DNA of 64,000 nucleotides from Streptomyces sp. NBC_00224 (GTDB lineage: Bacteria > Actinomycetota > Actinomycetes > Streptomycetales > Streptomycetaceae). Made by a program: the position numbers and the translations under genes. The stretch lies in NCBI RefSeq assembly GCF_041435195.1, contig NZ_CP108106.1, positions 124,001 through 188,000 on the forward strand, written 5' to 3'. The stretch's first letter is position 1. The number at the start of each line of letters is the position of its first letter. This document shows, in pieces, positions 1 through 64,000 of the stretch. Under the pieces are notes generated by a model. That model worked only from the letters and a program-made list of their open reading frames with translations. It had not been told where the DNA came from and ran no database searches.

Positions 1-455
1 GGAAAGTCCTGCTCGTGCACCACGCGGGCACCGGTCACTGGGTCATGCCGGGCGGCAAGACCGATGACGGACCAGGCGGCGGGGAGACCCCGCGCCAGTG
101 CTGCGAACGCGAAGCCCGGGAAGAGACCAGCGCTCCTGTCACGGCAGGCAGGCTTTTGGTGGTGCAGTGGCTACCGAGCGGCCGCAACGGCCGGTACGAG
201 GTGAACCCGTGCGCCTGCCACCTGTTCGTCTTCGCCGCCACCATCCGCCCCCAGGACCACGCCCGCATCCGCGTACCCGACGCGGAGCTGCTCGGATGGG
301 GCTGGTGGGATCCCACCGAGGCCCCAGCCGTGATGGACGCGACAAACACCCATCTGCTCACCGCGGCGCTCCGCGCATCGGCGGGCACCGGCCCGGCGCC
401 GGCCTACCTCGAAGAACTGCCCCCGTACGCACCGGCGGGAGGGGACGTCGCATGA
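1..455 (+). CDS. Nudix hydrolase, 5' end cut by window
   Basis: C-terminal part of a Nudix (MutT-like) pyrophosphohydrolase, a family that hydrolyses nucleoside diphosphates linked to other moieties. The reading frame is open back to the first base (KVLLVHH...), so the true start lies upstream. The Nudix box is recognisable: PGGK, then GGGE followed by REAREE, which carries the metal-binding glutamates. The frame ends with TGA inside the ATGA overlap with the next gene, so it is translationally coupled to the ABC transporter. The substrate cannot be deduced. A housecleaning or small-molecule role with the adjacent exporter is only a guess. Confidence 0.85.
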   Translation, partial: KVLLVHHAGTGHWVMPGGKTDDGPGGGETPRQCCEREAREETSAPVTAGRLLVVQWLPSGRNGRYEVNPCACHLFVFAATIRPQDHARIRVPDAELLGWGWWDPTEAPAVMDATNTHLLTAALRASAGTGPAPAYLEELPPYAPAGGDVA

Positions 456-2476
456 GGCGGTGGCGCCGGCACAAGCCGGTGGAGGAGACGGTGCGGTCGG
501 CCTCCGAGGAGACGGTGCGGTCGGCCTCCGAGGAGACGCTGTTCGGCGGGTCGCTGCGCTACGACCTCGGCTGGAACACACACGATGACGCCTTCCTTGA
601 GCTCGGGCTGCGGGCCATGGTGATCCGGCTGCCCAAGCTGATCGCGTTGACGGTGAAGCTGGCGTGGCGGGCCGACCGCGATGCCCTGCGCCTGGTCACG
701 GCGGCCGAGGTCGGCCGGGGCATCTGTCAGGCCGTCGGGCTGGTCGCCGTCAACCGGATCCTCGCGCATCTCCTCGCCGGCGGGACCACGGCTGAGAAGC
801 TCACCGCCGCGAGCGGAGCGATCGGGGCAACTGCGGCCGCGGCGGGGATAGGGGCCGTGCTGCGGGCTCTGTCGACTGCCGGGACAGGGCGGCTGGAGCC
901 GAAAGTGGAGCGGGTGGCGACCGAGCAGTATTTGGCGCACACCTCCACGGTGGAGCTGGCGGCGATCGAGGACGATGAGTTCCACCGCCTCCTCGACAGT
1001 GCCTCCTACGGGGCCGGGTCGGCGCGGCGTCTGGTCAAGTACGTGCAGAACATCGTCACGGGCTTCATGTCGCTGGCCGCTGCTGCCTCCGTCCTCGCGG
1101 TCCTGCACCCCCTGTTGATCGTGTTGCTGGTCGCGATGACGGTGCCCAGTTCCTGGGCCGCGCTGACGGTGGCCCGCCGCCGCTACACCTCCTTCCAGAC
1201 CTGGGTCCAGCATTCGCGTGCCGGGCAGCTCATCAGCCGGCTGCTGATGTCCACCGAGGCCGCCGCCGAGATCCGCGCGCACCACATCGGCCCCTACCTG
1301 CTGCACCACTACCGGCAGATGTCGCTGGACCAGGAAGCCGAGCAGCACCGGCTTGCCCGTCTAGCCGCGCGCACCGGGCTGATCGCCGCCGCGTGGACCG
1401 GCCTGGCCACCGCGGCCGCCTACGCCACCCTCGGGGGCCTGCTGTGGAGCGGGGCGATGGCGTTGTCCGTGGGAGGAACAGCCGTCCTCGCCATCCGCAC
1501 CGGCTCCTCCAGCCTGTCCAACCTGGTCCTGCAGATCAACTACTGCCACGAGGAATCCCTGTTCGTCGCAGACCTAGACCAGCTGTGCCAGCAAGCCACC
1601 GCCCGGGCGATTCCCCTCTGCGGGCAGGCGCTGCCCGCAAAGCCTCGCGAGATCCGCTTCGAGGACGTCTCCTTCACCTACCCCGGCAAGGACAGCAAGC
1701 AGGCCCTCAACGGCGCCACCCTGACGATCCCCACCGGCAAGATCGTTGCCCTGTGCGGGGAGAACGGCAGCGGCAAGTCCACCCTGGTCAAACTCCTCGC
1801 CGGCCTCTACCAGCCCGACACTGGACGCATCTGCTGGGACGACGTCGACACCGCCACCGCCAACCGCGCCGAACTCGTCTCCCGTCTCGCCATGGTCGGA
1901 CAGGACTTCTACCGCTGGCCCTTCACCGCCGAAGTGAACATCTGCATCGGCCGCTCCACCATCCCCGTCAGCATCGAGCGGCGCGACCGAGCCGCCCGCT
2001 ACGCCGGCGCCGACACCCTCATCGCCGACCTGCCGCGCGGCTGGAAAACCCTCCTGGCCCGCGGCTACAAGGACGGACACAACCCGTCGGGCGGGCAGTG
2101 GCAGAAACTGGGGATCGGCCGAGCCCACTACAGGGGCGGGGACATTCTGATCGTGGATGAGCCGACCTCCGCCCTCGACGCAAAGGCCGAGCAAAGCCTG
2201 TTCGATGAGTTCCGCAGCCTCGCCGACGACGGCCAGACCGTCATCCTCATCACCCACCGGCTCGGCTCCGTACGGACCGCCGACCTCATCTACGTACTCG
2301 ATCACGGACGTGTCGTCGAAAGCGGCACCTTCACAGAGCTCCTCTCCGACACAGCGCCGGGACCGAAAGTCTTCCGCAGTCTCTACGAACTCCAGGCCGC
2401 CCAGTACCAGCAGCCCAACGTCACGATCCCCCACCCCACGACCCCAGCCGGGTCCGGCGAAGGGCGCACCTCATGA
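452..2476 (+). CDS. ABC transporter, fused permease and ATPase
   Basis: A 674-aa half-transporter exporter of the MsbA/LmrA type. An N-terminal membrane domain (several hydrophobic helices, roughly residues 100-360) is followed by a nucleotide-binding domain. The ATPase motifs are intact: Walker A GENGSGKST near residue 434, signature NPSGGQ near 544, Walker B DILIVDEPTSALD near 565, and the switch histidine in ITHR. The start overlaps the Nudix stop as ATGA. Homodimeric export of a lipid, peptide or small molecule is expected, but the substrate is unknown. The cytoplasmic N terminus contains an exact tandem 8-residue repeat (EETVRSAS twice, then EET), described separately. Confidence 0.9.
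   Translation: MRRWRRHKPVEETVRSASEETVRSASEETLFGGSLRYDLGWNTHDDAFLELGLRAMVIRLPKLIALTVKLAWRADRDALRLVTAAEVGRGICQAVGLVAVNRILAHLLAGGTTAEKLTAASGAIGATAAAAGIGAVLRALSTAGTGRLEPKVERVATEQYLAHTSTVELAAIEDDEFHRLLDSASYGAGSARRLVKYVQNIVTGFMSLAAAASVLAVLHPLLIVLLVAMTVPSSWAALTVARRRYTSFQTWVQHSRAGQLISRLLMSTEAAAEIRAHHIGPYLLHHYRQMSLDQEAEQHRLARLAARTGLIAAAWTGLATAAAYATLGGLLWSGAMALSVGGTAVLAIRTGSSSLSNLVLQINYCHEESLFVADLDQLCQQATARAIPLCGQALPAKPREIRFEDVSFTYPGKDSKQALNGATLTIPTGKIVALCGENGSGKSTLVKLLAGLYQPDTGRICWDDVDTATANRAELVSRLAMVGQDFYRWPFTAEVNICIGRSTIPVSIERRDRAARYAGADTLIADLPRGWKTLLARGYKDGHNPSGGQWQKLGIGRAHYRGGDILIVDEPTSALDAKAEQSLFDEFRSLADDGQTVILITHRLGSVRTADLIYVLDHGRVVESGTFTELLSDTAPGPKVFRSLYELQAAQYQQPNVTIPHPTTPAGSGEGRTS
482..538 (+). 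repeat. 24-bp in-frame tandem repeat in ABC transporter N terminus
   Basis: Two identical 24-nt units at 482-505 and 506-529, followed by the first nine bases of a third. They encode EETVRSAS twice plus EET. Because the unit is a multiple of three, copy-number change would alter the length of the cytoplasmic tail without breaking the frame. Confidence 0.9.
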
Positions 2477-2628
2477 GCGCAGGCGCACTCCACCGCCGTA
2501 GCCGTCGGCTGTACGCGATGAGCGGGTGCCGCCGGTCAGGCGGATACCCTCCGCCCCCTTCACCATCCTCGCCACAACCAACGTACCCCTCCCTCTCCCT
2601 TCGACTCCGCCCAGGTGAGACACGATGA
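2473..2628 (+). CDS. Possible small coupled ORF
   Basis: A 51-codon frame begins in an ATGA overlap with the ABC transporter stop and ends in another ATGA overlap with the next regulator start. The predicted product is Arg-rich, then Ser/Pro-rich, with no recognisable domain. The double overlap is what a translational bridge would look like, but the amino acid composition resembles translated GC-rich spacer. It may serve only to couple translation, or not be a gene. Confidence 0.2.
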   Translation: MSAGALHRRSRRLYAMSGCRRSGGYPPPPSPSSPQPTYPSLSLRLRPGETR

Positions 2629-3491
2629 CCTCCACATCAAACGATCCGCCCGTGCGCCTGCTGGTCATAGGCTCCAACCTGATCCACATGCGCGACCTCC
2701 GCGGCATGAGCCTGGCCCAGGCCGCGAAGGCCGCGCGCGTGGGCCCAGACGAGCTCACAAGCTGGGAATCCGGCAAGATACCGCCAGGCGAGAAGAGCCT
2801 GACACGATTGATGCGCCTGTACCGTCAGCCCTCCGAGGTCCACCGGGTCCTGGCCGACTGGGCCACGAGCATCAGCGATGACGGCACACGGCATGTCCTT
2901 CCGGACACCGCCCCCGAGGCACAAGACCGGCTCGTGGCCTTCGAACGGTACGCGGTCGGCGTCCACGCATACGGCAGTCGCACCTTTCCCGCGCTGGTGC
3001 GCAGCAGCACGTACGCGGACAGCCTGGGACCGATGCGCTCCCCCCTCATGATCGGCTTGACAGGCCCAGGTCGCTGGCGCCGCCCCGTCGTCACCGGCCT
3101 CCACTCCTGGGAACAAGTCGACGTCGTCCTGGAAGAATCGCTGCTCCAGCAGCCATGCAACAGTGACCCCCGCATCCTCGCCGACCAACTGACATACCTG
3201 TGCGAAGTCGTCGACAAGGGGCTCGCGGACATCCGCATCATCCGCACCAACACTCACACCGGGCTCTATAGCGGTGATCTCCTCGGCCTGACCATGCCCA
3301 GCCCCCACAACTCCACCGTGTGGATCCACACAACTCCCGACTCCGCCACCTACATCAACGGGAGCCCCGGCCGGGAACACCAGCGCGGGTTCGATGCGAC
3401 GAGCGCGCGGGCGGAGCCCCTGGGCCTCAGTGCGGATTTGCTCCACGAGGCCGCCGCCGCGTGTACGACGCGAGGGGCGGAGGCACAGTGA
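2625..3491 (+). CDS. Helix-turn-helix regulator with DUF5753 domain
   Basis: A 288-aa XRE-type DNA-binding protein of the large Streptomyces family with an N-terminal helix-turn-helix (MSLAQAAKAARVGPDELTSW, about residues 26-45) and a C-terminal DUF5753 domain. In the latter, FPALVRSSTYAD, the region around VVLEESLLQQP and LLGLTMPSPHNSTVW are typical. These proteins, sometimes paired with a small DUF397 partner, regulate development, secondary metabolism or toxin-antitoxin-like pairs. It probably belongs to the upstream Nudix-ABC transcription unit and may control it. The next frame overlaps its stop but does not look like DUF397. Confidence 0.85.
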   Translation: MTSTSNDPPVRLLVIGSNLIHMRDLRGMSLAQAAKAARVGPDELTSWESGKIPPGEKSLTRLMRLYRQPSEVHRVLADWATSISDDGTRHVLPDTAPEAQDRLVAFERYAVGVHAYGSRTFPALVRSSTYADSLGPMRSPLMIGLTGPGRWRRPVVTGLHSWEQVDVVLEESLLQQPCNSDPRILADQLTYLCEVVDKGLADIRIIRTNTHTGLYSGDLLGLTMPSPHNSTVWIHTTPDSATYINGSPGREHQRGFDATSARAEPLGLSADLLHEAAAACTTRGAEAQ

Positions 3492-3775
3492 CCAGTCAGA
3501 CCTTCACCACTTCCCCTTCCCTCTCAGCTACCCGCAGGTTTAACCAGCCGGACTCGGTAACAGCGATCCAAAGGGCCATCCGACTGCTGTGCGCCCGGGC
3601 CACCGATGGCAGCCGACCGCTCACCGCGACCCCGCCGATCGACGCCCCCACTGCCTCCCACGGCGTCGTTGAGCAGCCAGGCGCCAGGCCGCGCTCGACC
3701 TCAACATCGCGGGGGTGCTCTCCAGCCCACCTGCCGCCGCTGTGGTGGCCGACCAGCACCCCCGCCGAAAGGTAG
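3488..3775 (+). CDS. Hypothetical protein, weak support
   Basis: A 95-codon frame starts with GTG overlapping the stop of the DUF5753 regulator (GTGA). This is the place where many such regulators have a small partner gene, which is the main reason to list it. The sequence is rich in Thr, Ser, Pro and Arg and shows no DUF397 signature or other domain. Its middle (ATRRFNQPDSVTAIQRAIRLL) could fold, but the rest looks like non-coding DNA. It may be a decayed partner gene. Confidence 0.25.
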   Translation: MTSQTFTTSPSLSATRRFNQPDSVTAIQRAIRLLCARATDGSRPLTATPPIDAPTASHGVVEQPGARPRSTSTSRGCSPAHLPPLWWPTSTPAER

Positions 3776-4124
3776 CCCCATCCCGGGCCGACGCCACGGA
3801 ACACACCCACACTGCTCCCGCGTGCGGCACGCACCAGCTGCGCACCGCGTCGCCCTAAAGCTCGGTGGCGGCACGGAGTTCGTCTCCGCTGCCTGCACGC
3901 CACCACCCTCATCCCCCAGACCCGGCGCCCTCTGAACACTGGGCCAGAGTCCACCGCCTCCGGCTGAACAACCCTGGACAGGTCGAGCAGCCGGGGCGGG
4001 CATCACCGAATGGGGGCACGGCCAGATACCTCCGGCTTCGCTCGCCTCGCCCCTCCGTTTCTTCTCATCTCAGGAGTCACAGGTGGTTTTACGGATCAGC
4101 CCGTGTTGCTGCCGTCGGGCCGGG
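3776..4124. other. Intergenic, nothing recognised
   Basis: About 350 bp between the forward regulator unit and the convergent XRE/TPR regulator. No credible coding frame, RNA gene or strong terminator hairpin was recognised here. Confidence 0.5.
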
Positions 4125-5501
4125 TCAGTGCAGGACGCCGCACCGTGCGGCAAGACCGCGCAGCTCGCTGGTGGTACGCCCGGACACCAGCAGACCGGCG
4201 ACCATCGACTTCACCGCCGGGCGTGTGTGGGTCTCTTCCGGCGCGTGGTGCTCGGCTGCCAGCAGCGCGCGTACGCAGTCGTCCCGGCGTCCCCAGTGGG
4301 CCAGCGCGGTGGCGACGTCGGTGTAGTAGCGGGCACGGCGCTCTACGGTGGGCAGGGCCTGCGGGACGATCCGGCGAGCGGCGTTGAGGGCTGCCGATGG
4401 GTCTCCTGCAGAGTTCTCTGCCGACACGAGGTGGAGCTGTACGGTGACTGGCGCGAACCCGCCTCCGTGATCACGCAGCATGGTGACGCCGCCCAGCTGT
4501 CTCGCAATGGAGAGGGCTTCTTCGGTCAGTTGTCGCATCCCTGCCGGGTCGCCACTGCGCGCGGCCGTGTAGGCAGCCGACTGGATCAGCAGGCCGCGTT
4601 CGGCTTTGCCGTCACGTCCTGCCCGCGACAGACCGGGGTCGTCGGCGGCGGCCAGAGCGATCGACATAGCTTCGGTGTTCCATCCGGCTTTCCGCGCAAG
4701 GACTGCCAGGTTCCGAGCGGCTTCTGCCATGGCCAGGACGTTGCCGGTGGATTCGGCCAGCTGCCGGGCACGGTCGGCGGCCATCCATCCGATCTGCTGT
4801 TCGTCGAGCTTGACCAGCAGACGCGTCGCCAGCGTGTACGCCTGGGTGAGGATCCCCTCGTGTCCCACTCCAGCGCTATGCCCGGACCTGATGAGGCGGG
4901 GCAGTCGCACGGACAGGCTGGCGTACTTGCAGGCGTGGAAGTCTGTCATGGCGCGGGACAGTTCGACGTCCAGCTGCTCGGAAGGCCGCAGCGGTTCCGC
5001 GGGACCAATGCCGAGCATCGCGTCGCGCAGCCGGCCGACGAGCAGTTCCCCGACGGCGGGCTCTTCCGGCTGCGGCGTACTGCCCGTCAGGGGCGCGCCT
5101 GCGGCGGCGGCTGCCGTGACCGCCAGGTTCGCCAACAGGTTTCTCCGCCGCACCGGATCGTCACCGTCCTCCCACCCAGGTCCCACCACAGTAGAGGCGG
5201 GCAGCTGGGGGTAGGCCGCGATCGGGGCAACCGGCTGGCCGTGTCGGACATCGCGGCGCCCCGGGGGCGGCGACAGTCCCAGGGTCTGCGGCGGGATGTC
5301 CAGCGCCCTGGCGAAGCCCCACCGCACGTCCATGCCCATCGAGGAGACGCCGCGCTCGTATCGGGAGACCTGGGCGGCGGAGTACCCAGTCACCTCCCCC
5401 AGCTGAACGAGCGTCAGACCCCGAGCCTTGCGTGCCTGCCGTACCACCTCACCTGGGATGACCTTCATGGTGGAACCCGGCGTTGCGCTGACGGCATCCA
5501 T
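4125..5501 (-). CDS. XRE-family regulator with TPR-like C terminus
   Basis: A 458-aa regulator. The N terminus carries a helix-turn-helix (GEVVRQARKARGLTLVQLGE, then GYSAAQVSRYERG, about residues 17-50). The C-terminal two thirds is helical and rich in Ala-Leu pairs (AADRARQLAESTGNVLAMAE; RGLLIQSAAYTAARSGDPAG), as in tetratricopeptide regulators that sense a small molecule or peptide. The start chosen has GGAG eight bases upstream; a downstream Met at codon 12 is possible. It is divergent from the oxygenase gene at 5898, and the space between holds paired TTTGCA/TGCAAA half-sites that it could bind. It is a candidate cluster-situated regulator for the genes to 11.75 kb. Confidence 0.85.
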   Translation of the reverse strand: MDAVSATPGSTMKVIPGEVVRQARKARGLTLVQLGEVTGYSAAQVSRYERGVSSMGMDVRWGFARALDIPPQTLGLSPPPGRRDVRHGQPVAPIAAYPQLPASTVVGPGWEDGDDPVRRRNLLANLAVTAAAAAGAPLTGSTPQPEEPAVGELLVGRLRDAMLGIGPAEPLRPSEQLDVELSRAMTDFHACKYASLSVRLPRLIRSGHSAGVGHEGILTQAYTLATRLLVKLDEQQIGWMAADRARQLAESTGNVLAMAEAARNLAVLARKAGWNTEAMSIALAAADDPGLSRAGRDGKAERGLLIQSAAYTAARSGDPAGMRQLTEEALSIARQLGGVTMLRDHGGGFAPVTVQLHLVSAENSAGDPSAALNAARRIVPQALPTVERRARYYTDVATALAHWGRRDDCVRALLAAEHHAPEETHTRPAVKSMVAGLLVSGRTTSELRGLAARCGVLH

Positions 5502-5573
5502 AGCCCGCTCCTGACGATGGCCGGGGCTGCGCCGCGTCCACCGTAGACCTCAACTGCCCTCATGGGCGGGACT

Positions 5574-5599
5574 TTTGCATCACGTGCAAACACATTTGC
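5574..5599. promoter_or_regulatory. Operator-like TTTGCA inverted repeat
   Basis: TTTGCA at 5574-5579 and TGCAAA at 5585-5590 form a perfect inverted repeat with a 5-bp spacer. A third half-site, TTTGC, follows at 5595-5599. It lies about 75 bp upstream of the XRE/TPR regulator start, in the divergent promoter region, and is a plausible autoregulatory binding site. Binding by that protein is inferred from position only. Confidence 0.4.
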
Positions 5600-5897
5600 G
5601 GACCGCGTCAGTGCCCCTGCCGCAGCAGCAGGGGCGCGTTGTTCCCTCCTTGTAACGAAGGCGACGGGACTCCCGCGAGACTCCCGTCAAACCCTGTGGC
5701 TGCACGCACAGTTGCTCGACACCCGATCACCCCAGCGTCTGCGCGGGACGCCATCGAGACCGTTCACCTCCCGCGCCCCTCGAAGGATGTCCCGTGAAGC
5801 CCATGCCCGCCCTTCCGGTCCGTCGACGCAGACGGATGCCTCGCACCGCCTCGATGCGAACGACACCCCGAACACCCCAACACATAGGAGGCTCCGC

Positions 5898-6800
5898 GTG
5901 TTCATCGATATCCCGAACGAACTCGAAGCCGCTCTGATCGACCTTCCTCTCCCGACGTGGGCACTGGACGGCTCGTTCCTGGCGAAGGCCACCAGGAAGC
6001 GGTACCGGACCGAGCTGACAGCCACCCCGCGGTTCGAGGAGACCGCCGCGACGCTGCGGCAGGCACTGCACGGAGAAGGCGGCGGATACGCCGTGCTGCG
6101 GCTGGGAAACCTCGCCAAGGCGCTGGGGGCCGACGACGACCGGTTCCTGCGGCTGGCGACGGGCTTCGCGGCCGAGGTGGCCCTGCCCTTCTCGCCCTTC
6201 CCGCGGTGGCCTCTGTGGAAGGACATCGGGGTCAAGGTCGACAAGGACCCCGGCAAGTCCAGCGGCATCGGCTATAACGCGTTCCACATGGACCTGGTGA
6301 ACGGGACCCTGCCCCCGGACTACACCACGCTCCTGTGCGTTCGACCCGACCCCCTCGGCGGCGGCCCCAGCATCCTCTCCGACGCCCACGCGGCCGTGGC
6401 GCGGGTCTCGCAGGACAGCCGCACCCTGCTGGCCGAGCCGGCCTACCACTACGGAACATTCTTCGACCTGTTCGGCGTGGGCGAGGAGTGCAAACCGTTT
6501 CCGATCCTGGACGGCTCCGCCCCGGGCGAGGGGTTCGTCCGGTTCACCGCCAAGATGCTGGAGAGGTCCGAGCTCCGCCAGGCGCACGCGGATGCCGCCA
6601 GGGAGCTCGCCGAGGAGCTCGTCCGGGGTCAGGTCTCCTTCATGCTCCAGCCCGGGGACTACCTCATCGTGAAACAGCGCCGCTTCCTCCACGGCCGGGA
6701 GGCGCTCCGCAGCGGCCAGGAGGGTGTCCCCGTCGCCGACCGACGGCTGCTCCTCCAATTGTTCCTGCGGGCGAGGGCTGGCGATGGCTCCACCGCGTAG
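5898..6800 (+). CDS. TauD/TfdA-like Fe(II)/2-oxoglutarate oxygenase
   Basis: A 300-aa non-haem iron oxygenase of the TauD/TfdA (clavaminate synthase-like) fold. Iron ligands are visible as HMD (His130, Asp132) and the distal histidine in RRFLHGRE (His265); an Arg-rich stretch near the C terminus (DRRLLLQLFLRAR) fits the 2-oxoglutarate-binding arginine. The GTG start is chosen because AGGAGG lies just upstream; the frame is open further upstream but without a site and with poor protein character. It opens a group with two glycosyltransferases and a sugar dehydrogenase, so it may hydroxylate or desaturate an intermediate of a glycosylated product. The substrate is unknown. Confidence 0.85.
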   Translation: MFIDIPNELEAALIDLPLPTWALDGSFLAKATRKRYRTELTATPRFEETAATLRQALHGEGGGYAVLRLGNLAKALGADDDRFLRLATGFAAEVALPFSPFPRWPLWKDIGVKVDKDPGKSSGIGYNAFHMDLVNGTLPPDYTTLLCVRPDPLGGGPSILSDAHAAVARVSQDSRTLLAEPAYHYGTFFDLFGVGEECKPFPILDGSAPGEGFVRFTAKMLERSELRQAHADAARELAEELVRGQVSFMLQPGDYLIVKQRRFLHGREALRSGQEGVPVADRRLLLQLFLRARAGDGSTA

Positions 6801-6939
6801 CCGGCCGATGGGACCACTACCCCGCCGAGTCCCGCCCACGGGTCCAGCCGCCGAGCACGCGGCGGGGCCACGAGGCGGAGCCCTGCCGGCCACCTCCGGA
6901 AACGGTCGCGCACCGGGCTCACCGAGCCCGTGCACGGAT

Positions 6940-7713
6940 CTAGATGCGCGAGTTGCGCATGGACTGCCACACAGCGCCGGCCAGCGCCCGCGTTGCCCGC
7001 GGGACCGACAGATGCTCGTGCTCGCGGTACAGGGCCCAGTTGTATGGCACGAGCGACAGCTTGTTGGAGGACAGCGATCCCGCCTGGTGGGCCCTGTAAA
7101 CCGCAAGCGGCTCAGCCAGGCCCCGGGCGTCCGCGCCGTCCCGCATGATCGACAGCCACAGGGCGTAGTCCTGGCGCTTGCGCATTTCCGGCATCAGCCT
7201 CGTGCCCAGGACCTTACGGTCGTACATGGCGGTGAGAGCACCGATGTGGTCTTGGACCAGCATCGCGCGGTAGTCCACATGCTCCCGCGCATGGACCACG
7301 CGCCCGTTCGGGACCCAGCCGGTGCTCTCACCGTGATAGTCGGCGTCCATCTTGAAGTACGAGGTGAACGTCAATGGCGCGTCGCCTTCCGCGGCGAAGA
7401 CGAGCTGCCTCTCGATCTTCTCCGGCAGCCACATGTCGTCGCTGTCGAGAAAGGCGATGTAGTCCCCGCGGGCCCGCTCGATCGCCAGGTTGCGGGCCCG
7501 GCCCGCACCGCCCCGTTCGGGTGCCGCCTGCGGCAGGACTCGCTCGTCCTGCTCGGCGAACTCGCGCAGCAGGTCCATGGAGCCATCGCAGGACTGGTCG
7601 TCGGTGACCAGCAGCTCCAGGTCGCTGTGGGTCTGCGTGAGCACCGATCGCACGGCTGCGCCGAGCGTGGCTGCTGAGTTGTACACGGGCATCACGACAG
7701 ACACCAGGGGCAC
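6940..7713 (-). CDS. Glycosyltransferase family 2
   Basis: A 257-aa inverting GT-A glycosyltransferase. The N terminus VPLVSVVMPVYNSA, the later GAGRARNLAIERARGDYIAF and the metal-binding DSDD of FLDSDDMW (about residue 90) are classic GT2 features; RKRQDYALW provides the acceptor-side catalytic acidic region. The GTG start at 7711-7713 is supported by GGAG eight bases upstream. It is divergent from the UDP-sugar dehydrogenase with 66 bp between starts. It is cytoplasmic, with no membrane helices seen. It is likely to use a sugar nucleotide, perhaps the uronic acid product of the neighbour. Confidence 0.9.
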   Translation of the reverse strand: MPLVSVVMPVYNSAATLGAAVRSVLTQTHSDLELLVTDDQSCDGSMDLLREFAEQDERVLPQAAPERGGAGRARNLAIERARGDYIAFLDSDDMWLPEKIERQLVFAAEGDAPLTFTSYFKMDADYHGESTGWVPNGRVVHAREHVDYRAMLVQDHIGALTAMYDRKVLGTRLMPEMRKRQDYALWLSIMRDGADARGLAEPLAVYRAHQAGSLSSNKLSLVPYNWALYREHEHLSVPRATRALAGAVWQSMRNSRI

Positions 7714-7779
7714 AGCGCTTCTCCTTGCCAGACCAGGACCGAAGGCCCATTCAAGCACCGCCATCGAGTAGGAGCTGCC

Positions 7780-9036
7780 ATGCAGATAGTTGTCGCTGGT
7801 CAGGGCTACGTAGGGCTTCCCCTGGCCGTACGCGCCGCAGAGGTGGGGCACTGTGTCGTCGGCTACGACGTGGACCCGCACCGCGTCCAACAGCTCGCCG
7901 CCGGCCAGTCCTACGTGCAGGACGTGGCCTCCGCACGGCTGCGCGCGGTGCTGGATTCCGGGGCCTACTCGGCGACCGCCGACGCCGGCGCGCTGGCTGG
8001 CTTCGACATCGCGGTCATCACCGTGCCGACGCCGTTGCGGGACGGCGTGCCCGACCTGACCTACATCGAGTCCTGCGCCCGGACGCTGGGTGAGTACCTT
8101 CGTCCCGGCGCGACCGTTGTCCTGGAGTCGACGAGCTATCCAGGCACCACCGAGGAACTGCTGCTGCCGATCCTGGAAAAGTGCTCGGGCCTCAAAGGCG
8201 GGGTGGACTTCCTGGCCGGATTCAGTCCCGAGCGCATCGCCCCGGGGAACCAGAGGTGGTCGTTCGAGGGGACGCCCAAAGTGGTGTCCGGAATCGACGC
8301 CACATCCCTCGATGTCATCAAGGGCTTCTACGACGGCATCTTCCAGACCACAGTGCCGGTGTCCGGGCCCAGGGTCGCCGAGCTGGCCAAGCTGATCGAG
8401 AACACCTTCCGGCTCGTCAACATCTCCATGATCAACGAGTTGGCGACGCTGACCGGCCGCCTCGGCGTGAACATCTGGGAGGCGATCGACGCGGCTGCGA
8501 CCAAGCCCTTCGGGTTCACGCGGTTCACCCCGGGGCCGGGCATCGGTGGGCACTGCCTGCCCGTCGACCCGTTGTTCCTGGCGTGGAAGATCCGGGAAGA
8601 CCTCGGCGTCCCCTTCCGGTTCGTGGAACTCGCCGACGACGTGAACCGCCATATGCCCGACTACGTCGTCCGGCGTGTCGTGGAAGCACTCGCCAAGCGC
8701 GGCACGACCATCACCGGATCCCGGATCCTGCTGCTCGGGCTGACCTACAAGTTCAACGCCACCGACCTCCGCAACTCACCGTCGGCACGTGTCGCCGAAC
8801 TCCTCATCAGCCTCGGCGCCGAGGTCCGCGGCGCCGACCCCAACATCGCGGACGGCGCCGGTACCGAGCGGGCCGTGTGCCGGGTGGCCGCGACTCCCGA
8901 GGAGGTCGCGGCCGCTGACGTCGTGGTGCTCCTCATGGACCACACACGCTTCGACCTTGCGATGATCCAGGAACACGCGCCCTGGGTTCTCGACTGCCGA
9001 AACCGCATGTCCGGAGCGAACGTCGAGGTTCTTTAG
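7780..9036 (+). CDS. UDP-glucose/GDP-mannose dehydrogenase family enzyme
   Basis: A 418-aa NAD-dependent UDP-sugar dehydrogenase that oxidises a hexose C6 alcohol to a carboxylate in two steps. The N-terminal Rossmann motif is GQGYVGLPLA, the substrate-domain sequence STSYPGTTEE follows, and the catalytic cysteine lies in GPGIGGHCLPVDP (about residue 260). The GFSPERIAPG motif and general pattern are closest to the UDP-N-acetylglucosamine or UDP-N-acetylmannosamine dehydrogenase branch (WbpA/WecC-like) rather than to plain UDP-glucose dehydrogenase, but the exact substrate is not certain. It probably makes a uronic acid donor for the nearby transferases. Confidence 0.9.
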   Translation: MQIVVAGQGYVGLPLAVRAAEVGHCVVGYDVDPHRVQQLAAGQSYVQDVASARLRAVLDSGAYSATADAGALAGFDIAVITVPTPLRDGVPDLTYIESCARTLGEYLRPGATVVLESTSYPGTTEELLLPILEKCSGLKGGVDFLAGFSPERIAPGNQRWSFEGTPKVVSGIDATSLDVIKGFYDGIFQTTVPVSGPRVAELAKLIENTFRLVNISMINELATLTGRLGVNIWEAIDAAATKPFGFTRFTPGPGIGGHCLPVDPLFLAWKIREDLGVPFRFVELADDVNRHMPDYVVRRVVEALAKRGTTITGSRILLLGLTYKFNATDLRNSPSARVAELLISLGAEVRGADPNIADGAGTERAVCRVAATPEEVAAADVVVLLMDHTRFDLAMIQEHAPWVLDCRNRMSGANVEVL

Positions 9037-9089
9037 CCTCTCGCGATTCCCCCGGACCGGCTGCCGACCTTCCATCCCCAGGAGTTCCT

Positions 9090-10478
9090 TTGCGCGACGA
9101 ATGGGAATACGCCCACACGGACTACACCGTGCCCGCCCAGCGTCGCATTCCTGCCTCGCTGGCCGACAGCGAGGGCGACTGGCGCCACTACTTGGAACGC
9201 TCGACCCCCAACGGGTGGCTGATACGACACAACGCCATGACCGAAGCGCTCGTCAGCGGACAGCCGATGTACCTGCTGCACACCACCAAGGACATCGACG
9301 CCATCCGCACCAGCCGGGAGCTGCACGTCTCCACCGGATGCCTGGTCGGAGCCCTGTACTGCTCGCCTCTCACCAGCGAGCCCAAAGGACTGCGCCCGCA
9401 CAACCTCGGCGCCTACCTGATGCGCACGAAACCCTCCACCACGCCCATGGTCTTCGAGGTCACCCCGGATGCCCCGATCCGGCCCAAGGGCCTCGACTAC
9501 CTGCATCTCGGCGCCATCCACCTGCGTACCTACCGGCGCTACCAGAGCTTCCTCACCCCGGCCGAGAACGAACAGCTCGACCGCGCCGTGCTGGCCGGGC
9601 TGCGCGCCGCAGCCATGTTCCTCGACGTCGCCCTGCGCAACGCCGCCGGCCATGCCACCCCGGCACCCGAGTTCATCGACCAGCTGTCCGACGCTGCGGC
9701 CCACGTGCCGTTCCTCGGCTACCTCTACTTCGAGGTGCTCTCCGAATACCTGATGCTCCACTCCACCACTCCCGAGACCAAGGCCTGTGCCCATGCGGGA
9801 GAGCTGAACAACTGCCTCTACAAACGACTCAGCTTCGCCGCCGTGGACGGCATGAACCAGTTGTTCGACCTGGCCCGTTTCCATCCGCGCCACCACCGGC
9901 TCGTCCAGCTCATCGACGGCATCGAACCGGCTCTCTGCCCGGGAGCCGCCGAGTACGTCCGGCGGCGGCTGTCCCACCTGTTCGCCCGGACCGCGCTGCA
10001 CCCGTCCCAGGACGCGGCATCGGTCGCCTTCGAGGGCGCTGATCTCCCGACGATCCAGAACGCCGCGCCTGGGCTGATCGGCCAGATGATCTTCCGCGAG
10101 ATCCGGTACATGTCCCGCTACCGGCAGCTGTACCACTGCTTCGAGAAAGCCAAGGCTCTTGAGGCATGGGACTACTGGAACAGCGAGGGAATCCCCACTC
10201 CCTTCAACGGGATCCTCCCCAAAGGAGAGATAGGGATAAATCCCGTCTACCCCCGATCGTCCGTCAGGGCGTGGACGGCACAACAGGACAGTAAGGGCTA
10301 TCTACATCCGGCTGAGGAGGTCACGGCCGTCTTCACGCCGCACCTGGCTTCGTGGTGGGCGCCACCCCGCCAGCGCGCGACGCAGAACGCCACCGATCAT
10401 GCACCAGTTCATCCTGCCCAGGGGGCCCGGTCTCCGATTCCCACCAACCGGCTATCGATGGACGGAGTCTCCGCATGA
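9090..10478 (+). CDS. Unrecognised 462-aa protein
   Basis: I do not recognise a family. The protein starts with TTG preceded by GGAG at 9081-9084. It is soluble, has no signal peptide or clear membrane helix, and is rich in His, Tyr and aromatic residues. Notable stretches are MYLLHTTKDIDAIRTS, KGLDYLHLGAIHLRTYRRY and RLSFAAVDGMNQLFDLARFH. The last 60 residues are low-complexity and probably disordered. Its stop overlaps the start of the GT4 glycosyltransferase (ATGA), so the two are made together. Position in the cluster suggests a tailoring enzyme or a scaffold for the glycan or natural-product pathway. Confidence 0.75.
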   Translation: MRDEWEYAHTDYTVPAQRRIPASLADSEGDWRHYLERSTPNGWLIRHNAMTEALVSGQPMYLLHTTKDIDAIRTSRELHVSTGCLVGALYCSPLTSEPKGLRPHNLGAYLMRTKPSTTPMVFEVTPDAPIRPKGLDYLHLGAIHLRTYRRYQSFLTPAENEQLDRAVLAGLRAAAMFLDVALRNAAGHATPAPEFIDQLSDAAAHVPFLGYLYFEVLSEYLMLHSTTPETKACAHAGELNNCLYKRLSFAAVDGMNQLFDLARFHPRHHRLVQLIDGIEPALCPGAAEYVRRRLSHLFARTALHPSQDAASVAFEGADLPTIQNAAPGLIGQMIFREIRYMSRYRQLYHCFEKAKALEAWDYWNSEGIPTPFNGILPKGEIGINPVYPRSSVRAWTAQQDSKGYLHPAEEVTAVFTPHLASWWAPPRQRATQNATDHAPVHPAQGARSPIPTNRLSMDGVSA

Positions 10479-11752
10479 CCACCCAACTCCTGAGCATCCT
10501 GACCGGCATCAACCGCACCTGCGTACCCTCATCCGGGAGCATGATCCTCGCCAGCGATCTCTACGGCGCAATGCCTGGATTCCACACGACCTTCCTGGGC
10601 AGAGCACCGGTCGCCCCGGCATGGAAGGCTGCATTTGATCGGCTGATCACCCTCTCCACGGCGAAGCGTCCCCACGGCCCGGACTTCGCCCCCTACGTTG
10701 ACGCGTTGACGCGTGAGGTCGGTGCGCTCGTCAACGAGATCCAGCCGCACGCCATACACGCCCAGAACCTCGGGTTCGCTCTCAGCCTGGCCCTCACCCG
10801 AACTGCCGGCAACATCCCGATCATCGCCATCGCCCACGGCCCCGACGTGATGGCGGCCGAGCGCAGTCCATCGGAACGCGAGGGCATGAACGAAGTTGCT
10901 GCCGCAAGCGCGGCGATCGTCGCCCCGACCTCCGCGCTCGCCGATCGCATCGACCGTCTCACCCGACACCGATTCACCGATCGCCTCACCGTCATCCCGT
11001 GGGGCATCCGTTTGAGCGATGCCCGGGTACGCAATCAACCGCCCACTGGCATCGGCCCCCTGTCTCTGGTGCACGCTGGTCGTCTGGACGACAACAAATC
11101 CACGATCACCGCAGTCAAAGCCCTCGCTCTAACCGATCAGCCGCACCACTTGACCGTGATCGGCGAAGGAATCCTCCGGGAGCATCTGGAACAGCGGGCT
11201 ATCGAACTCGGGCTGCGCGACCGGGTTCTTTTCGTTCCGTTCCTGCCCCGCACCGAACTGTGGCGCCGCTTGCCGGGCTTCGACGCCTTCGTCTTCACGA
11301 CCAGAGGTCTGGAGGCTTTCGGGCTCGTCCTCATCGAGGCCCAGGCCCACGGACTTCCGGTCGCCTACTCCGATCTTCCTGGCGTGAGGGATGTCCTCGG
11401 GAACGGTGGCGTTCCCTACACCCCTGGCAACCCGCACTCGCTGGCCGAGGCCCTAGACGAGATGGGCCGGGACTTGCACCGGCGCCAGGACCTGACCAAA
11501 GAGGCTCTCCATAACGCGCGCCGATACGACATCACTGCCACCGGCCGCCAGCTGCGAGAACTAACGCTCCGCGTTGCCTCCTCTGCCGCGGCCCCGAGCG
11601 CCTCCGCCGGGCACGCCACGGCCGGAAGAGTCCACAAGCCCGAGCCTGCACTGAAGGCCGACCGCGAACCCGCCGACGCCGACCTCACCTGCGTCAGAAA
11701 CGGGGGCGGCGCGGCGGATCCCCTTGTCACACGCGTTGCGTGCCGTCCCTGA
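10475..11752 (+). CDS. Glycosyltransferase family 4 (GT-B fold)
   Basis: A 425-aa retaining GT-B glycosyltransferase. The C-terminal donor domain begins at LVHAGRLDDNKS and contains the GT4 E-x7-E signature in EAFGLVLIEA (about residues 285-293), followed by PVAYSDLPGVRDVLG. The N-terminal acceptor domain begins LSILTGINRTCVPSSGS. The start overlaps the previous stop, ATGA. The last 60 residues are Ala/Pro-rich and probably disordered. Together with the GT2 enzyme and the uronate-forming dehydrogenase, it points to assembly of an oligosaccharide containing a uronic acid. Confidence 0.88.
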   Translation: MTTQLLSILTGINRTCVPSSGSMILASDLYGAMPGFHTTFLGRAPVAPAWKAAFDRLITLSTAKRPHGPDFAPYVDALTREVGALVNEIQPHAIHAQNLGFALSLALTRTAGNIPIIAIAHGPDVMAAERSPSEREGMNEVAAASAAIVAPTSALADRIDRLTRHRFTDRLTVIPWGIRLSDARVRNQPPTGIGPLSLVHAGRLDDNKSTITAVKALALTDQPHHLTVIGEGILREHLEQRAIELGLRDRVLFVPFLPRTELWRRLPGFDAFVFTTRGLEAFGLVLIEAQAHGLPVAYSDLPGVRDVLGNGGVPYTPGNPHSLAEALDEMGRDLHRRQDLTKEALHNARRYDITATGRQLRELTLRVASSAAAPSASAGHATAGRVHKPEPALKADREPADADLTCVRNGGGAADPLVTRVACRP

Positions 11753-12045
11753 TCCTGCCCAAACGGACGCTGGCCGCGACCTGCTCGAAAAGCCGGTGCC
11801 CGACCCTGCCCACGCCGCCCGGCGCAGGCAGGAGGCGCTGGCGTGCCGCCGCCCCACTCCAGGGCAAGGGTGGGCCCGCCCCATGCTGGGGCTCCGCCCA
11901 CCGGCGGTCCGGGGCAGGGGTGTTCGATGTCGGAGCACCGTGGGTGGGTTGGGTCTGTCATCGCTCGCACGCTGCTTTGTTGTCCAGGAGTGAGGGGCGA
12001 GGGCGGCGTGCGGCTTTTTCGGTTCGGTGGAGTGGGGGATTTTCC

Positions 12046-12488
12046 ATGCGTAGGCGTCTTGTGCGTACAGCGGCTCCTGCAGGTGTCTCGGCCGGCCTCG
12101 CGGTGCCGTTCATGGTGTCGCCGTCGGCGGCCGCCCCAGTGCCGCCACGGTTTGAGGCGCGAGCGCCCGAGGTACTGCCACCCGGCGCACTGTGGGCGGC
12201 GGATGTGCTCACCACGGCCGGACGACGGCCAACATCAGAGTCATCACCACATACAAGGGAGAAGAGCAGGTCACCCGTGTACGCACCGCATCCAGCCCTG
12301 CCGCATGCGGTTTGGACCCGGCCAAGGGCGAGGAGTACCTGCTGTATCCGCGGGAGATCAACCTCGGCATCGCGGACGTGAACGTATGTGACGGGAGCCA
12401 GCCGTTCAACAACGAGCCCCCGGTGATTCCTGCGGAGGGGCCTGCTACTGCCGGTGTGGGAGCCAGGGGCAGTGTCTCGCTCCTATGA
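12046..12488 (+). pseudogene. Frameshifted secreted TIMP-like protein
   Basis: Remnant of a Streptomyces secreted protein. The start frame encodes a twin-Arg/hydrophobic signal peptide (MRRRLVRTAAPAG...SPSAAAP) and runs to about 12215. The rest of the protein is in the next frame: TANIRVITTYKGEEQVTRVR, then AACGLDPAKGEEYLLY and NVCDG. That pattern (a short secreted protein with VYKG, a CG pair and EYLxY) fits the small extracellular proteins with a tissue-inhibitor-of-metalloprotease-like fold. One indel between about 12205 and 12225 breaks it; the expected N-terminal cysteines are also missing. Confidence 0.5.
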
Positions 12489-12837
12489 CGTGTTCCGGGT
12501 CCCCAGTGGTGCCGATGCGACCGGGACCCCGGATCTCGTCGGGGCGCCACGTGTAGCGCACGGACACTGAGGGCGAAACGGCGTACAGCTCACTCAACAG
12601 ATCTTCTATACCGACGAGTTGACTCCCTCACCCTCGTGCTGCACCGGAGACCCTGCCTTCATGCACCCACCCGGCAAGATCACACGCCCGTGTTCCCTGT
12701 TCGACCAGCACCGCCCTCATGACTGATAGGAATACGGCTTCTCAGCCGCCGTGTGTGCGTGCCCCACCACCTGGAGCACGGCCGACCGGATGCCGGGTGA
12801 CACCTGGTGCGCCGCGTCTGACATGGTGGCGTGTGTG

Positions 12838-13482
12838 ATGATCTCATCGACGGCAGCCGGCGGAATGGCCCTGGTCGAACTAGGAATGGCACTGACGCCG
12901 GGCCCGAACATGGTGTACCTGGTGTCTCGGAGCGTCAGCCAGGGACGCATGGCTGGGCTTGTCTCGCTGGCCGGGACTGCGGCGGGCTTCCTCGTGTACA
13001 TGACTTTGGCCAACGTGGGGTTGGCGGTGATCTTCGTTGCCGTCCCGTGGCTGTACATCGGTTTTAAGGCTGTCGGCGCGGCCTACCTCGCATTCCTGGC
13101 CTGGCAGGCACTCAGGCAGGGAGGCCGCGGGTTGTTCGAGCCAAGCAGCCTCCAGCGCGACTCGCACTGGAGGCTGCTGCGGATGGGGCTGATCACCAAC
13201 CTGCTCAACCCGAAGGTCGCCATCTTGTACCTCGCCCTCATCCCGCAGTTCATCGATCCCGCACGCGGCCACACCACGGCCCAAGGGTTCACTCTCGGCG
13301 CTGTGCAGATCGCGGTGGGCCTCACCGTGAACGCGCTGATCGTGCTCGCAGCTGGATCAATCGCCAGCCTGCTCAAGAGCCGCCCGGCATGGGCCAAGTG
13401 GCAACGCTGGACCACTGGGAGCCTTCTCGGTGCTGTCGCGATCACTCTCGCCCGGGAGGTACCCGCCCGCGCGCGGGCTTGA
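12838..13482 (+). CDS. LysE/RhtB family amino acid exporter
   Basis: A 214-aa integral membrane exporter of the LysE family, which exports amino acids or related small molecules. The family signature GMALVELGMALTPGPNMVYL is at the N terminus, and LLNPKVAILYLALIPQFI marks the central conserved segment. Five to six membrane helices are visible. The ATG at 12838 is chosen because the protein then begins as family members normally do; an upstream in-frame start would add a Cys/Trp-rich tail with no support. A different LysE C-terminal fragment occurs at 43.1 kb. Confidence 0.9.
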   Translation: MISSTAAGGMALVELGMALTPGPNMVYLVSRSVSQGRMAGLVSLAGTAAGFLVYMTLANVGLAVIFVAVPWLYIGFKAVGAAYLAFLAWQALRQGGRGLFEPSSLQRDSHWRLLRMGLITNLLNPKVAILYLALIPQFIDPARGHTTAQGFTLGAVQIAVGLTVNALIVLAAGSIASLLKSRPAWAKWQRWTTGSLLGAVAITLAREVPARARA

Positions 13483-13489
13483 CCTCCGT

Positions 13490-13870
13490 CCAGAAACCTT
13501 CTTCGCACCACTACCTCTATGGGCTTCTCGGTCTCCGCGATCCTCTTGTTGAAGGCCATCACCTTCCCTGCTCAGGGAGTGCACCACGTGGGCGGTCATG
13601 TCCTTGCCAGGGATGGTGGCGTGCTGCTCTTCTGCGGCCCGGACGGCTTTGGCTGCGAGTTCGGCGGCGCTGCAGACCTTGCGGTTGTGCAGCCAGGCGG
13701 CCAGACGCCGTCGGCCGGTGCGACGGATGGCGGCCGGGGTCTGGTAGCCGGTCAGAAGTACCAGGGAGCCGAGGTTGCCCAGGTCGAGTTCACGCTCCAG
13801 CCCGGGGAAGATCTCGGTGAGGTGGCCGCGGAGCCGGTTGATGGCCCTCCTGCGCTTCATCAACGAGCGC
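13490..13870 (-). mobile_element. IS110-family transposase fragment
   Basis: Internal piece of an IS110/IS1111-type DEDD transposase. Clear matches are RRRAINRLRGHLTEIFPGLE, LGSLVLLTGYQTPAAIRRTG and IPGKDMTAHVVHSL. Near 13570 the homologous reading moves to another frame (VMAFNKRIAETEKPIE), so it is both truncated and frameshifted. Neither the catalytic N-terminal domain nor the C-terminal domain is present. It abuts an unrelated ATPase fragment on the opposite strand at about 13855, which marks an old insertion or recombination point. Confidence 0.8.
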
Positions 13871-13975
13871 CTTTCCCCCAATGCCCAGGTCATCTACACG
13901 ACCCACTCACCGTTTACACGACCCACTCACCGTTCATGGTCGAAACAGCCGGCCCGAGCGCGCGGGCAGCGGCCC
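13858..13975 (+). pseudogene. OLD-like AAA ATPase fragment
   Basis: A short stretch reads FINERLSPNAQVIYTTHSP, then FMVE after a duplication. This is the end of the ATPase domain in OLD-family or RecF-like nucleases, where the THSP motif holds the conserved switch histidine. Only about 25 residues remain, and a 20-bp tandem duplication breaks the frame at this motif. It is a remnant of a lost defence or repair gene next to the IS110 fragment. Confidence 0.5.
13895..13934 (+). repeat. Perfect 20-bp tandem duplication
   Basis: TACACGACCCACTCACCGTT occurs twice in direct succession (13895-13914 and 13915-13934). Twenty is not a multiple of three, so the duplication shifts the frame of the OLD-like ATPase remnant immediately after its THSP motif. 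Confidence 0.95.
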
Positions 13976-14017
13976 CGACGCCCGATGGCGCCCCGTGCAC
14001 GCCGCCGCATACGCAAA

Positions 14018-14049
14018 GACGCTCGGCCGGGTAGTCCCGGTCGAGCGTC
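14018..14049 (-). terminator. Intrinsic terminator of the transglycosylase gene
   Basis: GACGCTCG, one mismatch, CCGGG, a 4-nt loop, CCCGG, one mismatch, CGAGCGTC. Read on the minus strand, the hairpin is followed by TTT. It lies 27 bp past the transglycosylase stop. Confidence 0.8.
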
Positions 14050-14076
14050 GTTGGTGTGTCTGCTACCGCTGGTGGC

Positions 14077-14481
14077 TTAGTACCAGTGGTGGGTCTGCCA
14101 GAAGTTCCAGGCGCCGACGGGGCTGCCGTAGCGGTCGTTCATGTAGTCCAGGCCCCACTTGATCTGGGTGGCCGGGTTGGTCTTCCAGTCCGCACCGGCC
14201 GAGGCCATCTTCGAGGCCGGCAGAGCCTGGACCAGGCCATAGGCGCCCGAGGAGGAGTTCGTGGCGGTGTGGTCCCAGCCACTCTCATGGGAAACGATGT
14301 TGTTGAAGGCCGCGAACTGCGCCGGGTCCTTGATCATCTGCTGGGCGATCGCCTTGGCGCTCGACGGGGCCGCCTGGGCGGGAACCGTGGCGAGCATGGA
14401 ACCGGCGGCACCGAGGGCGACGACGGCACCCGCGAGGGTCTTCTTCGAAGCGGCGATGCGGCGGATGACGGACTTCGACAC
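14077..14481 (-). CDS. Secreted transglycosylase-like protein
   Basis: A 134-aa exported protein with a lysozyme-like (SLT) fold that is common in Streptomyces and predicted to cleave peptidoglycan. The signal peptide runs from VSKSVIRRIAASKKTLAG to about TVPAQAA, residues 1-37. The mature part contains FNNIVSHESGWDHTATN, where the Glu of HESGW is the presumed catalytic acid, then GAYGLVQALPASKMASAG and IKWGLDYMNDRYGSPVGAW. The GTG start is favoured by GGAAGG seven bases upstream. It is a single-gene unit ending in a strong hairpin terminator. Confidence 0.88.
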   Translation of the reverse strand: MSKSVIRRIAASKKTLAGAVVALGAAGSMLATVPAQAAPSSAKAIAQQMIKDPAQFAAFNNIVSHESGWDHTATNSSSGAYGLVQALPASKMASAGADWKTNPATQIKWGLDYMNDRYGSPVGAWNFWQTHHWY

Positions 14482-15377
14482 AGGCAGGCCTTCCAACGGG
14501 GACAAGGACGGTCGCGGCACGCCACAGGCATGCGTGAGCCACTCACACGAGGGAGAGGGATTCGTCTGCGGCGGGAAGAAACACCCGGGCCGCTCGGCGA
14601 CTCATCCAGTTCTACCGGCGCCCCAACGGCCTGGCAACAACCCCACCTACTAGACAGCCTCGCAGCCCACGACCAAGGCCCCCGCCCCGGCCGGAAGGTG
14701 ATTCATGCAGGTGGGAGCCCGCCTAGAGCGCCGGTACGGCGACCTGCGGAGCTACGATCCTCGCTCGTACGGTGACGTAGGTCCTATGGGGCGGCTCACC
14801 TTCGAGACGCCTCAGCATCACCAAGAGTGACCGATCCTACCCTTCCGAAGCACCAGCGGTACGTAGCAATCACCTCGGAATCAGAGGAAATCGACCGGCT
14901 GCATGCCGCACTCGCCAGCCCGGCACCCATCGCCCCATCCCGATCGGGACTCCCTCTCCCCCGCCCCATGCACAGCACTCACGGCACAGCAGGTGTCCGC
15001 CCTCCAGGAGGCCGCGGCTACCGGTCGACAGCACGGGGCCCGCCCTTGCCCGGGCGAAGACCCGGCACGCGGGCAGGGCCGTACGAGCTCGCGCTGACGT
15101 GCCCGGGGCGGAGGCCTCGCCGCCGACGCAGGGAACTTCACGCCCGTCACGTCGCTCTGATGGTCAAGGGTGCCCGTGCCCGTCGTCACCGTGGCGGACC
15201 ATGGTGAATCGCTGTCCTCGGTCCAGGTCTGGCTGGAGGCGGGGCGCGGCTGGCTCGACGCCCTGCACGAACGGCTCGGTCAGGTGCGCCTGACTTGGCC
15301 GAACGGGGTGGTGACCGCGCCGCGCCCGCGTAGCTGCCGGGCCGCGCAGGACGGATGGCTCGGGCGAGTACGTCCCG
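14482..15377. other. About 0.9 kb without a convincing gene
   Basis: Upstream of the transglycosylase and downstream of the giant chitinase gene. Short open frames exist (for example the forward frame from 14827) but none shows a recognised domain or a consistent ribosome binding site. One forward stretch near 15190-15310 (SSVQVWLEAGRGWLDALHER) has protein-like character and could be a gene remnant. The first 100 bp should hold the transglycosylase promoter. Confidence 0.45.
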
Positions 15378-15413
15378 GGGCCCCGGCAGAGGCGCGTTGT
15401 TCTGCCGGGGCCC
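15378..15413 (-). terminator. Terminator of the giant chitinase gene
   Basis: A perfect 13-bp stem, GGGCCCCGGCAGA and TCTGCCGGGGCCC, flanks a 10-nt loop. It starts 27 bp past the stop codon of the minus-strand gene. There is no long T run, as is usual for Streptomyces terminators. Confidence 0.8.
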
Positions 15414-15440
15414 GTGTGATCGAGGTAGCTTTCCCGAGGG

Positions 15441-18400
15441 TTACGGGGCGGGGCTGAGTCGCTTCCACGGCTTGCCGCCGTTTGCCTCGGCTGTGCCGGG
15501 TTCGGCGGTGGTGTACCACTGGGCGTACCAGTAGTAGCCCTGGTGCTTCACGAAGGCCGCTGTCGAGGCCTTCGTGTCGCCCGCGAGGATGTGTGTGCCC
15601 TGGTCGGTGGTGCCGCCCGCGACCTCCAGGTCGTTGCCGCCGGACAGGGAGCGCAGCTTGAAGACGCCGTTGTGTTTGGGCGCGCCGGGTGCTCCTTCGC
15701 TGCCGTTGTCGGCGATGGGGACCAGTTTCCACTTCTGCTCGGCTCGCCCGTCGCAGCCGAGTGAGGCGATGTCCTTGCGCGCAGCGGTCGCGGTCATGCA
15801 GCGTTCACCGCTGCTGACGGTGTAGGTGCCCTCGCCGGCGAGCTGGATCTTCCAGTACTGGTTGGGGTTCTGTTCCATGGCTTCCACGAGGTGCACGCGG
15901 GACTGATCGGGGTTGTTGTCGATCATCATGGGGTTTCCGGGCGGGCTGTCGCCGTACTCGAACATCCAGCCCTTGTCTCCCTTGTCGTACATCCGCCATA
16001 GTCGTCCGCCGTCGGGCCGGTAGACCTGCCCTTGTTTCCAGGTGGCGGCCTGGCATTCGGATCCCGTACTGGGGGCGGGCGGGGTGGCCGCCGAGACGTC
16101 GCGGCGCCGGTCGCCGGTGGAGGCGTATTCCTTGCCGCCGATGGTGAAGGTGACGTTGGACGGCCCGGTGATGGGCAGGTAGTACTTGAGGTCGATGTCG
16201 CGGGATTTGCCCGGTGCCAGGTCCTCGCAGTAGCCGAGGGTGAGGGTCAGGCGGTGGAAGTCGCCCTTCAGGCCGCCCACGTTGGGGCCGGTGTGGCCGG
16301 GGGTGAGGCCCTTGATCTCCTTGTAGTCGTTGTCCTTGACGACCGGCGGTGTGGAGGTGGGCAGGTCGAGGGAGATCTGGGTGCCCTGGGCGAGGGTGAC
16401 GCCGGTGTTGTTGGTGATCCGCAGCTTGGGCTGGATCGGGTAGAAGTCGTCCTTTCCGGTGGGGAAGTCGACCAGTTGCGCCGTCACGTCGATCACCTCT
16501 CTGGGCTGCTGCTGGCCCCCCGCCTTTGTGTTCCCGTACGCGCCGGCGCCCTTGAGGGCGTTGTCCAGCCGGGTGGTGAGGTCATAGCCCATCCCCCACT
16601 CCCCGCCCGGGCGCTGGGTGTAGTCGCCGGCGAGTTCCCAGATCATCGCTCCGCCGATGCCCTTGTCAGTGATGTATCTGCTCTTGGCGTCGATGGACTT
16701 CTCGTTCTCGGTGGACAGGAACACTCGCTTGGACGCGTTCCACAGCCAGGGTGCCTGGAGCGCGTCCGAGTACTTCTCGGCATACGTGCCGCTCAGCTGG
16801 CCCTCGGCCCTGTCGGTGTCGACGCCGTAGGACGTGAGGTAGCCGGGCGTGATGCCCGCCTGGAGGTTCTTCGTGTGCCACAGCGGGTTCGACCCGGCCC
16901 CGACCTCGCGCCCGTTCTCCGTGTCGTGCCACACGTTGTCGATGCCGACGGCGCCGAGCCCGCACGCCTGGGCGTTCGCCGGGCCCCTGCCTCCGGTGCC
17001 CAGGGGGCACTGGGACTGTTCCGGCATTGTCGCGGTCCCCCACAGTCCGTCCGAGCCGCCTTGGACGTCCCGCCAGCCCCGTGAGTAGTAGGGGATGCCG
17101 AGGTTGATGCGGCCGGGCGGCAGCGCACCGCGGTAGTAGTGGTAGGCCCAGTCGGTGTTGAAGTAGCCGTGTTTTTGGAAGTCCTTCGTGTCGGCTGCCT
17201 GGTCGTTGTAGATGCCGGCGTCCGCGAGTTCGTGGTCCTTCCCGTCGTCGTACAGCGGGGCCTGCGGACCGACGTACTTGTTCCAGGAGCCGTGCAGGTC
17301 GTACGTCATCACGTTGACATAGTCCTGGTACTGCAGCGCCTGGCCGGCGTCCAGGCCGCGGACCAGGTAGCCGGAGGAGGAGCCCGCGGAGGTCAGCAGG
17401 TAGTAGCGGCCCTTGTCCGCCCCGGCCCAGTCCAGTTTCTCGCGCAGGGTCTTCATCAGCGCGTTGTATCCCTGCTGCAGCCCCTTGCGGCGGGGGTTGG
17501 AGACGTCCCAGTCCTTCGGGTTGCCTGTGTTGGGCAGGGCGGTCGGGTACTCGTAGTCGATGTCGACGCCGTTGAAGCCGTATCGGTCCAGGAACTCCGT
17601 CACCGAGTCGGCGAACGTGTCGATGCCGGCCTGGTTCACCGAGCCGTCGGCGTTCGTGGTCATCGCGTAGAAGTTGCGGGTGTCCGCCCAGCCGCCCACC
17701 GAGATCAGCGTCTTCACCGCGGGATGCTTCTTCTTGTAGCTGTTCAGCAGGTTGAAGTGCCCCTTGTACGGCAGCGAGCTGTCCATGGCGTTCTTCTCGC
17801 CCGGCCAGGTCATCCCGGTCGCTGGGTTTTGCGGGTCGCTCTCGTCTCCGATGCTGATCCGGTTCCCGTCGACCTTGGCGAACGCGTAGTTGATGTGCGT
17901 CACCTTCGACCATGGGATGTTCGACACCAGGTACTTCGGGTCGCCGTTCACGCCCGCACGCCACCCGGTGAAATAGCCCACCAGGCGCCGTGTGCGGTTG
18001 TTGCCGACCCACTCGCGCCCCGAGCTGTCATACGCGTCGCAGTAACGCGCCGCCACACCCTGGGTCTGCGCCATGCCCTCCGGGCGGCAGTCCCCCGTGA
18101 AGGCGGGTTTGGTACCGCGGTCGTCCAGGGAGCCGTCGTACGGATCGCCCGCGTCGCCGCCGTCGGGCTGGCCGATCGGCGGGGCCGACATCTGCCATTT
18201 CTGCGCGTCGCTGCCGTTGCAGTTATAGAGCTGCAGCGCCCGGGCGGTGTCCGATCCGGGGACGTCCAGGCACTTGCCGGAGCTCGGGTTGCGCAGTTCC
18301 TGCCTAGCGCTGTACACCCACCGCTGGGCAGCACTGCCGTTGCACGCATAAAGCTGGACCGGGGTGCCGTTGTCGGCGCGCCCGCCGTCGACGTCCAGGC

Positions 18401-21400
18401 ACTTCGCCAGTGTCTGGAGCGTGCCGTCACTAGCCGCCGTCCAGCCCTGACCGTCCGACCCAGCGCAGGTGGCCAGACGGATCGGCGTACGGTCGTCGCG
18501 GCTGCCATCGCGCGGCTCGACGCACTTGCCCTCAAGCCCCCTGATTGTGCTGACCGGCATGGCGGTCCCTGCCTCGCGGAACTTCCACCGCTGCTTTGGA
18601 CTGTCTGCCTCGCAGGCCGCCAACTCCAGTGGCTGCTCTGCCTCTCCAGCACTCAGGCAGCGCCCGTCAGCGCCACTCACCAAGGTGTACCAGCCTCCGC
18701 CTGCTGCCTTGGCCTGCCACACCTGGTTGGCGTTGCCTTCCTGGGTCTCGACCAGATGCGTGCGGTGGGGTCCAGGATCGTGATCGACCGCCATGCCTGG
18801 CTTCGCGGCCGCGGTGATCCGCCAGTTTTCTCCGCCCAGTGACCGCATCACCCAGCGCTGTGCCTCTGAGTCGTTGGGCTCGTACGCCTGCACGCTGGTG
18901 CCGCTCTCGGTGCTGCTTCCCTTCAGGTCCATCACCGTGCCGGTAGCCGACCTCAGCTCCATGCGTCCCCCGTCGCGCGGCTCCGTCCCGCCAGCCGGGT
19001 CACGCGGGGTGATGACCACATCGGCCGGGTAGTCGATGTACCAGTACTGGTCGTCCATGACGTGCGGACAGGGGTCGTGGCTGACCCACTTCTTCCCCTT
19101 CGACTCCTTGCCTGGATCCTGCGCCAGACAGGTGCTTGCTGCCCGGCCTTGGTCCAGGGACAGTGCGACCCGGCCGTCGTCACGACGTGACAGGAACCAG
19201 GCTTTCTCCTTGCCGCCCAGATAGGTCCAGCTGTTCCAGGTGTCGAGGTAGCGGCCGTTGTGCTGTGCCTGCAGCGAGATGCGACCCGTGCCAGCGTTGC
19301 GCAGCAGCCACCGCTGGCTGCCCGAAGCCTTATCCGGGGACGTGATGAGGTAGTCGTCCTTGCGCGCCCCTGCGGCGTCCAGGACCTCCCCGGTGAGTGC
19401 GTTGCGCAACCGGACGACCCCCTCACGCTCGCCCCTCAGCGGGCTGGTCTTCGTGCCACCGTCCACTGCTCCGCATTCGTAGGCGGCAACGTCGTTCTGC
19501 GCCAGCGCCTGACCCAGCCCGGTCAGACACGATGCCAGCGCCAGTTGTCCAAACGCGTTGGGGTGGATCGCCTCCTGCTGATCCCCCTGCGCCTTCCCTT
19601 CGAACCACGCCTTCGTCCAGCTGGCGAGATACGGGACCCAGCGGACCCATTCGGCCTTCTCCGCCGGCAAGGGGTTGCTGTTGTTGTTCGCGCTGGTGGC
19701 CTGTTCCGCCGACTTGGCGCACAACTCGTGCCCGGCAAACGCGTTCTGCACGTCCAGGAACTTCGCCCCGGCAGTCCCGGCGGCAGCCCGCAGCATGCTG
19801 CTGATGCGGGGTACGACGGAGTCGCGGGCCCAGTCGGAGTCGGTGTCACGGAACGGGCATCCGCCACTGGTGTACCGGGGGAAGCTCAACGCACCTTCGC
19901 CGTAGCGGTAATCGGAGCTCTTCGGGAGCACGTTGGGATACGACTGGAGCACCAGGCGGTAATCCGACTGGCCCGCTGCCCTCATCGCGCTGCGGATATC
20001 CATCAGGTTCTTGGTCACCTTGGCCCGGACCCCGTCGAGCGCATCGGCAAACGCCTTCTCCCGGGTGCTGGAGCACTGCCACCGGACGGCAGGATCGAGG
20101 TTCCCGACCGAATCCTCCAGATAGGATTTCGCACACGCCTGAACGATTTCACTGAAGTTCAGGTCGTTTCCGCCGATGGACAGCACGACCATCCGGATGT
20201 CGTACTCCCGGGCCAGGTCTGTGAGCTGCTGAACCTGTGGCTTCTTGTCCTTAAATGCTGTGGAAGTGATGTTCTCGGTCGTCGCCCCCGAGCAGGCGAG
20301 GTTGAACCGGCGCTCTGCGGGAATCCCATCGAACTCAACTCCCTTGATGGGGGCCACGTCCGACCGGTCGCAGCGGTTCCCCCCGACATAGGACGTCGCG
20401 TCGTAGACACAGTCCTGCCCGCTCTGGCACCTCGACTTCCGGTCGGTGCCCCACACGTCACCTTCCTCCTTGGTGAGCGCGTTGCCCGCCCATCGGCCGC
20501 CCTCACCGGAGAGGTAGCTGTCGCCCATCGAGACGATGGCGGACGGCCTACCCGTACACGCATCACCCACCGCGCGCGCCTTCGGCCCAGCACTCGACCT
20601 GGCAACAGGAGCGCAGTCAGTGCCGAACCGCACTGCCCAGTGGTCGGACTTGAGGTCGTCGATGCGCTTCGGATGGACGCCTCGACTGGTACCCGTGCCC
20701 GCGATCATGTAATCCAGCACCTTATCGTCACGGGTGGGCTCGGTCGTGGCTATCAGACGAGCCCCCAGCGCGTCCAATTCGCCCTGTGGCCACTGGTCCG
20801 ACTCCCGGTTGAAGTCCCCCATCACGGCCCAGTCGCCAGTTCCCGCGTCGTCGTGGGCTGCTTCAACCAGACTGGACGCGTCGCCGCCCCCGTTCTCCGC
20901 ATGTGCGCTGTACAGCCAGGTACCGGCCACCCGGATCCCCAGCATCGGCTTCGGGCTCTTCTTACTGTCACCGATAGCACCCACCCGGCCGATCACGTGG
21001 ACGTTCGTATCGTTCAGAGCGATGTCCCTATCGACCAGAAACGCAATATTTCGCGTACGATTCTTGGCCACCCTGGTTTCGAGGAAGTAGTAGAAGTAGT
21101 TCCCGACGGCCGTGCATTTGATCACCGTATAAGGAATCTGCTCCTTCGGTCCTCTGCTGATGAAATCGCGATTATCGCCGCCAGCACACTGATAGCCGGG
21201 CGGTTCGCTTTTTTCAACCTCTTGCAGAGCTATAGCTTGTGGAGCGTTAGCTTCTCCTAGTAGTTCCTGGACCTCCCCCCAATACTTGGGAGAATTCCAC
21301 ATATTGAACGTTGCCGTGCGAAGGCCGGACACCGCCGCCTGGGCAGCGGGGGCGCTGGCACCCATCACCCCGAGCAGTCCGGCCATCAGCGCGGCGACGA

Positions 21401-21455
21401 GCGCGGCGGACACCAACCGCACCCTCGGCCGTATCCGGCCCCTTCTTCTTTTCAT
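15441..21455 (-). CDS. 2004-aa secreted DNase I-like/SGNH/lectin/GH18 chitinase
   Basis: One uninterrupted frame encodes a multidomain exoprotein. Residues 1-40 are a signal peptide (KRRRGR...APAAQA). Residues 41-285 form an endonuclease/exonuclease/phosphatase domain with ATFNMWN, ALQEVEK, VMGDFNR and KSDHWA. About 300-665 is an SGNH/GDSL hydrolase with GDSYLSGEG, GGNDLNF and HPNAFGQ. About 670-1150 has ricin-type lectin-like repeats with QRW/QKW motifs. About 1158-1640 is a GH18 chitinase with SVGGW and NGVDIDYEYP; the first Asp of the usual DxxDxDxE motif is Asn, while the catalytic Glu remains. About 1655-1790 is a beta-sandwich domain, then more lectin-like repeats. It is likely secreted to attack chitinous or cell-wall material and possibly extracellular nucleic acid or esters. 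Confidence 0.88.
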   Translation of the reverse strand: MKRRRGRIRPRVRLVSAALVAALMAGLLGVMGASAPAAQAAVSGLRTATFNMWNSPKYWGEVQELLGEANAPQAIALQEVEKSEPPGYQCAGGDNRDFISRGPKEQIPYTVIKCTAVGNYFYYFLETRVAKNRTRNIAFLVDRDIALNDTNVHVIGRVGAIGDSKKSPKPMLGIRVAGTWLYSAHAENGGGDASSLVEAAHDDAGTGDWAVMGDFNRESDQWPQGELDALGARLIATTEPTRDDKVLDYMIAGTGTSRGVHPKRIDDLKSDHWAVRFGTDCAPVARSSAGPKARAVGDACTGRPSAIVSMGDSYLSGEGGRWAGNALTKEEGDVWGTDRKSRCQSGQDCVYDATSYVGGNRCDRSDVAPIKGVEFDGIPAERRFNLACSGATTENITSTAFKDKKPQVQQLTDLAREYDIRMVVLSIGGNDLNFSEIVQACAKSYLEDSVGNLDPAVRWQCSSTREKAFADALDGVRAKVTKNLMDIRSAMRAAGQSDYRLVLQSYPNVLPKSSDYRYGEGALSFPRYTSGGCPFRDTDSDWARDSVVPRISSMLRAAAGTAGAKFLDVQNAFAGHELCAKSAEQATSANNNSNPLPAEKAEWVRWVPYLASWTKAWFEGKAQGDQQEAIHPNAFGQLALASCLTGLGQALAQNDVAAYECGAVDGGTKTSPLRGEREGVVRLRNALTGEVLDAAGARKDDYLITSPDKASGSQRWLLRNAGTGRISLQAQHNGRYLDTWNSWTYLGGKEKAWFLSRRDDGRVALSLDQGRAASTCLAQDPGKESKGKKWVSHDPCPHVMDDQYWYIDYPADVVITPRDPAGGTEPRDGGRMELRSATGTVMDLKGSSTESGTSVQAYEPNDSEAQRWVMRSLGGENWRITAAAKPGMAVDHDPGPHRTHLVETQEGNANQVWQAKAAGGGWYTLVSGADGRCLSAGEAEQPLELAACEADSPKQRWKFREAGTAMPVSTIRGLEGKCVEPRDGSRDDRTPIRLATCAGSDGQGWTAASDGTLQTLAKCLDVDGGRADNGTPVQLYACNGSAAQRWVYSARQELRNPSSGKCLDVPGSDTARALQLYNCNGSDAQKWQMSAPPIGQPDGGDAGDPYDGSLDDRGTKPAFTGDCRPEGMAQTQGVAARYCDAYDSSGREWVGNNRTRRLVGYFTGWRAGVNGDPKYLVSNIPWSKVTHINYAFAKVDGNRISIGDESDPQNPATGMTWPGEKNAMDSSLPYKGHFNLLNSYKKKHPAVKTLISVGGWADTRNFYAMTTNADGSVNQAGIDTFADSVTEFLDRYGFNGVDIDYEYPTALPNTGNPKDWDVSNPRRKGLQQGYNALMKTLREKLDWAGADKGRYYLLTSAGSSSGYLVRGLDAGQALQYQDYVNVMTYDLHGSWNKYVGPQAPLYDDGKDHELADAGIYNDQAADTKDFQKHGYFNTDWAYHYYRGALPPGRINLGIPYYSRGWRDVQGGSDGLWGTATMPEQSQCPLGTGGRGPANAQACGLGAVGIDNVWHDTENGREVGAGSNPLWHTKNLQAGITPGYLTSYGVDTDRAEGQLSGTYAEKYSDALQAPWLWNASKRVFLSTENEKSIDAKSRYITDKGIGGAMIWELAGDYTQRPGGEWGMGYDLTTRLDNALKGAGAYGNTKAGGQQQPREVIDVTAQLVDFPTGKDDFYPIQPKLRITNNTGVTLAQGTQISLDLPTSTPPVVKDNDYKEIKGLTPGHTGPNVGGLKGDFHRLTLTLGYCEDLAPGKSRDIDLKYYLPITGPSNVTFTIGGKEYASTGDRRRDVSAATPPAPSTGSECQAATWKQGQVYRPDGGRLWRMYDKGDKGWMFEYGDSPPGNPMMIDNNPDQSRVHLVEAMEQNPNQYWKIQLAGEGTYTVSSGERCMTATAARKDIASLGCDGRAEQKWKLVPIADNGSEGAPGAPKHNGVFKLRSLSGGNDLEVAGGTTDQGTHILAGDTKASTAAFVKHQGYYWYAQWYTTAEPGTAEANGGKPWKRLSPAP

Positions 21456-21719
21456 CCGGCACCCCTGGACTGGCCGCTACTTGACCCGCCCACCCCAGCA
21501 CATGCGACTCAACAGGCGATAAACACTCGTTCATCGGCAGTCACCGCCCGGCACTTGCGCCCCAGCGGCGGGCGAGCGAGTGGACCCCTGCGGAGGACTT
21601 GGCGGCGCGGGCAGACCCCTCTCCCGGAGCAACGCGCACCCTCCTTGCCGCCCCGGGCACCGCCGCGCAGTGAAGGTCTACAGATCAACACCGACCCTAG
21701 AACACCCAGAGAAGTACTG

Positions 21720-21741
21720 ATTTGACCTAAAAGTCTCAAAT
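21720..21741. promoter_or_regulatory. ATTTGA/TCAAAT inverted repeat in divergent promoter
   Basis: ATTTGA (21720-21725) and TCAAAT (21736-21741) form a perfect inverted repeat separated by 10 bp. It is in the AT-richest part of the region between the chitinase start and the lipoprotein start, so it may be an operator for one or both. No regulator is assigned. Confidence 0.35.
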
Positions 21742-21874
21742 GTTAGTCGGGAAATGGGGGCGTATCTGCGTAGCCTGGCGGTGGCGCAAGCCCGCCACCG
21801 GGCCGTAGCTCTGAGCCCTGCATGCCGAAATCCAAGGACAGCGGCCGACCGCACCGCGTTCTACGGGAGACCAC

Positions 21875-22471
21875 GTGACAGCTCCACACCCCCCCTTATC
21901 TGCACACACCGTCGCTGCTCGCACCCGAAGACAGGGCGCAGCAATGCTCCTCGCCGGGACTCTGCTGGCGCTGGCCGGATGCAGCGCCAACAACTCCCCC
22001 GCATCGTCCAAGCCCCGCCCCGCCCCAACGGCTGTCTCTCACTCTCCCAGTTCGACCGCTGACGCCGCAGACGCGACCATCATCGCGGCATACACCAGCT
22101 CCTGGGACGCGCAGACCAAGGCCTACGGCAAGGCCTCTTCTGCGGGCACCGACCTGCAGAAGAACACCACCTTCAAGGCGCTGGCCGACGTCGAGAGCGA
22201 CCTGGTGGCCATGCGGAGGGCCGGGCAGGTGACCACCGGCAGGCCGGTGACCCGTCCGAGGGTCGTCACCGTGACCCACGGCAGAGTCCCCACGGCGACG
22301 GTCGTCGACTGTGTGGACACGACGAACTGGACGCTGGTCGACAAGGCCTCGAAGCGGAAGACGCCGCTGCCCACGACGCGGCTCATCAAATACGTCAGCA
22401 CGGCAACGCTGGAACAGTGGGGGACAATATGGATGGTCACCAAGCTGACCGCTCAAGAGCAGTCCTGTTAG
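21875..22471 (+). CDS. Lipoprotein of unknown function
   Basis: A 198-aa predicted lipoprotein. A charged N terminus and hydrophobic segment are followed by the lipobox LALAGC (Cys about residue 36), then a Ser/Pro/Thr-rich linker. The globular part begins ATIIAAYTSSWDAQTKAYGK and has two further cysteines near VVDCVDTTNW and the last residue, possibly a disulfide. The layout resembles the small secreted proteins that open Streptomyces Tad operons. It overlaps the next gene by 43 bp, so it probably starts the pilus operon. Confidence 0.75.
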   Translation: MTAPHPPLSAHTVAARTRRQGAAMLLAGTLLALAGCSANNSPASSKPRPAPTAVSHSPSSTADAADATIIAAYTSSWDAQTKAYGKASSAGTDLQKNTTFKALADVESDLVAMRRAGQVTTGRPVTRPRVVTVTHGRVPTATVVDCVDTTNWTLVDKASKRKTPLPTTRLIKYVSTATLEQWGTIWMVTKLTAQEQSC

Positions 22472-23313
22472 CCGGACCTCTCGCCGCCGTCACCGGGGCC
22501 CTGGTCCTGGCCTCGGCTTCCGTCGCGCACGCCGACCCTGATCCTGATGTGCGTGCCGGGACCTGTCAGTCCGTCAAGTTCTGTGTCGGCGTTGGAGTCG
22601 GTGGCAAGACCGGCGGCGCTACGGGGCAGGCGGGCGGGTCAAGCGGCAGCAGTGCCAGCGCCAGCAAGTTGAAGTGCCAGTACACCAAGGTCGAGGCGAA
22701 GCCTCCGCCCGCACACCCGGCCTGGGAGGGCAAGGACCCCGCGAAGTTCGAGATGTATTTCATGTCGTGCTCGGACGGCGGCCTGGACAACCCGGACGGT
22801 TTCATCGTCGTGCCGCAGGGGCAGCCGCCCGTGCCGCAGGTCGATCCGCGGGAGCTGGCCCAGCGCGCGGTCGACTCCATGACGCTGCTGGGCCCGGACA
22901 TCGCCAGCCCAAGGGCGAGCGGACGCTACACCGTGGGTGTCCCGATGTGGATGTGGGTCAACCAGAGAGCCACCACCTACGGGCCGAACTTCGCGTCGGC
23001 ATCGGCGGGCGGGATCACCGTCACCGCGACCGCGAAAGTATCGAGGATTGTGTGGGCCATGGGCGACGGCGCCACCGTGACCTGCAACGGGCCCGGCACC
23101 CCCTACACCTCCTCCGGTGCCATGGCCCCGTCTCCCACCTGCGGGCACCTCTACTCCACCACCTCGGCTGATGCCCGCAGCAGTCGGTTCCTGGTGACCG
23201 CGACGTCGACGTGGGCGATCACCTGGCAGGGCGGCGGACAGGCCGGCCAGCTCACGGAAGTCCGCCACAGCACCGTGCCGGTCACGGTCGGCGAAGTCCA
23301 AGTCGTCCGATAG
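22429..23313 (+). CDS. Secreted protein of the Tad operon
   Basis: A 294-aa exported protein with a signal peptide (AVLLAGPLAAVTGALVLASASVAHA). Mature features are two cysteine pairs (TCQSVKFC; later TCNGPGTPY and TCGHLY), a Gly/Ser-rich segment around residues 60-75, and a C-terminal Trp-rich beta region (STWAITWQGGGQAGQLTEV). Proteins of this type sit at the head of Streptomyces Tad loci, but their role is not established; a pilus-associated cell-surface role is inferred. The start overlaps the lipoprotein gene; a GTG 12 bp further upstream is also possible. Confidence 0.72.
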   Translation: MDGHQADRSRAVLLAGPLAAVTGALVLASASVAHADPDPDVRAGTCQSVKFCVGVGVGGKTGGATGQAGGSSGSSASASKLKCQYTKVEAKPPPAHPAWEGKDPAKFEMYFMSCSDGGLDNPDGFIVVPQGQPPVPQVDPRELAQRAVDSMTLLGPDIASPRASGRYTVGVPMWMWVNQRATTYGPNFASASAGGITVTATAKVSRIVWAMGDGATVTCNGPGTPYTSSGAMAPSPTCGHLYSTTSADARSSRFLVTATSTWAITWQGGGQAGQLTEVRHSTVPVTVGEVQVVR

Positions 23314-23334
23314 CGCCGCCGGAAGGAGACAACG

Positions 23335-24042
23335 GTGAGTAAGACCGAACAACATCCCGGCGCCGCTGGCGCGCACGGTATTCCCCAGCAGCGCGCTGTC
23401 GGCGGACCGGTGGCTCCGCCCCGGGTCTCGGCGCGCAGGCGGCGCCCCGGCGTCATGGCGCTGTCCCTGGCGCTGATCGCCGCCGGGGGTGCCGGAGTTG
23501 CGGTCCTGCTGCTGCAGGTCGGCCACCGCACGGAGGTGGTGACCGTGGTCCGCGACGTCCAGGTCGGCCAGGTCCTGAGCGAGCACGACCTGGGCAGGGC
23601 GTCTCTCGCCCTGGACCCGGCCGTCAAAGCGGTGCGCGCCGACAACCTGGCATCGGTGGTGGGCCAGCGGGCCGCCGTCGAACTGAGGCCCGGCTCCCTG
23701 CTCGCCCCCACCCAGGTGACGAAGGACCTGCTGGTCAAGCCGGGCGAACAGCTGGTGCCGATCGGTTTGGAGCCCAAGCAGATCCCCGCCACGGGGTTGG
23801 TGGCAGGCCAGAGGGTACAGCTGGTGCACGTCCCAGCCCCGGGCACTGCCGATGCGGGCAAAGTGTCGGAGGCCGCGCCGAAGACCCTTGTGGGCCGGGT
23901 CGTGAAGGCCTCGGGCGCCGCGCCCGGCACGGGGATCGTGGTCGTGGACGTGGCCACCGCCGCGACCGACGGCCCCACCGCCGCCGCGTGGGAGGCGGCC
24001 GGCACGCTGCGCCTGGTGTTGGCCGCTGCGGAGGGTCCGTGA
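23335..24042 (+). CDS. SAF-domain protein, CpaB/RcpC-like
   Basis: A 235-aa bitopic membrane protein. One transmembrane helix (VMALSLALIAAGGAGVAVLL, about residues 40-60) is followed by an extracytoplasmic SAF domain (VRDVQVGQVLSEHDLG and AVELRPGSLLAPTQV). CpaB/RcpC proteins assemble around the outer part of Tad pilus machines; in actinobacteria they probably act in the cell wall zone. The GTG start has AAGGAG upstream, and the stop overlaps the next start (TGATG). Confidence 0.85.
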   Translation: MSKTEQHPGAAGAHGIPQQRAVGGPVAPPRVSARRRRPGVMALSLALIAAGGAGVAVLLLQVGHRTEVVTVVRDVQVGQVLSEHDLGRASLALDPAVKAVRADNLASVVGQRAAVELRPGSLLAPTQVTKDLLVKPGEQLVPIGLEPKQIPATGLVAGQRVQLVHVPAPGTADAGKVSEAAPKTLVGRVVKASGAAPGTGIVVVDVATAATDGPTAAAWEAAGTLRLVLAAAEGP

Positions 24043-24869
24043 TGGCGGTGATCGCCCTCGCGGGCTGCAGCGGGGCGCCCGGCGTGACCACGACCGGCCT
24101 GGCCCTGCTGCTGGCGTGGCCGCTTCAGGCGGGGCGGCGGATGATCCTGGCGGAGTGCGACCCGGACGGCGGCGCCGTGGCACACGGCCTGCTGCAGGGC
24201 ACGCTCGGCGACCGCTACGGGCTGCGCAACCTCTCGGTGGCCGCCCGCAAAGGGGAGTTCAGCGACGCCTTCTGGCGCCAGCTCATCGACCTGAGCCGCA
24301 CAGACGGCCAGGGGAAGTCGCCGCGCGAGCGGCTGCTGCTGCCCGGCATCACCGACCCCGCGCAGGCCGCGAGCCTGGGACCGGTGTGGACGGTCCTGTC
24401 TGAGATGTTCCGGGGCATCGACACCATGAGCGGCCACGACGTGCTCATCGACCTCGGCCGACGCGGCGCGTACGGGCCGAGCGGGGTGCTAGCCGAGCAG
24501 GCCGATACCACGGTCGTGGTGGCCCGCAACACCCTGCGCGGTCTGCAGGCAGCCCAGGGCCGGGTGCGCGCCCTGCGAGACCACCTCGGTGACGTCAGCG
24601 TCCTGATGATCAACGAGGGGCCGTATCCGGTGGGTGAAGTGCGGCGCGTGCTGCAGGTGCCGGTGACCGCCACGCTGCCCTACGCGCCCGTGGAGGCCCG
24701 CGTGCTGTCCGACGGCACCGAAGCGCCCCGCCGGTTCACCAGGACGGCGCTCATGAAGGCCGCCCGCACCACCAGCCAGGTACTCATCCAGCAGGCCGCC
24801 CTGCGCCGGAAGCGCCTGCATCCACGCGACCCGCGCGCAGCGGACGGGGAGGCAACCCATGCACGCTAG
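24042..24869 (+). CDS. TadZ/CpaE-like ParA-family protein
   Basis: A 275-aa MinD/ParA-fold protein, the position normally occupied by TadZ/CpaE, which places the pilus machine in the cell. The N terminus VIALAGCSGAPGVTTTGLAL corresponds to the deviant Walker A region, but the usual KGGxGKT is SGAPGVTTTG, lacking the signature lysine, so ATP hydrolysis is doubtful. DVLIDLGRRG corresponds to the Walker B area. Translation is coupled to the SAF gene in front and overlaps the CpaF gene by 11 bp. Confidence 0.78.
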   Translation: MAVIALAGCSGAPGVTTTGLALLLAWPLQAGRRMILAECDPDGGAVAHGLLQGTLGDRYGLRNLSVAARKGEFSDAFWRQLIDLSRTDGQGKSPRERLLLPGITDPAQAASLGPVWTVLSEMFRGIDTMSGHDVLIDLGRRGAYGPSGVLAEQADTTVVVARNTLRGLQAAQGRVRALRDHLGDVSVLMINEGPYPVGEVRRVLQVPVTATLPYAPVEARVLSDGTEAPRRFTRTALMKAARTTSQVLIQQAALRRKRLHPRDPRAADGEATHAR

Positions 24870-26346
24870 GCCCCTGCACCCCGACCCCACCGTGGCACCA
24901 CTGCCCCAGGAACACACACGCCAGACCAGCGGCACACCCGCACCCGCGGGCTCCGCCTCGGGCACGCGGCGGCCCGGAGCGGCGGCCCCCGCCGTCACGG
25001 TCGACTACCGGGTGGTCCGGGAGATCGGGTCGCAGGTGGCCAAGCACCGCGAGGAACTCCTCAAGTCCCGGCCGGACATGGACCGGGCCAGCGAGGAACA
25101 GCGCTGCCTTCAGTGGATCGCCGAGGCCGTCGCGCTGTGGTCAGACGCCCAGGCGATGGCACCGGCGCAGGACGAAGCGCTGCGGCGCGCCGTGTACGAC
25201 CTGCTCTTCCGCGCAGGCCGGCTGCAGCCCTACCTGGACGATGACCGGGTCGAGGACATCCTCATCCAGGGCCCCGGCGAGGTGTGGCTGGACTACGGCG
25301 ACGGCGAGCGGCGCCGGGTGGGGCCGGTCGCGGACTCCGAGGAGGAACTGCTGGAGCTCTTGCGGGAGCTGGCCCGCGGCTCCGGGCACAGCGAGCGCAC
25401 CATCTCCACCGCCAGCCCGACGCTGGCTCTCTCCCTGGGGGACGGCTCCCGCCTCCAGGCCATCACGGGGCTCGGGCCGATGACGTACGCGGTCATCCGC
25501 CGCCACCGCATCTCCCACGCGGATCTCGACGACCTGGTGCGCATGGGCACCCTCGATACGGTCCTGCGTGACTTCCTCGGCGCCGCCGTACGGGCCGGGA
25601 AGAACCTGATGATCGCGGGGAAGCAGAAGGCCGGAAAGACCACGCTGCTGCGGGCGCTGCTCAAGGAGTTCGACCCGCACTGCCGGTTCGCCACCATCCA
25701 GAGCGAGGACGAGCTGTTCGCCCACGCCAACGGCTACCACTCGCAGGTGGTGTCGTTGGTGGGCCGCGAGTCCAACGGGGAGAAGGACGTTGCCGGGCGC
25801 GGCGCCGGTGAGGTCACGCTGCTGGACTTGATGCATCCCGCTTTGCGGATGTCGCTGGAGCGGATCGTGGTCGGCGAAGTCCGCGGGCCCGAAGTCGTCG
25901 CGATGATGCAGGCGCTGACGAACGGGTCGGGCGGCAACTTGTGCACCATCCACGCCCGGCGGCCCAACGTCGTCTTCGACCGGATCGCCGAGCTGTACGC
26001 GCTCGCCCAGGGCAATCTCTCCGAGCAGCTCGCCTACCGGCAGACCGCCAACGGCCTCGACTTCATCGTCTACGTGGACATGACGGACGAGACGCAGATC
26101 GGCGGGCGCCGTCACCGCTACGTCTCCCATGTCCTGGAGGTGACCGGAATCGGTGAGAACGGGCGCCCGGCCACCAATGAGGTCTTCTCCCCCGGCCGCG
26201 AGTGGGGCGAGCTGCGGGCCGTGCCGAGGATGGCCCCGGGCTGCATCGACGACCTGCGCCGCACCGGCTTCGACTCCGCCCTGCTGCAACAGCCCCACGG
26301 GGCCTGGGCACAGCCACTGGCGCTGACGCTGGGGGCGACCCGATGA
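24859..26346 (+). CDS. cpaF: Tad pilus assembly ATPase, CpaF/TadA family
   Basis: A 495-aa hexameric secretion ATPase that powers pilus assembly. The N-terminal helical domain is followed by the RecA-like core: Walker A GKQKAGKTT (about residue 254), an Asp box/Walker B region around RMSLERIVVGEVRGPE, and the His box GGNLCTIHARRP. The first 45 residues are Pro/Ala-rich and likely disordered. Neighbours on both sides are Tad components and overlaps are tight, so the assignment is firm. Confidence 0.92.
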   Translation: MHARPLHPDPTVAPLPQEHTRQTSGTPAPAGSASGTRRPGAAAPAVTVDYRVVREIGSQVAKHREELLKSRPDMDRASEEQRCLQWIAEAVALWSDAQAMAPAQDEALRRAVYDLLFRAGRLQPYLDDDRVEDILIQGPGEVWLDYGDGERRRVGPVADSEEELLELLRELARGSGHSERTISTASPTLALSLGDGSRLQAITGLGPMTYAVIRRHRISHADLDDLVRMGTLDTVLRDFLGAAVRAGKNLMIAGKQKAGKTTLLRALLKEFDPHCRFATIQSEDELFAHANGYHSQVVSLVGRESNGEKDVAGRGAGEVTLLDLMHPALRMSLERIVVGEVRGPEVVAMMQALTNGSGGNLCTIHARRPNVVFDRIAELYALAQGNLSEQLAYRQTANGLDFIVYVDMTDETQIGGRRHRYVSHVLEVTGIGENGRPATNEVFSPGREWGELRAVPRMAPGCIDDLRRTGFDSALLQQPHGAWAQPLALTLGATR

Positions 26347-27290
26347 CCTGGTTGTTCGCCCTGCTCAGCGGAATGGCCGCCACCAGCGGGCTGATCGGCG
26401 TTGTGGCCGGTGCCACGGGCACCACGGCGCCTCGACGGGCCCCGCTGCGCCAGCGCTGGCAGGCGGTGCTGCGCGGCGGACGCCCTCAAGGCGAGGACGC
26501 CCGGCTTGGCAGGCGCACCCTGATGGCCGCAGGGGGTCTGATCTGCGTGGCCGTGTGGCTGATCAGCGGGAACGTCGTCGGCGGTGCGCTGCTGGGCGCG
26601 GCCGTCATCGGCGTGCCCTGGCTGATCACCCCCGCGCGGATGGCCAAGGAGCACATCGGCCGCCTTGAAGCCCTGAGCGAGTGGACCCAGCGCCTGGCCG
26701 GTCTGCTGCGGCTGGGCATGGGCCTGGAACAGGCGATGATCACCAGCCGTCAGGGGGCGCCGGACGAGCTCACCCCGGAGATCGTCGCCCTGTCCGACCG
26801 GCTGCGGCTGGGCTGGCGACCTGAGGGAGCGCTGCGCGCGTTCGCCGATGACCTGGACGATGTCACTGCGGACAAGGTGAGTGCCGCGCTCATCATGTCG
26901 GCGGGCGACCGTGGCCCGGGCCTGGCGCAGGCCTTGGAGGACCTGTCGGGCACCGTCCGCGAAGACGTCGCGAAGAAACGTTCCATCGAGGCGGACCGGG
27001 CCAAACCGCGCACCACCATGCGATGGATGACGATCATCACGCTGGGGGTCGTGGTGGCGGGGTTCTTCGTGCCGTCCTACACAAGGCCCTACTCCACGCT
27101 GCTGGGGCAGCTCGTCCTCGCCCTCCTGACGTGCGGGTTCGTCGGCGTGCTCGCCGCGGCGCGGCAGCTCGGCTCCTTCAGGCGTATCCCCCGCTTCCTG
27201 GTCACCGACCCAGCCAGCACCGTCCGCCTGCCGATACCCGCACCAGAAATACCGGAGACCGCCCACACGCCAGAAGGAGCCGCCCCGTGA
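26343..27290 (+). CDS. tadB: Tad inner-membrane platform protein, TadB-like
   Basis: A 315-aa type II secretion system F-domain protein. N-terminal hydrophobic helices are followed by the cytoplasmic F domain (RLGMGLEQAMITSRQGAPDEL; SAALIMSAGDRGPGLAQALEDL) and C-terminal transmembrane helices. It forms the membrane platform with the following TadC-like protein. The ATG at 26343 overlaps the cpaF stop by four bases. Confidence 0.88.
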   Translation: MTWLFALLSGMAATSGLIGVVAGATGTTAPRRAPLRQRWQAVLRGGRPQGEDARLGRRTLMAAGGLICVAVWLISGNVVGGALLGAAVIGVPWLITPARMAKEHIGRLEALSEWTQRLAGLLRLGMGLEQAMITSRQGAPDELTPEIVALSDRLRLGWRPEGALRAFADDLDDVTADKVSAALIMSAGDRGPGLAQALEDLSGTVREDVAKKRSIEADRAKPRTTMRWMTIITLGVVVAGFFVPSYTRPYSTLLGQLVLALLTCGFVGVLAAARQLGSFRRIPRFLVTDPASTVRLPIPAPEIPETAHTPEGAAP

Positions 27291-28171
27291 ACCTGCTCCC
27301 CGTCGTGGTGAGCGGCGGTACGGTCGGCGCCGGCCTCGCGCTCCTGGTCCGCGAACTCCTCACACCCCAGCCCGCGCTGGGACCAGCCCTTGAACGCAGT
27401 GCCCCGGCGGACCTGACGGCGCCGGAGCCGCAGTGGGACCGCGAGGAGAGATGGGGCCGGTGGCTGCTGGCCCGCCTGCAGCGGCTGCCGGGCGTGCGGG
27501 TCCCCGCCACCGACCTGGCCCTGCTCGGGCAGGGGCCGGGCCAGTTCATGCTCAAGAAGACCGCACTCGCCGGCTTCGGCCTGCTCGGCCCGGCGATCGC
27601 GACGATTCCTTGGATCATCGCGGGCGTGGGCCTGCCGTTCTATGTCCCCGCAGGTGCCGGACTCCTCGCCGCGGCCCTGCTGTTCCTGATCCCCGATCTC
27701 GCCGTACGCGACCAGGCCAAGCGGGCGCGCGAGGAGTTCGCCCACGCTCTGTCCGCCTACCTGGACCTGGTCGCGCTCAAGCGCGCCGCCGACGCCGGCC
27801 CCGCACAAGCCCTGGAGAAAGCCGCCACAGTCGGCGAAGGCTGGCCTTTCCTGTACCTGCAGGGCGCGCTGCGCCGGGCCCGGCTGGAGAAGATCCCGCC
27901 CTATCAAGCACTCACAGAGTTGTCCGCCCAGTACCGCCTGCCCGTCCTGGACGACATAGCCGACATCATGCGCGGCAGCGCCACCGACGGCGCCGCCGTC
28001 TACAAGGCACTGCGGGCCCGCAGCGCCGCCCTCAACGCCGAACTCCTGGCCGCACAGGCCGCCGAGGCGAACACGGCCAGCGAGAAGATGACCGCGCCGG
28101 GCGCCCTGCTCGCCGTCCTGGTGATGCTGCTGATGGCGTTCCCCGCGGTGATCCGCATGCTCGCCCTCTGA
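27287..28171 (+). CDS. tadC: Tad inner-membrane platform protein, TadC-like
   Basis: A 294-aa second F-domain platform protein, starting with GTG that overlaps the tadB stop (GTGA). Two central transmembrane helices (residues about 100-140) precede the F domain (SAYLDLVALKRAADAGPAQALEKA; DIADIMRGSATDGAAVYKAL), and a last helix ends the protein (PGALLAVLVMLLMAFPAVIRML). It is the expected TadB partner. Confidence 0.88.
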   Translation: MNLLPVVVSGGTVGAGLALLVRELLTPQPALGPALERSAPADLTAPEPQWDREERWGRWLLARLQRLPGVRVPATDLALLGQGPGQFMLKKTALAGFGLLGPAIATIPWIIAGVGLPFYVPAGAGLLAAALLFLIPDLAVRDQAKRAREEFAHALSAYLDLVALKRAADAGPAQALEKAATVGEGWPFLYLQGALRRARLEKIPPYQALTELSAQYRLPVLDDIADIMRGSATDGAAVYKALRARSAALNAELLAAQAAEANTASEKMTAPGALLAVLVMLLMAFPAVIRMLAL

Positions 28172-28210
28172 CCACTCCAGCTCGTTCAACGCTCCAAAGA
28201 GGTGGGAACC

Positions 28211-28426
28211 ATGACGCACATCGCAGCCCGCACCCGCCGTGCTGTGCTCCAGCTGACCACGCACGTGCGGGACGGCGTTCGCGAGGGTGGCGGCTGGCCG
28301 GACCGGGGCGACATCTCCATCACGACCGTCATCATCTGGCTGGCCGCTGTCACCGGCGCCGTCCTGGTCGCCGGGACCATCGCCGTCGTGATCGCCAAGT
28401 ACAACGGCAGCCTCGGCGGCCTGTGA
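28211..28426 (+). CDS. Small Flp-pilin-like membrane protein
   Basis: A 71-aa protein with one hydrophobic helix (ITTVIIWLAAVTGAVLVAGT) preceded by a charged leader ending DRGD. The same DRGD-S prelude occurs in the next TadE-like protein. Size and place between tadC and tadE are those of the major Flp pilin. A prepilin cleavage just after the Gly of RGD is plausible but not proven, and the usual glutamate five residues after cleavage is not seen. ATG at 28211 is preferred, with GAGGTGGG upstream; a GTG at 28202 is the alternative. No prepilin peptidase gene is in this window. Confidence 0.65.
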   Translation: MTHIAARTRRAVLQLTTHVRDGVREGGGWPDRGDISITTVIIWLAAVTGAVLVAGTIAVVIAKYNGSLGGL

Positions 28427-28848
28427 TGAAACACCCCACGCGGCTGACAAAAGGGTGGCAGGGACGACGTTGGCGCAACGACCGCGGCGATACCAGCATC
28501 CAGATGTCGATCATCTTCCCGTTCGTCCTGCTCGCCACGCTCGCCGTCATCCAGGCTTCCCTGTGGTTCTACGCCCGCCAGATCGCGTTGACCGCGGCCC
28601 GTGAGGGCCTCACCGCCGCCCGCGCCTACCAATCGCCCCCCGCCGATGGAGCGGCCCGGGCGCGTGGCGTGCTGGGGCGCAGCGCCGGGGACAGCCTGCG
28701 CGGCTACAGCGTCGTCGCCACCAGCAACGGGCAGCGGGTGCGGGTGCGGGTATCGGGCACGGCCCTGTCGATCCTGCCTGGTCTGCCGGGTCTCCGGGTG
28801 ACGCAGTCGGCGTCCGGGCCCCTGGAACGCTGGGTGGCGAGACCGTGA
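28426..28848 (+). CDS. tadE: TadE-like pseudopilin
   Basis: A 140-aa TadE-family minor pilin. A basic leader ending NDRGDTS precedes the hydrophobic N-terminal helix (IQMSIIFPFVLLATLAVIQA), followed by a Tyr-containing helix (WFYARQIALTAAREGLTAAR) typical of the family. The start overlaps the previous stop as TGATG and its own stop overlaps the next gene. Confidence 0.82.
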   Translation: MKHPTRLTKGWQGRRWRNDRGDTSIQMSIIFPFVLLATLAVIQASLWFYARQIALTAAREGLTAARAYQSPPADGAARARGVLGRSAGDSLRGYSVVATSNGQRVRVRVSGTALSILPGLPGLRVTQSASGPLERWVARP

Positions 28849-29363
28849 AACAAGGTCTATGCGCGGCCCGTTGGGCCCGCCAAGGACACGGCGATGAGGG
28901 CAGCGCAGCGATCGAGGCGGCCATCATCCTCCCGGTACTGATCATGTTCTTGTGTCTGGCTGTCGCGGGCGGCCGGATCGTCACCTCCGGCGCGAAGCTC
29001 GACGCGGCAGCCCAGGACGCGGCGCGCGAAGCCTCGATCCACCGCACAGCGGCAGCGGCCCAGAGCGCCGCGCGGTCAGCGGCTGATGAGTCCTTGCAGG
29101 ACCAGGGCATCGCGTGCGCATCGACCAGCGTCAGCATCGACACCGGCGGTCTGCGCGTGCCGGTCGGTCAGGTCGGCACCGTCACGGTCACCGTGACCTG
29201 CACGGTCCCCCTGGCCGAACTCCTGCTGCCGGGCCTGCCAGGAGCCAAAACGCTCACTTCGACGGCGACTTCGGTGGTGGACCAGTACCGGCAAAGAGCT
29301 CTTGGGTTCGCGAATTCTGAAGTGCCGTGGAGTACGAACCGAAGTGCGGGTGCTGAGCGGTGA
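28845..29363 (+). CDS. TadE/TadG-like pilus protein with altered C terminus
   Basis: A 172-aa pilus protein. GDEGSAAIEAAIILPVLIMFL is the canonical TadE start, including the conserved glutamate, and a two-cysteine beta domain follows (IACAS, VTCTV). Homologous proteins usually end soon after the VVDQYR-type motif. Here about 22 extra residues follow (ALGFANSEVPWSTNRSAGAER), reaching into the region where two foreign minus-strand genes begin. The tail probably comes from the inserted DNA, so the natural C terminus is at about 29293. Confidence 0.8.
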   Translation: MKQGLCAARWARQGHGDEGSAAIEAAIILPVLIMFLCLAVAGGRIVTSGAKLDAAAQDAAREASIHRTAAAAQSAARSAADESLQDQGIACASTSVSIDTGGLRVPVGQVGTVTVTVTCTVPLAELLLPGLPGAKTLTSTATSVVDQYRQRALGFANSEVPWSTNRSAGAER

Positions 29364-29383
29364 GCGCGCGAGGGTACTTGGGT

Positions 29384-29719
29384 TCACGCTCCGCGCGTCG
29401 AGCGTGCTCGAGCTCTTGCCTGGCAGGCGGACCGTGCGGTGAGCCAGACGGTCTCAAACTCTCCGACGGTGAGTTCCTGCGGATCGTGGGGCTCCCACTC
29501 ATGGACGGGAACCTCCGCCGTGACACCGAAGGTCGCCTCGTAATCTGCAAGGGTTCCGGCCTGTTGGGCGGCTTCCCACTCGGTCAACGAGGCAGCGGCG
29601 ATGGGCTTTTCGAGCGGTCCTTGGAGTTCAACCTGACGGGTGACCCAGCCGTCGGCGTCGACCTCAATGTAGAACCAGGTGTCTTCTTCAGCCCAGTGGC
29701 TGCGAAACCAGCGCGTCAT
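29384..29719 (-). CDS. Small acidic protein, probably DUF6881
   Basis: A 111-aa soluble acidic protein. Conserved-looking elements are WFYIEVDADGWVTRQVEL near the N terminus and ELTVGEFETVWLTAR near the C terminus, the arrangement of DUF6881-type proteins. No catalytic motif is evident. It lies inverted inside the Tad operon next to a DUF4262 gene, suggesting that the pair was inserted as one unit. Confidence 0.65.
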   Translation of the reverse strand: MTRWFRSHWAEEDTWFYIEVDADGWVTRQVELQGPLEKPIAAASLTEWEAAQQAGTLADYEATFGVTAEVPVHEWEPHDPQELTVGEFETVWLTARSACQARARARSTRGA

Positions 29720-29755
29720 GACGTCATTGTCCGTGATGGCGCCTCGGTTGCCTCT

Positions 29756-30289
29756 TCACAGATCCTGCGTCCAGACCCCGACGGGGTGTTCGTCGGGACG
29801 CAGCGACAATTGGGGTTGGCAGTCCAGGAGGTCTTCTCCTCCAGGCTGCCAGGGGAAGGCTCCGTCACGGTTGGGCCAGACGGCTTGGAGGAACGGGAAC
29901 GGCGGCTTGCGGTAGTAGCCGATTGCGGTACCGAAGAACGCCTTGTACCAGCGGTAGTCGACGCCCTTGAGGACGACCCGGACATTCGCGATGTCGTACA
30001 GCTCCTGGTCAGCTTCCCAACGTTGTCCCTCGACAGCCCGTCGGGCGAGGTCGTTGAGGAGTGTCTGCATCCGCGAGATGTCCAGGCCGAACATCGCCAG
30101 CTCGGGTATCCGGTGCTGGTGCCACAGGCCGATGGTGTACGCCCAGCCGGGTCCCTGGTCGTCGGCGGGGACCATCGTGACCTGCCACCCATGCTGATGA
30201 ATGATCTCGGCGGTCGACTGACTGCCGGGGTCACGTTCCTTGATGTCCTGGCAGACGATGCAGTGGCAGGCGGCGCGACCGATGGACAT
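29756..30289 (-). CDS. DUF4262 protein
   Basis: A 177-aa protein containing a DUF4262 domain: IIHQHGWQVTMVPADDQG followed by GWAYTIGLWHQHRIPELAMFGLD, then QTLLNDLARRAVEGQRW. An N-terminal CHCIVCQD could be a metal site. The function of the family is unknown. The ATG at 30289 is used; an upstream TTG at 30349 with a GAAGG sequence would add 20 residues. It is inverted relative to the Tad genes and splits the TadE- and TadG-like genes. Confidence 0.75.
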   Translation of the reverse strand: MSIGRAACHCIVCQDIKERDPGSQSTAEIIHQHGWQVTMVPADDQGPGWAYTIGLWHQHRIPELAMFGLDISRMQTLLNDLARRAVEGQRWEADQELYDIANVRVVLKGVDYRWYKAFFGTAIGYYRKPPFPFLQAVWPNRDGAFPWQPGGEDLLDCQPQLSLRPDEHPVGVWTQDL

Positions 30290-30465
30290 ACCCGGGAGGT
30301 TACGGGAGCAGCGCGGCTTCGCGTCCAGCGGGAGTGGCCGGGCAGACAAGGATGCCCTTCCCCACCGGCGGGGCCATGGGCTCTCGCCGTCGTCGATGTG
30401 TCACCCGCTCCGGCAGCAGCGGTCGTTGCCCATCCGGCCTCTCTTGCGCGACGGGGTGAGTGAGG

Positions 30466-30921
30466 ATGTCTCGTTTGAGGCGTGTACGCCGAGCCCGGCG
30501 GGACGACCGGGGAGGGGTCACCGTGTTCGTCGCCGTGTGCGTCATCGCGCTGATCGGCATCATCGGCGTCGCTGTCGACGGCGGCAGCACGATGCGTGCC
30601 ATCGAGCGCGCGGACTACCTCGCAGGCGAGGCCGCCCGGGCGGGCGGGCAAGCCCTGAGCCCTGCCGATGCGATCAGCGGCAGAGCCATCGTCGTGGATC
30701 CGCAGGCTGCGGTCGCGGCAGCCCAGGCGTACCTGCGCTCCGCCGGTGCCACTGGGACGGTCAGCCTGTCCAGCGATGGCAAGTCGCTCACGGTCACGAT
30801 CACCGCCTCCTGCCCCACGAAATTCCTCACCGTGGTGGGCATCGGCTCTCTGCCGGTGGCCGGCCATGCAACGGCCACCCTCCTGCATGGCGTCGAAGCC
30901 CCAGAGGGGCAAGGAGAATGA
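30466..30921 (+). CDS. TadG-like pilus assembly protein
   Basis: A 151-aa protein with the TadG/Flp-associated N terminus: DDRGGVTVFVAVCVIALIGIIGVAVDGG followed by RAIERADYLAGEAARAGGQAL, a hydrophobic helix and an amphipathic segment typical of pilus-associated proteins in Tad loci. A beta-rich C-terminal part has one cysteine. It continues the Tad operon after the two inverted genes and overlaps the LysM-BTAD gene start. Confidence 0.8.
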   Translation: MSRLRRVRRARRDDRGGVTVFVAVCVIALIGIIGVAVDGGSTMRAIERADYLAGEAARAGGQALSPADAISGRAIVVDPQAAVAAAQAYLRSAGATGTVSLSSDGKSLTVTITASCPTKFLTVVGIGSLPVAGHATATLLHGVEAPEGQGE

Positions 30922-33900
30922 TGCGCACCACCAGCTCCCTGCACGCCGCATCCCCGGGCCGCACGCTGGCGCGGGCCCTCACGGCCGTGCTGGGTCTGCT
31001 GGCCCTGGTGGTCACGGTGATCGGGCTGCCGATCCTCCTGGCGTGGGCCACCCCGGCCATCTGGGCTGCCACCCACGACGACGTCGTACACCTGCTGGAC
31101 CGACAGGACACCGGCGCAGTGTTCCTTCTGCTGCTCGTCACGGCCGGCTGGGCCGCGTGGGGGCAGTTCACGTTCTGCACCCTGCGGGAACTCATCGCGC
31201 AGGTGCGGGGCCGTGCCTGGCATGTCCCGCGTGGAATGGGCGCCTCTCAGCGCGCCGCAGCCCTGCTGGTCGGCAGCATCGTGGTGCTCCTGCCCACCAG
31301 CTCCGCCCTCGCCTCCACCGCACCCACCGGGCAGAGCACCACGGCGGCCCGCCTGCCCGGGCAGACCCTGCCACCGCAGGCCACCCAGACCGAACACGGC
31401 ACGCCGCCCGCAGCGGCAGCCGGAACGACGTACACCGTGCGGCAGGCGCGGCCCGCCCAGAGCCTGTGGGGCATCGCCGAGCAGCAGTTGGGCGACGGTG
31501 AGCGGTGGCGGGAGATCGCCGAGCTCAATGAGGGCCGCACTATGGCCGACGGCACCCCATTCCGGACGAACGGCTTCCTCCAGCCCGGCTGGCAGCTCCG
31601 AATGCCCGGGACCAGCGCCGAGGAAGGCACCCGTACGCACCGAGGGGATAGCACCCCTGCTCATGTCCAGGGCGAGCGCGCCGTCACGGTCCACCCGGGC
31701 GACTCCCTGTCGAAGATCGCGGCGGAGGAACGCGGCGACGGGAACCAGTGGCCCCGCCTCTTCGAGTCCAGCCGGGGCACACCACAGCCCGGCGGCCTCC
31801 CCACGATCACCAACCCGGACATCATCTACCCGGGGCAGCAGGTGACCGTGCCCAGCGCCCCACGCGCCCAGCCTTCCCAGCACCATGACCGGGACGCGGA
31901 CACCGGCAGTCGACAGGCCGCTCCCCCAGCCACCCAGAAACCCGAGGGTGCGCAGAAGCCGGGCCAGAGCCCAGGCGACGGGGCCGGCCGCGCGCCGAGC
32001 CAGACCAACATGCCTGCTCCCCACGCCTCGAACGCCAGCCCGCCGTCCCCTCGCCCGGCGCAGCCCGGGCAAGAGCAGGCATCGCCGCCCACCAACACCT
32101 CCACCGCGCCCCGGGCCAGTACAACGCCCCCGACCGCTACGCCGCTGCCCCCAGGTCAATCGTCCAGCACCCCTACATCCCCGCCCGCCGCTCCCGGCCA
32201 GGGCACCCCGGCGACGGCTTCCGCCGGCAACCCGCTGAACCAACGCACCGTGCTCGGCGCCGGCGCACTGCTCGCGGCTGCTGTCACCGGCGCGCTCGGC
32301 CTGCGCCGCACCCTGCAGCGCCGGCGCCGTAAACCTGGCGAGACGATCGCCATCACCCCTCAGACATCCACTGCCGAGGCCCAGTTGTCGGCAGCCGCCG
32401 ACACCGACGGCGCACCCCGTCTGGATACGGCCCTGCGCACCCTCGCCCACCACCTGGCCCAGCAGCACGACGACACCGCCCCGCTGCCAGTGCTGCGAGC
32501 CGCCCGGATCGGGACCCGGACCATCGCAGTACTGCCCGAGGACCACGATCAGGAACCGGTCGCGCCCTTCACCGCCGGGCAGGACAGCTGGTGGGTCCTG
32601 CCCGCTGACGCCCCCCTCCTGGACGAGGAAGCCGCCCAGGACATACCACCGCCCTATCCCGCACTGGTCACCATCGGCAGCGCCACCGCGGGCGACCTGC
32701 TGCTTCTCAACCTCACACAGTTACCCGCCCTGCTGCTGGACGGCGCCCCGCTCCACATCACCGAGGTCTGTACCTCCGTCGCCCTCGAACTAGCCATGAG
32801 TCCCTGGGCCGCCGACGCCGAGATCGTCACCGTCGGGTTCGGCGACGAGCTACCGCAGCTGCTGCCCACCGCACGGATCACCCACCTGCGCCAAGCCACC
32901 CATGCGCTGCGCGACTTGAGCGAATGGCTGCTGGAAACACACCAACTGCCGGACACAGCACATCATCCCTATGTGCTGCTGTGCGCATCTGCGCTGGACC
33001 CGGACACCTCTTGGCAGTTCGCCGACCTCCTCGACAGAGCCAGCTCCCTCCCCGTCACACTGATCGCCCCGGCGAACACGGCCTCCGGCCACTTCCCCCA
33101 GGCGGAAACGCTCAACGCCTCCCTCGACGAACCCCAACCCCTCGACTGCACCGGCACCACGATCACCGTGCAGCGCCTCGAACACACTGCCTACCAGCAG
33201 ATCGCCAACGCCCTGAGAGTGTCCGGACAGCCGCCCCACCCGGCCGAAGGAGCCTGGCAGGAGGTCCCGGACGAGCCCGGCGGACACCAGCAGACCGACC
33301 CGACACCCCCTCAGAAACCCGCTGTGCCCACAGCCGCCGCTCCCCCAAGTCCGCGCCCGACGGCGGCCACGGAGACGAACGGCGAGGTGTTCCCCGCTCT
33401 GCTCGCCGCCACCACCGATCCCTCCGGACTCCGCCTACCGGCCACCCCCGCCGCGCCGCCACGCGGTGCCGAAGCCGACCACGGTGCCGCAGCAGCAGAT
33501 GCCCGGGTCCCGGCATCCCTGGCGGCCGCGACTCCCCGCACCGGACCACAGGCCACGGAGAGCCACGCCCCCGTACCCTCCAGCACGGAGGACAATGCTC
33601 CGACGGTGGGCGACACACCGGACCTGCACACCCCCGAAATCCGAGTCCTGGGCCCCGTGGAGGTGGCGGGCGTGGACAGCGCCGGCCACGGCCCGAAGCT
33701 GAAGCAACTCGCCGCCCTGCTCTACTTCCGGCCCGGGCGCAGCGCGGAAGTCCTGTGCGCCGACATGGACCCCGCCCACCCGTGGTCCACGCGCACCCTC
33801 AACACACGGCTCCAGGGCCTGCGCAGCTGCCTGGGCAGCGACCCCTTGGGCACCCTCTACGTCCCCCGACGCAAGACCCGCGACGACCCCTACCAACTCG

Positions 33901-34358
33901 CCCCGACCGTGCGCTGCGACTGGAGCCACTTCCTACACCTCGCCCAACACGCCCTACCGCGCGGCCCGGCAGGCCTCACCGAACTCGAGACGGCACTCAC
34001 GCTGGTGCGGGGCACGCCGTTCGCCGGCCGGCCACTGCCGTGGGCCGAGCCCCTGCAACAGGAAATGCTCACCCGGATCATCGACATCACCCACACCGTG
34101 GCAGTCCACCGCACCGCCCCCGGCCCCCACCACGACCCAATCGCCGCACGCCACGCCATCATGACCGGCCTCAACGCCGACGAATCAGCCGAACTGCTCT
34201 ACCGGGACTGGATGCGTTTGGAGGCTGCCTGCCGGAACCGTACGGGACTCAATAGCGCCATCACCCGCCTGCAACAGGTCAACCAGACACTCGACTGCTC
34301 CCCAGAAACGAAAACAACCGAACTCATCAACGAACTCCTCAACGCCCGCAAGGCCTAA
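30921..34358 (+). CDS. Membrane LysM protein with C-terminal BTAD domain
   Basis: A 1145-aa protein. Two or three N-terminal transmembrane helices (residues about 15-130) are followed by a LysM-like repeat (YTVRQARPAQSLWGIAEQQL) and a second (VTVHPGDSLSKIAAEERG) with YPGQQVTVP. A Pro/Ala/Gln-rich linker (about 310-435) leads to another hydrophobic helix (GAGALLAAAVTGALGL). The C-terminal third ends in a bacterial transcriptional activator domain starting at EIRVLGPVEVAG and continuing through LALRGTPF-like sequence LVRGTPFAGRPLPWAE. It is usual as the last gene of Streptomyces Tad operons. The BTAD part would be cytoplasmic and could sense assembly state; no DNA-binding motif is obvious. Confidence 0.85.
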   Translation: MRTTSSLHAASPGRTLARALTAVLGLLALVVTVIGLPILLAWATPAIWAATHDDVVHLLDRQDTGAVFLLLLVTAGWAAWGQFTFCTLRELIAQVRGRAWHVPRGMGASQRAAALLVGSIVVLLPTSSALASTAPTGQSTTAARLPGQTLPPQATQTEHGTPPAAAAGTTYTVRQARPAQSLWGIAEQQLGDGERWREIAELNEGRTMADGTPFRTNGFLQPGWQLRMPGTSAEEGTRTHRGDSTPAHVQGERAVTVHPGDSLSKIAAEERGDGNQWPRLFESSRGTPQPGGLPTITNPDIIYPGQQVTVPSAPRAQPSQHHDRDADTGSRQAAPPATQKPEGAQKPGQSPGDGAGRAPSQTNMPAPHASNASPPSPRPAQPGQEQASPPTNTSTAPRASTTPPTATPLPPGQSSSTPTSPPAAPGQGTPATASAGNPLNQRTVLGAGALLAAAVTGALGLRRTLQRRRRKPGETIAITPQTSTAEAQLSAAADTDGAPRLDTALRTLAHHLAQQHDDTAPLPVLRAARIGTRTIAVLPEDHDQEPVAPFTAGQDSWWVLPADAPLLDEEAAQDIPPPYPALVTIGSATAGDLLLLNLTQLPALLLDGAPLHITEVCTSVALELAMSPWAADAEIVTVGFGDELPQLLPTARITHLRQATHALRDLSEWLLETHQLPDTAHHPYVLLCASALDPDTSWQFADLLDRASSLPVTLIAPANTASGHFPQAETLNASLDEPQPLDCTGTTITVQRLEHTAYQQIANALRVSGQPPHPAEGAWQEVPDEPGGHQQTDPTPPQKPAVPTAAAPPSPRPTAATETNGEVFPALLAATTDPSGLRLPATPAAPPRGAEADHGAAAADARVPASLAAATPRTGPQATESHAPVPSSTEDNAPTVGDTPDLHTPEIRVLGPVEVAGVDSAGHGPKLKQLAALLYFRPGRSAEVLCADMDPAHPWSTRTLNTRLQGLRSCLGSDPLGTLYVPRRKTRDDPYQLAPTVRCDWSHFLHLAQHALPRGPAGLTELETALTLVRGTPFAGRPLPWAEPLQQEMLTRIIDITHTVAVHRTAPGPHHDPIAARHAIMTGLNADESAELLYRDWMRLEAACRNRTGLNSAITRLQQVNQTLDCSPETKTTELINELLNARKA

Positions 34359-34787
34359 CTGATCGTTTCAGAATGAGGTGCGCAGGCGGCGGAGGCACAT
34401 GAGGCTGCAGGCGGGCAGCTTGCCGTCCAGCCAACTGCGCGCGCTGCCCTGGGTACCGAGTGTTCAGCCTCGTCGCCAGTTGCCGGCGACACGGGTGTTG
34501 TCGACGCCGGAGAGAAAGCAGAAGTAGTACTCGCCACCGCTGAGTTGGTACCGGGCCAGTGCGGACGGGATCGCCACCACGTTTCCGACCTTCCGGTCGA
34601 CGCCCCAGGTGACGTGGTGTGCAGCACCATCGCGGGCAACCCGAAGGACAAGGCAAAGCAGATCGACCTCGCGAACCAGCGGTTCACCTCCCCTACCCAT
34701 CCGAGCGGGTTCGGCAAAGCCAAGGCCACCAAGATCAACTAGGTTGTGCGTACACACCTGTGCCACACAACCTAACTTCACGCCGAG
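34359..34787. other. Degenerate spacer with possible gene scraps
   Basis: Short protein-like stretches occur on both strands: forward VDAPGDVVCSTIAGNPKDKA running to a stop at 34742, and reverse LSGGEYYFCFLSGVDNTRV. Neither has a start, a ribosome binding site or a recognised family. They are probably scraps of genes lost when the neighbouring phage-like region was acquired or decayed. Confidence 0.35.
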
Positions 34788-34815
34788 AGCCCGACAGCCC
34801 CTTGGCTGCCGGGCT
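34788..34815. terminator. Hairpin at the end of the reverse gene
   Basis: AGCCCG, one mismatch, CAGCC, 4-nt loop, GGCTG, one mismatch, CGGGCT. It is placed 15 bp past the stop of the 34830 gene and after the last forward scrap, so it could stop transcription from either side. Confidence 0.7.
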
Positions 34816-34829
34816 GCCATCCTCGGTGG

Positions 34830-35465
34830 CTACACAGGCCACACTGGCTGATCAACACGCGACCGCACGCCATGGTGGTCGAACTGCCAGTTCTGGCCGT
34901 TGGCATCGGTGAACGCTAGTACCGGCGGATAGTTCGCAATGTGGGTGGCCACGCCGGGGGTAAGAAAGAACGAGGACGACCGTCCGGGACCGATCACCGC
35001 AACGGGAGCCGTAACGCGCTGCGGGTTCCCGTCCTCGGTGCGCCCCGGGGTCATGTCCCAGACAGCGTCTGCCAGGTAGGGGCCGCACCGGACGTCGACA
35101 TCGCGAATCACCTCGTCGCTGTTGTTCTGCACAGAGACTTCCCAGCAACGGCTGTTCTCGATGCCCGGGTACAGCTCTTCCGGCCCTGCACGCATGACAG
35201 CCAGCATCGATACTCGCTGGGCCTGCATCTTTGCTCTTTCCTCCGCCAAGGCGACCAGCTCCCGTTCCTGGAGGCCGAGCACCTCTGACTGTCGCTGAAT
35301 GAATGCCCTTTGCTCGCCCATGAACTGAGACTGCTCGTCAATGAACGTCCGCTGCTCACCGATCTGTTGGCGCTGACTAGCGAGAGTCCAGATCGCCCCG
35401 ACCGCAGCAGCGCCAGCGAACGCCGCGCCGACCCAGGTGGGCGCATCGCCCCAACTGATCGTCAT
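34830..35465 (-). CDS. Membrane-anchored hypothetical protein with coiled coil
   Basis: A 211-aa protein with an N-terminal transmembrane helix (WVGAAFAGAAAVGAIWTLA), then a repetitive Gln/Glu-rich coiled coil (EQRTFIDEQSQFMGEQRAFI...) of about 55 residues, then a beta-rich C-terminal domain. No family is recognised. The ATG chosen has AAGG nine bases upstream; a GTG three codons earlier overlaps that site. Proteins of this layout occur near phage-like and mobile regions in Streptomyces. Function unknown. Confidence 0.7.
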   Translation of the reverse strand: MTISWGDAPTWVGAAFAGAAAVGAIWTLASQRQQIGEQRTFIDEQSQFMGEQRAFIQRQSEVLGLQERELVALAEERAKMQAQRVSMLAVMRAGPEELYPGIENSRCWEVSVQNNSDEVIRDVDVRCGPYLADAVWDMTPGRTEDGNPQRVTAPVAVIGPGRSSSFFLTPGVATHIANYPPVLAFTDANGQNWQFDHHGVRSRVDQPVWPV

Positions 35466-35555
35466 GCGGGTCACCTTACGGCCGGGCGCCGCTGAGCGCC
35501 GGGAGTCAGACGGATTACAGACGCCGACCGTGGAGCGATGCCCACTGGCTACGAC

Positions 35556-35714
35556 TCACTTCTGCTGCCACTCCCTACGGAGTCGGCGCACGGCTGTGAT
35601 GGCGCGAATGCCCTTTTCAGCAAGCACCGGCACTTGATCGAGAATGTAGCCAAGGACGAGCACGCAACCCCCCAGGGCTGCCACCGTCGCAGTAGCCCAA
35701 CCAACAGTCTCCAC
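35556..35714 (-). CDS. Small single-helix membrane protein
   Basis: A predicted 52-aa protein, VETVGWATATVAALGGCVLV and onward, with one transmembrane helix and a basic C terminus ending VRRLRREWQQK. The GTG start has AAAGG placed the same way as in the gene at 34830. The longer open frame upstream is Arg/Pro-rich and unlikely to be translated. The helix plus basic tail would suit a holin-like or membrane-modulating peptide, but that is speculation. Confidence 0.45.
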   Translation of the reverse strand: METVGWATATVAALGGCVLVLGYILDQVPVLAEKGIRAITAVRRLRREWQQK

Positions 35715-36187
35715 GGGCCGAGTCACCTTTCGAGCCTGGCGATCGGCACCGAGTGCGGGCAGCCTCGGCCCGACCACATTGTCTAGTGGTCGAAGCCGAG
35801 ACCGCCTGTCGCAGAGGCAACGTTGTACACGTCGGGTCTCGACCCGCACCCAACCACGGTGCGCGGCGCTCATATCCAGGCAAGGCCACAAGACAGGGAG
35901 CTAGCCCCTGGCCTCTGGTCCTGCCTGTGGCTCCACAGAAGGCCGGACGTACGCGACAGCGGCCCTTGGTATTCGTGAAGTGGAGCGTTCTAACAGCCTG
36001 GCAGCTGCCTCCGGGGTTGGGGCGCCACAACAGTTGCGCCGTTATCGTTTCGTTACCTAATCCGGGAGCGCCTCTGCCGCACCCGGAAACTGCCCCCTGA
36101 CACACGCCCGGTCGTCCACAGCTCGGCGGGGGCGCCAATCCCGTCAACGCCCGAGGCACGCCTCACCGTTGAAACCCGAACGCCAGG

Positions 36188-36853
36188 CTAGTTTAACGAT
36201 TGCGGGGGCTGCCTGTCGGACTCATTCGCTTGGGGTAGTCGCCTCATCTCCTGGACCAAGGTTGCGCAGCTCTCGACATAGCTCTCGACGGTAGACACGC
36301 TCAAATCGGACTTGGCCCTTGCTAGGTGGGCCATTCTCCGCAGCTCCGTATAGAGGCCAGCGCTTAGTCCCGTCAAACCGCGTTCTACCAACTCTGCTTC
36401 TGGGCGCCACACTTCGCCACCGGCAAGGCGCGGCAGTTCTTCTCCCAGCACCTCCGCCGCGACTGTCTGCACATAGGACCACGCGAGCGCCATCCCTGCG
36501 ATGGGATTCGTCGCAGCCAACTCGCGCGCCTGCGCCAAGACGTCGGGAGGACTCTCCTCTTCCTTGCGCCCTCGATGAGGTTCCTCGGGCAGCCGGCCGC
36601 TCGTGCCAGAGTCCGACCCACCAAGTTGCGTTTCCTGTTCCTCCCTGACTTTCCTCGTAAGGTCAGCGCGCCCCTTGTTGGCCTGATTGAATGCCATGCG
36701 AGCGCCAAAGCCTTCGAATGATTCAAGCCGAGTCAATAGTCCCCCGATCTGTTTTCGAAAGATCCAGACAGCCGCAACAATAAGTGCTGGCCAAATTACG
36801 GCTTGCACATATTGCAACACCACGTTGGCTGTGCCCATATACCTAGCGTGCAT
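36188..36853 (-). CDS. Membrane-anchored hypothetical protein
   Basis: A 221-aa protein. An N-terminal transmembrane helix (LQYVQAVIWPALIVAAVWIF) is followed by an FRKQI and FGARMAF segment, a charged linker around residues 70-110 and a helical C-terminal domain with NPIAGMALAWSYVQTVAAEVLG and YTELRRMAHLARA. The family is not recognised. ATG at 36853 is chosen, with GGAAGG just upstream; the upstream in-frame sequence is unlikely to be coding. It is divergent from the phage terminase-like gene 47 bp away. Confidence 0.68.
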   Translation of the reverse strand: MHARYMGTANVVLQYVQAVIWPALIVAAVWIFRKQIGGLLTRLESFEGFGARMAFNQANKGRADLTRKVREEQETQLGGSDSGTSGRLPEEPHRGRKEEESPPDVLAQARELAATNPIAGMALAWSYVQTVAAEVLGEELPRLAGGEVWRPEAELVERGLTGLSAGLYTELRRMAHLARAKSDLSVSTVESYVESCATLVQEMRRLPQANESDRQPPQSLN

Positions 36854-36900
36854 CCGGCCTTCCGAATTCGCCTGTTGACCGACACGCCGGAGGTGAGGCC

Positions 36901-37665
36901 ATGGCTGGGCCGATCCGTGAACTGGATCGCAACCGCGTCCGTGAGCTGCATGCCGAGGGCAAGTCACGCAACGAGATCGCCCGCACGATCAAGCGCAGCG
37001 CGGCGACCATCTCAAAAATCGCCGGCGAACTGGGCCTCTCATTCAGCGGGGGTGCCCGGGTAGCCGCGGCCATGGAGGCTCGACGAGCCGACGCTGCCGT
37101 GCGACGCGAGCTGCTTGCCGACGAAGCACTCGACGGCTCGCTAGGACAGGTCGCCAAGGCCACCGTCGCCGAGACGGCCCGCGAGGCCCGCGACCATGCC
37201 ACCGCCGCCCGCGCGCTCACCGAGGTGCACGCCAAGGTCGCCGAGCTCGCCCGACCCACCAGTACCGGCCGCGCCGGGGGAATGCTCGACCGCCTCGCCG
37301 CGCCCTGCTCGGGCCACCGGGAGGTGATGCGGACAGGGGGTGATCACCTCGACCCCGTCCTTATCCGACAAGCAACTGTGCTCGATCCGCGAGACGACCG
37401 CTCGCATCAACCTTTGGCACCGCAGCGTGCGCAGCGGGAAGACCATCGCGTCCTTGCTGCGCTTCCTGTTCGCGGTGCGCCGAACGCCGGCCTCTGGGCT
37501 GCTGTTGATCGTGGGCCGCTCGTTCGCGACGATCGAGCGCAACGTCATCGAACCGCTTCAAGACCCGCTGTTGTTCGCGGGCACGGCGGCCGAGGTTCAC
37601 CACACCCGGGGCGCGACCACCGCCGTCATCCACGGGCGCACCGTGCACCTGATCGGGGCGAGTGA
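36901..37665 (+). CDS. Phage helix-turn-helix (small terminase-like), frameshifted end
   Basis: The first 140 residues form a helix-turn-helix protein of actinophage type, probably a small terminase: GPIRELDRNRVRELHAEGKS, NEIARTIKRSAATISKIAGE. The start has a strong GGAGG site. The natural end is expected at about 37343, where the next gene start GTGA overlaps a TGA. In this sequence the TGA is one base out of frame after a run of five Gs (37336-37340), so the frame continues another 110 Arg-rich codons through the terminase gene. One extra G would restore the normal 4-bp gene overlap. Confidence 0.7.
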   Translation: MAGPIRELDRNRVRELHAEGKSRNEIARTIKRSAATISKIAGELGLSFSGGARVAAAMEARRADAAVRRELLADEALDGSLGQVAKATVAETAREARDHATAARALTEVHAKVAELARPTSTGRAGGMLDRLAAPCSGHREVMRTGGDHLDPVLIRQATVLDPRDDRSHQPLAPQRAQREDHRVLAALPVRGAPNAGLWAAVDRGPLVRDDRAQRHRTASRPAVVRGHGGRGSPHPGRDHRRHPRAHRAPDRGE

Positions 37666-38500
37666 CGCCCGGTCCGAGGGCAGGCTGCGTGGTCTGACCG
37701 CGTTCGTCGCCTACGCAGACGAGGTGACACTGCTGCGCCACGAGCCGGGCCGCATTCTGCACGGCCTCTACCAGGGAAGCCCGGACCGGCTCGGCACCCG
37801 GGTGCCCCTGACCGAGCATCCCGAGGCTGCCGTCTCGGCTGGCTCGCTTGGCCCCGAGGGCGACGCGATCGAGACCGGCATACCCGAGCTGACCGCCGCC
37901 TACGTCCCCAACATCCGCCCCAACCGCAGGCACCGCGGTTCGCCGTTCGGCCGCTCCGACTACGCCGCACCGCTCCATGACCTCATGGACGCGCTCGACG
38001 AGACATGGTCAAGCTGGATTCGCGATATCCGCCTCGCCCGTGGCCGGCTCATCGTGCCGGCCGGGTACCTGCGCGACCAAGGACCCGGCCGGGTCGCGAC
38101 GTTCGACGACGACCGGGAGATCTGGCAGACCCTGAACATCCCGCCGACCGAGTCGGCCGGAACGGGGATCACCCTGTCGCAGTTCGCGATCAGGGTCGCC
38201 GAACACCAGTCGACAGCCGATGCGATCGTGCAGCAGGCCGTACGCTCGGCCGGTTACTCCGCGGGCCTTGTCCCCGAGCGGCCCCGGGTGAGCTTCGGCG
38301 ACTCGGTCAGCGAGGACCCGGCGAGCACCGCCCAGACCCTCTCCCTGCTGCAACAGGCGCAGGCCGTGAGCACCGACACCAAGGTGCGCACTCTGCATCC
38401 CGACTGGGATGACACGGCCGTGCGAGAGGAGGTCGATCGCATTCTCACCGAGACCGGCCAAGCCGCCCCAGACCCGATGCAGCTCGGCGCCCTCCCCTGA
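37340..38500 (+). pseudogene. In-frame terminase-portal chimera
   Basis: A 386-aa frame whose two halves come from different phage genes. Residues 1-132 are the N terminus of a large terminase ATPase: SLSDKQLCSIRE, Walker A SVRSGKT (29-35) and Walker B region AFVAYADEVTLL. From about residue 138, HGLYQGSPDRLGTRVPLTEH onward, the sequence is the C-terminal half of a phage portal protein, with VPNIRPNRR, SPFGRSDY and DPASTAQTL. The nuclease half of terminase and the front of portal are deleted at about 37735-37755. The frame is open throughout, but neither activity should survive. Confidence 0.75.
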
Positions 38501-38520
38501 CACGGCCGCCGACCTAGTGG

Positions 38521-38655
38521 TTAGAAGAGCCGCCGAAAGAGCCGCTCCGCCCGCGCTCTGACGTCAGGGTCAGGATGCGCGAGCGCCACCGCGAGGAGAA
38601 GCACGACGACGAGTAAGGGCCCGGAAGCAGCGAATGCCTGCGTCAATTCGTTCAT
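38521..38655 (-). CDS. Small Streptomyces membrane peptide, 44 aa
   Basis: A short frame, MNELTQAFAASGPLLVVVLL, continuing AVALAHPDPDVRARAERLFR and ending RLF. One transmembrane helix is followed by a basic amphipathic tail. The HPDPDVRARAE motif is familiar from small Streptomyces phage- or plasmid-associated peptides. No strong ribosome binding site is seen before the ATG, so translation may be weak. It lies on the strand opposite to the phage genes, between the portal chimera and the minor head gene. Confidence 0.5.
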   Translation of the reverse strand: MNELTQAFAASGPLLVVVLLLAVALAHPDPDVRARAERLFRRLF

Positions 38656-38890
38656 GGCCGAGGAGATTACGCGAGCCTCCACCGAGGCGCCCGCACCGGA
38701 TTAACCCTTAAACGTTGCCTATTCCGTTTTCGCTATGTAACATTAAAAGGGTCACGCCGCCATAGCCGCAGGTCAGGTGACCAAGAGCCGCAATCACCGG
38801 CGTACCCCCAAAGGGGGCCCGTCCACTCAGGCAGCGCACTCCCGTGATGCACATCACGCGAAATTCCTTTTACTCATCTCCGAGTTTTTC

Positions 38891-38909
38891 GACATTTACT
38901 CGAAATGTC
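38891..38909. promoter_or_regulatory. GACATTT/AAATGTC hairpin before minor head gene
   Basis: A perfect 7-bp inverted repeat with a 5-nt loop (ACTCG) ends 15 bp before the chosen GTG start and directly before its G-rich ribosome binding site. It could be an operator, or an RNA hairpin affecting translation. The surrounding 200 bp are unusually AT-rich for this window. Confidence 0.4.
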
Positions 38910-38923
38910 CTTGGGGGGTGGGC

Positions 38924-41192
38924 GTGCCTATTCACCAGGGAGTGGTCGAGGATCTGTCGGCCGGAGTCCGTGACCTGTACGCGGATGCCGAGCAGCGTCT
39001 GCTCGGCCTCGTGGCAAGGCAGCTCGCCGACGGCTACGAGGCCCCGGGCTGGGCCACAGCCAAACTGCGCGAAGTTCAGGCCCTGCGCCGGGGCGCGCAG
39101 GGGGTTGTCGACGCACTCGGCACGGCTATGCGGCTGGACGTGTTCGACGCGGTCGCCGAGGCGTACAACACCGGCACCCGCTCCGGTCTCGCCGAGCTCG
39201 GCGCGCTGCACGACGACGACCTGCGCCGCATCGCGGAGGTGACGCCGAACACGAGGGCGGTCGACCGGCTCGCACAGGAAACGGTCGACCTCCTCACGCA
39301 GACGCACCGCGGAATCCTGCGGGGCGTCGAGGACGGATACCGGCAGGCCATAGCCGAAGTAGCCGCAACACCGCTCCTCGGCATCGACACCCGCAGACAG
39401 GCAACCCAACGCGCGATGGAGAGATTCAGCGACCGCGGGCTGCGCACGTCCACCGACCGGGCCGGCCGCTCGTGGCAGATGACCTCTTACGCCGAGATGT
39501 CCACCCGCACCGCCGTCGGCCGCGCTGCCGTCGAGGGACACGGAGACCGGCTGCGCGCGGCCGGCCTCGACCTCGTGATCGTGTCCAACGCTCCCCATAA
39601 CTGCCCGTTGTCCGACCCGTTCGAGGGCAAGGTACTGAGCCTGTCGGGGCCCGACGGGCACCGCACAGTCGAGGCCGAGCACGCCACCATCGACGGCAAG
39701 CTTGTGCGCGTGGACATCCACGGCAGCGTCAACGAGGCACGCCGCCGGGGCTTCCAGCATCCCAACTGCCGCCACAGCCTCTCGGCCTACCTCCCGGGGT
39801 CACCCGGGCGCCGGTCGAGCACTCCGAGGACCCCAACGGCTACGAAGCATCGCAGCGGCAGCGCGCGATCGAGCGCGGCATCAGGAAATGGAAGAACCGC
39901 AGCGCCGCCGCCGTCACCCCCGAGGCCAAACGCGCGGCCGAGGCGCGCGTGCGGCAGTGGCAGGCCAAGCAGCGCGAACGCCTGCGCCAGCACCCCGAGT
40001 TGATCCGCCGCCGCGAGCGCGAGCAGATCGGCGCCGGCAACCTCCCTCCCAACGGGGGCACAGCCGGACGTACCGGCTCGCCAATCGGCCCGGGGTCGGA
40101 CCCGTTCGAGGCCGCACGCGTGCGCTCCGGCGACGCGCGCACCCTGCCCGAGATGAGCGAGGCGCAGCTCGGCGCCGCCATCCGGCCCGGGGTCCTCGAT
40201 CAGCGCGACCTTAACCGCATACGTGCTGAGGGCGACCGGCGCGATGGGCAGATGCTGCTCGGCCGCATCCGCCCGAACGGCAAACTCGCCACGCGTCTCA
40301 CGGATTTCAGCGATGACGAGCTCGCCCGCTTCTCGGGGCACCTGGGCGACGAGGACATGCTGCAGGTCATGGCGGAGATGGACCGCCGCGACGTCGACGC
40401 AGCCCTGCCCGGCATCCGGCGCGACCTCGTCGGCCTGTCCGAGCACGACCTCGCCGACCGGGCCAGGCACGTGGCGGACGACCGCGACGCGATCGGCGCC
40501 GAAACGCACCGCCGCCGTCTGCTCGCCGATCTGTTCCCCGCCGGGCGCCTCGCCGCCGACCTGTCCGCGATCGGCGACGACGTGCTCGTGTGGGGCGTGC
40601 GGTACGCCGCCCCCGAGGACGCCGCCCGGATCACCGCCGAAATCGACCGCCGCTATCCCGCCCCGCCGCCGGCGGCCGCGACCGGGGCCACGGTCGCCGA
40701 CACGCTCGCCAACCGGGCCGCGCTCGATCAGGCGATGCGGCCGGTCGCCCTCGATGCCCCGCCGCCGGCCGATCCCGACGAGTGGGGCGCCTACGGCCGC
40801 GACATCGAGAAAGGCCCGGACGGCACCGAGCCGAACGCTGGGCGTACGAGAAGGAGCTCGCCGAGCGCCAGGGGCAGACTGCGTACACCCGCGAGGAGAT
40901 ACGCGAGATGTACCGCGAACACGTCTATTTGCAGTGGCTCGCCGCCGAGGACTACACCCGCGGGCACATGCTCACCAAGCAGGCCGAGGCCACCGGTGTC
41001 GACCCCGAGTCGCTGTTCTCCGGGCCCGCGCACGTCGCCTACGCCCGTGCCTCCGAGGACCTGATCAGGTTCTGGGAGGACGAGAGCCCGCGCGTCACCC
41101 TCGCCGAGTTCACCGAACAGATATCCGGCCTGCGCACCAAGGAGGCCGAGACCGCCCGCCACTCGCGCGAGAACCAGCGCCGCAAGTTCTGA
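38924..41192 (+). pseudogene. Phage minor head protein gene with two frameshifts
   Basis: Three frames read in succession give one actinophage minor capsid (MuF-type) protein of about 755 aa. Part 1 (to about 39796) has the LSAGVRDLYADAEQRLLG region and the C-terminal SNAPHNCPLSDPFEGKVL and HPNCRHSLSAYLPG motifs. Part 2 (from 39799) reads GVTRAPVEHSEDPNGYEASQ and the basic WKNRSAAAVTPEAKRAAEAR helix, then a long helical repeat region. Part 3 (from 40833) is RWAYEKELAERQGQTAYTRE to the stop. Both breaks are explained by loss of one base in a G run (39796-39799) and a C run (40831-40832). A start at 38777 would add an unrelated N terminus. Confidence 0.75.
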
Positions 41193-41204
41193 CCGGGGGT
41201 GATC

Positions 41205-41372
41205 GTGGGATTCCGCGAGGACACCGTGCGCGCCCGCCAGGCCGGATACACCGCCGCTCGCGCGGGCCGGCCGCTGACCGACTGCCCGCACAGCGCCGAC
41301 TCCTTGCTGCGCCTCGCGTGGGTCCGGGGATACAAGGCAGCCCACCCGCCCTCGGTTGAAGTCACCGACTAA
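41205..41372 (+). CDS. Rmf/CrpP-fold phage protein, 55 aa
   Basis: A small protein beginning VGFREDTVRARQAGYTAARA and containing LTDCPHSADSLLRLAWVRGY. This is the pattern of the Rmf/CrpP-fold proteins common in actinophage structural regions; the name comes from ribosome modulation factor, but the phage members have no proven role. It follows the minor head gene with 12 bp between. A GTG two codons upstream (41199) is also possible. Confidence 0.7.
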   Translation: MGFREDTVRARQAGYTAARAGRPLTDCPHSADSLLRLAWVRGYKAAHPPSVEVTD

Positions 41373-41382
41373 CCCTTTGGCT

Positions 41383-42024
41383 TCACTTCAGACAAGCTCC
41401 GGATTTACGGATTGCGGCTACGAAATTCCTTCCGAGCTCGCCCTCTTTAGAGTTAAGAGTCTGACATAGCCGTTCGTCACGGAACGCATTATAGATGGAC
41501 TGACTCCATGCGGCCCAGTCATCACATTCCTCTGTATCTTCCCGAGAGCCACGCAGGATTAAATGCCCGTCATCCGGGAAACAGCGCACAAGACCCGGAA
41601 GGGTCGCGTACGCATAATCCCAGTAAGTCAGATTCCACTTGAAGCTCGATTTCATCCGCTGCCGCTCCGCCGGATCCTTAACATCCTCAAACGGAACATC
41701 CCCGTTGATATAGAGATTCAGCTTTGCATTTTCCGCCGAGAGTAGGACCTCGTCCTGATTGAGGGACTGCTGATATAGCCCATCCAGCCTGGCCGCTGAG
41801 ACCTGATTTGCAGCCTCTTTCGCCTGGCTCATGGTGGCCACGGTTTGAAAGGACACGAAGACTAGGGTGGCGAGCGCCAGGGCAGCCAGAACTATCTCCA
41901 GAATAAACCTGCGCCGCTCAAGGGGTGCCATTGGCGGAATTACCACAGGGGTTGGCTGAGGAGTGGGAGCGCTCGGCGGGTTGGGGGCAGGGGATCCCGA
42001 AGAGGGCGAGACGCTACCTGCCAT
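41383..42024 (-). CDS. Membrane-anchored hypothetical protein
   Basis: A 213-aa protein. A Pro/Ser-rich cytoplasmic N terminus (residues 1-35) leads to a transmembrane helix (IVLAALALATLVFVSFQTVA), a short coiled coil (MSQAKEAANQVSAARLDGLY) and a globular C-terminal domain with three cysteines (VRCF, EECDD, RLCQ) plus GACLK. The family is not recognised. It sits on the opposite strand inside the phage module, like the reverse genes at 34.8 and 36.2 kb, and has lower GC than its neighbours, suggesting a cargo (moron) gene. Confidence 0.68.
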   Translation of the reverse strand: MAGSVSPSSGSPAPNPPSAPTPQPTPVVIPPMAPLERRRFILEIVLAALALATLVFVSFQTVATMSQAKEAANQVSAARLDGLYQQSLNQDEVLLSAENAKLNLYINGDVPFEDVKDPAERQRMKSSFKWNLTYWDYAYATLPGLVRCFPDDGHLILRGSREDTEECDDWAAWSQSIYNAFRDERLCQTLNSKEGELGRNFVAAIRKSGACLK

Positions 42025-42221
42025 ACTCCCCACCCTTCCCGAATTCTCGGGCCGCGCAGAACTTCCTGCCCCCTGCTCGCGTGTCCCACCATATCCGCGC
42101 AGACAGCGACACGGAAGAGGGAGGCCACATAGAACGTTCGTCCATTAAATCAAGTCACACGACTCCTCTTACATCTCTCTTTTCTCGTCACTTTTCCATT
42201 CGGAACGAGGCATTCAACGCC

Positions 42222-42925
42222 ATGCCAGATACCTGCGTCGTCGACTCTTTGCCGATCCACACTCGCACGGGCGATACCGCTCTCGGATTCCGGCGCGATG
42301 GCCGCCCGATCTGGCCGATCAGGGGCGGTTCCGGGGAGAGGGCGACCCGGGCGGCCCAGCGTCACCCAATGAGCAGGCCCAGCCGCCCAGCGCACCGGCC
42401 ACGCGCACCCCGTCGGCCCCGGATCCAACGGCCGAGCAGCAACTCGCCGACGCCACAGCCCGCGCCGAGCAGGCCGCCGCCGAGCTCGACGAGCTGCGCC
42501 CCGCCCTGGACGCGGTCACCAAGGCGCTCAGCCCGAACGGCGCCGAGCCCGAGCAGGACCCCGCCGCACTAGCCGCCGCAGTTGCGGAGCGCGACCGGCT
42601 GCTGAGCGAACATGCGTCCGAGCTGCGGACCGCGCGCGTCGAGCTCGCCGTCGCCCGCGCCGCCGCCGACCAGGGCGCGCGCGGCGACCGTCTGCTCAAC
42701 TCGCGGTCTTTCCTCGCCTCGGTCGCCGGCTTCGACCTGGTCGACAAGGAATTCGGCGACAAGCTTGCCGCTGCGATCAAGGCGGCCGTCGACGCCGACC
42801 CCGACCTGTACCGAGCGGTCCCGACGGGCCCGGCGCGCGGCGGCGCCGAGTTCCACGGCGCCCCAGCGGGCGAGCGGCGCCCCGCCACCCTGCATGACGC
42901 CATCGCCGCCCGCCTCGGCGGCTGA
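42222..42925 (+). pseudogene. Phage scaffold-like gene with one frameshift
   Basis: The ATG frame reads THTRTG-like LPIHTRTGDTALGFRRDGRP followed by IWPIRGGSGE, a typical start of actinophage scaffolding or capsid-assembly proteins. At 42338-42343 the coding frame changes; downstream reads EQQLADATARAEQAAAELDE, LAAAVAERDRLLSEHASELR and SFLASVAGFDLVDKEFGDKL to TGA at 42925, a helical scaffold. The second part has no start codon of its own. One base missing in the G run at 42340-42342 explains the break. About 234 residues would be restored. Confidence 0.7.
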
Positions 42926-42954
42926 CCCACTTCTTTCTGACTGGAGATCCGCCT

Positions 42955-43224
42955 ATCGCAATCACGCTGGCCGACGCCCGGCTCAACACGCAGGACGACA
43001 TCGACCTGACCGTGATCGATGAGTTTCGCAAGTCGTCGTGGCTGCTCGACAACCTCACCGCCGGCGTGCACATCCTGCTCGGCTCGCTCTGGTCGGGTGT
43101 ACTGATCGCATGCGCCCGGGCCTTCCGCGCCGGCCTTCAACGGCCCTCAGCGCGCAGGATCCTCGACCGGATCAGCGGCACCGTCATCGCCGGCTTCGGC
43201 ATCCGCCTCACCCTCGGCAACTGA
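42955..43224 (+). pseudogene. Major capsid N-terminus fused to LysE C-terminus
   Basis: Residues 2-37 (AITLADARLNTQDDIDLTVI, then DEFRKSSWLLDNLT) are the N terminus of an actinophage major capsid protein. From about 43066 the same frame continues as the C terminus of a LysE-family exporter (GVHILLGSLWSGVLIACARA; RILDRISGTVIAGFGIRL). The expected ATG is ATC at 42955, although GGAG lies at the right distance before it, so the start codon is lost. The join is the right-hand deletion boundary of the phage module with chromosomal DNA. Confidence 0.75.
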
Positions 43225-43826
43225 TCACCACCACGTCCCGGGGGAACACGACCACACCACGGACACCACCACGAGACCGGTCCGCCAACAGCAGGCCGGC
43301 AGACCAGGCGGCTGGCCGGGGGCCGAAGCGGTGGGCGGCAACGGCCTCGCGGGAGACGGAGCGGCCGCCCGCCCAGCCCGGCCGCGACGGCACGCAGCGA
43401 ACTTCACCGGCCGCAGCTGGCTCACTGACCGGGCTCTACCCTGCCGCCGATCCATTCAAGGGACTTCCTCCACAGGCGTGTTGGGCTGCCGTCAAGGAGT
43501 CGGCGGACGATCAGCCGGATCCGCAACCGCCTGGCCGGCCCCCTGAGGGGTCGGCCCCCTCGCTGCGGCCGGCCAGCACGGATCCGGTGGCGAGCCGGGG
43601 GCCGCCCCCGTCGATGACTGTGGCTGCCGGGTGGGCGACGTCCGGTGCCGCGGCGAGGAGATGAGCGAGACGGGTCCGTGGTGCAGAACGGAAACCGGCC
43701 TGCGGCGCACGGTGCAGGGGCGGAAACAAAACGCCGCTTCCTGTGCACAGGCGACAGACCAACCACCCCAGATGGTGCACCGGGACCATACCTGAAGCAC
43801 CACCGGGGCTCCTAGCGTTGCCGACC
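43225..43826. other. No gene recognised
   Basis: About 600 bp between the capsid-LysE chimera and the next forward gene. Long overlapping open frames are present on both strands, but all are Arg/Pro/Gly-rich with no domain and no good ribosome binding site. Confidence 0.5.
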
Positions 43827-45395
43827 ATGACAGGCCAGCTGACCTGGACCCACACCCCATCAAAATCCCGGAACACCACCCCGCACCCCCCTGCCCGCGG
43901 CAGCGGGCTGACCACTTCACCCCAAGCCTCGACAGCCGCCCCCACCAGCGAGGACCAGCGCCTGCGGCCCCCGCCCACCCGACGGGGACCGCTCAACGCT
44001 CACCGGCGTACCAGGCCCGCTGATCTGCTCGAACCGCTGGGCCCGTTGTCCCCGCGCATCCACCAGCTCCTGACCGAAGGTGACCGGCACGGCACCTACA
44101 CCAACGCTTCCCTCCAGCGCGGCGGCCACAACAGCGCGGCCTCCGACCACGCCTGGGCCCTCACACGTGCTGTGGCAGCGGGTGCGGTGCAGGCGGGCTG
44201 GAGCCGCGCCGCGTTCGTCCAAGTCCTCCTGGACGGCCCCTACCCAGCCGGACAAGCCGCCCGCGCACTCCAGCACCGGCGTGGTTACGACAAGGCTGTC
44301 GCCTGGCTGCACCGGGCCTTCGACGGCGCCCGCCACTACCTCCAGACCCGTGACCCGCTGTGTGGCCGGCAGGACTTCCACGCCGCCCTCGCCGCCTACC
44401 GCACCCGCATCGAACGCACACCCTGGCCAGGCACCGCCGCCAAAACCGACCTGCGCAACCTGATCGCCCGCCTCGACATCTGCACCCGTACAGGAGGCTG
44501 GGACCACACCGTCTCCGAACGCGACCTCTCCGAACGCATGGGCTGCGCCCGCACCACCACCCACCGCTCCAACCAACGCCTCCTCCGTGCACGGCTGCTC
44601 CGCCAGCTCGACCACGGCACCCCCACCGAAGGCGCCCGCTGGATGCTCCTGCCCCCCACCGGCACCGGCCCCCTCAACCTGTCCCACGGTGAGTCCACCC
44701 CCCAACGGCCCCAGGCTGGGGGGGCCATGAGTGGACCCACCATGAGACACACCCACCACAACACACACCACAACACCGAGGGTGACGCCGACCTCGACTC
44801 ACACACTGCCGCGCGATTGATGGGCCTGGATGCCTTCGCCCACCGCGGGCTCAGCTCCAGCGGACTCGCCATCCTCGCCGCACTCGCCGAACACGACGGA
44901 CAAACCCTCACCGAACTCCAGGCATCCGCCTCCATCTCCCGCGCCACCACCTACCGCCAACTCACCACACTCACCCACCTCGGCCTCACCCAACGCGAAG
45001 GGGAACTCCTGCACTTGGCTCCCGCAGCGCTCGCCGGAACAGGCCAGCCCGGCCCCCACTGCGAACAGCCCACCACCGACTGGAGCGACGTGGCAAAGCG
45101 TCTGGGCGTCCACGGCATAGGTGAACGCAGACGACAACACCACCACACTGAACGCGCACGATGGCACCACACGCGACGACTACTGGCAGCCCGGAACAGA
45201 CGAACGCAACCACCGCCCCATCCGATGCCACCGGTTCACTTCACACAAGCAGCCAACACCACACACGCCGCTCCCACAGCACCAGAACATCCCACGCCTC
45301 CAGAACACATCCCCCACAGCCCCCACCATCAGAGAGCCCCCTCTCCAACGCCATCCACGCACACAGAACCCGCGCACCGCTCACCCGTCCCCTAG
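43827..45395 (+). CDS. Two-HTH DNA-binding protein
   Basis: A 522-aa basic protein. An N-terminal helical region (LSPRIHQLLTEGDRHGTYTN to HRAFDGARHYL) resembles the helical domain attached to plasmid primases and replication helpers. It is followed by a winged-helix segment (VSERDLSERMGCARTTTHRS) and a second MarR-like one (TLTELQASASISRATTYRQL). The last 90 residues are Pro/His-rich and probably disordered. It could be a plasmid-type replication accessory protein or a regulator. The start is uncertain: ATG at 43827 lacks a clear site and the frame is open from 43743. Confidence 0.6.
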   Translation: MTGQLTWTHTPSKSRNTTPHPPARGSGLTTSPQASTAAPTSEDQRLRPPPTRRGPLNAHRRTRPADLLEPLGPLSPRIHQLLTEGDRHGTYTNASLQRGGHNSAASDHAWALTRAVAAGAVQAGWSRAAFVQVLLDGPYPAGQAARALQHRRGYDKAVAWLHRAFDGARHYLQTRDPLCGRQDFHAALAAYRTRIERTPWPGTAAKTDLRNLIARLDICTRTGGWDHTVSERDLSERMGCARTTTHRSNQRLLRARLLRQLDHGTPTEGARWMLLPPTGTGPLNLSHGESTPQRPQAGGAMSGPTMRHTHHNTHHNTEGDADLDSHTAARLMGLDAFAHRGLSSSGLAILAALAEHDGQTLTELQASASISRATTYRQLTTLTHLGLTQREGELLHLAPAALAGTGQPGPHCEQPTTDWSDVAKRLGVHGIGERRRQHHHTERARWHHTRRLLAARNRRTQPPPHPMPPVHFTQAANTTHAAPTAPEHPTPPEHIPHSPHHQRAPSPTPSTHTEPAHRSPVP

Positions 45396-45589
45396 GGACC
45401 AGAAGCTGAGGAGGCCTTCGGGGCGGGGCGAACGCACAGCCGGGCAGACCATCCCCGCCAACCTGTGCAACAGCCGCGAAGAAGTCAGACGGCCCCCGGC
45501 GCCCTGTCCCGGCCGACGCCCCCGACTCCGCCCGCGCACTGCCTCAGCAGCGAACCACTCACGACAGGCGATCGGTGTGTCAGTCATTC

Positions 45590-46240
45590 ACCGCCAGCGT
45601 CTCGCCGCTGCGCCGCACGGCTGATTCCCTCCCGAAGAAACCCCGACCGTGGGGGGCGAGCGGCGGGTTGACGTGCGCGGATGACGTGGCGGGTTCAGGG
45701 TGGTGGGGCTGGAGTGGCGAGTGCCTGGAGGACCTCCGCACAGCCCGATGCAGCAGCCCGGCGGCGAGAACAAGCAGCCCGCACGCCGACGGATACGACC
45801 GTGGCTGACGCATACGGCGGCGGCCACGGTGGGGCTGCTGATCGGAGCGCTGGCCGCCTCCGTGGACCGCTCGTCCTCCCACGACAGCGCAACGCCGACG
45901 GCAACGGTGACAGCCACGCGCACCCAGACGACGGCGCCATCGCCGGCGACTGCTCCGGCACGCTCCCAGCAGGCAGGACGCGTCAAAGCCGGGCAGATCC
46001 CGGGAGACGGCGTCTTCCTCATCGGCCGCGATATCGAACCCGGCACCTACCGCAGCGAAGGCCCCCAGGGCGACCCCATCACCTACTGCAACTGGGCCCG
46101 ACTGAGCGGAACCAGCGGCGAGAGCAAAGACGTGATCAGTTCCGACTCTTCCAAGGGTGCCGAGACCGTCACCATCGCCGCCACCGACAAAGCCTTCCGC
46201 AGCAACAGCTGCCAAACACGGAAGAAGACCAACTGAGCAA
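45590..46240 (+). repeat. Duplicated segment, copy A
   Basis: About 640 bp, covering the membrane-protein gene and about 110 bp upstream, is homologous to 60320-60965. Identity extends into the upstream non-coding DNA (for example a shared GGCGGGTTCAG before the start), so this is a DNA duplication, not only a protein family. Each copy stands immediately before the trailer end of a CRISPR array. Confidence 0.85.
45703..46236 (+). CDS. Membrane-anchored secreted-domain protein, copy A
   Basis: A 177-aa protein with a short cytoplasmic head, one transmembrane helix (LTHTAAATVGLLIGALAASV), a Thr/Ala/Pro-rich linker and an extracytoplasmic domain: PGDGVFLIGRDIEPGTYRSE, then CNWARLSGTSGE and AETVTIAATDKAFRSNSC. 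This domain (GTY, C-WARL, two cysteines probably disulfide-linked) is common in Streptomyces surface lipoproteins of unknown role. A close paralogue is at 60441-60962. The gene stops 186 bp before the first repeat of array 1, transcribed toward it. Confidence 0.75.
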   Translation: MGLEWRVPGGPPHSPMQQPGGENKQPARRRIRPWLTHTAAATVGLLIGALAASVDRSSSHDSATPTATVTATRTQTTAPSPATAPARSQQAGRVKAGQIPGDGVFLIGRDIEPGTYRSEGPQGDPITYCNWARLSGTSGESKDVISSDSSKGAETVTIAATDKAFRSNSCQTRKKTN

Positions 46241-46422
46241 CATCCTCGACCACTAATCATGAGCCACCAATCCGCTGCCATTCCCGGGCGAAGGCGGCCT
46301 CATCCGCGCTGCCGCCCCGTCAGCAGGCCCACGACCTCACGGCCCGTCGCGGAGACAGGGCGCAGACCACCCAGCCCGCGCGAGGACCACCACGATGACC
46401 AGGCCGCCCGCCGTACGTACGG

Positions 46423-47169
46423 CGGTTCACCCCCGCCTGTGCGGGGACCACTCGCCCTTCTTGCCGATCGCGTGGCACAGCTCCGGTTCACCCCCGCCTG
46501 CGCGGGGACCACAGCAGCCGGTCCTCCTCCGAATACACCGCCACCGGTTCACCCCTGCCTGCGCGGGGACCACGCGAGCTGGTCGTTCAGGCGCTCGGAC
46601 TCGGTCGGTTCACCCCCGCCTGCGCGGGGACCACAAGTAGATCGTCCCCCGGCCCGACGCGTTGAGCGGTTCACCCCCGCCTGCGCGGGGACCACGCCCG
46701 GTGCGCGCGGTTCTCGACCTGGTGAAGCGGTTCACCCCCGCCTGCGCGGGGACCACGATGAGGAGGTCGTCGGGCATGGCGCGGGCCCCGGTTCACCCCC
46801 GCCTGCGCGGGGACCACACGGTGTCGCCGTCCGGGTGCGCGGTGTGCGGCGGTTCACCCCCGCCTGCCCGGGGACCACCGCTGACGCCACGGAACCCCTG
46901 CGGCCTGCTTCGGTTCACCCCCGCCTGCGCGGGGACCACGGCGTAGGGCTTGTGGGAGAGGACGCACCGGTCGGTTCACCCCCGCCTCCGCGGGGACCAC
47001 CCGGGCACGCGGCGCACCGTGTCGACGTGCGCCGGTTCACCCCCGCCTGCGCGGGGACCACCCGTCTTCGGCCCTGATGTATAGGAATTCGTACGGTTCA
47101 CCCCCGCCTGCGCGGGGAGCAGTGGATCGTGCCCGCGTACGCCAGGCCCACGTGTGGTTCACCCCCGAT
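46423..47169 (-). CRISPR. CRISPR array 1, type I-E, 12 repeats
   Basis: Twelve 29-bp repeats at an exact 61-bp period (32-bp spacers), first at 46423-46451 and last at 47094-47122, then a truncated thirteenth (GGTTCACCCCC) at 47156. On the plus strand repeats begin CGGTTCACCCC and end GGGGACCAC, except the last complete one, which ends GGGGAGCAG. In crRNA sense they run on the minus strand (…GTGAACCG end), as in I-E systems, so the leader belongs at the high-coordinate side. No leader is there: the array breaks off inside a repeat. Confidence 0.95.
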
Positions 47170-47195
47170 CGCTATCACCCCATCTCTCGGACATG

Positions 47196-47687
47196 CTAGG
47201 CAACCCTTCGCCGTCCCGGACTGCGGTCCCACCGTAGAGCGAAAGACTTAATTGAGTCCGCCGTGAACACAGGGCCCGCACCGATGCGCCCGATCGGACG
47301 CGGGAAGTCTGGATGACCTCCGTCCAACTGAGCCACCCTCTGCCTCGACACTCCCAGTGCTGCGGCTGCTTCCCGATACCCCATCAACTCTTGCGGCCCT
47401 GGGTGATCCCGTTCAGCATCAGCTCGTTCCGCCGTGACCACGCGTAGATCTGTGAGAACGGGAATCTCTCCGAGCACAGACTCAAACGCCTGGTAGGCGG
47501 CCGCAAGGGCCCTCCGCGTAGCGCTCGCCAGGTCGGGAGCTGCCAACCTCCATACCAACAGGAGGTGTCGGTTCCCTTCTTCAAAGCGGACGAGTCCTGG
47601 AATATGCCGGTGTAGCTCCTCGTACTGCGCTTCGTCCGGGACGTCGACTGCATCAGCGTTGACCGACGCCCTCCACTCCTGATCCAT
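47196..47687 (-). CDS. HTH DNA-binding hypothetical protein
   Basis: A 163-aa protein. The N-terminal two thirds is a domain of unknown function with LHRHIPGLVRFEEGNRHLLL. The C terminus is an excisionase/MerR-like helix-turn-helix (GYREAAAALGVSRQRVAQLD) ending RIGAGPVFTADSIKSF, a DNA-binding wing pattern. The ATG chosen has GGAG seven bases upstream. It lies between CRISPR arrays 1 and 2 and downstream of a 66-aa gene on the same strand, with which it may be co-transcribed. Confidence 0.75.
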   Translation of the reverse strand: MDQEWRASVNADAVDVPDEAQYEELHRHIPGLVRFEEGNRHLLLVWRLAAPDLASATRRALAAAYQAFESVLGEIPVLTDLRVVTAERADAERDHPGPQELMGYREAAAALGVSRQRVAQLDGGHPDFPRPIGRIGAGPVFTADSIKSFALRWDRSPGRRRVA

Positions 47688-47781
47688 GCCCTTCTCCTTC
47701 TGCCTGAGGGGTGCTCGCATGACGGTGACGAACGGAGAGAGGCGGGGGCCTGGGCGGCTCCTGACCCCCGCTAACGCGCGG

Positions 47782-47982
47782 CTAGTCCTTCGCTGGAAGG
47801 ACCAAGCCTGCGCCGCTCAGCAAATTGATCAGGTCCAGCCACTCGCCGAAAGTCTCCGGCGTGCGGTAGGCCGTGATCATGGTGCCGCCTCGGGAAAACA
47901 TCCACATACCGCTGCCGGTTTGCCGGCTCTTGAAGCCCTGGGCCTCTAGAGCCGCGAGAAGCGCGTCCATCCGATCCGTCAT
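47782..47982 (-). CDS. Small hypothetical protein, 66 aa
   Basis: A compact protein, MTDRMDALLAALEAQGFKSR, then GSGMWMFSRGGTMITAYRTP and a C-terminal helix EWLDLINLLSGAGLVLP. The size and beta-rich middle recall HicA-like double-stranded-RNA-binding toxins, but the diagnostic His is not apparent, so that link is weak. It is followed 94 bp later by the HTH gene, giving a two-gene layout like a toxin and its regulator inside the CRISPR island. Confidence 0.6.
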   Translation of the reverse strand: MTDRMDALLAALEAQGFKSRQTGSGMWMFSRGGTMITAYRTPETFGEWLDLINLLSGAGLVLPAKD

Positions 47983-48136
47983 TCCGATTCCACCCCCAAC
48001 CCTTTCCAAAGTCAAGAGATTGAGGAGGCACCGTAGCGTCAAACCTTTCCATGAGCAAGGTTTCCAGGTCAGGGCGTTATGCCCGTCTCACGCCCGGAGA
48101 ACTACTCTGGGGCAAGGGCTCAAGGCAGCACCCCGA

Positions 48137-48347
48137 CGGTTCACTCCCGCTTGCGCAAGGAGCTGTCCATTGCGTCCCGGTCGCTGCCGAGCGAGTCCGG
48201 TTCACCCCCGCCTGCGCGGGGACCACGTGCCCCGCCACACGGGGGCGACGCCGATCTCCGGCTCACCCCCGCCTGCGCGAGGATCAGTCATTCCCGCCCG
48301 TCCCGCCGCATCAAGATCCGGTTCACCCCCGCCTGCGCGGGGACCGG
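48137..48347 (-). CRISPR. CRISPR array 2, type I-E, 4 repeats
   Basis: Four repeats at 48137, 48198, 48259 and 48319 (periods 61, 61, 60). The lowest-coordinate repeat is the most degenerate (TTCACTCCCGCTTGCGCAAG) and the third has two changes, consistent with the trailer end. The array directly follows cas6e on the same strand, where cas1, cas2 and a leader would be expected. Instead 96 bp without leader similarity separates it from the cas6e stop, so the adaptation genes and leader appear deleted. Confidence 0.9.
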
Positions 48348-48443
48348 GGTCCAGCAAGCCCGCAGAGAAGGCCGGTACGTGGATTCCTCCCGCCGTAACT
48401 ACGGCTTCTCGGAAGACGTTCAGGTCATCTTCGGGTCCATCAC

Positions 48444-49118
48444 TCACGACCGCTGCCGTATGGGCGCAAGTGTCAGCAGACCGCATCCGTATGCCTTGCC
48501 CCGGCCGATACCTGCCGCGAGTTTCTCGCGGAGTAGGTCGGCGTCGAGGACTCGGGCCATCCCGTCGAATTGTGTGCGGGAATGCTGAATTTGCTGCTTT
48601 GCGGCGGCACCTTTGGAACCTCGCGGACCGCGTACCGCGTCGAGCGGCTGGGCGTTGACGTGCAGAGGTTCCAAACCAGCGGCGGTGGATTGGCGTTCCC
48701 ACCATTCAACGGCAGCATTACCGCTCAAGGCGACGACCGGAGGGAGGTTGTACGCCTCCCGAGAGGTGACCCCTGGTTTGCGCACGGGATTGGCCACGCA
48801 GCGGTAGTTGACGATTTGCCCCTTGTGCAGCTGCGCCAACAAGTCGTCAAGGATGCGCGTTTCGACTTCTCCGTAATCCGCTGGCAGGCGGGAGGGAGCC
48901 GGCTCTAGGCGACTCTGCAGGAGGATCTGCGGTCCACGCACGGTTTCCTCAGCACGGAACAACACTCCGAATGCCGCCCGGGCCGGGCCTTCGACTCCGT
49001 CGGGGAACAACTGCATCACACGTTGGTGCAATCGGATGCCCTGGGCATTGCCGCTGAGATCTCGGCGGGCCTCGGCAGAAGTGGGTGAGGGCAAGATGCG
49101 GGTCAGCCACACAGTCAC
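48444..49118 (-). CDS. cas6e: Cas6e crRNA endoribonuclease
   Basis: A 224-aa Cas6e (CasE/Cse3) that cleaves pre-crRNA and stays on the crRNA 3' hairpin in Cascade. Features are the N-terminal VWLTRILPSP strand, LHQRVMQLFPD with the His expected for catalysis, FRAEE, and the C-terminal Gly-rich loop GIGRGKAYGCGLLTL. The GTG start is set by the GTGA overlap with cas5 and GGAGGA upstream. It is the last gene of the effector operon. Confidence 0.92.
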   Translation of the reverse strand: MTVWLTRILPSPTSAEARRDLSGNAQGIRLHQRVMQLFPDGVEGPARAAFGVLFRAEETVRGPQILLQSRLEPAPSRLPADYGEVETRILDDLLAQLHKGQIVNYRCVANPVRKPGVTSREAYNLPPVVALSGNAAVEWWERQSTAAGLEPLHVNAQPLDAVRGPRGSKGAAAKQQIQHSRTQFDGMARVLDADLLREKLAAGIGRGKAYGCGLLTLAPIRQRS

Positions 49119-49939
49119 CAAGTCCTCCTCTGCGGATGGGAGATGTGGGTATCGATATAGCTCTGGAGCTTCTCCAAATAGCCGGTGCCGAAGCCTTCGT
49201 ATCTTGCATCCGGAAGGTACGCGGCACGCCGGTACAGCGGCCGGGGCCGGTACAGACGCTCCAGCGGTGCGAACGACATCGGCTCGTCGGTGACTTCGCC
49301 GCTGTGGTGGTCACCGTCACCGCTGTCTGGGGCGTCGGTGTTCACGGGGAGCACTCCGAGCGGTCTGTCGCCGTAGAACTCGATCGGCTGCGGGCCGCCG
49401 CGCGGTCTTTTGGCTGCCAGCGGCATCCGGACCAGGTGCTGCAGCGGATCGTCCACGGTTCCCAGCAGTACCGGACCCTCTGGCGGGCAGGACCGGCGGC
49501 CGAGAAAGAGGGGCCAGTGCGGGTCGCGCAGGGCACTGGCGCATGAGTGAAGCAGTTCTTCATCGTCGGACGTGAGCGCGAGGGTGAAAGCGGCGTCGGC
49601 CAGATACTGGCGCTTGGAGACCAGAGTGCCCTTGCCCTTGGTCCTGCGTTCCCCATCAACGGTGATCACCGTCTCATCGGCGGGCAGCCCACCGCCTACG
49701 GTGTGGAAGTCGGACAGCACGACGCCGGGTCGGTCGACACGTACCGTCATCGACAGTTCCGTGAGGTCGTCCAAGGGTGCCTGGCGCTCCCGTCCGAGAC
49801 CTGCGGCGAGCAAGCCCACGACGCCGGACCGGGTGGGGAATCGGGCTGTGTCGCGGCGCAGGAATTTGCTGTGGGTGCCCCAGGACTGGAGTGGGCCTGC
49901 CAGGCGCAGCAGCAGACCGCGGGCGGGGTTTTCGGTCAC
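49115..49939 (-). CDS. cas5e: Cas5e Cascade subunit
   Basis: A 274-aa Cas5e (CasD) that binds the crRNA 5' handle and caps the Cas7 backbone. The N terminus LLLRLAGPLQSWGTHSKFLR, the following TRSGVVGLLAAGLGR and later GTLVSKRQYLADAAFTLAL are all diagnostic. The GTG start overlaps the cas7 stop (GTGA) and its own stop overlaps cas6e. Confidence 0.93.
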   Translation of the reverse strand: MTENPARGLLLRLAGPLQSWGTHSKFLRRDTARFPTRSGVVGLLAAGLGRERQAPLDDLTELSMTVRVDRPGVVLSDFHTVGGGLPADETVITVDGERRTKGKGTLVSKRQYLADAAFTLALTSDDEELLHSCASALRDPHWPLFLGRRSCPPEGPVLLGTVDDPLQHLVRMPLAAKRPRGGPQPIEFYGDRPLGVLPVNTDAPDSGDGDHHSGEVTDEPMSFAPLERLYRPRPLYRRAAYLPDARYEGFGTGYLEKLQSYIDTHISHPQRRTW

Positions 49940-51111
49940 TGCGGCGCCTCGGCGAGAGCGATGCCGATGGAGGTGGTGACGAGTGCTTCGAAGGACGCGT
50001 GGCGCTCGCCGAGGTGCTCCAGCTTGTCGAAGTGGAGGGAAGCGTGTGCCGCGTGCAGGACCCGCTCGGGGCCGAGGAGTGTGTTGGCAGCCTTGGAGTA
50101 GGCATCGACGCTTTGCACGGAGCGCCCGACGTAGCCGCCGTGTTCGGCAGACCGTACGGGCTCTTCGAAGGCTGCGGCGAACGACAGGGGCCGGTCGGAG
50201 CGGACGGCCACGTGGACCAGGTGAGGGAGCGTGTGCGGGGCCGTAGAGTTCTTCTTCGCCTGCGGTAGCGATTCGATGAAGGAGAGCAGGAACTGGCCGG
50301 CGAGCTCGCGGGCCGCCTCCAGGACCATGTCTTTGTCGTCGCTCAGGTTCTTGATGAGTTCCTGGAGATCAACGGTGGCGAACCGGTAGAAGGTGCCGGT
50401 GCTGAACTCGGCGGTGCCCATGTGACCGCTGCCGGTTTCGTCGCCCCTCATCGCGGTGACGTCGTCAACGGCCGCGAAGTAGTCGAGTTCGATCTCGGTG
50501 GTGTGCGTGGTGAAGGCATGCGCGACCTGGACGGCACCGTCGACATCGGCCCGGTCGACCTCGGCGAGCATGCGCCCGAAGAGGTTGATGACGCCGTTCC
50601 TATTGGTCAGGACCTTGTCGATCTTTCCTTTCAGAGCGCTCTCGGGCTTGGTCTTACCCCTCCCGGTGAAGTCCGTGGTGAGCGTGTCCTTGTGGGCTTC
50701 GGCGATGTCAGCAAGTTCCTCGACAGCGCTCTCGGCGAGGTAGACAAGCGCGTTGGTCAGGACCTTGTTCGTGATGGGCTGCTTGTCTTTCCCCTTGGCC
50801 ACCTCCCACTTGATGCTGCTTCCCGCCGCAACATGCGCACCCGCACGTTCGGCAAGGGCCTTCTCCCATCCACGGCTGCAAAGCACTTCGGCGACCCGCT
50901 CGCCGATGCGGCGTGTGCGCAGCGCGTTGTCGCCGAGCGTGTCCTGGAAGTGCTCGCGGATGGCCCGCTTCCAGGACTGGCTGGAGATGCGGGTACGCAG
51001 GGCGTCGCCGTAGAGCATGGTTTTCACCGAGTTGGTGTCGTCCCGGTTCAGGTTGGCGTAGGGCACGGGTTGGACGACGTGGATGTCGATGAAGCGTGGC
51101 TTGCGGTCCAT
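49936..51111 (-). CDS. cas7e: Cas7e Cascade backbone subunit
   Basis: A 391-aa Cas7e (CasC/Cse4), six copies of which form the crRNA-binding backbone. It begins with FIDIHVVQPVPYANLNRDDT and contains GDALRTRISSQSWKRAIREH, FGRMLAEVDRADVDGAVQVA and AFTTHTTEIELDYFAAVDDV, the characteristic I-E Cas7 stretches. Length is normal. It lies 23 bp after cse2 and is coupled to cas5. Confidence 0.94.
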   Translation of the reverse strand: MDRKPRFIDIHVVQPVPYANLNRDDTNSVKTMLYGDALRTRISSQSWKRAIREHFQDTLGDNALRTRRIGERVAEVLCSRGWEKALAERAGAHVAAGSSIKWEVAKGKDKQPITNKVLTNALVYLAESAVEELADIAEAHKDTLTTDFTGRGKTKPESALKGKIDKVLTNRNGVINLFGRMLAEVDRADVDGAVQVAHAFTTHTTEIELDYFAAVDDVTAMRGDETGSGHMGTAEFSTGTFYRFATVDLQELIKNLSDDKDMVLEAARELAGQFLLSFIESLPQAKKNSTAPHTLPHLVHVAVRSDRPLSFAAAFEEPVRSAEHGGYVGRSVQSVDAYSKAANTLLGPERVLHAAHASLHFDKLEHLGERHASFEALVTTSIGIALAEAPQ

Positions 51112-51134
51112 CGCGATCTCCTGTGGTGAGGGGT

Positions 51135-51809
51135 TCAGTCCTGATCGGCGCGGGCGGTGATCCGGTAGAAGTCCTGCAGCCAGCGGCGGCTGATGCGCCC
51201 GGACTGGTAGGGCCAGTCGACGAGGTCTGTCAGCAATTGGCCCCAGTCGATGGTGGCGTCAGTGGTGCGTACCTGGTTCACCGCGGCAGGGAGGTGAAGG
51301 TGGATGCCGCGGAGGCTCTGCCGCGTCAGGAGATTGAGGCGGCTCTCTGCGGCACTCATCCGCATGGAGGCACCCTTCGCCATGACGGCATGGCCCAGCG
51401 TGGCGCCGAACGAGGGGCCGTAAGGGGCGGGCTCGGGCGCGGCGGCTCCCTCGTCCGCTTCTCCGTCCTCCTGAAGTACTTGCTGCGCCACCGCTCCCAC
51501 TTGGTCGGCGGTGTCTTCGTCGTCTTCCTGGTCCGTCGCGAAGGCGTGCCGGGGCTGGGCCGCGATCAGGGCGGCCACTGTGTAATGTGCCTGCGCTGAT
51601 CTGTCGTCGCACCCCTGCGGCAGTAGCGGCGTCAGCAGCCGGTGCATGGCGCGGGCGCGCGGGTGGTTCAGATCGCGGCGCAGTCCCGCGCGCAGCGCTG
51701 CGCGGGCGCCGGGGTCGGTGCGGCACAGGCGTTCGATGTGCGCGGTGAATGCGGCGAACGCAGCACGATTCCTTGGGTGCTTGTTCGCTTCAGGGGCTTG
51801 GAAGGTCAT
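51135..51809 (-). CDS. cse2: Cse2 (CasB) Cascade small subunit
   Basis: A 224-aa Cse2/CasB, the helical small subunit that stabilises the R-loop. Recognisable are PGARAALRAGLRR, the following HTVAALIA-type segment YTVAALIAAQPRHA and the C-terminal WGQLLTDLVDWPYQSGRISR followed by WLQDFY. An acidic insertion (residues about 100-125) is longer than in many homologues. It lies 27 bp after cse1. Confidence 0.92.
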   Translation of the reverse strand: MTFQAPEANKHPRNRAAFAAFTAHIERLCRTDPGARAALRAGLRRDLNHPRARAMHRLLTPLLPQGCDDRSAQAHYTVAALIAAQPRHAFATDQEDDEDTADQVGAVAQQVLQEDGEADEGAAAPEPAPYGPSFGATLGHAVMAKGASMRMSAAESRLNLLTRQSLRGIHLHLPAAVNQVRTTDATIDWGQLLTDLVDWPYQSGRISRRWLQDFYRITARADQD

Positions 51810-51836
51810 GCCTGTCCTCGGGTCGGCGGACGACGG

Positions 51837-53447
51837 TCACGACTTCTTGGCCGCCCGTCTCGTCTGCGGTTGCTCCATCGCCTTGTGTGGGTCTTTCAGG
51901 GCGGCTAGGAGGATCGCTTTCGCCCTGGCGACGGCCTTCGCGCCTCGTGGGGTGCGCGTCACGGAGTCGGTCACCGTCTCGTAGGCATCGAGCGCGTGTC
52001 GCCCGAAAGCCCTGCATGTGGCGTCGAAATCGAAGCCGGAACCCTCGAGACCGTCCAAGCGGTTCAGTTGCCGAAATCGTGACCAGAACTCGTCCTCCGC
52101 CGACGGCCAGTACCGTGCCGTGACCGCGTCCAGCCATGCTCCCGGATCATTCTTCTTGTCAGCCGTGTACTTCAGCCAGGCTTCCTTCGTGGCCTGCTCC
52201 AGCCGGCCTCCGAAGAGCTCGCCGAGCTCGCGGAGCTGACGCACGGGCAGGTCTGTGTTCGCCACGTCTTCCTCCACTCGGGTAAGGAGGACCGGGGTCG
52301 TGGAGTCGACGTATTGATGGTTGGCCGCCTGGCTGGAGTCCTGTTCGAAGCCGAGCGCGCGTACGCGCAAGTACTCGCTGACGTCGAAAGCGTGGTCCAT
52401 GACCCTCGGCTGGATGGGGCTGGAGTCATCCAGCTGCTTGAGCAGAAGGGCATCGATGTCCCGCCACAGAGATCGGGAGGCGCGTGCGGGCCGGGGGGAG
52501 CTCTTCCCCTCCTTGTCGATGTCCCAGATCAGGTAATCGTCTTCCGGCCGGATGCGTTCGGCGTTGTAGGCCCAGGTGATGTACGCGTCGGCGGTGTGCT
52601 GGCCATCCTCGTCAGGGACGAGCAGGAGAGCGTGCTGTGAACAGGCGGTGAGCCGGGAGCAGGGACCCTGTGGCTCGGGCATCGGCTGGAGCGGGTCCGG
52701 GAGGTCATCGCGCTCCCAGGGACACAGGTCGCTCATTCGGCTGACGTCGCCGTCCGGCGGCGTCAGACCTGCCAGGAGCGTGAGGAAGAGGTTGTCGCAC
52801 TCCGGGTGATACGACAGCGCAGCGCGCAGTGGTGAAGCCTTCGCGTAGTGGTGGCTCACCTGGCCGACCGCACGCCTCGAGAGGCCGCCGGGAGATCCCC
52901 AGTAGTGCCAGGTCAGCAACGACAGTGCCGCCTGCGAAAGGTTGGGGAGTACGAGCTGGTCATGGCTCCAGTGCCCGAACCAGGAATGGTTGTTGCCCGC
53001 TGACCGGCTCATGACCAGCTTGTGGACCCCGGCGGTGCGGTTCCTGTCGCACTGGTCGGAAAGGCGAGGGTCCTGAAGCCAGGGACGATCGCGATCGAAC
53101 AGGTCGAATCGGTGAGTCCACTGGTCGAAGTAGCCGGCGATGCCGGCCTTGCGGCCGTCGGGGAGTTCGATGCTCTGCTCGGGAAGACCCTGCTCAAGGA
53201 TTTCCTCCCGCCGGTCGCCCCAGCTTCCGGGACCGGCCTCGTCCAGCGCGGTGATCCGGGCCGTGAGCGCGTACAGCAAGCGCAGCATCGCAGAGTGAGC
53301 CGGAGCCTCCGGAATCAGCAGCGTGCGGATCTCTCGGGCCTGCAGGAACAGGCTCCTGAGGCCCACGTGAGATGGGCCTGACTTCCCATCCAGCCATGCG
53401 ACCGGAATCCATGGCTGTTCGATCAGATTGGACGCAGGCGTGGACAC
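51837..53447 (-). CDS. cse1: Cse1 (CasA) Cascade large subunit
   Basis: A 536-aa Cse1/CasA (Cas8e), which recognises the PAM and recruits Cas3. The N terminus NLIEQPWIPVAWLDGKSGP, FDLFDRDRPWLQDPRL, SGNNHSWFGHWSHD-type sequence (here SAGNNHSWFGHWSHDQ) and LLTWHYWGSPGGLSRR are typical. The C-terminal four-helix bundle begins around EDEFWSRFRQLN. No truncation is seen, so target search and R-loop formation should be possible. Confidence 0.93.
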   Translation of the reverse strand: MSTPASNLIEQPWIPVAWLDGKSGPSHVGLRSLFLQAREIRTLLIPEAPAHSAMLRLLYALTARITALDEAGPGSWGDRREEILEQGLPEQSIELPDGRKAGIAGYFDQWTHRFDLFDRDRPWLQDPRLSDQCDRNRTAGVHKLVMSRSAGNNHSWFGHWSHDQLVLPNLSQAALSLLTWHYWGSPGGLSRRAVGQVSHHYAKASPLRAALSYHPECDNLFLTLLAGLTPPDGDVSRMSDLCPWERDDLPDPLQPMPEPQGPCSRLTACSQHALLLVPDEDGQHTADAYITWAYNAERIRPEDDYLIWDIDKEGKSSPRPARASRSLWRDIDALLLKQLDDSSPIQPRVMDHAFDVSEYLRVRALGFEQDSSQAANHQYVDSTTPVLLTRVEEDVANTDLPVRQLRELGELFGGRLEQATKEAWLKYTADKKNDPGAWLDAVTARYWPSAEDEFWSRFRQLNRLDGLEGSGFDFDATCRAFGRHALDAYETVTDSVTRTPRGAKAVARAKAILLAALKDPHKAMEQPQTRRAAKKS

Positions 53448-53512
53448 GCCCCTCCCCCCGTGGCCGGACTTCCTCCGAATGCTAGAAGGACGTACCCGGG
53501 CGGCGTGGGCGG

Positions 53513-56242
53513 TTACGGCAACGGATCAATTTTCAGGCCAAGTTCACTTATGCAGAAACGGTGGGTCGGGCTGACGTACACCCATGCACCGTCTTCCCGC
53601 CTCAGGTTCAGTCGGAGAACATTCTGGAGGGCGGCCATGTCGCGCCAGGCGGCGTTGGCATCGCCCTCCACACCCTCGACAAGTCGCTTCGGCACCGGTA
53701 TCAGATAGGGGACGAGCTGGCCTGGATTCGGTCTCCTCTTAGGGCGGCGTTGCTCAAGTTTCTGCTCCAGGACGCCGTCCTCCAACAGGTACACCGTCTG
53801 CCCCTGCTTGTCGGGCCCGGGGAAGAGGCAGACCACATGCACCACCTCCTCACCGAGCACAGACGAGAGCAGCTCGGGCTCCAAACCGGGGTGGCAGCGG
53901 CTGAGCAGACCGAGGTCACCGTCGAGCTCCCGCGGTCCAGGCACCGCCAGCCAACCCGCAGTACCCCTGGCTCTGCGTTCCCGCACCGCGCGCCGGTTGT
54001 CGAGCTGCTGGAGCTCACGCGCCGCGGACTCCCCCAACCCGTCGACGAGCTCGTCGGCGTACACCTCATCCAGCAGCAAGGGCAGTTCTCCAGGCAGCGA
54101 AATGGTCCTGCCGGCCCCCAGGATCAGGTCAGTGCGCCGCACCAGCGCGGCCTCGTCCCGTGCGGACACGTTGTCCGCTCGGAGCACCACCAGCCTTGGC
54201 CGATCACTCACGCTCTGCGCCGCGCGGGCCAGCAAGGCCGCGAGCGGTGCCAGTCCAGAGATGACGAGGTCAAAGTGCAGACCCCGGACATGTTCCAGCA
54301 TCGGCGTTGTCACCAGCACGGAGGGCCTGGAGACTCTACCGTTGGGGGCGAAGGCGTTCCGGCAGGCTGCAAGCCGCTTCCATCGGTCCTTGTTGCGCAT
54401 CTGTTCATGGATCAGGGTCACATCAAGGCCGGGCAGATCCTGTGTGAGCTGATGGAACGTGCGGATGGCTTCCGCCGGCGTCGACCGGTAGACGACGGCC
54501 CGTCCGCTGCCTTCTGTGACCACCGGTGCAAGAGCCGCCCGGATCTCGGCATACGGCGAACCGTCAACGACTGTGATGCCGAGCGTGCGGCCGCGCGTGC
54601 TGCCGGCAGGCTGCTGAGGCAAGTGCCCGCCTCCCGACCGGGCATCCACGAACGACCACCCCGGCGAGCGGCGAGGCTGGGTCACCGGCTCCTGACCACC
54701 ACCTGCGCCCCGGCGGTAGGCCGCCAGCATCGCATCCACGGACGTGTCCGCAGCCGTCGCGGCCAGGACAACCGGTATCCGCAACGCAGCAGCCCACTCC
54801 AGGAACCGGAGCATCAGCTTCTGCCCCCAGGCGCCACGGGCATGGGCTTCATCCACCACGACGACCTTGCCGGAAAGGGCAAAGAGCCTCATGACGTTGA
54901 ACTTCACCGGCATGACAGCCTGCAGAAGCTCGTCCACCGTCCCCGTGCCGAGCGCAGCCAAGAGCGCGCGGTGATGGGAGTTGAGCCAGCTGTTCGCTGT
55001 CAGGGCCCACTCCTCACCAGGCTCCGCGCTGACTCCCCCGGCTGCGTTGGCGTGCGCCCACTGCTCCGCGGCTTCCGCCGGCTTCAATCGCGAAGAGCTG
55101 TGTAGCAGCAGCGACCGCCAGGGCCCGGTCAGCGCCTGCCCGGCGAACGCGTGCACCTGCGCCATGTGACTGTCGGCCGCTGAACCGGTCGGCACGGCGT
55201 AGAAGAGGCCCCGCGCATTCGCTGCATGCCCAAGGACGGCCGCTGCGCGAAGGACCGCTTCGGTACGGTCCTCTGACGGCGAAGCAGTCACGACCACCAA
55301 GCCCGGCCCATGTTCGGCTACCAGATCAGGCAACTGGCGAGCCATGCTCACCCCAAGACCCGTCTCCCCCACGCCCTGTGCAGACTCTGACGGCCGGGCG
55401 AAACCCGTCCCGAGCAGGTCCGCCTGCTGCACCAGACGGCGAGCCGCCGTGCGGGCGATCTGCCAGTAGGCGTCCAGGTCTTCGGGAGTTCCAGCCCATC
55501 CCTCGTCCCTGAGCCGGGTCAGGATCTCCTCTTCGATACTGGCCAGCCAGTCCGACAAGGTCACCAACCCCGTCAGGACAACAGCCGCCTCCGGCGTCAT
55601 CCGCCCCTGCGGAACCCAGGTCGCCCCGACCACTCTGCGTACCTCCTTGAAGTGGAGCCGGCGCTGCTCCTCCCAACTGCCCGCGCCCATACCGGGGTGA
55701 CGCGCAACGGGGCACCTCGAGTCCTTGTCGTAGACCACCGGGTGGAAACGGCCACCGTGCCCACCGAGGAGCTGGGCCACCGCATGGCTGAGCCGGGACT
55801 GCGGACGCCGCCTCGAGTCCGGATAGCCGCTCTCCCTGAAGGCCCCCACCAGCCACCAGTGCGCCGCCGCTTCGTGCGACTGCCTGTCCTGCGCGGCACC
55901 AGCACCGAACCCGTACCCCGGCTCACCCCTCAGCTCCTGGGCTTGCAGCCTCTTGTCCGCGTGTTTCGGTCCATTCGAGTGCAGTTGGAACGGCACACTG
56001 ATCTTCCCAATGTCATGCAGCCCCGCCCAGAATGCCGCGAGCGCACGCGCCTGCCCAGGCGAAACCTGCAGCGACTCCACCACCATGCTCCGCTGGTGCG
56101 CGGTCAGTAGTTCATCCCAGACCAGCTCGGCGACGGCCGCCGTGTCCAGCAGGTGACAGATCAAAGGATGCGTGTGATCTGCACCGCGAGCGTTCTGGCC
56201 CAGTCCGGCATGTTTGCCCCACAGGCGGGCATCCAGGGGCAT
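53513..56242 (-). CDS. cas3: Cas3 with intact HD domain but degenerate helicase motifs
   Basis: A 909-aa Cas3 of normal length. The start ATG has AAGGAG five bases upstream. HD nuclease residues remain: HPLICHLLDTA, GLHDIGK (His76-Asp77), GGHGGRFHP near 160 and LSDWLAS near 230. The superfamily 2 helicase core is complete in length but its motifs are changed: where APTGEGKT is expected it has TASPSEDRT (about 319-327, no P-loop lysine); DEAH is kept (464-467); SAT is AAT; and the expected QRxGRxHR is ARAAQSVSD (about 673-681). ATP-driven translocation is therefore unlikely. It is first in the operon, 65 bp before cse1. Confidence 0.9.
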   Translation of the reverse strand: MPLDARLWGKHAGLGQNARGADHTHPLICHLLDTAAVAELVWDELLTAHQRSMVVESLQVSPGQARALAAFWAGLHDIGKISVPFQLHSNGPKHADKRLQAQELRGEPGYGFGAGAAQDRQSHEAAAHWWLVGAFRESGYPDSRRRPQSRLSHAVAQLLGGHGGRFHPVVYDKDSRCPVARHPGMGAGSWEEQRRLHFKEVRRVVGATWVPQGRMTPEAAVVLTGLVTLSDWLASIEEEILTRLRDEGWAGTPEDLDAYWQIARTAARRLVQQADLLGTGFARPSESAQGVGETGLGVSMARQLPDLVAEHGPGLVVVTASPSEDRTEAVLRAAAVLGHAANARGLFYAVPTGSAADSHMAQVHAFAGQALTGPWRSLLLHSSSRLKPAEAAEQWAHANAAGGVSAEPGEEWALTANSWLNSHHRALLAALGTGTVDELLQAVMPVKFNVMRLFALSGKVVVVDEAHARGAWGQKLMLRFLEWAAALRIPVVLAATAADTSVDAMLAAYRRGAGGGQEPVTQPRRSPGWSFVDARSGGGHLPQQPAGSTRGRTLGITVVDGSPYAEIRAALAPVVTEGSGRAVVYRSTPAEAIRTFHQLTQDLPGLDVTLIHEQMRNKDRWKRLAACRNAFAPNGRVSRPSVLVTTPMLEHVRGLHFDLVISGLAPLAALLARAAQSVSDRPRLVVLRADNVSARDEAALVRRTDLILGAGRTISLPGELPLLLDEVYADELVDGLGESAARELQQLDNRRAVRERRARGTAGWLAVPGPRELDGDLGLLSRCHPGLEPELLSSVLGEEVVHVVCLFPGPDKQGQTVYLLEDGVLEQKLEQRRPKRRPNPGQLVPYLIPVPKRLVEGVEGDANAAWRDMAALQNVLRLNLRREDGAWVYVSPTHRFCISELGLKIDPLP

Positions 56243-56535
56243 AGTGCTCCTTGTCACAGGTTCAGTGCAGGTGTGCCTCAGCAGAACGCAACAGAGCGAC
56301 CCTTGCCTGCAACATCGCCTCGCCCTGCCGCGCCCCGCGAGGACCGACGGAGGGGAATTCAGTCAACCGCAGGCACTCGAACTGGTCCTGCGCGTAGAGT
56401 ACTTACTGCTGCACGTCTCCCTGGGAGGTGCGCGGAATCCCATTGGCTCTCCCGCCGACGGCACACCGAGATGAACGCACGACCCTCTCGAGGGATGTGG
56501 CGCAACCTCGGCCCTGTAGGCGCTATGGAGAAACA

Positions 56536-56655
56536 GTGTCCAGGTTCCCGCAGAAGTTCGTCCAGCGACGCGAGGTCCTCCTCGAGGTCTCCCGCGTCGT
56601 GGTCAGCGCGGTACTCCGTGTCCTGATCAACGAACTCGTCAGCTGGCTCTTGTGA
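56536..56655 (+). CDS. 39-aa hydrophobic peptide gene near cas3
   Basis: A short frame starting GTG with GGAG five bases before it. The product begins VSRFPQKFVQRREVLLEVSR and ends VVVSAVLRVLINELVSWLL: a basic head and a long amphipathic-to-hydrophobic helix. It is followed six bases after the stop by a strong hairpin terminator. It is divergent from cas3 (294 bp between starts) and lies before array 3. No homologue is recognised. A membrane-active toxin-like peptide, a leader peptide or a conserved Streptomyces micro-protein are all possible. Confidence 0.5.
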   Translation: MSRFPQKFVQRREVLLEVSRVVVSAVLRVLINELVSWLL

Positions 56656-56661
56656 GCCAAC

Positions 56662-56688
56662 GGTGACGGACCCCAGGGGTCCGTCACC
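56662..56688 (+). terminator. Strong intrinsic terminator after 39-aa ORF
   Basis: A perfect 11-bp stem, GGTGACGGACC and GGTCCGTCACC, with a 5-nt loop, followed by CCTTTG. It begins six bases after the small ORF stop and separates it from array 3. Confidence 0.85.
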
Positions 56689-56755
56689 CCTTTGCATAAC
56701 GGCGATGCCCCGCAGGCTGGCCACTCTCCGCACACCCGAAGTCGACCCAACGCCT

Positions 56756-57028
56756 AGGTTCACCCCCGCCTGCGCGGGGACCACTTCAGCTGTCGCCTGT
56801 AGTCGGTGAGCGTGGCCGGTTCACCCCCGCCTGCGCGGGGAGCGGACATCCTCAGACAGGCGGCGCGTGTACGTATGCGGTTCACCCCCGCCTGCGCAGG
56901 GACCACAGGGCGATGCACTGCACCAGCGCGGCTTCCGTCGGTTCACCCCCGCCTGCGCGGGGACCACCGGTGCAGGACGCCCGTTTCCTGGTCCGCGCCC
57001 GGTTCACCCCCGCCTGCGCGCGGACCAG
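56756..57028 (-). CRISPR. CRISPR array 3, type I-E, 5 repeats
   Basis: Five repeats at 56756, 56817, 56878, 56939 and 57000, exact 61-bp period. Ends vary within the array (GACCAC, GAGCGG, GACCAC, GACCAC, GACCAG), and the last repeat has CGCGCGGACC instead of CGCGGGGACC. On the leader side the array runs directly into the second cas3 fragment, without leader sequence. Confidence 0.93.
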
Positions 57029-58018
57029 AGTAACGACGCGGTAGAACGCCGTCTCGGTCTTCCCCTCCCCCGTCGGCGCCGTCACCACCAAGATCCCCGA
57101 CCATCAATCGCCCCGGACAGCCCCGCCTCCACGCTCTTCTGCAAGCCGTACGGACGCGCGATCTCAGGGAACAACTCAGCGAAAGTGCCGCTCCGCAGGG
57201 CCGCCCACCCCAGACCCGCTTCCTCCTACAAGTCCGGTACTCCACGCATCAGAGCCCGCGCATGGCCAGCCAGTGACGCACGGGAACCCACATCCGCTTG
57301 GCCAGCAAGGCGTATTTACTGCCGGAGGATGACGTGCTCCTGGCTGGCGATCCAGTCCGAGACGATCACCATGCCGGCGATGACCACAGCCACCTCCACC
57401 GGCAGCGCCCCGCAGGCCGGTACCGCAGGCCCACCCAGCACCTCGTGCAGCGCCGCCACATGCTCCCACCGCTGCTCAGCCCAGGCACCGGCCCCCAGCT
57501 CCCGTGTCACGCTCAGCGGGTCCTGCAGATCACGCAGCTCAATCCCCTGCGGGTAACGGCCGTGATGCCCGCCCAGCAACTGCGGCACCTGCGCGAGCAG
57601 CAGCCGCGCGAGCCGCCCGCCCGACTGCGGATATCCCAGCCGTGCCAGCAGCTGCGGCAGGGCGCGGTGAGTGGCGTACTCATGCCGCACAACCCCTGAA
57701 CCGCCCCCGGACAGCACGCCCGTCCGCATACGCCGCCTCGTCGAGGAAGCCGCAGGCAGCCGGCCTGGTCCGAGCCGCGAGCCGCTGGAAACCCGGCGTG
57801 ATCTTCCCCAGATCGTGCAGACCCGCCCAGAACATCACCACGCCACGGGCCTGCTGCGGCCCGAGCTTCAGCGCCTCGGCGACGCGACGCTGCTGGGCGG
57901 CCGAGAGCACCGAGTCCCACACCGTCCCGCACACCACCGCCGTGTCCACCAGATGCCCCGCCAACGGATACGGCATGGGCAGCCCATCAGACTTTCCCCA
58001 TAAGCATGTATCGACCAT
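57029..58018 (-). pseudogene. cas3: Second cas3, truncated and frameshifted
   Basis: N-terminal remnant of another Cas3. The ATG at 58018 opens with VDTCLWGKSDGLPMPYPLAG and has FWAGLHDLGKITPGFQ, the HD motif. After a frameshift near 57700-57730 it continues HEYATHRALPQLLARLGYP, LLGGHHGRYP and IAGMVIVSDWIASQ. After further breaks it ends at VVTAPTGEGKTETAFYRVV, an intact Walker A, directly against array 3. The remaining helicase half is missing. In contrast to the complete cas3, the P-loop lysine and GHHG are preserved here, so this copy was the canonical one. Confidence 0.85.
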
Positions 58019-58247
58019 CACTCCCCCACCCCGAGCCCAGCAGCAGGGCAGTACTCCACCACACGCCACAGACAACGCCACAACACACCAGGCCAGACCC
58101 CCCACCGACAACACGCCCCGCCCCCAGGGACGTTGACGAGAACACCAGCCACTTCCCCCCACACAGCCGCTCACCGCAATCCCGCCCCGAACCACTACCG
58201 CCTGCCGCTACCACAACACCGCCAAAGCGCCCGCGCCTGGCCCGATC

Positions 58248-58948
58248 TGGCTCACCCCCACCTGCGCGGGGAGCGGGGCGATCTCGCAGAGGCGAGCCAC
58301 GTCCTGAGCGGTTCACCCCCGCCTGCGCGGGGACCACATCGGGCAGCCGTCGTGCCGCCACGTGGAGTCCGGTTCACCCCCGCCTGCGCGGGGAGCGGAC
58401 CCAGCTCAAGACCCAGGTTCGCCAGACCGGCGGTTCACCCCCGCCTGCGCGGGGAGCGGGCCTGCACGGCTTCACGGAACCACGTGAAGTGCGGTTCACC
58501 CCCGCCTGCGCGGGGAGCAGGTCGCAGTGAAATCGTCGCGTCGTTCCTGGCGCGGTTCACCCCCGCCTGCGCGGGGAGCAGGGCCGGCCGCTGGTGACCA
58601 GCGAGTCCTGCGCCGGTTCACCCCCGCCTGCGCGGGGAGCAGGCGCACAGGCGGTGGGAGTCGGGGTGATGGAACGGTTCACCCCCGCCTGCGCGGGGAG
58701 CAGTAGTTCGAGGAGCGCGGCGAGGTCGGCTGACGCGGTTCACCCCCGCCTGCACGGGGAGCAGGGCGCACAGGCAGCCGTTGAGCCAGAGGGCGCCGGT
58801 TCACCCCCGCCTGCGCGGGGAGCAGGCCGAGCTCTACGCCCTGCGTCGCGAGTACTGCGGTTCACCCCCGCCTGCGCGGGGAGCAGGGCCTGCTGGCACG
58901 CCGAAAGGTACTGCCCGACTGGTTCACCCCCGCCTGCGCGGGGAGCGG
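58248..58948 (-). CRISPR. CRISPR array 4, type I-E, 12 repeats
   Basis: Twelve repeats, from 58248 to 58948, at 61-bp steps (62 for the last). Most end GGGGAGCAG or GGGGAGCGG on the plus strand; only the second ends GGGGACCAC. The lowest-coordinate repeat is degenerate (TGGCTCACCCCCACC), marking the trailer. The conserved leader follows at 58949. The array is therefore transcribed leftward from that leader. Confidence 0.95.
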
Positions 58949-58992
58949 GCTTCCTGACCTGCGACGCTGAAGACCCTTTGCAAGTTCTTGAC
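58949..58992 (-). promoter_or_regulatory. CRISPR leader of array 4
   Basis: Directly adjoining the last repeat, GCTTCCTGACCTG, and, exactly 28 nt after the repeat, TTTGCAAGTTCTTGAC. The same elements at the same distance follow arrays 5 and 6. Read in crRNA sense the box is GTCAAGAACTTGCAAA, 28 nt before the first repeat. Confidence 0.8.
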
Positions 58993-59216
58993 GCATGCCA
59001 CTAGGGACCACTGGAATCTCCTCACTCACTGACGAACTGCACCGAGGCTCCAGCATTTTAGACAGGAAGTCTCGCGAGCCCAGCCGACCGCTCACCAACG
59101 GCGGATACCTGTAGAGAGGCAAAAGGGGCGCGAGGGTGCCGGCGAATGTGAGCTCAACAGCACAGCCCAGGCGCCCGGGATCAGCACCGCGTCCACAACG
59201 CCTGCTCTGCCACGTT

Positions 59217-59551
59217 CGGTTCACCCCGCCTGCGCGGGGATCAGGTCCTGGTCACCGATTCCGTGGATTTCCTGGGCGGTTCACCCCCGCCTGCGCGGGG
59301 ATCAGCGGCCCGAGCGGTACATCAGATCCACGTAGCCCGGTTCACCCCCGCCTGCGCGGGGATCAGACGCTCCTCTTGACTGATGCGGACATGGTGGGCT
59401 TGGTTCACCCCCGCCTGCGCGGGGATCAGGGCGAGCAGTCTTCGCAGGGCATCCGCCCCTCCGGTTCACCCCCGCCTGCGCGGGGATCAGCTTCCCGCTG
59501 GCCGCGCCAACTGCCGTGCGGACGGTTCACCCCCGCCTGCGCGGGGATCAG
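59217..59551 (-). CRISPR. CRISPR array 5, type I-E, 6 repeats
   Basis: Six repeats at 59217, 59277, 59338, 59401, 59462 and 59523. All end GGGGATCAG, a variant not used consistently in any other array. The first lacks one C (28 bp). Spacers are 32-34 bp. The leader starts at 59552. Confidence 0.95.
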
Positions 59552-59595
59552 GCTTCCTGAGCTGCTACATCAAGACCGCTTTGCCGTTTCTTGGC
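59552..59595 (-). promoter_or_regulatory. CRISPR leader of array 5, diverged
   Basis: GCTTCCTGAGCTG adjoins the repeat, and 28 nt from it TTTGCCGTTTCTTGGC corresponds to the TTTGCAAGTTCTTGAC box of arrays 4 and 6, with three or four changes. The spacing is identical. Confidence 0.7.
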
Positions 59596-60319
59596 CAGCA
59601 AGTCCCGGATCGAACATCTCCCCCCTCACTCCACGGCTCCCACCATCTCACCCATCACCGCTGACGTCAGAACATCGCCAACAGCCTCCGCTCCAACGGC
59701 GCTCAGCACCGCCAGCACTCGACACCTCCCCACCGGCCGTACGGGCCAAGCCCGACCAAGCTGCTCGCACGTGCCTCACAGTGGGGCGGTATTGCAGGAG
59801 AGTGCGCAAAAGATCACGGGATCGATGCGAGATGGCTGCCGCGACCAACGCTTCAACGGTGAGGACCAGACCTCGCTGTAGACGACGCCCCCGGTGCACA
59901 CCACGGTAACGAAATACAAGATGCACATCTCCCGGCTCCGGTACTGCCGCAGCCGGGGGCCACCGTGCCGCCGAAGAGCCCCCGCCGGCCTCAGGGTCGA
60001 CGGCGAAGACCCGCGGTTGAACGGCCCAGCGGGGGCCAGGATCACCTGCCAAAGAGTCCATACGGCTACCCGTGCCGGGGAGCGTTGCCGAGCGGGTACC
60101 GAAGACACCGTGCGGCCAGCCGGCGCGGGAGCTCCGCCGGACGCGATGCAGGGCGTGGCCTGGAAGTCCTTCTCACCGCGCAGGCACCAGCCATGCTGCA
60201 CCCCGCCGTCCCCCGACTTCACGCCAGTGTCGGCGCTGCCCCTGGCAGAGGCTTTCGGCTCCGAACCGATACCTGCTCCCCTCGACAGTCTCAACACCAG
60301 CCTGTGACGGGATGTTGGT
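59596..60319. other. About 0.7 kb without a recognised gene
   Basis: Between the array 5 leader and copy B of the duplicated segment. Open frames exist on both strands but show no domain, no clear start site and biased low-complexity composition. It is the place where promoter elements for array 5 might extend. Confidence 0.45.
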
Positions 60320-60965
60320 CACCGCACCCGCGTCTCCTCGCTGCGCCGGATGGCTGTTTCCTGCCTCACAGGAACCCAGCAGTAGTGGCGCTGCGGCGGG
60401 TTGGCGTGCGCGGGCGGGGTGGCGGGTTCAGTCTGTGGGGATGGAGTGGCGAGTGCCTGGAGGGCCTCCGCATGGACCGATACAGCGGCCCGACGGCGAG
60501 GACGGGCAGCCGAGGAGCAGGCGGATCCGGCCGTGGCTGACGCATACAGCAGCGGCCGCGGTGGGGCTGCTGATCGGAGCGTTGGCCGGCTCGGTGGGGC
60601 ACTCCTCCTCCGACGGGGGCGCCTCCCCCACGGTGACAGCCACGCGCACCGAGACCGCCGCGCTGCCGCCGACGGCAGCTCCGCCACGCTCCGAGGACGC
60701 AGGCCACGCGAAGGCCGGGCAGATCCCGGGTGACGGCATTTCCCTCATCGGGCGGGACATCCGGCCCGGCACCTACCACAGCGAGGGCCCCCAGGGCGAC
60801 CCCATCACCTACTACACCTGGGCCCGACTGAACAAGACCAGCGGCGAGGGCAAAGACGTGATCAGCGCCGACGCATCCAAAGGAGCCGAGACCGTCACCA
60901 TCGCAGCCACCGACAAAGCCTTCCGCACCAACGGCTGCAAGACATGGAAAAAAACCAACTGACGC
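60320..60965 (+). repeat. Duplicated segment, copy B
   Basis: Homologous to 45590-46240, including upstream non-coding sequence (shared GGCGGGTTCAG and TGGAGTGGCGAGTGCCTGGA). It lies about 14.7 kb from copy A in the same orientation, and immediately before array 6. Confidence 0.85.
60441..60962 (+). CDS. Membrane-anchored secreted-domain protein, copy B
   Basis: A 173-aa paralogue of the 45703 gene. It shares the EWRVPGGPPH head, the helix LTHTAAAAVGLLIGALAGSV, GRDIRPGTYHSEGPQGDPIT, WARLNKTSGEGKDVIS and VTIAATDKAFRTNGC. The first of the two extracellular cysteines of copy A (YCNWARL) is replaced by Thr here (YYTWARL), so the presumed disulfide is lost in this copy. The stop is 70 bp before array 6, so transcription runs into the trailer of that array, opposite to crRNA transcription. 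Confidence 0.75.
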   Translation: MEWRVPGGPPHGPIQRPDGEDGQPRSRRIRPWLTHTAAAAVGLLIGALAGSVGHSSSDGGASPTVTATRTETAALPPTAAPPRSEDAGHAKAGQIPGDGISLIGRDIRPGTYHSEGPQGDPITYYTWARLNKTSGEGKDVISADASKGAETVTIAATDKAFRTNGCKTWKKTN

Positions 60966-61032
60966 GCATACTCCGACCGTTCAAGCCCAAGCACCTCACG
61001 CCCATGCACCCGCCACCAACCAGTACGCTTCC

Positions 61033-61975
61033 CCCTTCACCCCCGCCTGCGCGGGGAGCGGTGAGCCGTGTAGACCCGGGGGTCGATCCGGTTCGGTTCA
61101 CCCCCGCCTGCGCGGGAAGCGGCCCACCGATCCGATGGGCATCGACGTCACCACCGGTTCACCCCCGACCTGCGCGGGGAGCGGTCGCGGATGCCGCCGT
61201 CCGCGTACGACAAGCCCGGTTCACCCCCGCCTGCGCGGGGAGCGGTTTGCCACGACTCAGATGGAGCTGTCGTGGATCGGTTCACCCCCGCCTGCGCGGG
61301 GAGCGGAACGGGCGCAACCTCGGCGTCTACCCGATCGCCGGTTCACCCCCGCCTGCGCTGGGACCACTGCTCGTGTACGGGCCAGCCGCCTCCTCGGGCC
61401 GGTTCACCCCGCCTGCGCGGGGACCACATGGCCACGGCGCGCTGCCGCTTTGCCTCAGCCGGTTCACCCCCGCCTGCGCGGGGACCACGTGACCAAGATC
61501 GACCTCATGTAGTCGTAGGCCGGTTCACCCCCGCCTGCGCGGGGACCACCTGGACCGCCCCTCGATCCAGGGAGAAAAGCGCGGTTCACCCCCGCCTGCG
61601 CGGGGACACGAGCGAGGGAAGGTCTTGACCGCTACGGACGACGGTTCACCCCCGCCTGCGCGGGGACCACTTTGCCCGTCAGGTGGGTATAGGCGATCGG
61701 ATCGGTTCACCCCCGCCTGCGCGGGGACCACGCTCATCCCGGTGCTCCCCTAGAGTCCAGCGTCGGTTCACCCCCGCCTGCGCGGGGACCACTTGCCGGT
61801 CTTGCCGACACCCTCCCCGAACGTCGGTTCACCCCCGCCTGCGCGGGGACCACGCGGTGTGCGGGACCGCCGCGAACCGGGGCGGCGGTTCACCCCCGCC
61901 TGCGCGGGGACCACCTGACACCCCGCCCGGCGGTGCCCTACCCTTTCGGTTCACCCCCGCCTGCGCGGGGACCAC
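61033..61975 (-). CRISPR. CRISPR array 6, type I-E, 16 repeats
   Basis: Sixteen repeats from 61033 to 61975, mostly at 61-bp period. The five oldest (trailer side) end GGGGAGCGG or similar and the eleven newer end GGGGACCAC, so the array changed repeat type once during growth. Small indels occur in repeats at 61155 (extra A), 61400 (one C fewer) and 61582 (one C fewer). The first repeat is degenerate at its start (CCCTTCACC). The leader follows at 61976. Confidence 0.96.
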
Positions 61976-62019
61976 GCTTCGTGAGCTGGGATTCTTAGGG
62001 CGGTTTGCAAGTTCTTGAC
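61976..62019 (-). promoter_or_regulatory. CRISPR leader of array 6
   Basis: GCTTCGTGAGCTG adjoins the last repeat, and TTTGCAAGTTCTTGAC lies exactly 28 nt from it, identical to the box at array 4. The 28-nt interval itself differs between arrays. Confidence 0.8.
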
Positions 62020-62712
62020 CATTCTGGATACGCACGAGGCAGCGGGCGCAGGATGTCCGGTCTCAGCACGGGCCAGTTCCCCTTCACTTCCCGATCCCGC
62101 AGATTTCGATCATGATGTCACCGGCCCTGGCCGGGAACGCTCTCGCCACAGAACAGGCAATCGCCCCTCCGTCATCTCCAGCAGTCAACGCAGGGTAGCG
62201 TCCCGTCAACGCGGCAGCCACAGCCGCAAGTCAACCGGCCGGCTGGGGGGACTGCGCCCATTCCAGAAGGGGGCGGACGGCACGAAACTCAAGGCGACAG
62301 GTCACGGCTGGGGACTCGTAGCCTCGGCGTGGATCACCTTGGGCGGGATCTACGGGCAGCTCGCCACGATCGCCGCCAGGATAATCGCCGCACACGCCAA
62401 CCGGGGTATCAAGGTTTCCTGTGCTGTCGCCTGGGGGCAGCAGACATGGCCGTCGGCACGTACACAGTGAAGTTCGTCCGCAGCACGCTCGCCATCGCCC
62501 TCGCCCACACACCACCCGCGACGAACAGACGCCGCGACATCCCCCTCCGCAACAGTGCAGCCATCCGCTTCCCCAGGGAAACGGCCCTTGCACGCCACGA
62601 TCCGGCACCCCCGGCCATGCCCGCCACACCACCCACGTCAGCCGCACTCTGACCCATGATCAGATAGCGCACACTGCCCTGCCCCCGTCTTCAGCCGGGA
62701 GGAGCACTCTCG
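62020..62712. other. About 0.7 kb without a confident gene
   Basis: Upstream side of the array 6 leader. A forward frame contains GLVASAWITLGGIYGQLATI followed by IAAHANRGIKV, which could be a remnant of a membrane or conjugative-element protein, but it lacks a clear start. No cas1 or cas2 sequence is visible here. Confidence 0.45.
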
Positions 62713-62961
62713 TCATGCCGCCTCATAATGGTGCGCCCGGCCGCCCCGCCATTCGATCATCACGGAGTTCCCGGCGACCATGTCCTCGGCACTCGTCTCA
62801 TCCAGGCCCGACTGCCGCAGGAACTCCACCAGGTCACGGTCACTGTGGGCGAGGCCGATGATCTGTCCGCGCACGGTGACGCGCCGGCCGCCACTGCCGC
62901 GCGGCCGGTGGACGACTATCGGCGCTTGGTCCATGTCTCCAGGGTGCTCCGGGCTGCTCAT
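62713..62961 (-). CDS. Conserved small Streptomyces hypothetical protein
   Basis: An 82-aa protein: PIVVHRPRGSGGRRVTVRGQ, IIGLAHSDRDLVEFLRQSGL and a C terminus WRGGRAHHYEAA. This pattern is frequent in Streptomyces next to DUF6233 genes. The role is unknown. Its ATG overlaps the stop of the upstream DUF6233 gene (ATGA), so the two form an operon. Confidence 0.8.
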   Translation of the reverse strand: MSSPEHPGDMDQAPIVVHRPRGSGGRRVTVRGQIIGLAHSDRDLVEFLRQSGLDETSAEDMVAGNSVMIEWRGGRAHHYEAA

Positions 62962-63302
62962 TCCAGCATGCCAAGGGCGGTGTCGGGCCGGCAGAAGTCA
63001 CAGGCCGGGGCGCCTTCGGCGAGGGCGGCGAGGGCCTGCTCGCGGCTGACGGCCGTGGGCTGGCCGGGCGCCATCGAACACCCGCCGACATGGACGCCTT
63101 CCGGCAGCCGGGCCTTGCCGGCGCCTCGCCGTACGTAGGCGATCACCCAGTCCGGTGGCGGCGGGAGCGGACGGCGGGCCGCTTCCTCGGCGGCGCGCTG
63201 CCGCTCACTCTCGATCCAGCACCGTGTCCGGGCCAGGTCGTCCAGCTGCACACGCTCCAGGAAGAGCAGAGCGGCGAGCCTCGGAGACACACTGTCGGAC
63301 AT
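62958..63302 (-). CDS. DUF6233 family protein
   Basis: A 114-aa protein of the DUF6233 type: LALLFLERVQLDDLARTRCW-like N terminus (here ALLFLERVQLDDLARTRCWI), PPPPDWVIAYVRRG and the C-terminal VHVGGCSMAPGQPTAVSREQ and ACDFCRPDTALG. The CxxC near the end could bind metal. Start ATG at 63302; the frame is open far upstream without family similarity. It is coupled to the next gene. Confidence 0.8.
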   Translation of the reverse strand: MSDSVSPRLAALLFLERVQLDDLARTRCWIESERQRAAEEAARRPLPPPPDWVIAYVRRGAGKARLPEGVHVGGCSMAPGQPTAVSREQALAALAEGAPACDFCRPDTALGMLE

Positions 63303-63878
63303 ACGTTCGAGTATAGATCGCATCGCGGCGCCCCGCCCTGCGCTCAGGGCCCTCTCCCGGGCCAGCGAACCCTGATCGTTGACCACCGAGTACGAGCGAC
63401 GGCGGTTCCTGATGTGGGCGTGTGACCGCCCTGAGCAGCGGTGCAGCTGCCCCCATGACCAGGAATGGAAGCCGTGGCGATAGTCGTCCTGGCTCACGGG
63501 GCAGTGGTCCGAGCCGTTTCGGAGGAGTTCCTCGTACCGCTGCGCACGGAAAACTGACTGATCAGGATCCACTTCCAGAGGCGAGGGGCCTCTTCGCTGG
63601 TCAAGCTGGCGGGGTGACGGGGTGAGCGGCCCACAAGACTGCTGGCTCATGCCCGACCCCGCCCTTCCTGCGCTGCACCGACGCGGCTTGAGCTGCCGAG
63701 CGTCGGCCGCCGCGCATCTCGCACGCGAGCTCGACGCTCCGGTCGCCGCCGGCCACTGATCCTGGAGCCCCGGGGGGAGCGTCCGGTGAACAACCAACAG
63801 TTACTTTCCTGTCGCCCGGGATGAGTCAGGGCCTGTCCGGGAACTCCGTGGTGGACGGGCCGATGATGGAGAGGGGCT
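63303..63878. other. Spacer with no recognised gene
   Basis: About 575 bp upstream of the DUF6233 gene. The reverse frame stays open (including SVFRAQRYEELLRNGSDHC) but has no recognisable domain. The first part should contain the promoter of the two-gene operon. Confidence 0.4.
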
Positions 63879-64000
63879 ATGGGGGCGGGAACTGTTGCGG
63901 TGTTGGTGGCCGGCATGGGGGTATTGGGTACGTTGCTCGCGCCCTTGGCCGCGGCGTGGGTGGGTGCGCGATCGCGGTCGCAGGAGTCCGAGTTGCGACG
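63879..64000 (+). CDS. Membrane protein, 3' end cut by window
   Basis: The first 40 codons of a protein that runs out of the window: GAGTVAVLVAGMGVLGTLLA, PLAAAWVGARSRSQESELRR. One hydrophobic helix is followed by a basic, charged segment, as in small Streptomyces membrane proteins with a cytoplasmic coiled coil. The ATG has GGAGAGG just upstream. Nothing more can be said of its function. Confidence 0.6.
   Translation, partial: MGAGTVAVLVAGMGVLGTLLAPLAAAWVGARSRSQESELR

Follow-up and report, generated by a model that had tools for sequence, protein, structure and literature searches.

Type I CRISPR immunity is explained by ATP-driven shredding of target DNA by Cas3, whose movement along DNA is believed to supply primed spacer acquisition. 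In type IV-A and nuclease-dead type V systems, interference is based on binding, and type IV-A loci are arranged without cas1/cas2. Several derived forms of type I-E have been described. The sections of the 2025 classification available to us (PMC12669027) name I-E2 (Cas5-HNH), which typically lacks Cas3, I-E3 (PD-(D/E)xK-Cas11) and I-E5 (telomeric transposon); a helicase-dead variant is not named there. A minimal type I-E system of Streptomyces has a STAND NTPase and no cas3 (Shmakov 2018, as told in the accessible part of PMC12231136), and published I-E variants can lack cas1/cas2 in the locus. Helicase-disabled Cas3 proteins have also been engineered. According to the accessible parts of the two reports, the Z. 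mobilis I-F nCas3 K458A/D608A/R887A (PMC8753164) and the E. coli dhCas3 S483A/T485A (PMC9427990) nick DNA without degrading it.

Here we describe a type I-E locus of Streptomyces sp. NBC_00224 in which Cas3 is full length and has lost most of its helicase motifs. The window, i.e., the whole stretch of 64,000 nucleotides that was analyzed, spans 124-188 kb of an 8.9-Mb contig. We conclude that this Streptomyces system probably defends the cell without the usual motor-driven DNA shredding. That it represents a helicase-less type I-E variant nicking single strands without ATP, a mechanism that we infer, has in our judgment just under an even chance of being right. Canonical I-E Cas3 (T. fusca 4qqw and E. 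coli) shares with this protein the predicted fold, the place in the operon, six of seven HD ligands and the DEAH motif; unlike the canonical enzyme, the Streptomyces protein has lost the P-loop lysine, both P-loop glycines, motifs III, V and VI and the second histidine of GGHHG. The engineered nickases likewise have disabled helicase motifs and a retained HD domain. However, as far as the consulted portions of those papers go, they are man-made point mutants of active Cas3, whereas the family described here is natural, is shared by a whole clade and differs at many positions, its HD site being altered as well. The system is a derived I-E variant, as are I-E2, I-E3 and I-E5. With the minimal system, as outlined in the text accessible to us, it shares the Streptomyces host and a locus apparently without cas1/cas2, but it has a cas3, which is full length and selected. 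If its HD domain were dead, it would resemble type IV-A and nuclease-dead type V in binding-based interference (PMC12669027, same sections), although the effector proteins differ. We found no description of this Cas3 family in open PMC papers, and we rate the variant as new within that literature.

A type I-E operon with an altered Cas3

The cas3 gene lies at 53513..56242 on the minus strand and was identified by translation, profile matches, alignment and predicted fold. An earlier note on this DNA had called it a full-length I-E Cas3 with an intact frame of 909 codons. The minus-strand translation bears this out, giving 909 codons from an ATG with a single stop, at the end; an alternative GTG start at 56257 would give 914 aa. 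The plus strand holds no open frame across 53513-56242. Downstream on the same strand follow cas8e (casA/cse1; 51837..53447; 536 aa), cas11 (casB/cse2; 51135..51809; 224 aa), cas7e (casC; 49936..51111; 391 aa), cas5e (casD; 49115..49939; 274 aa) and cas6e (casE; 48444..49121; 225 aa), all minus strand and all with Pfam and NCBIfam matches. With the full cas8e-cas6e set in one operon with cas3 and I-E-type arrays, the locus is, by its gene content, type I-E.

The Cas3 P-loop reads VVTASPSEDRTEA on the translated minus strand. In the alignment with T. fusca Cas3, APMGEGKT is replaced by ASPSEDRT, SAT (motif III) by AAT, and QRAGR by ARAAQ within a motif VI that reads ARAAQSVSD. Motif V is also lost. 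Thus, the P-loop G-x-G-K-T, SAT and QRxGRxxR of an active SF2 helicase are absent, and DEAH (motif II) is present. The loss of the P-loop, SAT and motif VI had been read correctly in the earlier note and extends to motif V; the intact DEAH had gone unmentioned, as had the strand of the gene. On this alignment, we consider the residues for binding and hydrolyzing ATP to be lost. A profile search gave 123 bits for Cas3_HD and 39.5 bits for the Cas3 C-terminal domain, no DEAD domain match, and scores far under the NCBIfam cutoffs for Cas3 helicases. The predicted structure is a normal Cas3 fold, close to T. fusca 4qqw over 830 residues, as the earlier note had anticipated.

The HD site was also said to be kept, and the cited motifs HD, GGH and SDW are literally there. 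Counted on the same alignment, the T. fusca metal ligands H37, H83, D84, H115, H149 and D215 are conserved. Nevertheless, H150 is replaced by glycine, GGHHG reading GGHGG, so that one of seven ligands is missing.

CRISPR arrays, located with an array finder, flank the operon on both sides. Those at 46424..47123 (12 repeats of 28 nt with 33-nt spacers) and 48138..48348 (4 repeats) lie on the cas6e side. On the other side are arrays at 56757..57029 (5 repeats, adjoining cas3), 58249..58949 (12 repeats), 59217..59552 (6 repeats) and 61034..61976 (2 plus 13 repeats). On either side of the CRISPR-cas block lies a copy of a small lipoprotein-like gene (45588-46251 and 60327-60929); the two copies have diverged, and a related stretch occurs on another contig of the genome, C3.

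Contig C3 carries an intact-type I-E system with the same repeat as the window, and the two share one identical and one near-identical spacer. The only Cas1 match of the genome in a profile search is on C3, and cas1 is absent from the window locus; among relatives, cas1 adjoins the operon in several and was not seen in others. Beside the operon, within 57032-61976, the window contains a 5' fragment of a cas3 of the intact type. This relic (57032..58088, minus strand), recognized by similarity to the C3 cas3, is broken, its two main pieces being 91% and 95% identical to the C3 gene, and two segments of the window, 57032-58767 and 59217-61976, run colinear with C3 at about 86% identity. From this arrangement, it looks as if the helicase-dead operon displaced a canonical I-E operon through the arrays.

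The C3 system raises the alternative that the altered Cas3 acts as a regulator or loading partner of an intact Cas3 elsewhere in the cell. We compared 17 distinct genomes with a helicase-dead Cas3 (20 entries, with three duplicates merged by contig and place). A second Cas3 match was present in 8/17, in agreement with such a partnership, but some of these matches were truncated. In the other nine genomes, which include those of S. djakartensis and S. rubiginosohelvolus, we found no other intact I-E Cas3 match (E value 1e-15; most of the 17 genomes are drafts). We therefore regard a division of labor as improbable.

Among the described variants, I-E2 was rejected because the window cas5 matches only Cas5 models and has no HNH domain, and I-E3 because the 224-aa cas11 matches only Cse2 models, without a PD-(D/E)xK fusion. 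I-E5 and Tn7-like CAST systems were rejected as well: the TnsB match of the genome is about 85 kb from the operon, and a TnsB match within 15 kb was found in 1 of the 17 genomes (G207; matches on the same contig, in draft assemblies). TnsB (PF09299) was matched in 7/17 of these genomes. PF05621, used for TnsC, was uninformative, as it matched in 17/17 and in 13/14 controls. In five genomes of the genus (G034, G118, G091, G028 and G068), a TnsB match and a Cas3 match lie no more than about 10 kb apart; the two of these five Cas3 proteins that were read (L036 in G091 and L037 in G034) have intact helicase motifs.

Conservation and selection of the altered Cas3

The earlier note had argued that repurposing would be supported by a clade with the same altered motifs and low dN/dS. 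Such a clade exists. We examined the best 120 of 441 Cas3 matches, themselves drawn from the candidates sharing most words with the query, and all counts in this paragraph refer to that set. Full-length relatives (P0002-P0064) were 71 to 91% identical to the window protein and two more were partial (P0065-P0066); these, with the window protein, make up family A. P0067 is from S. cacaoi, and the remaining 54 (P0068-P0121), at most 40% identical, served as the intact Cas3 reference. The P-loop lysine is arginine in 66/66 family members and in 0/54 intact proteins. The first P-loop glycine is serine in 64 of the 66; in all 66, the second is aspartate or glutamate, the motif VI glutamine is gone, and D, E and H of DEAH are retained. 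Glycine occupies the H150 position in 64/64 full-length members, and the other six HD ligands are kept in all of them. Intact Cas3 has the canonical residue at each position compared (54/54). As aligned, the shared motif changes are far beyond chance.

The S. cacaoi Cas3, 44 to 46% identical to the window protein, also has arginine for the P-loop lysine, glycine at the H150 position and no second P-loop glycine or motif VI glutamine, but keeps the first glycine. A tree was built from 13 proteins of the family, the S. cacaoi protein, 29 intact Cas3 and one further protein (L027, discussed below); it placed the family and S. cacaoi in one group (100/100) on a long stem. Identities fell off in the same way for Cas8e: of the best 120 of 328 matches, 28 clusters were 78 to 99% identical, S. 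cacaoi and two others 61 to 63%, and the remainder, two partial ones aside, at most 54%. The operon of the altered cas3 therefore seems to be coinherited. The family was present in 4/199 sampled genomes, including the genome studied here.

Cascade genes are present in all 16 named relative loci. A hidden partner gene was considered and rejected, as no non-cas cluster was shared by more than 3 of 18 stretches (the 16 named loci, contig C3 and the window); this clustering used a rough gene caller, which missed some cas genes, and set aside frames inside arrays. One of its clusters, c9 (loci L038, L046 and L047), encodes a predicted protein resembling an HNH endonuclease family protein that is annotated a few kilobases from three plasmid loci (L109, L110 and L113), upstream of the arrays. 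The loci L038-L053 have two cas6 types and differing repeat types in an otherwise similar operon; cas6 and repeat may have been swapped together.

The cas3 frames are open in 17/17 loci (the window and the 16 named Streptomyces loci). The median dN/dS of these genes was 0.275 (range, 0.20 to 0.37; Nei-Gojobori, 136 pairs). By domain, it was 0.255 for HD, 0.19 for RecA1, 0.343 for RecA2 and 0.359 for the C terminus. RecA1, the site of the broken P-loop, is thus the most constrained domain. Elsewhere in the operon, dN/dS was 0.195 for cas8e, 0.287 for cas11, 0.174 for cas7 and 0.213 for cas5; the value of 0.538 for cas6 (16/17 loci) mixes the two cas6 types and was not used. The cas8e gene of L039 has one in-frame stop. 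An intact cas3 control gave 0.25 overall and 0.178 for RecA2 (six genes, with dS near saturation). The altered cas3 gene is selected. Its RecA1 part is constrained to the same degree as cas7 and cas8e, whereas RecA2 has relaxed (0.343 versus 0.178 in intact cas3).

The relaxation of RecA2 is what a decaying pseudogene would display, but changes common to 66 family members (best 120 of 441 matches), open frames and purifying selection speak against random decay, as the earlier note had argued from the preserved length. Decay or a sequencing error is further contradicted by a second cas3 copy (C1:8732122-8734863), with a 100% identical protein, at the mirrored place near the opposite end of the contig; the pair looks as if it were part of a terminal inverted repeat. 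Decay or error was accordingly rejected and is hardly credible to us.

The 64 full-length proteins of family A retain 36/51 of the HD residues that are invariant in the 54 intact Cas3 and 48/169 of those in the helicase, i.e., 40/102 in RecA1 and 8/67 in RecA2; the C terminus retains 15/34. In the HD core, a different residue has become fixed at just two positions, P83V and H163G. Since the metal-ligand change is one of so few fixed HD changes, it looks like remodeling more than decay. Invariance alone is no proof of catalysis, because DEAH, needless without ATP hydrolysis, is also invariant.

A match of only 33% identity, from S. triticagri (L027), led to a second helicase-dead family of 17 clusters (P0242-P0258; also L092), 65 to 100% identical to L027 and found in Streptomyces, Embleya and Nocardiopsis. 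The P-loops of this family B resemble SAPAGPARRR, with arginine at the lysine position in 17/17. DEAH is replaced by DDVR-like, SAT by TDT-like and motif VI by LLARASRGR-like sequences. All seven HD ligand positions are canonical in 17/17, and the HH site reads GGHHG in 16 and GAHHG in one. At the one locus examined, cas8e to cas6e are also there. Family B was found at high identity in 1/392 genomes of the genus. Families A and B group together in two trees, at low support values (42/43 and 58), and lie apart in another; from these sequences, helicase loss perhaps happened twice.

Proposed mode of action

The earlier note had suggested a new role for this protein, such as ATP-independent nicking or a Cascade-bound scaffold. 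The selection on the gene supports its retention for a function that needs no ATPase activity, and either of these two roles may apply. In our model, Cascade would form the R-loop as usual and recruit the helicase-dead Cas3. Without ATP, the HD domain would then cut the displaced strand and possibly further single-stranded DNA that is exposed. As the protein would neither reel in nor processively shred DNA, the outcome would be a local nick or gap, which would stall or break replicating phage or plasmid DNA. We advance, more tentatively, a motorless I-E effector that evolved perhaps twice, with Cas3 retained as a nickase or single-stranded DNase that is activated by the R-loop and needs no ATP, the HD site being remodeled and possibly one-metal in family A and complete in family B.

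Published work seen in excerpt bears on this model in both directions. Helicase-disabled Cas3 nicks the displaced strand, and the E. coli version retains collateral single-stranded DNA cleavage. On the other hand, target degradation in human cells was abolished with the helicase mutant of E. coli Cas3, which counts against the model, where a nick alone would have to give phage immunity. The relaxed RecA2, the named loci in which no array was found, the window spacers without a phage match and the intact-type system on C3 also count against it. The accessible part of PMC11417383 names H150 among the residues crucial to the T. fusca HD nuclease, and the family A site may be weak or dead, since its equivalent is glycine in 64/64 full-length members (best 120 of 441 matches). 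The T. thermophilus HD domain, in the portion of that work at hand, was solved with one metal, bound by H24, H69, D70 and D205. Judged by position, the counterparts of these ligands all appear to be kept in the altered Cas3, and the ligand loss suggests a one-metal or loosely two-metal site in family A.

The same lost ligand makes silencing without cutting the strongest rival. Cas3 would then be a pseudoenzyme in both domains, clamped on Cascade and blocking phage transcription or replication. A structural role would fit the retention of DEAH and RecA1 despite the lost ATPase motifs. The plasmid loci also recall type IV-A: Cas3 matches were found on 31 plasmids, five of which, all linear (134 to 509 kb), carry a relative of the altered Cas3 at 76 to 84% identity (four assigned to the family by this identity alone), and cas1/cas2 were annotated around 0/5 of these loci in the stretches examined, where the gene table is incomplete. 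Cutting is favored, however, by the six of seven HD ligands kept in all full-length members, by the higher retention of the HD core (36/51, against 48/169 in the helicase) and by the complete ligand set of family B. We consider silencing somewhat less probable than cutting. The five plasmids hold 391 spacers (simple finder), the sole sharing being three spacers between two of them. The S. anulatus plasmid NZ_CP109269.1 (L109) also carries a type I-C cas operon, at a distance of a few kilobases from the helicase-dead I-E operon.

If cleavage without a motor is indeed the mechanism, phage immunity would proceed without processive degradation and so without the Cas3 translocation believed to supply primed spacer acquisition. 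A selected family without a motor asks whether shredding is needed, and the requirement for translocation in immunity and primed adaptation becomes directly testable. The family may also be a source of naturally occurring Cas3 nickases, with uses in silencing or precise editing, above all in Streptomyces.

Spacers and their targets

With an array finder limited to a single repeat type, we found arrays in 11/16 named loci of family A and none in the stretches examined of L044, L048, L050, L051 and L052. Spacers of helicase-dead Cas3 loci match phages. Those of S. djakartensis (L041) match a Sujidade-group terminase and a capsid gene of a Gordonia phage. Other matches are to ZL12 (two, one of them from S. 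rubiginosohelvolus, L047), the Darolandstone terminase (33/33 positions), the Samy head protein, Gilgamesh, the JustBecause endolysin, Kromp and the Kradal tailspike. An AAG PAM precedes the protospacer in 6 of 10 picked cases, the others having GAG, TAG, CTG and TCC; weaker and repeat-like phage matches were left out of this set. The spacer boundary of the two ZL12 and the Darolandstone matches was one base off and was placed by eye, and for Samy, Gilgamesh and JustBecause the repeat-fitting one of two orientations was taken. We took the crRNA strand to be that of other I-E repeats. In this orientation, nearly all spacers start with G (45/47 in the window), which we read as a trace of AAG-type uptake. 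Phage spacers with a normal PAM in motorless systems sharpen the question of whether shredding is required.

These targets also bear on self-directed gene regulation, one of the roles offered in the earlier note. In its favor, 1 of 49 S. djakartensis spacers fits a chromosomal gene at 32/33 positions (a flavoprotein-like gene, from our reading of its translation), but this site has no AAG PAM. The 47 spacers of the window gave no phage match and no good self target outside arrays in their own genome; beyond arrays, they matched one site at 93% over 29 nt on contig C2 and one at 88% on C1. As the traced spacers of relatives hit phages, we do not favor regulation and consider it very improbable.

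Two phage genomes contain repeats of their own. Phage Eklok (MT521991.1, 34354-34720; L121) has six, and phage Samy (OR263580.1, 59590-59660; L122) two, diverged I-E-like repeats of the form CCCCGC-N4-GCGGGG. They are spaced 49 to 61 nt apart in a stretch without annotated genes, and relatives of Eklok match too. These repeats may represent a mini-array or an RNA anti-CRISPR that mimics the repeat.
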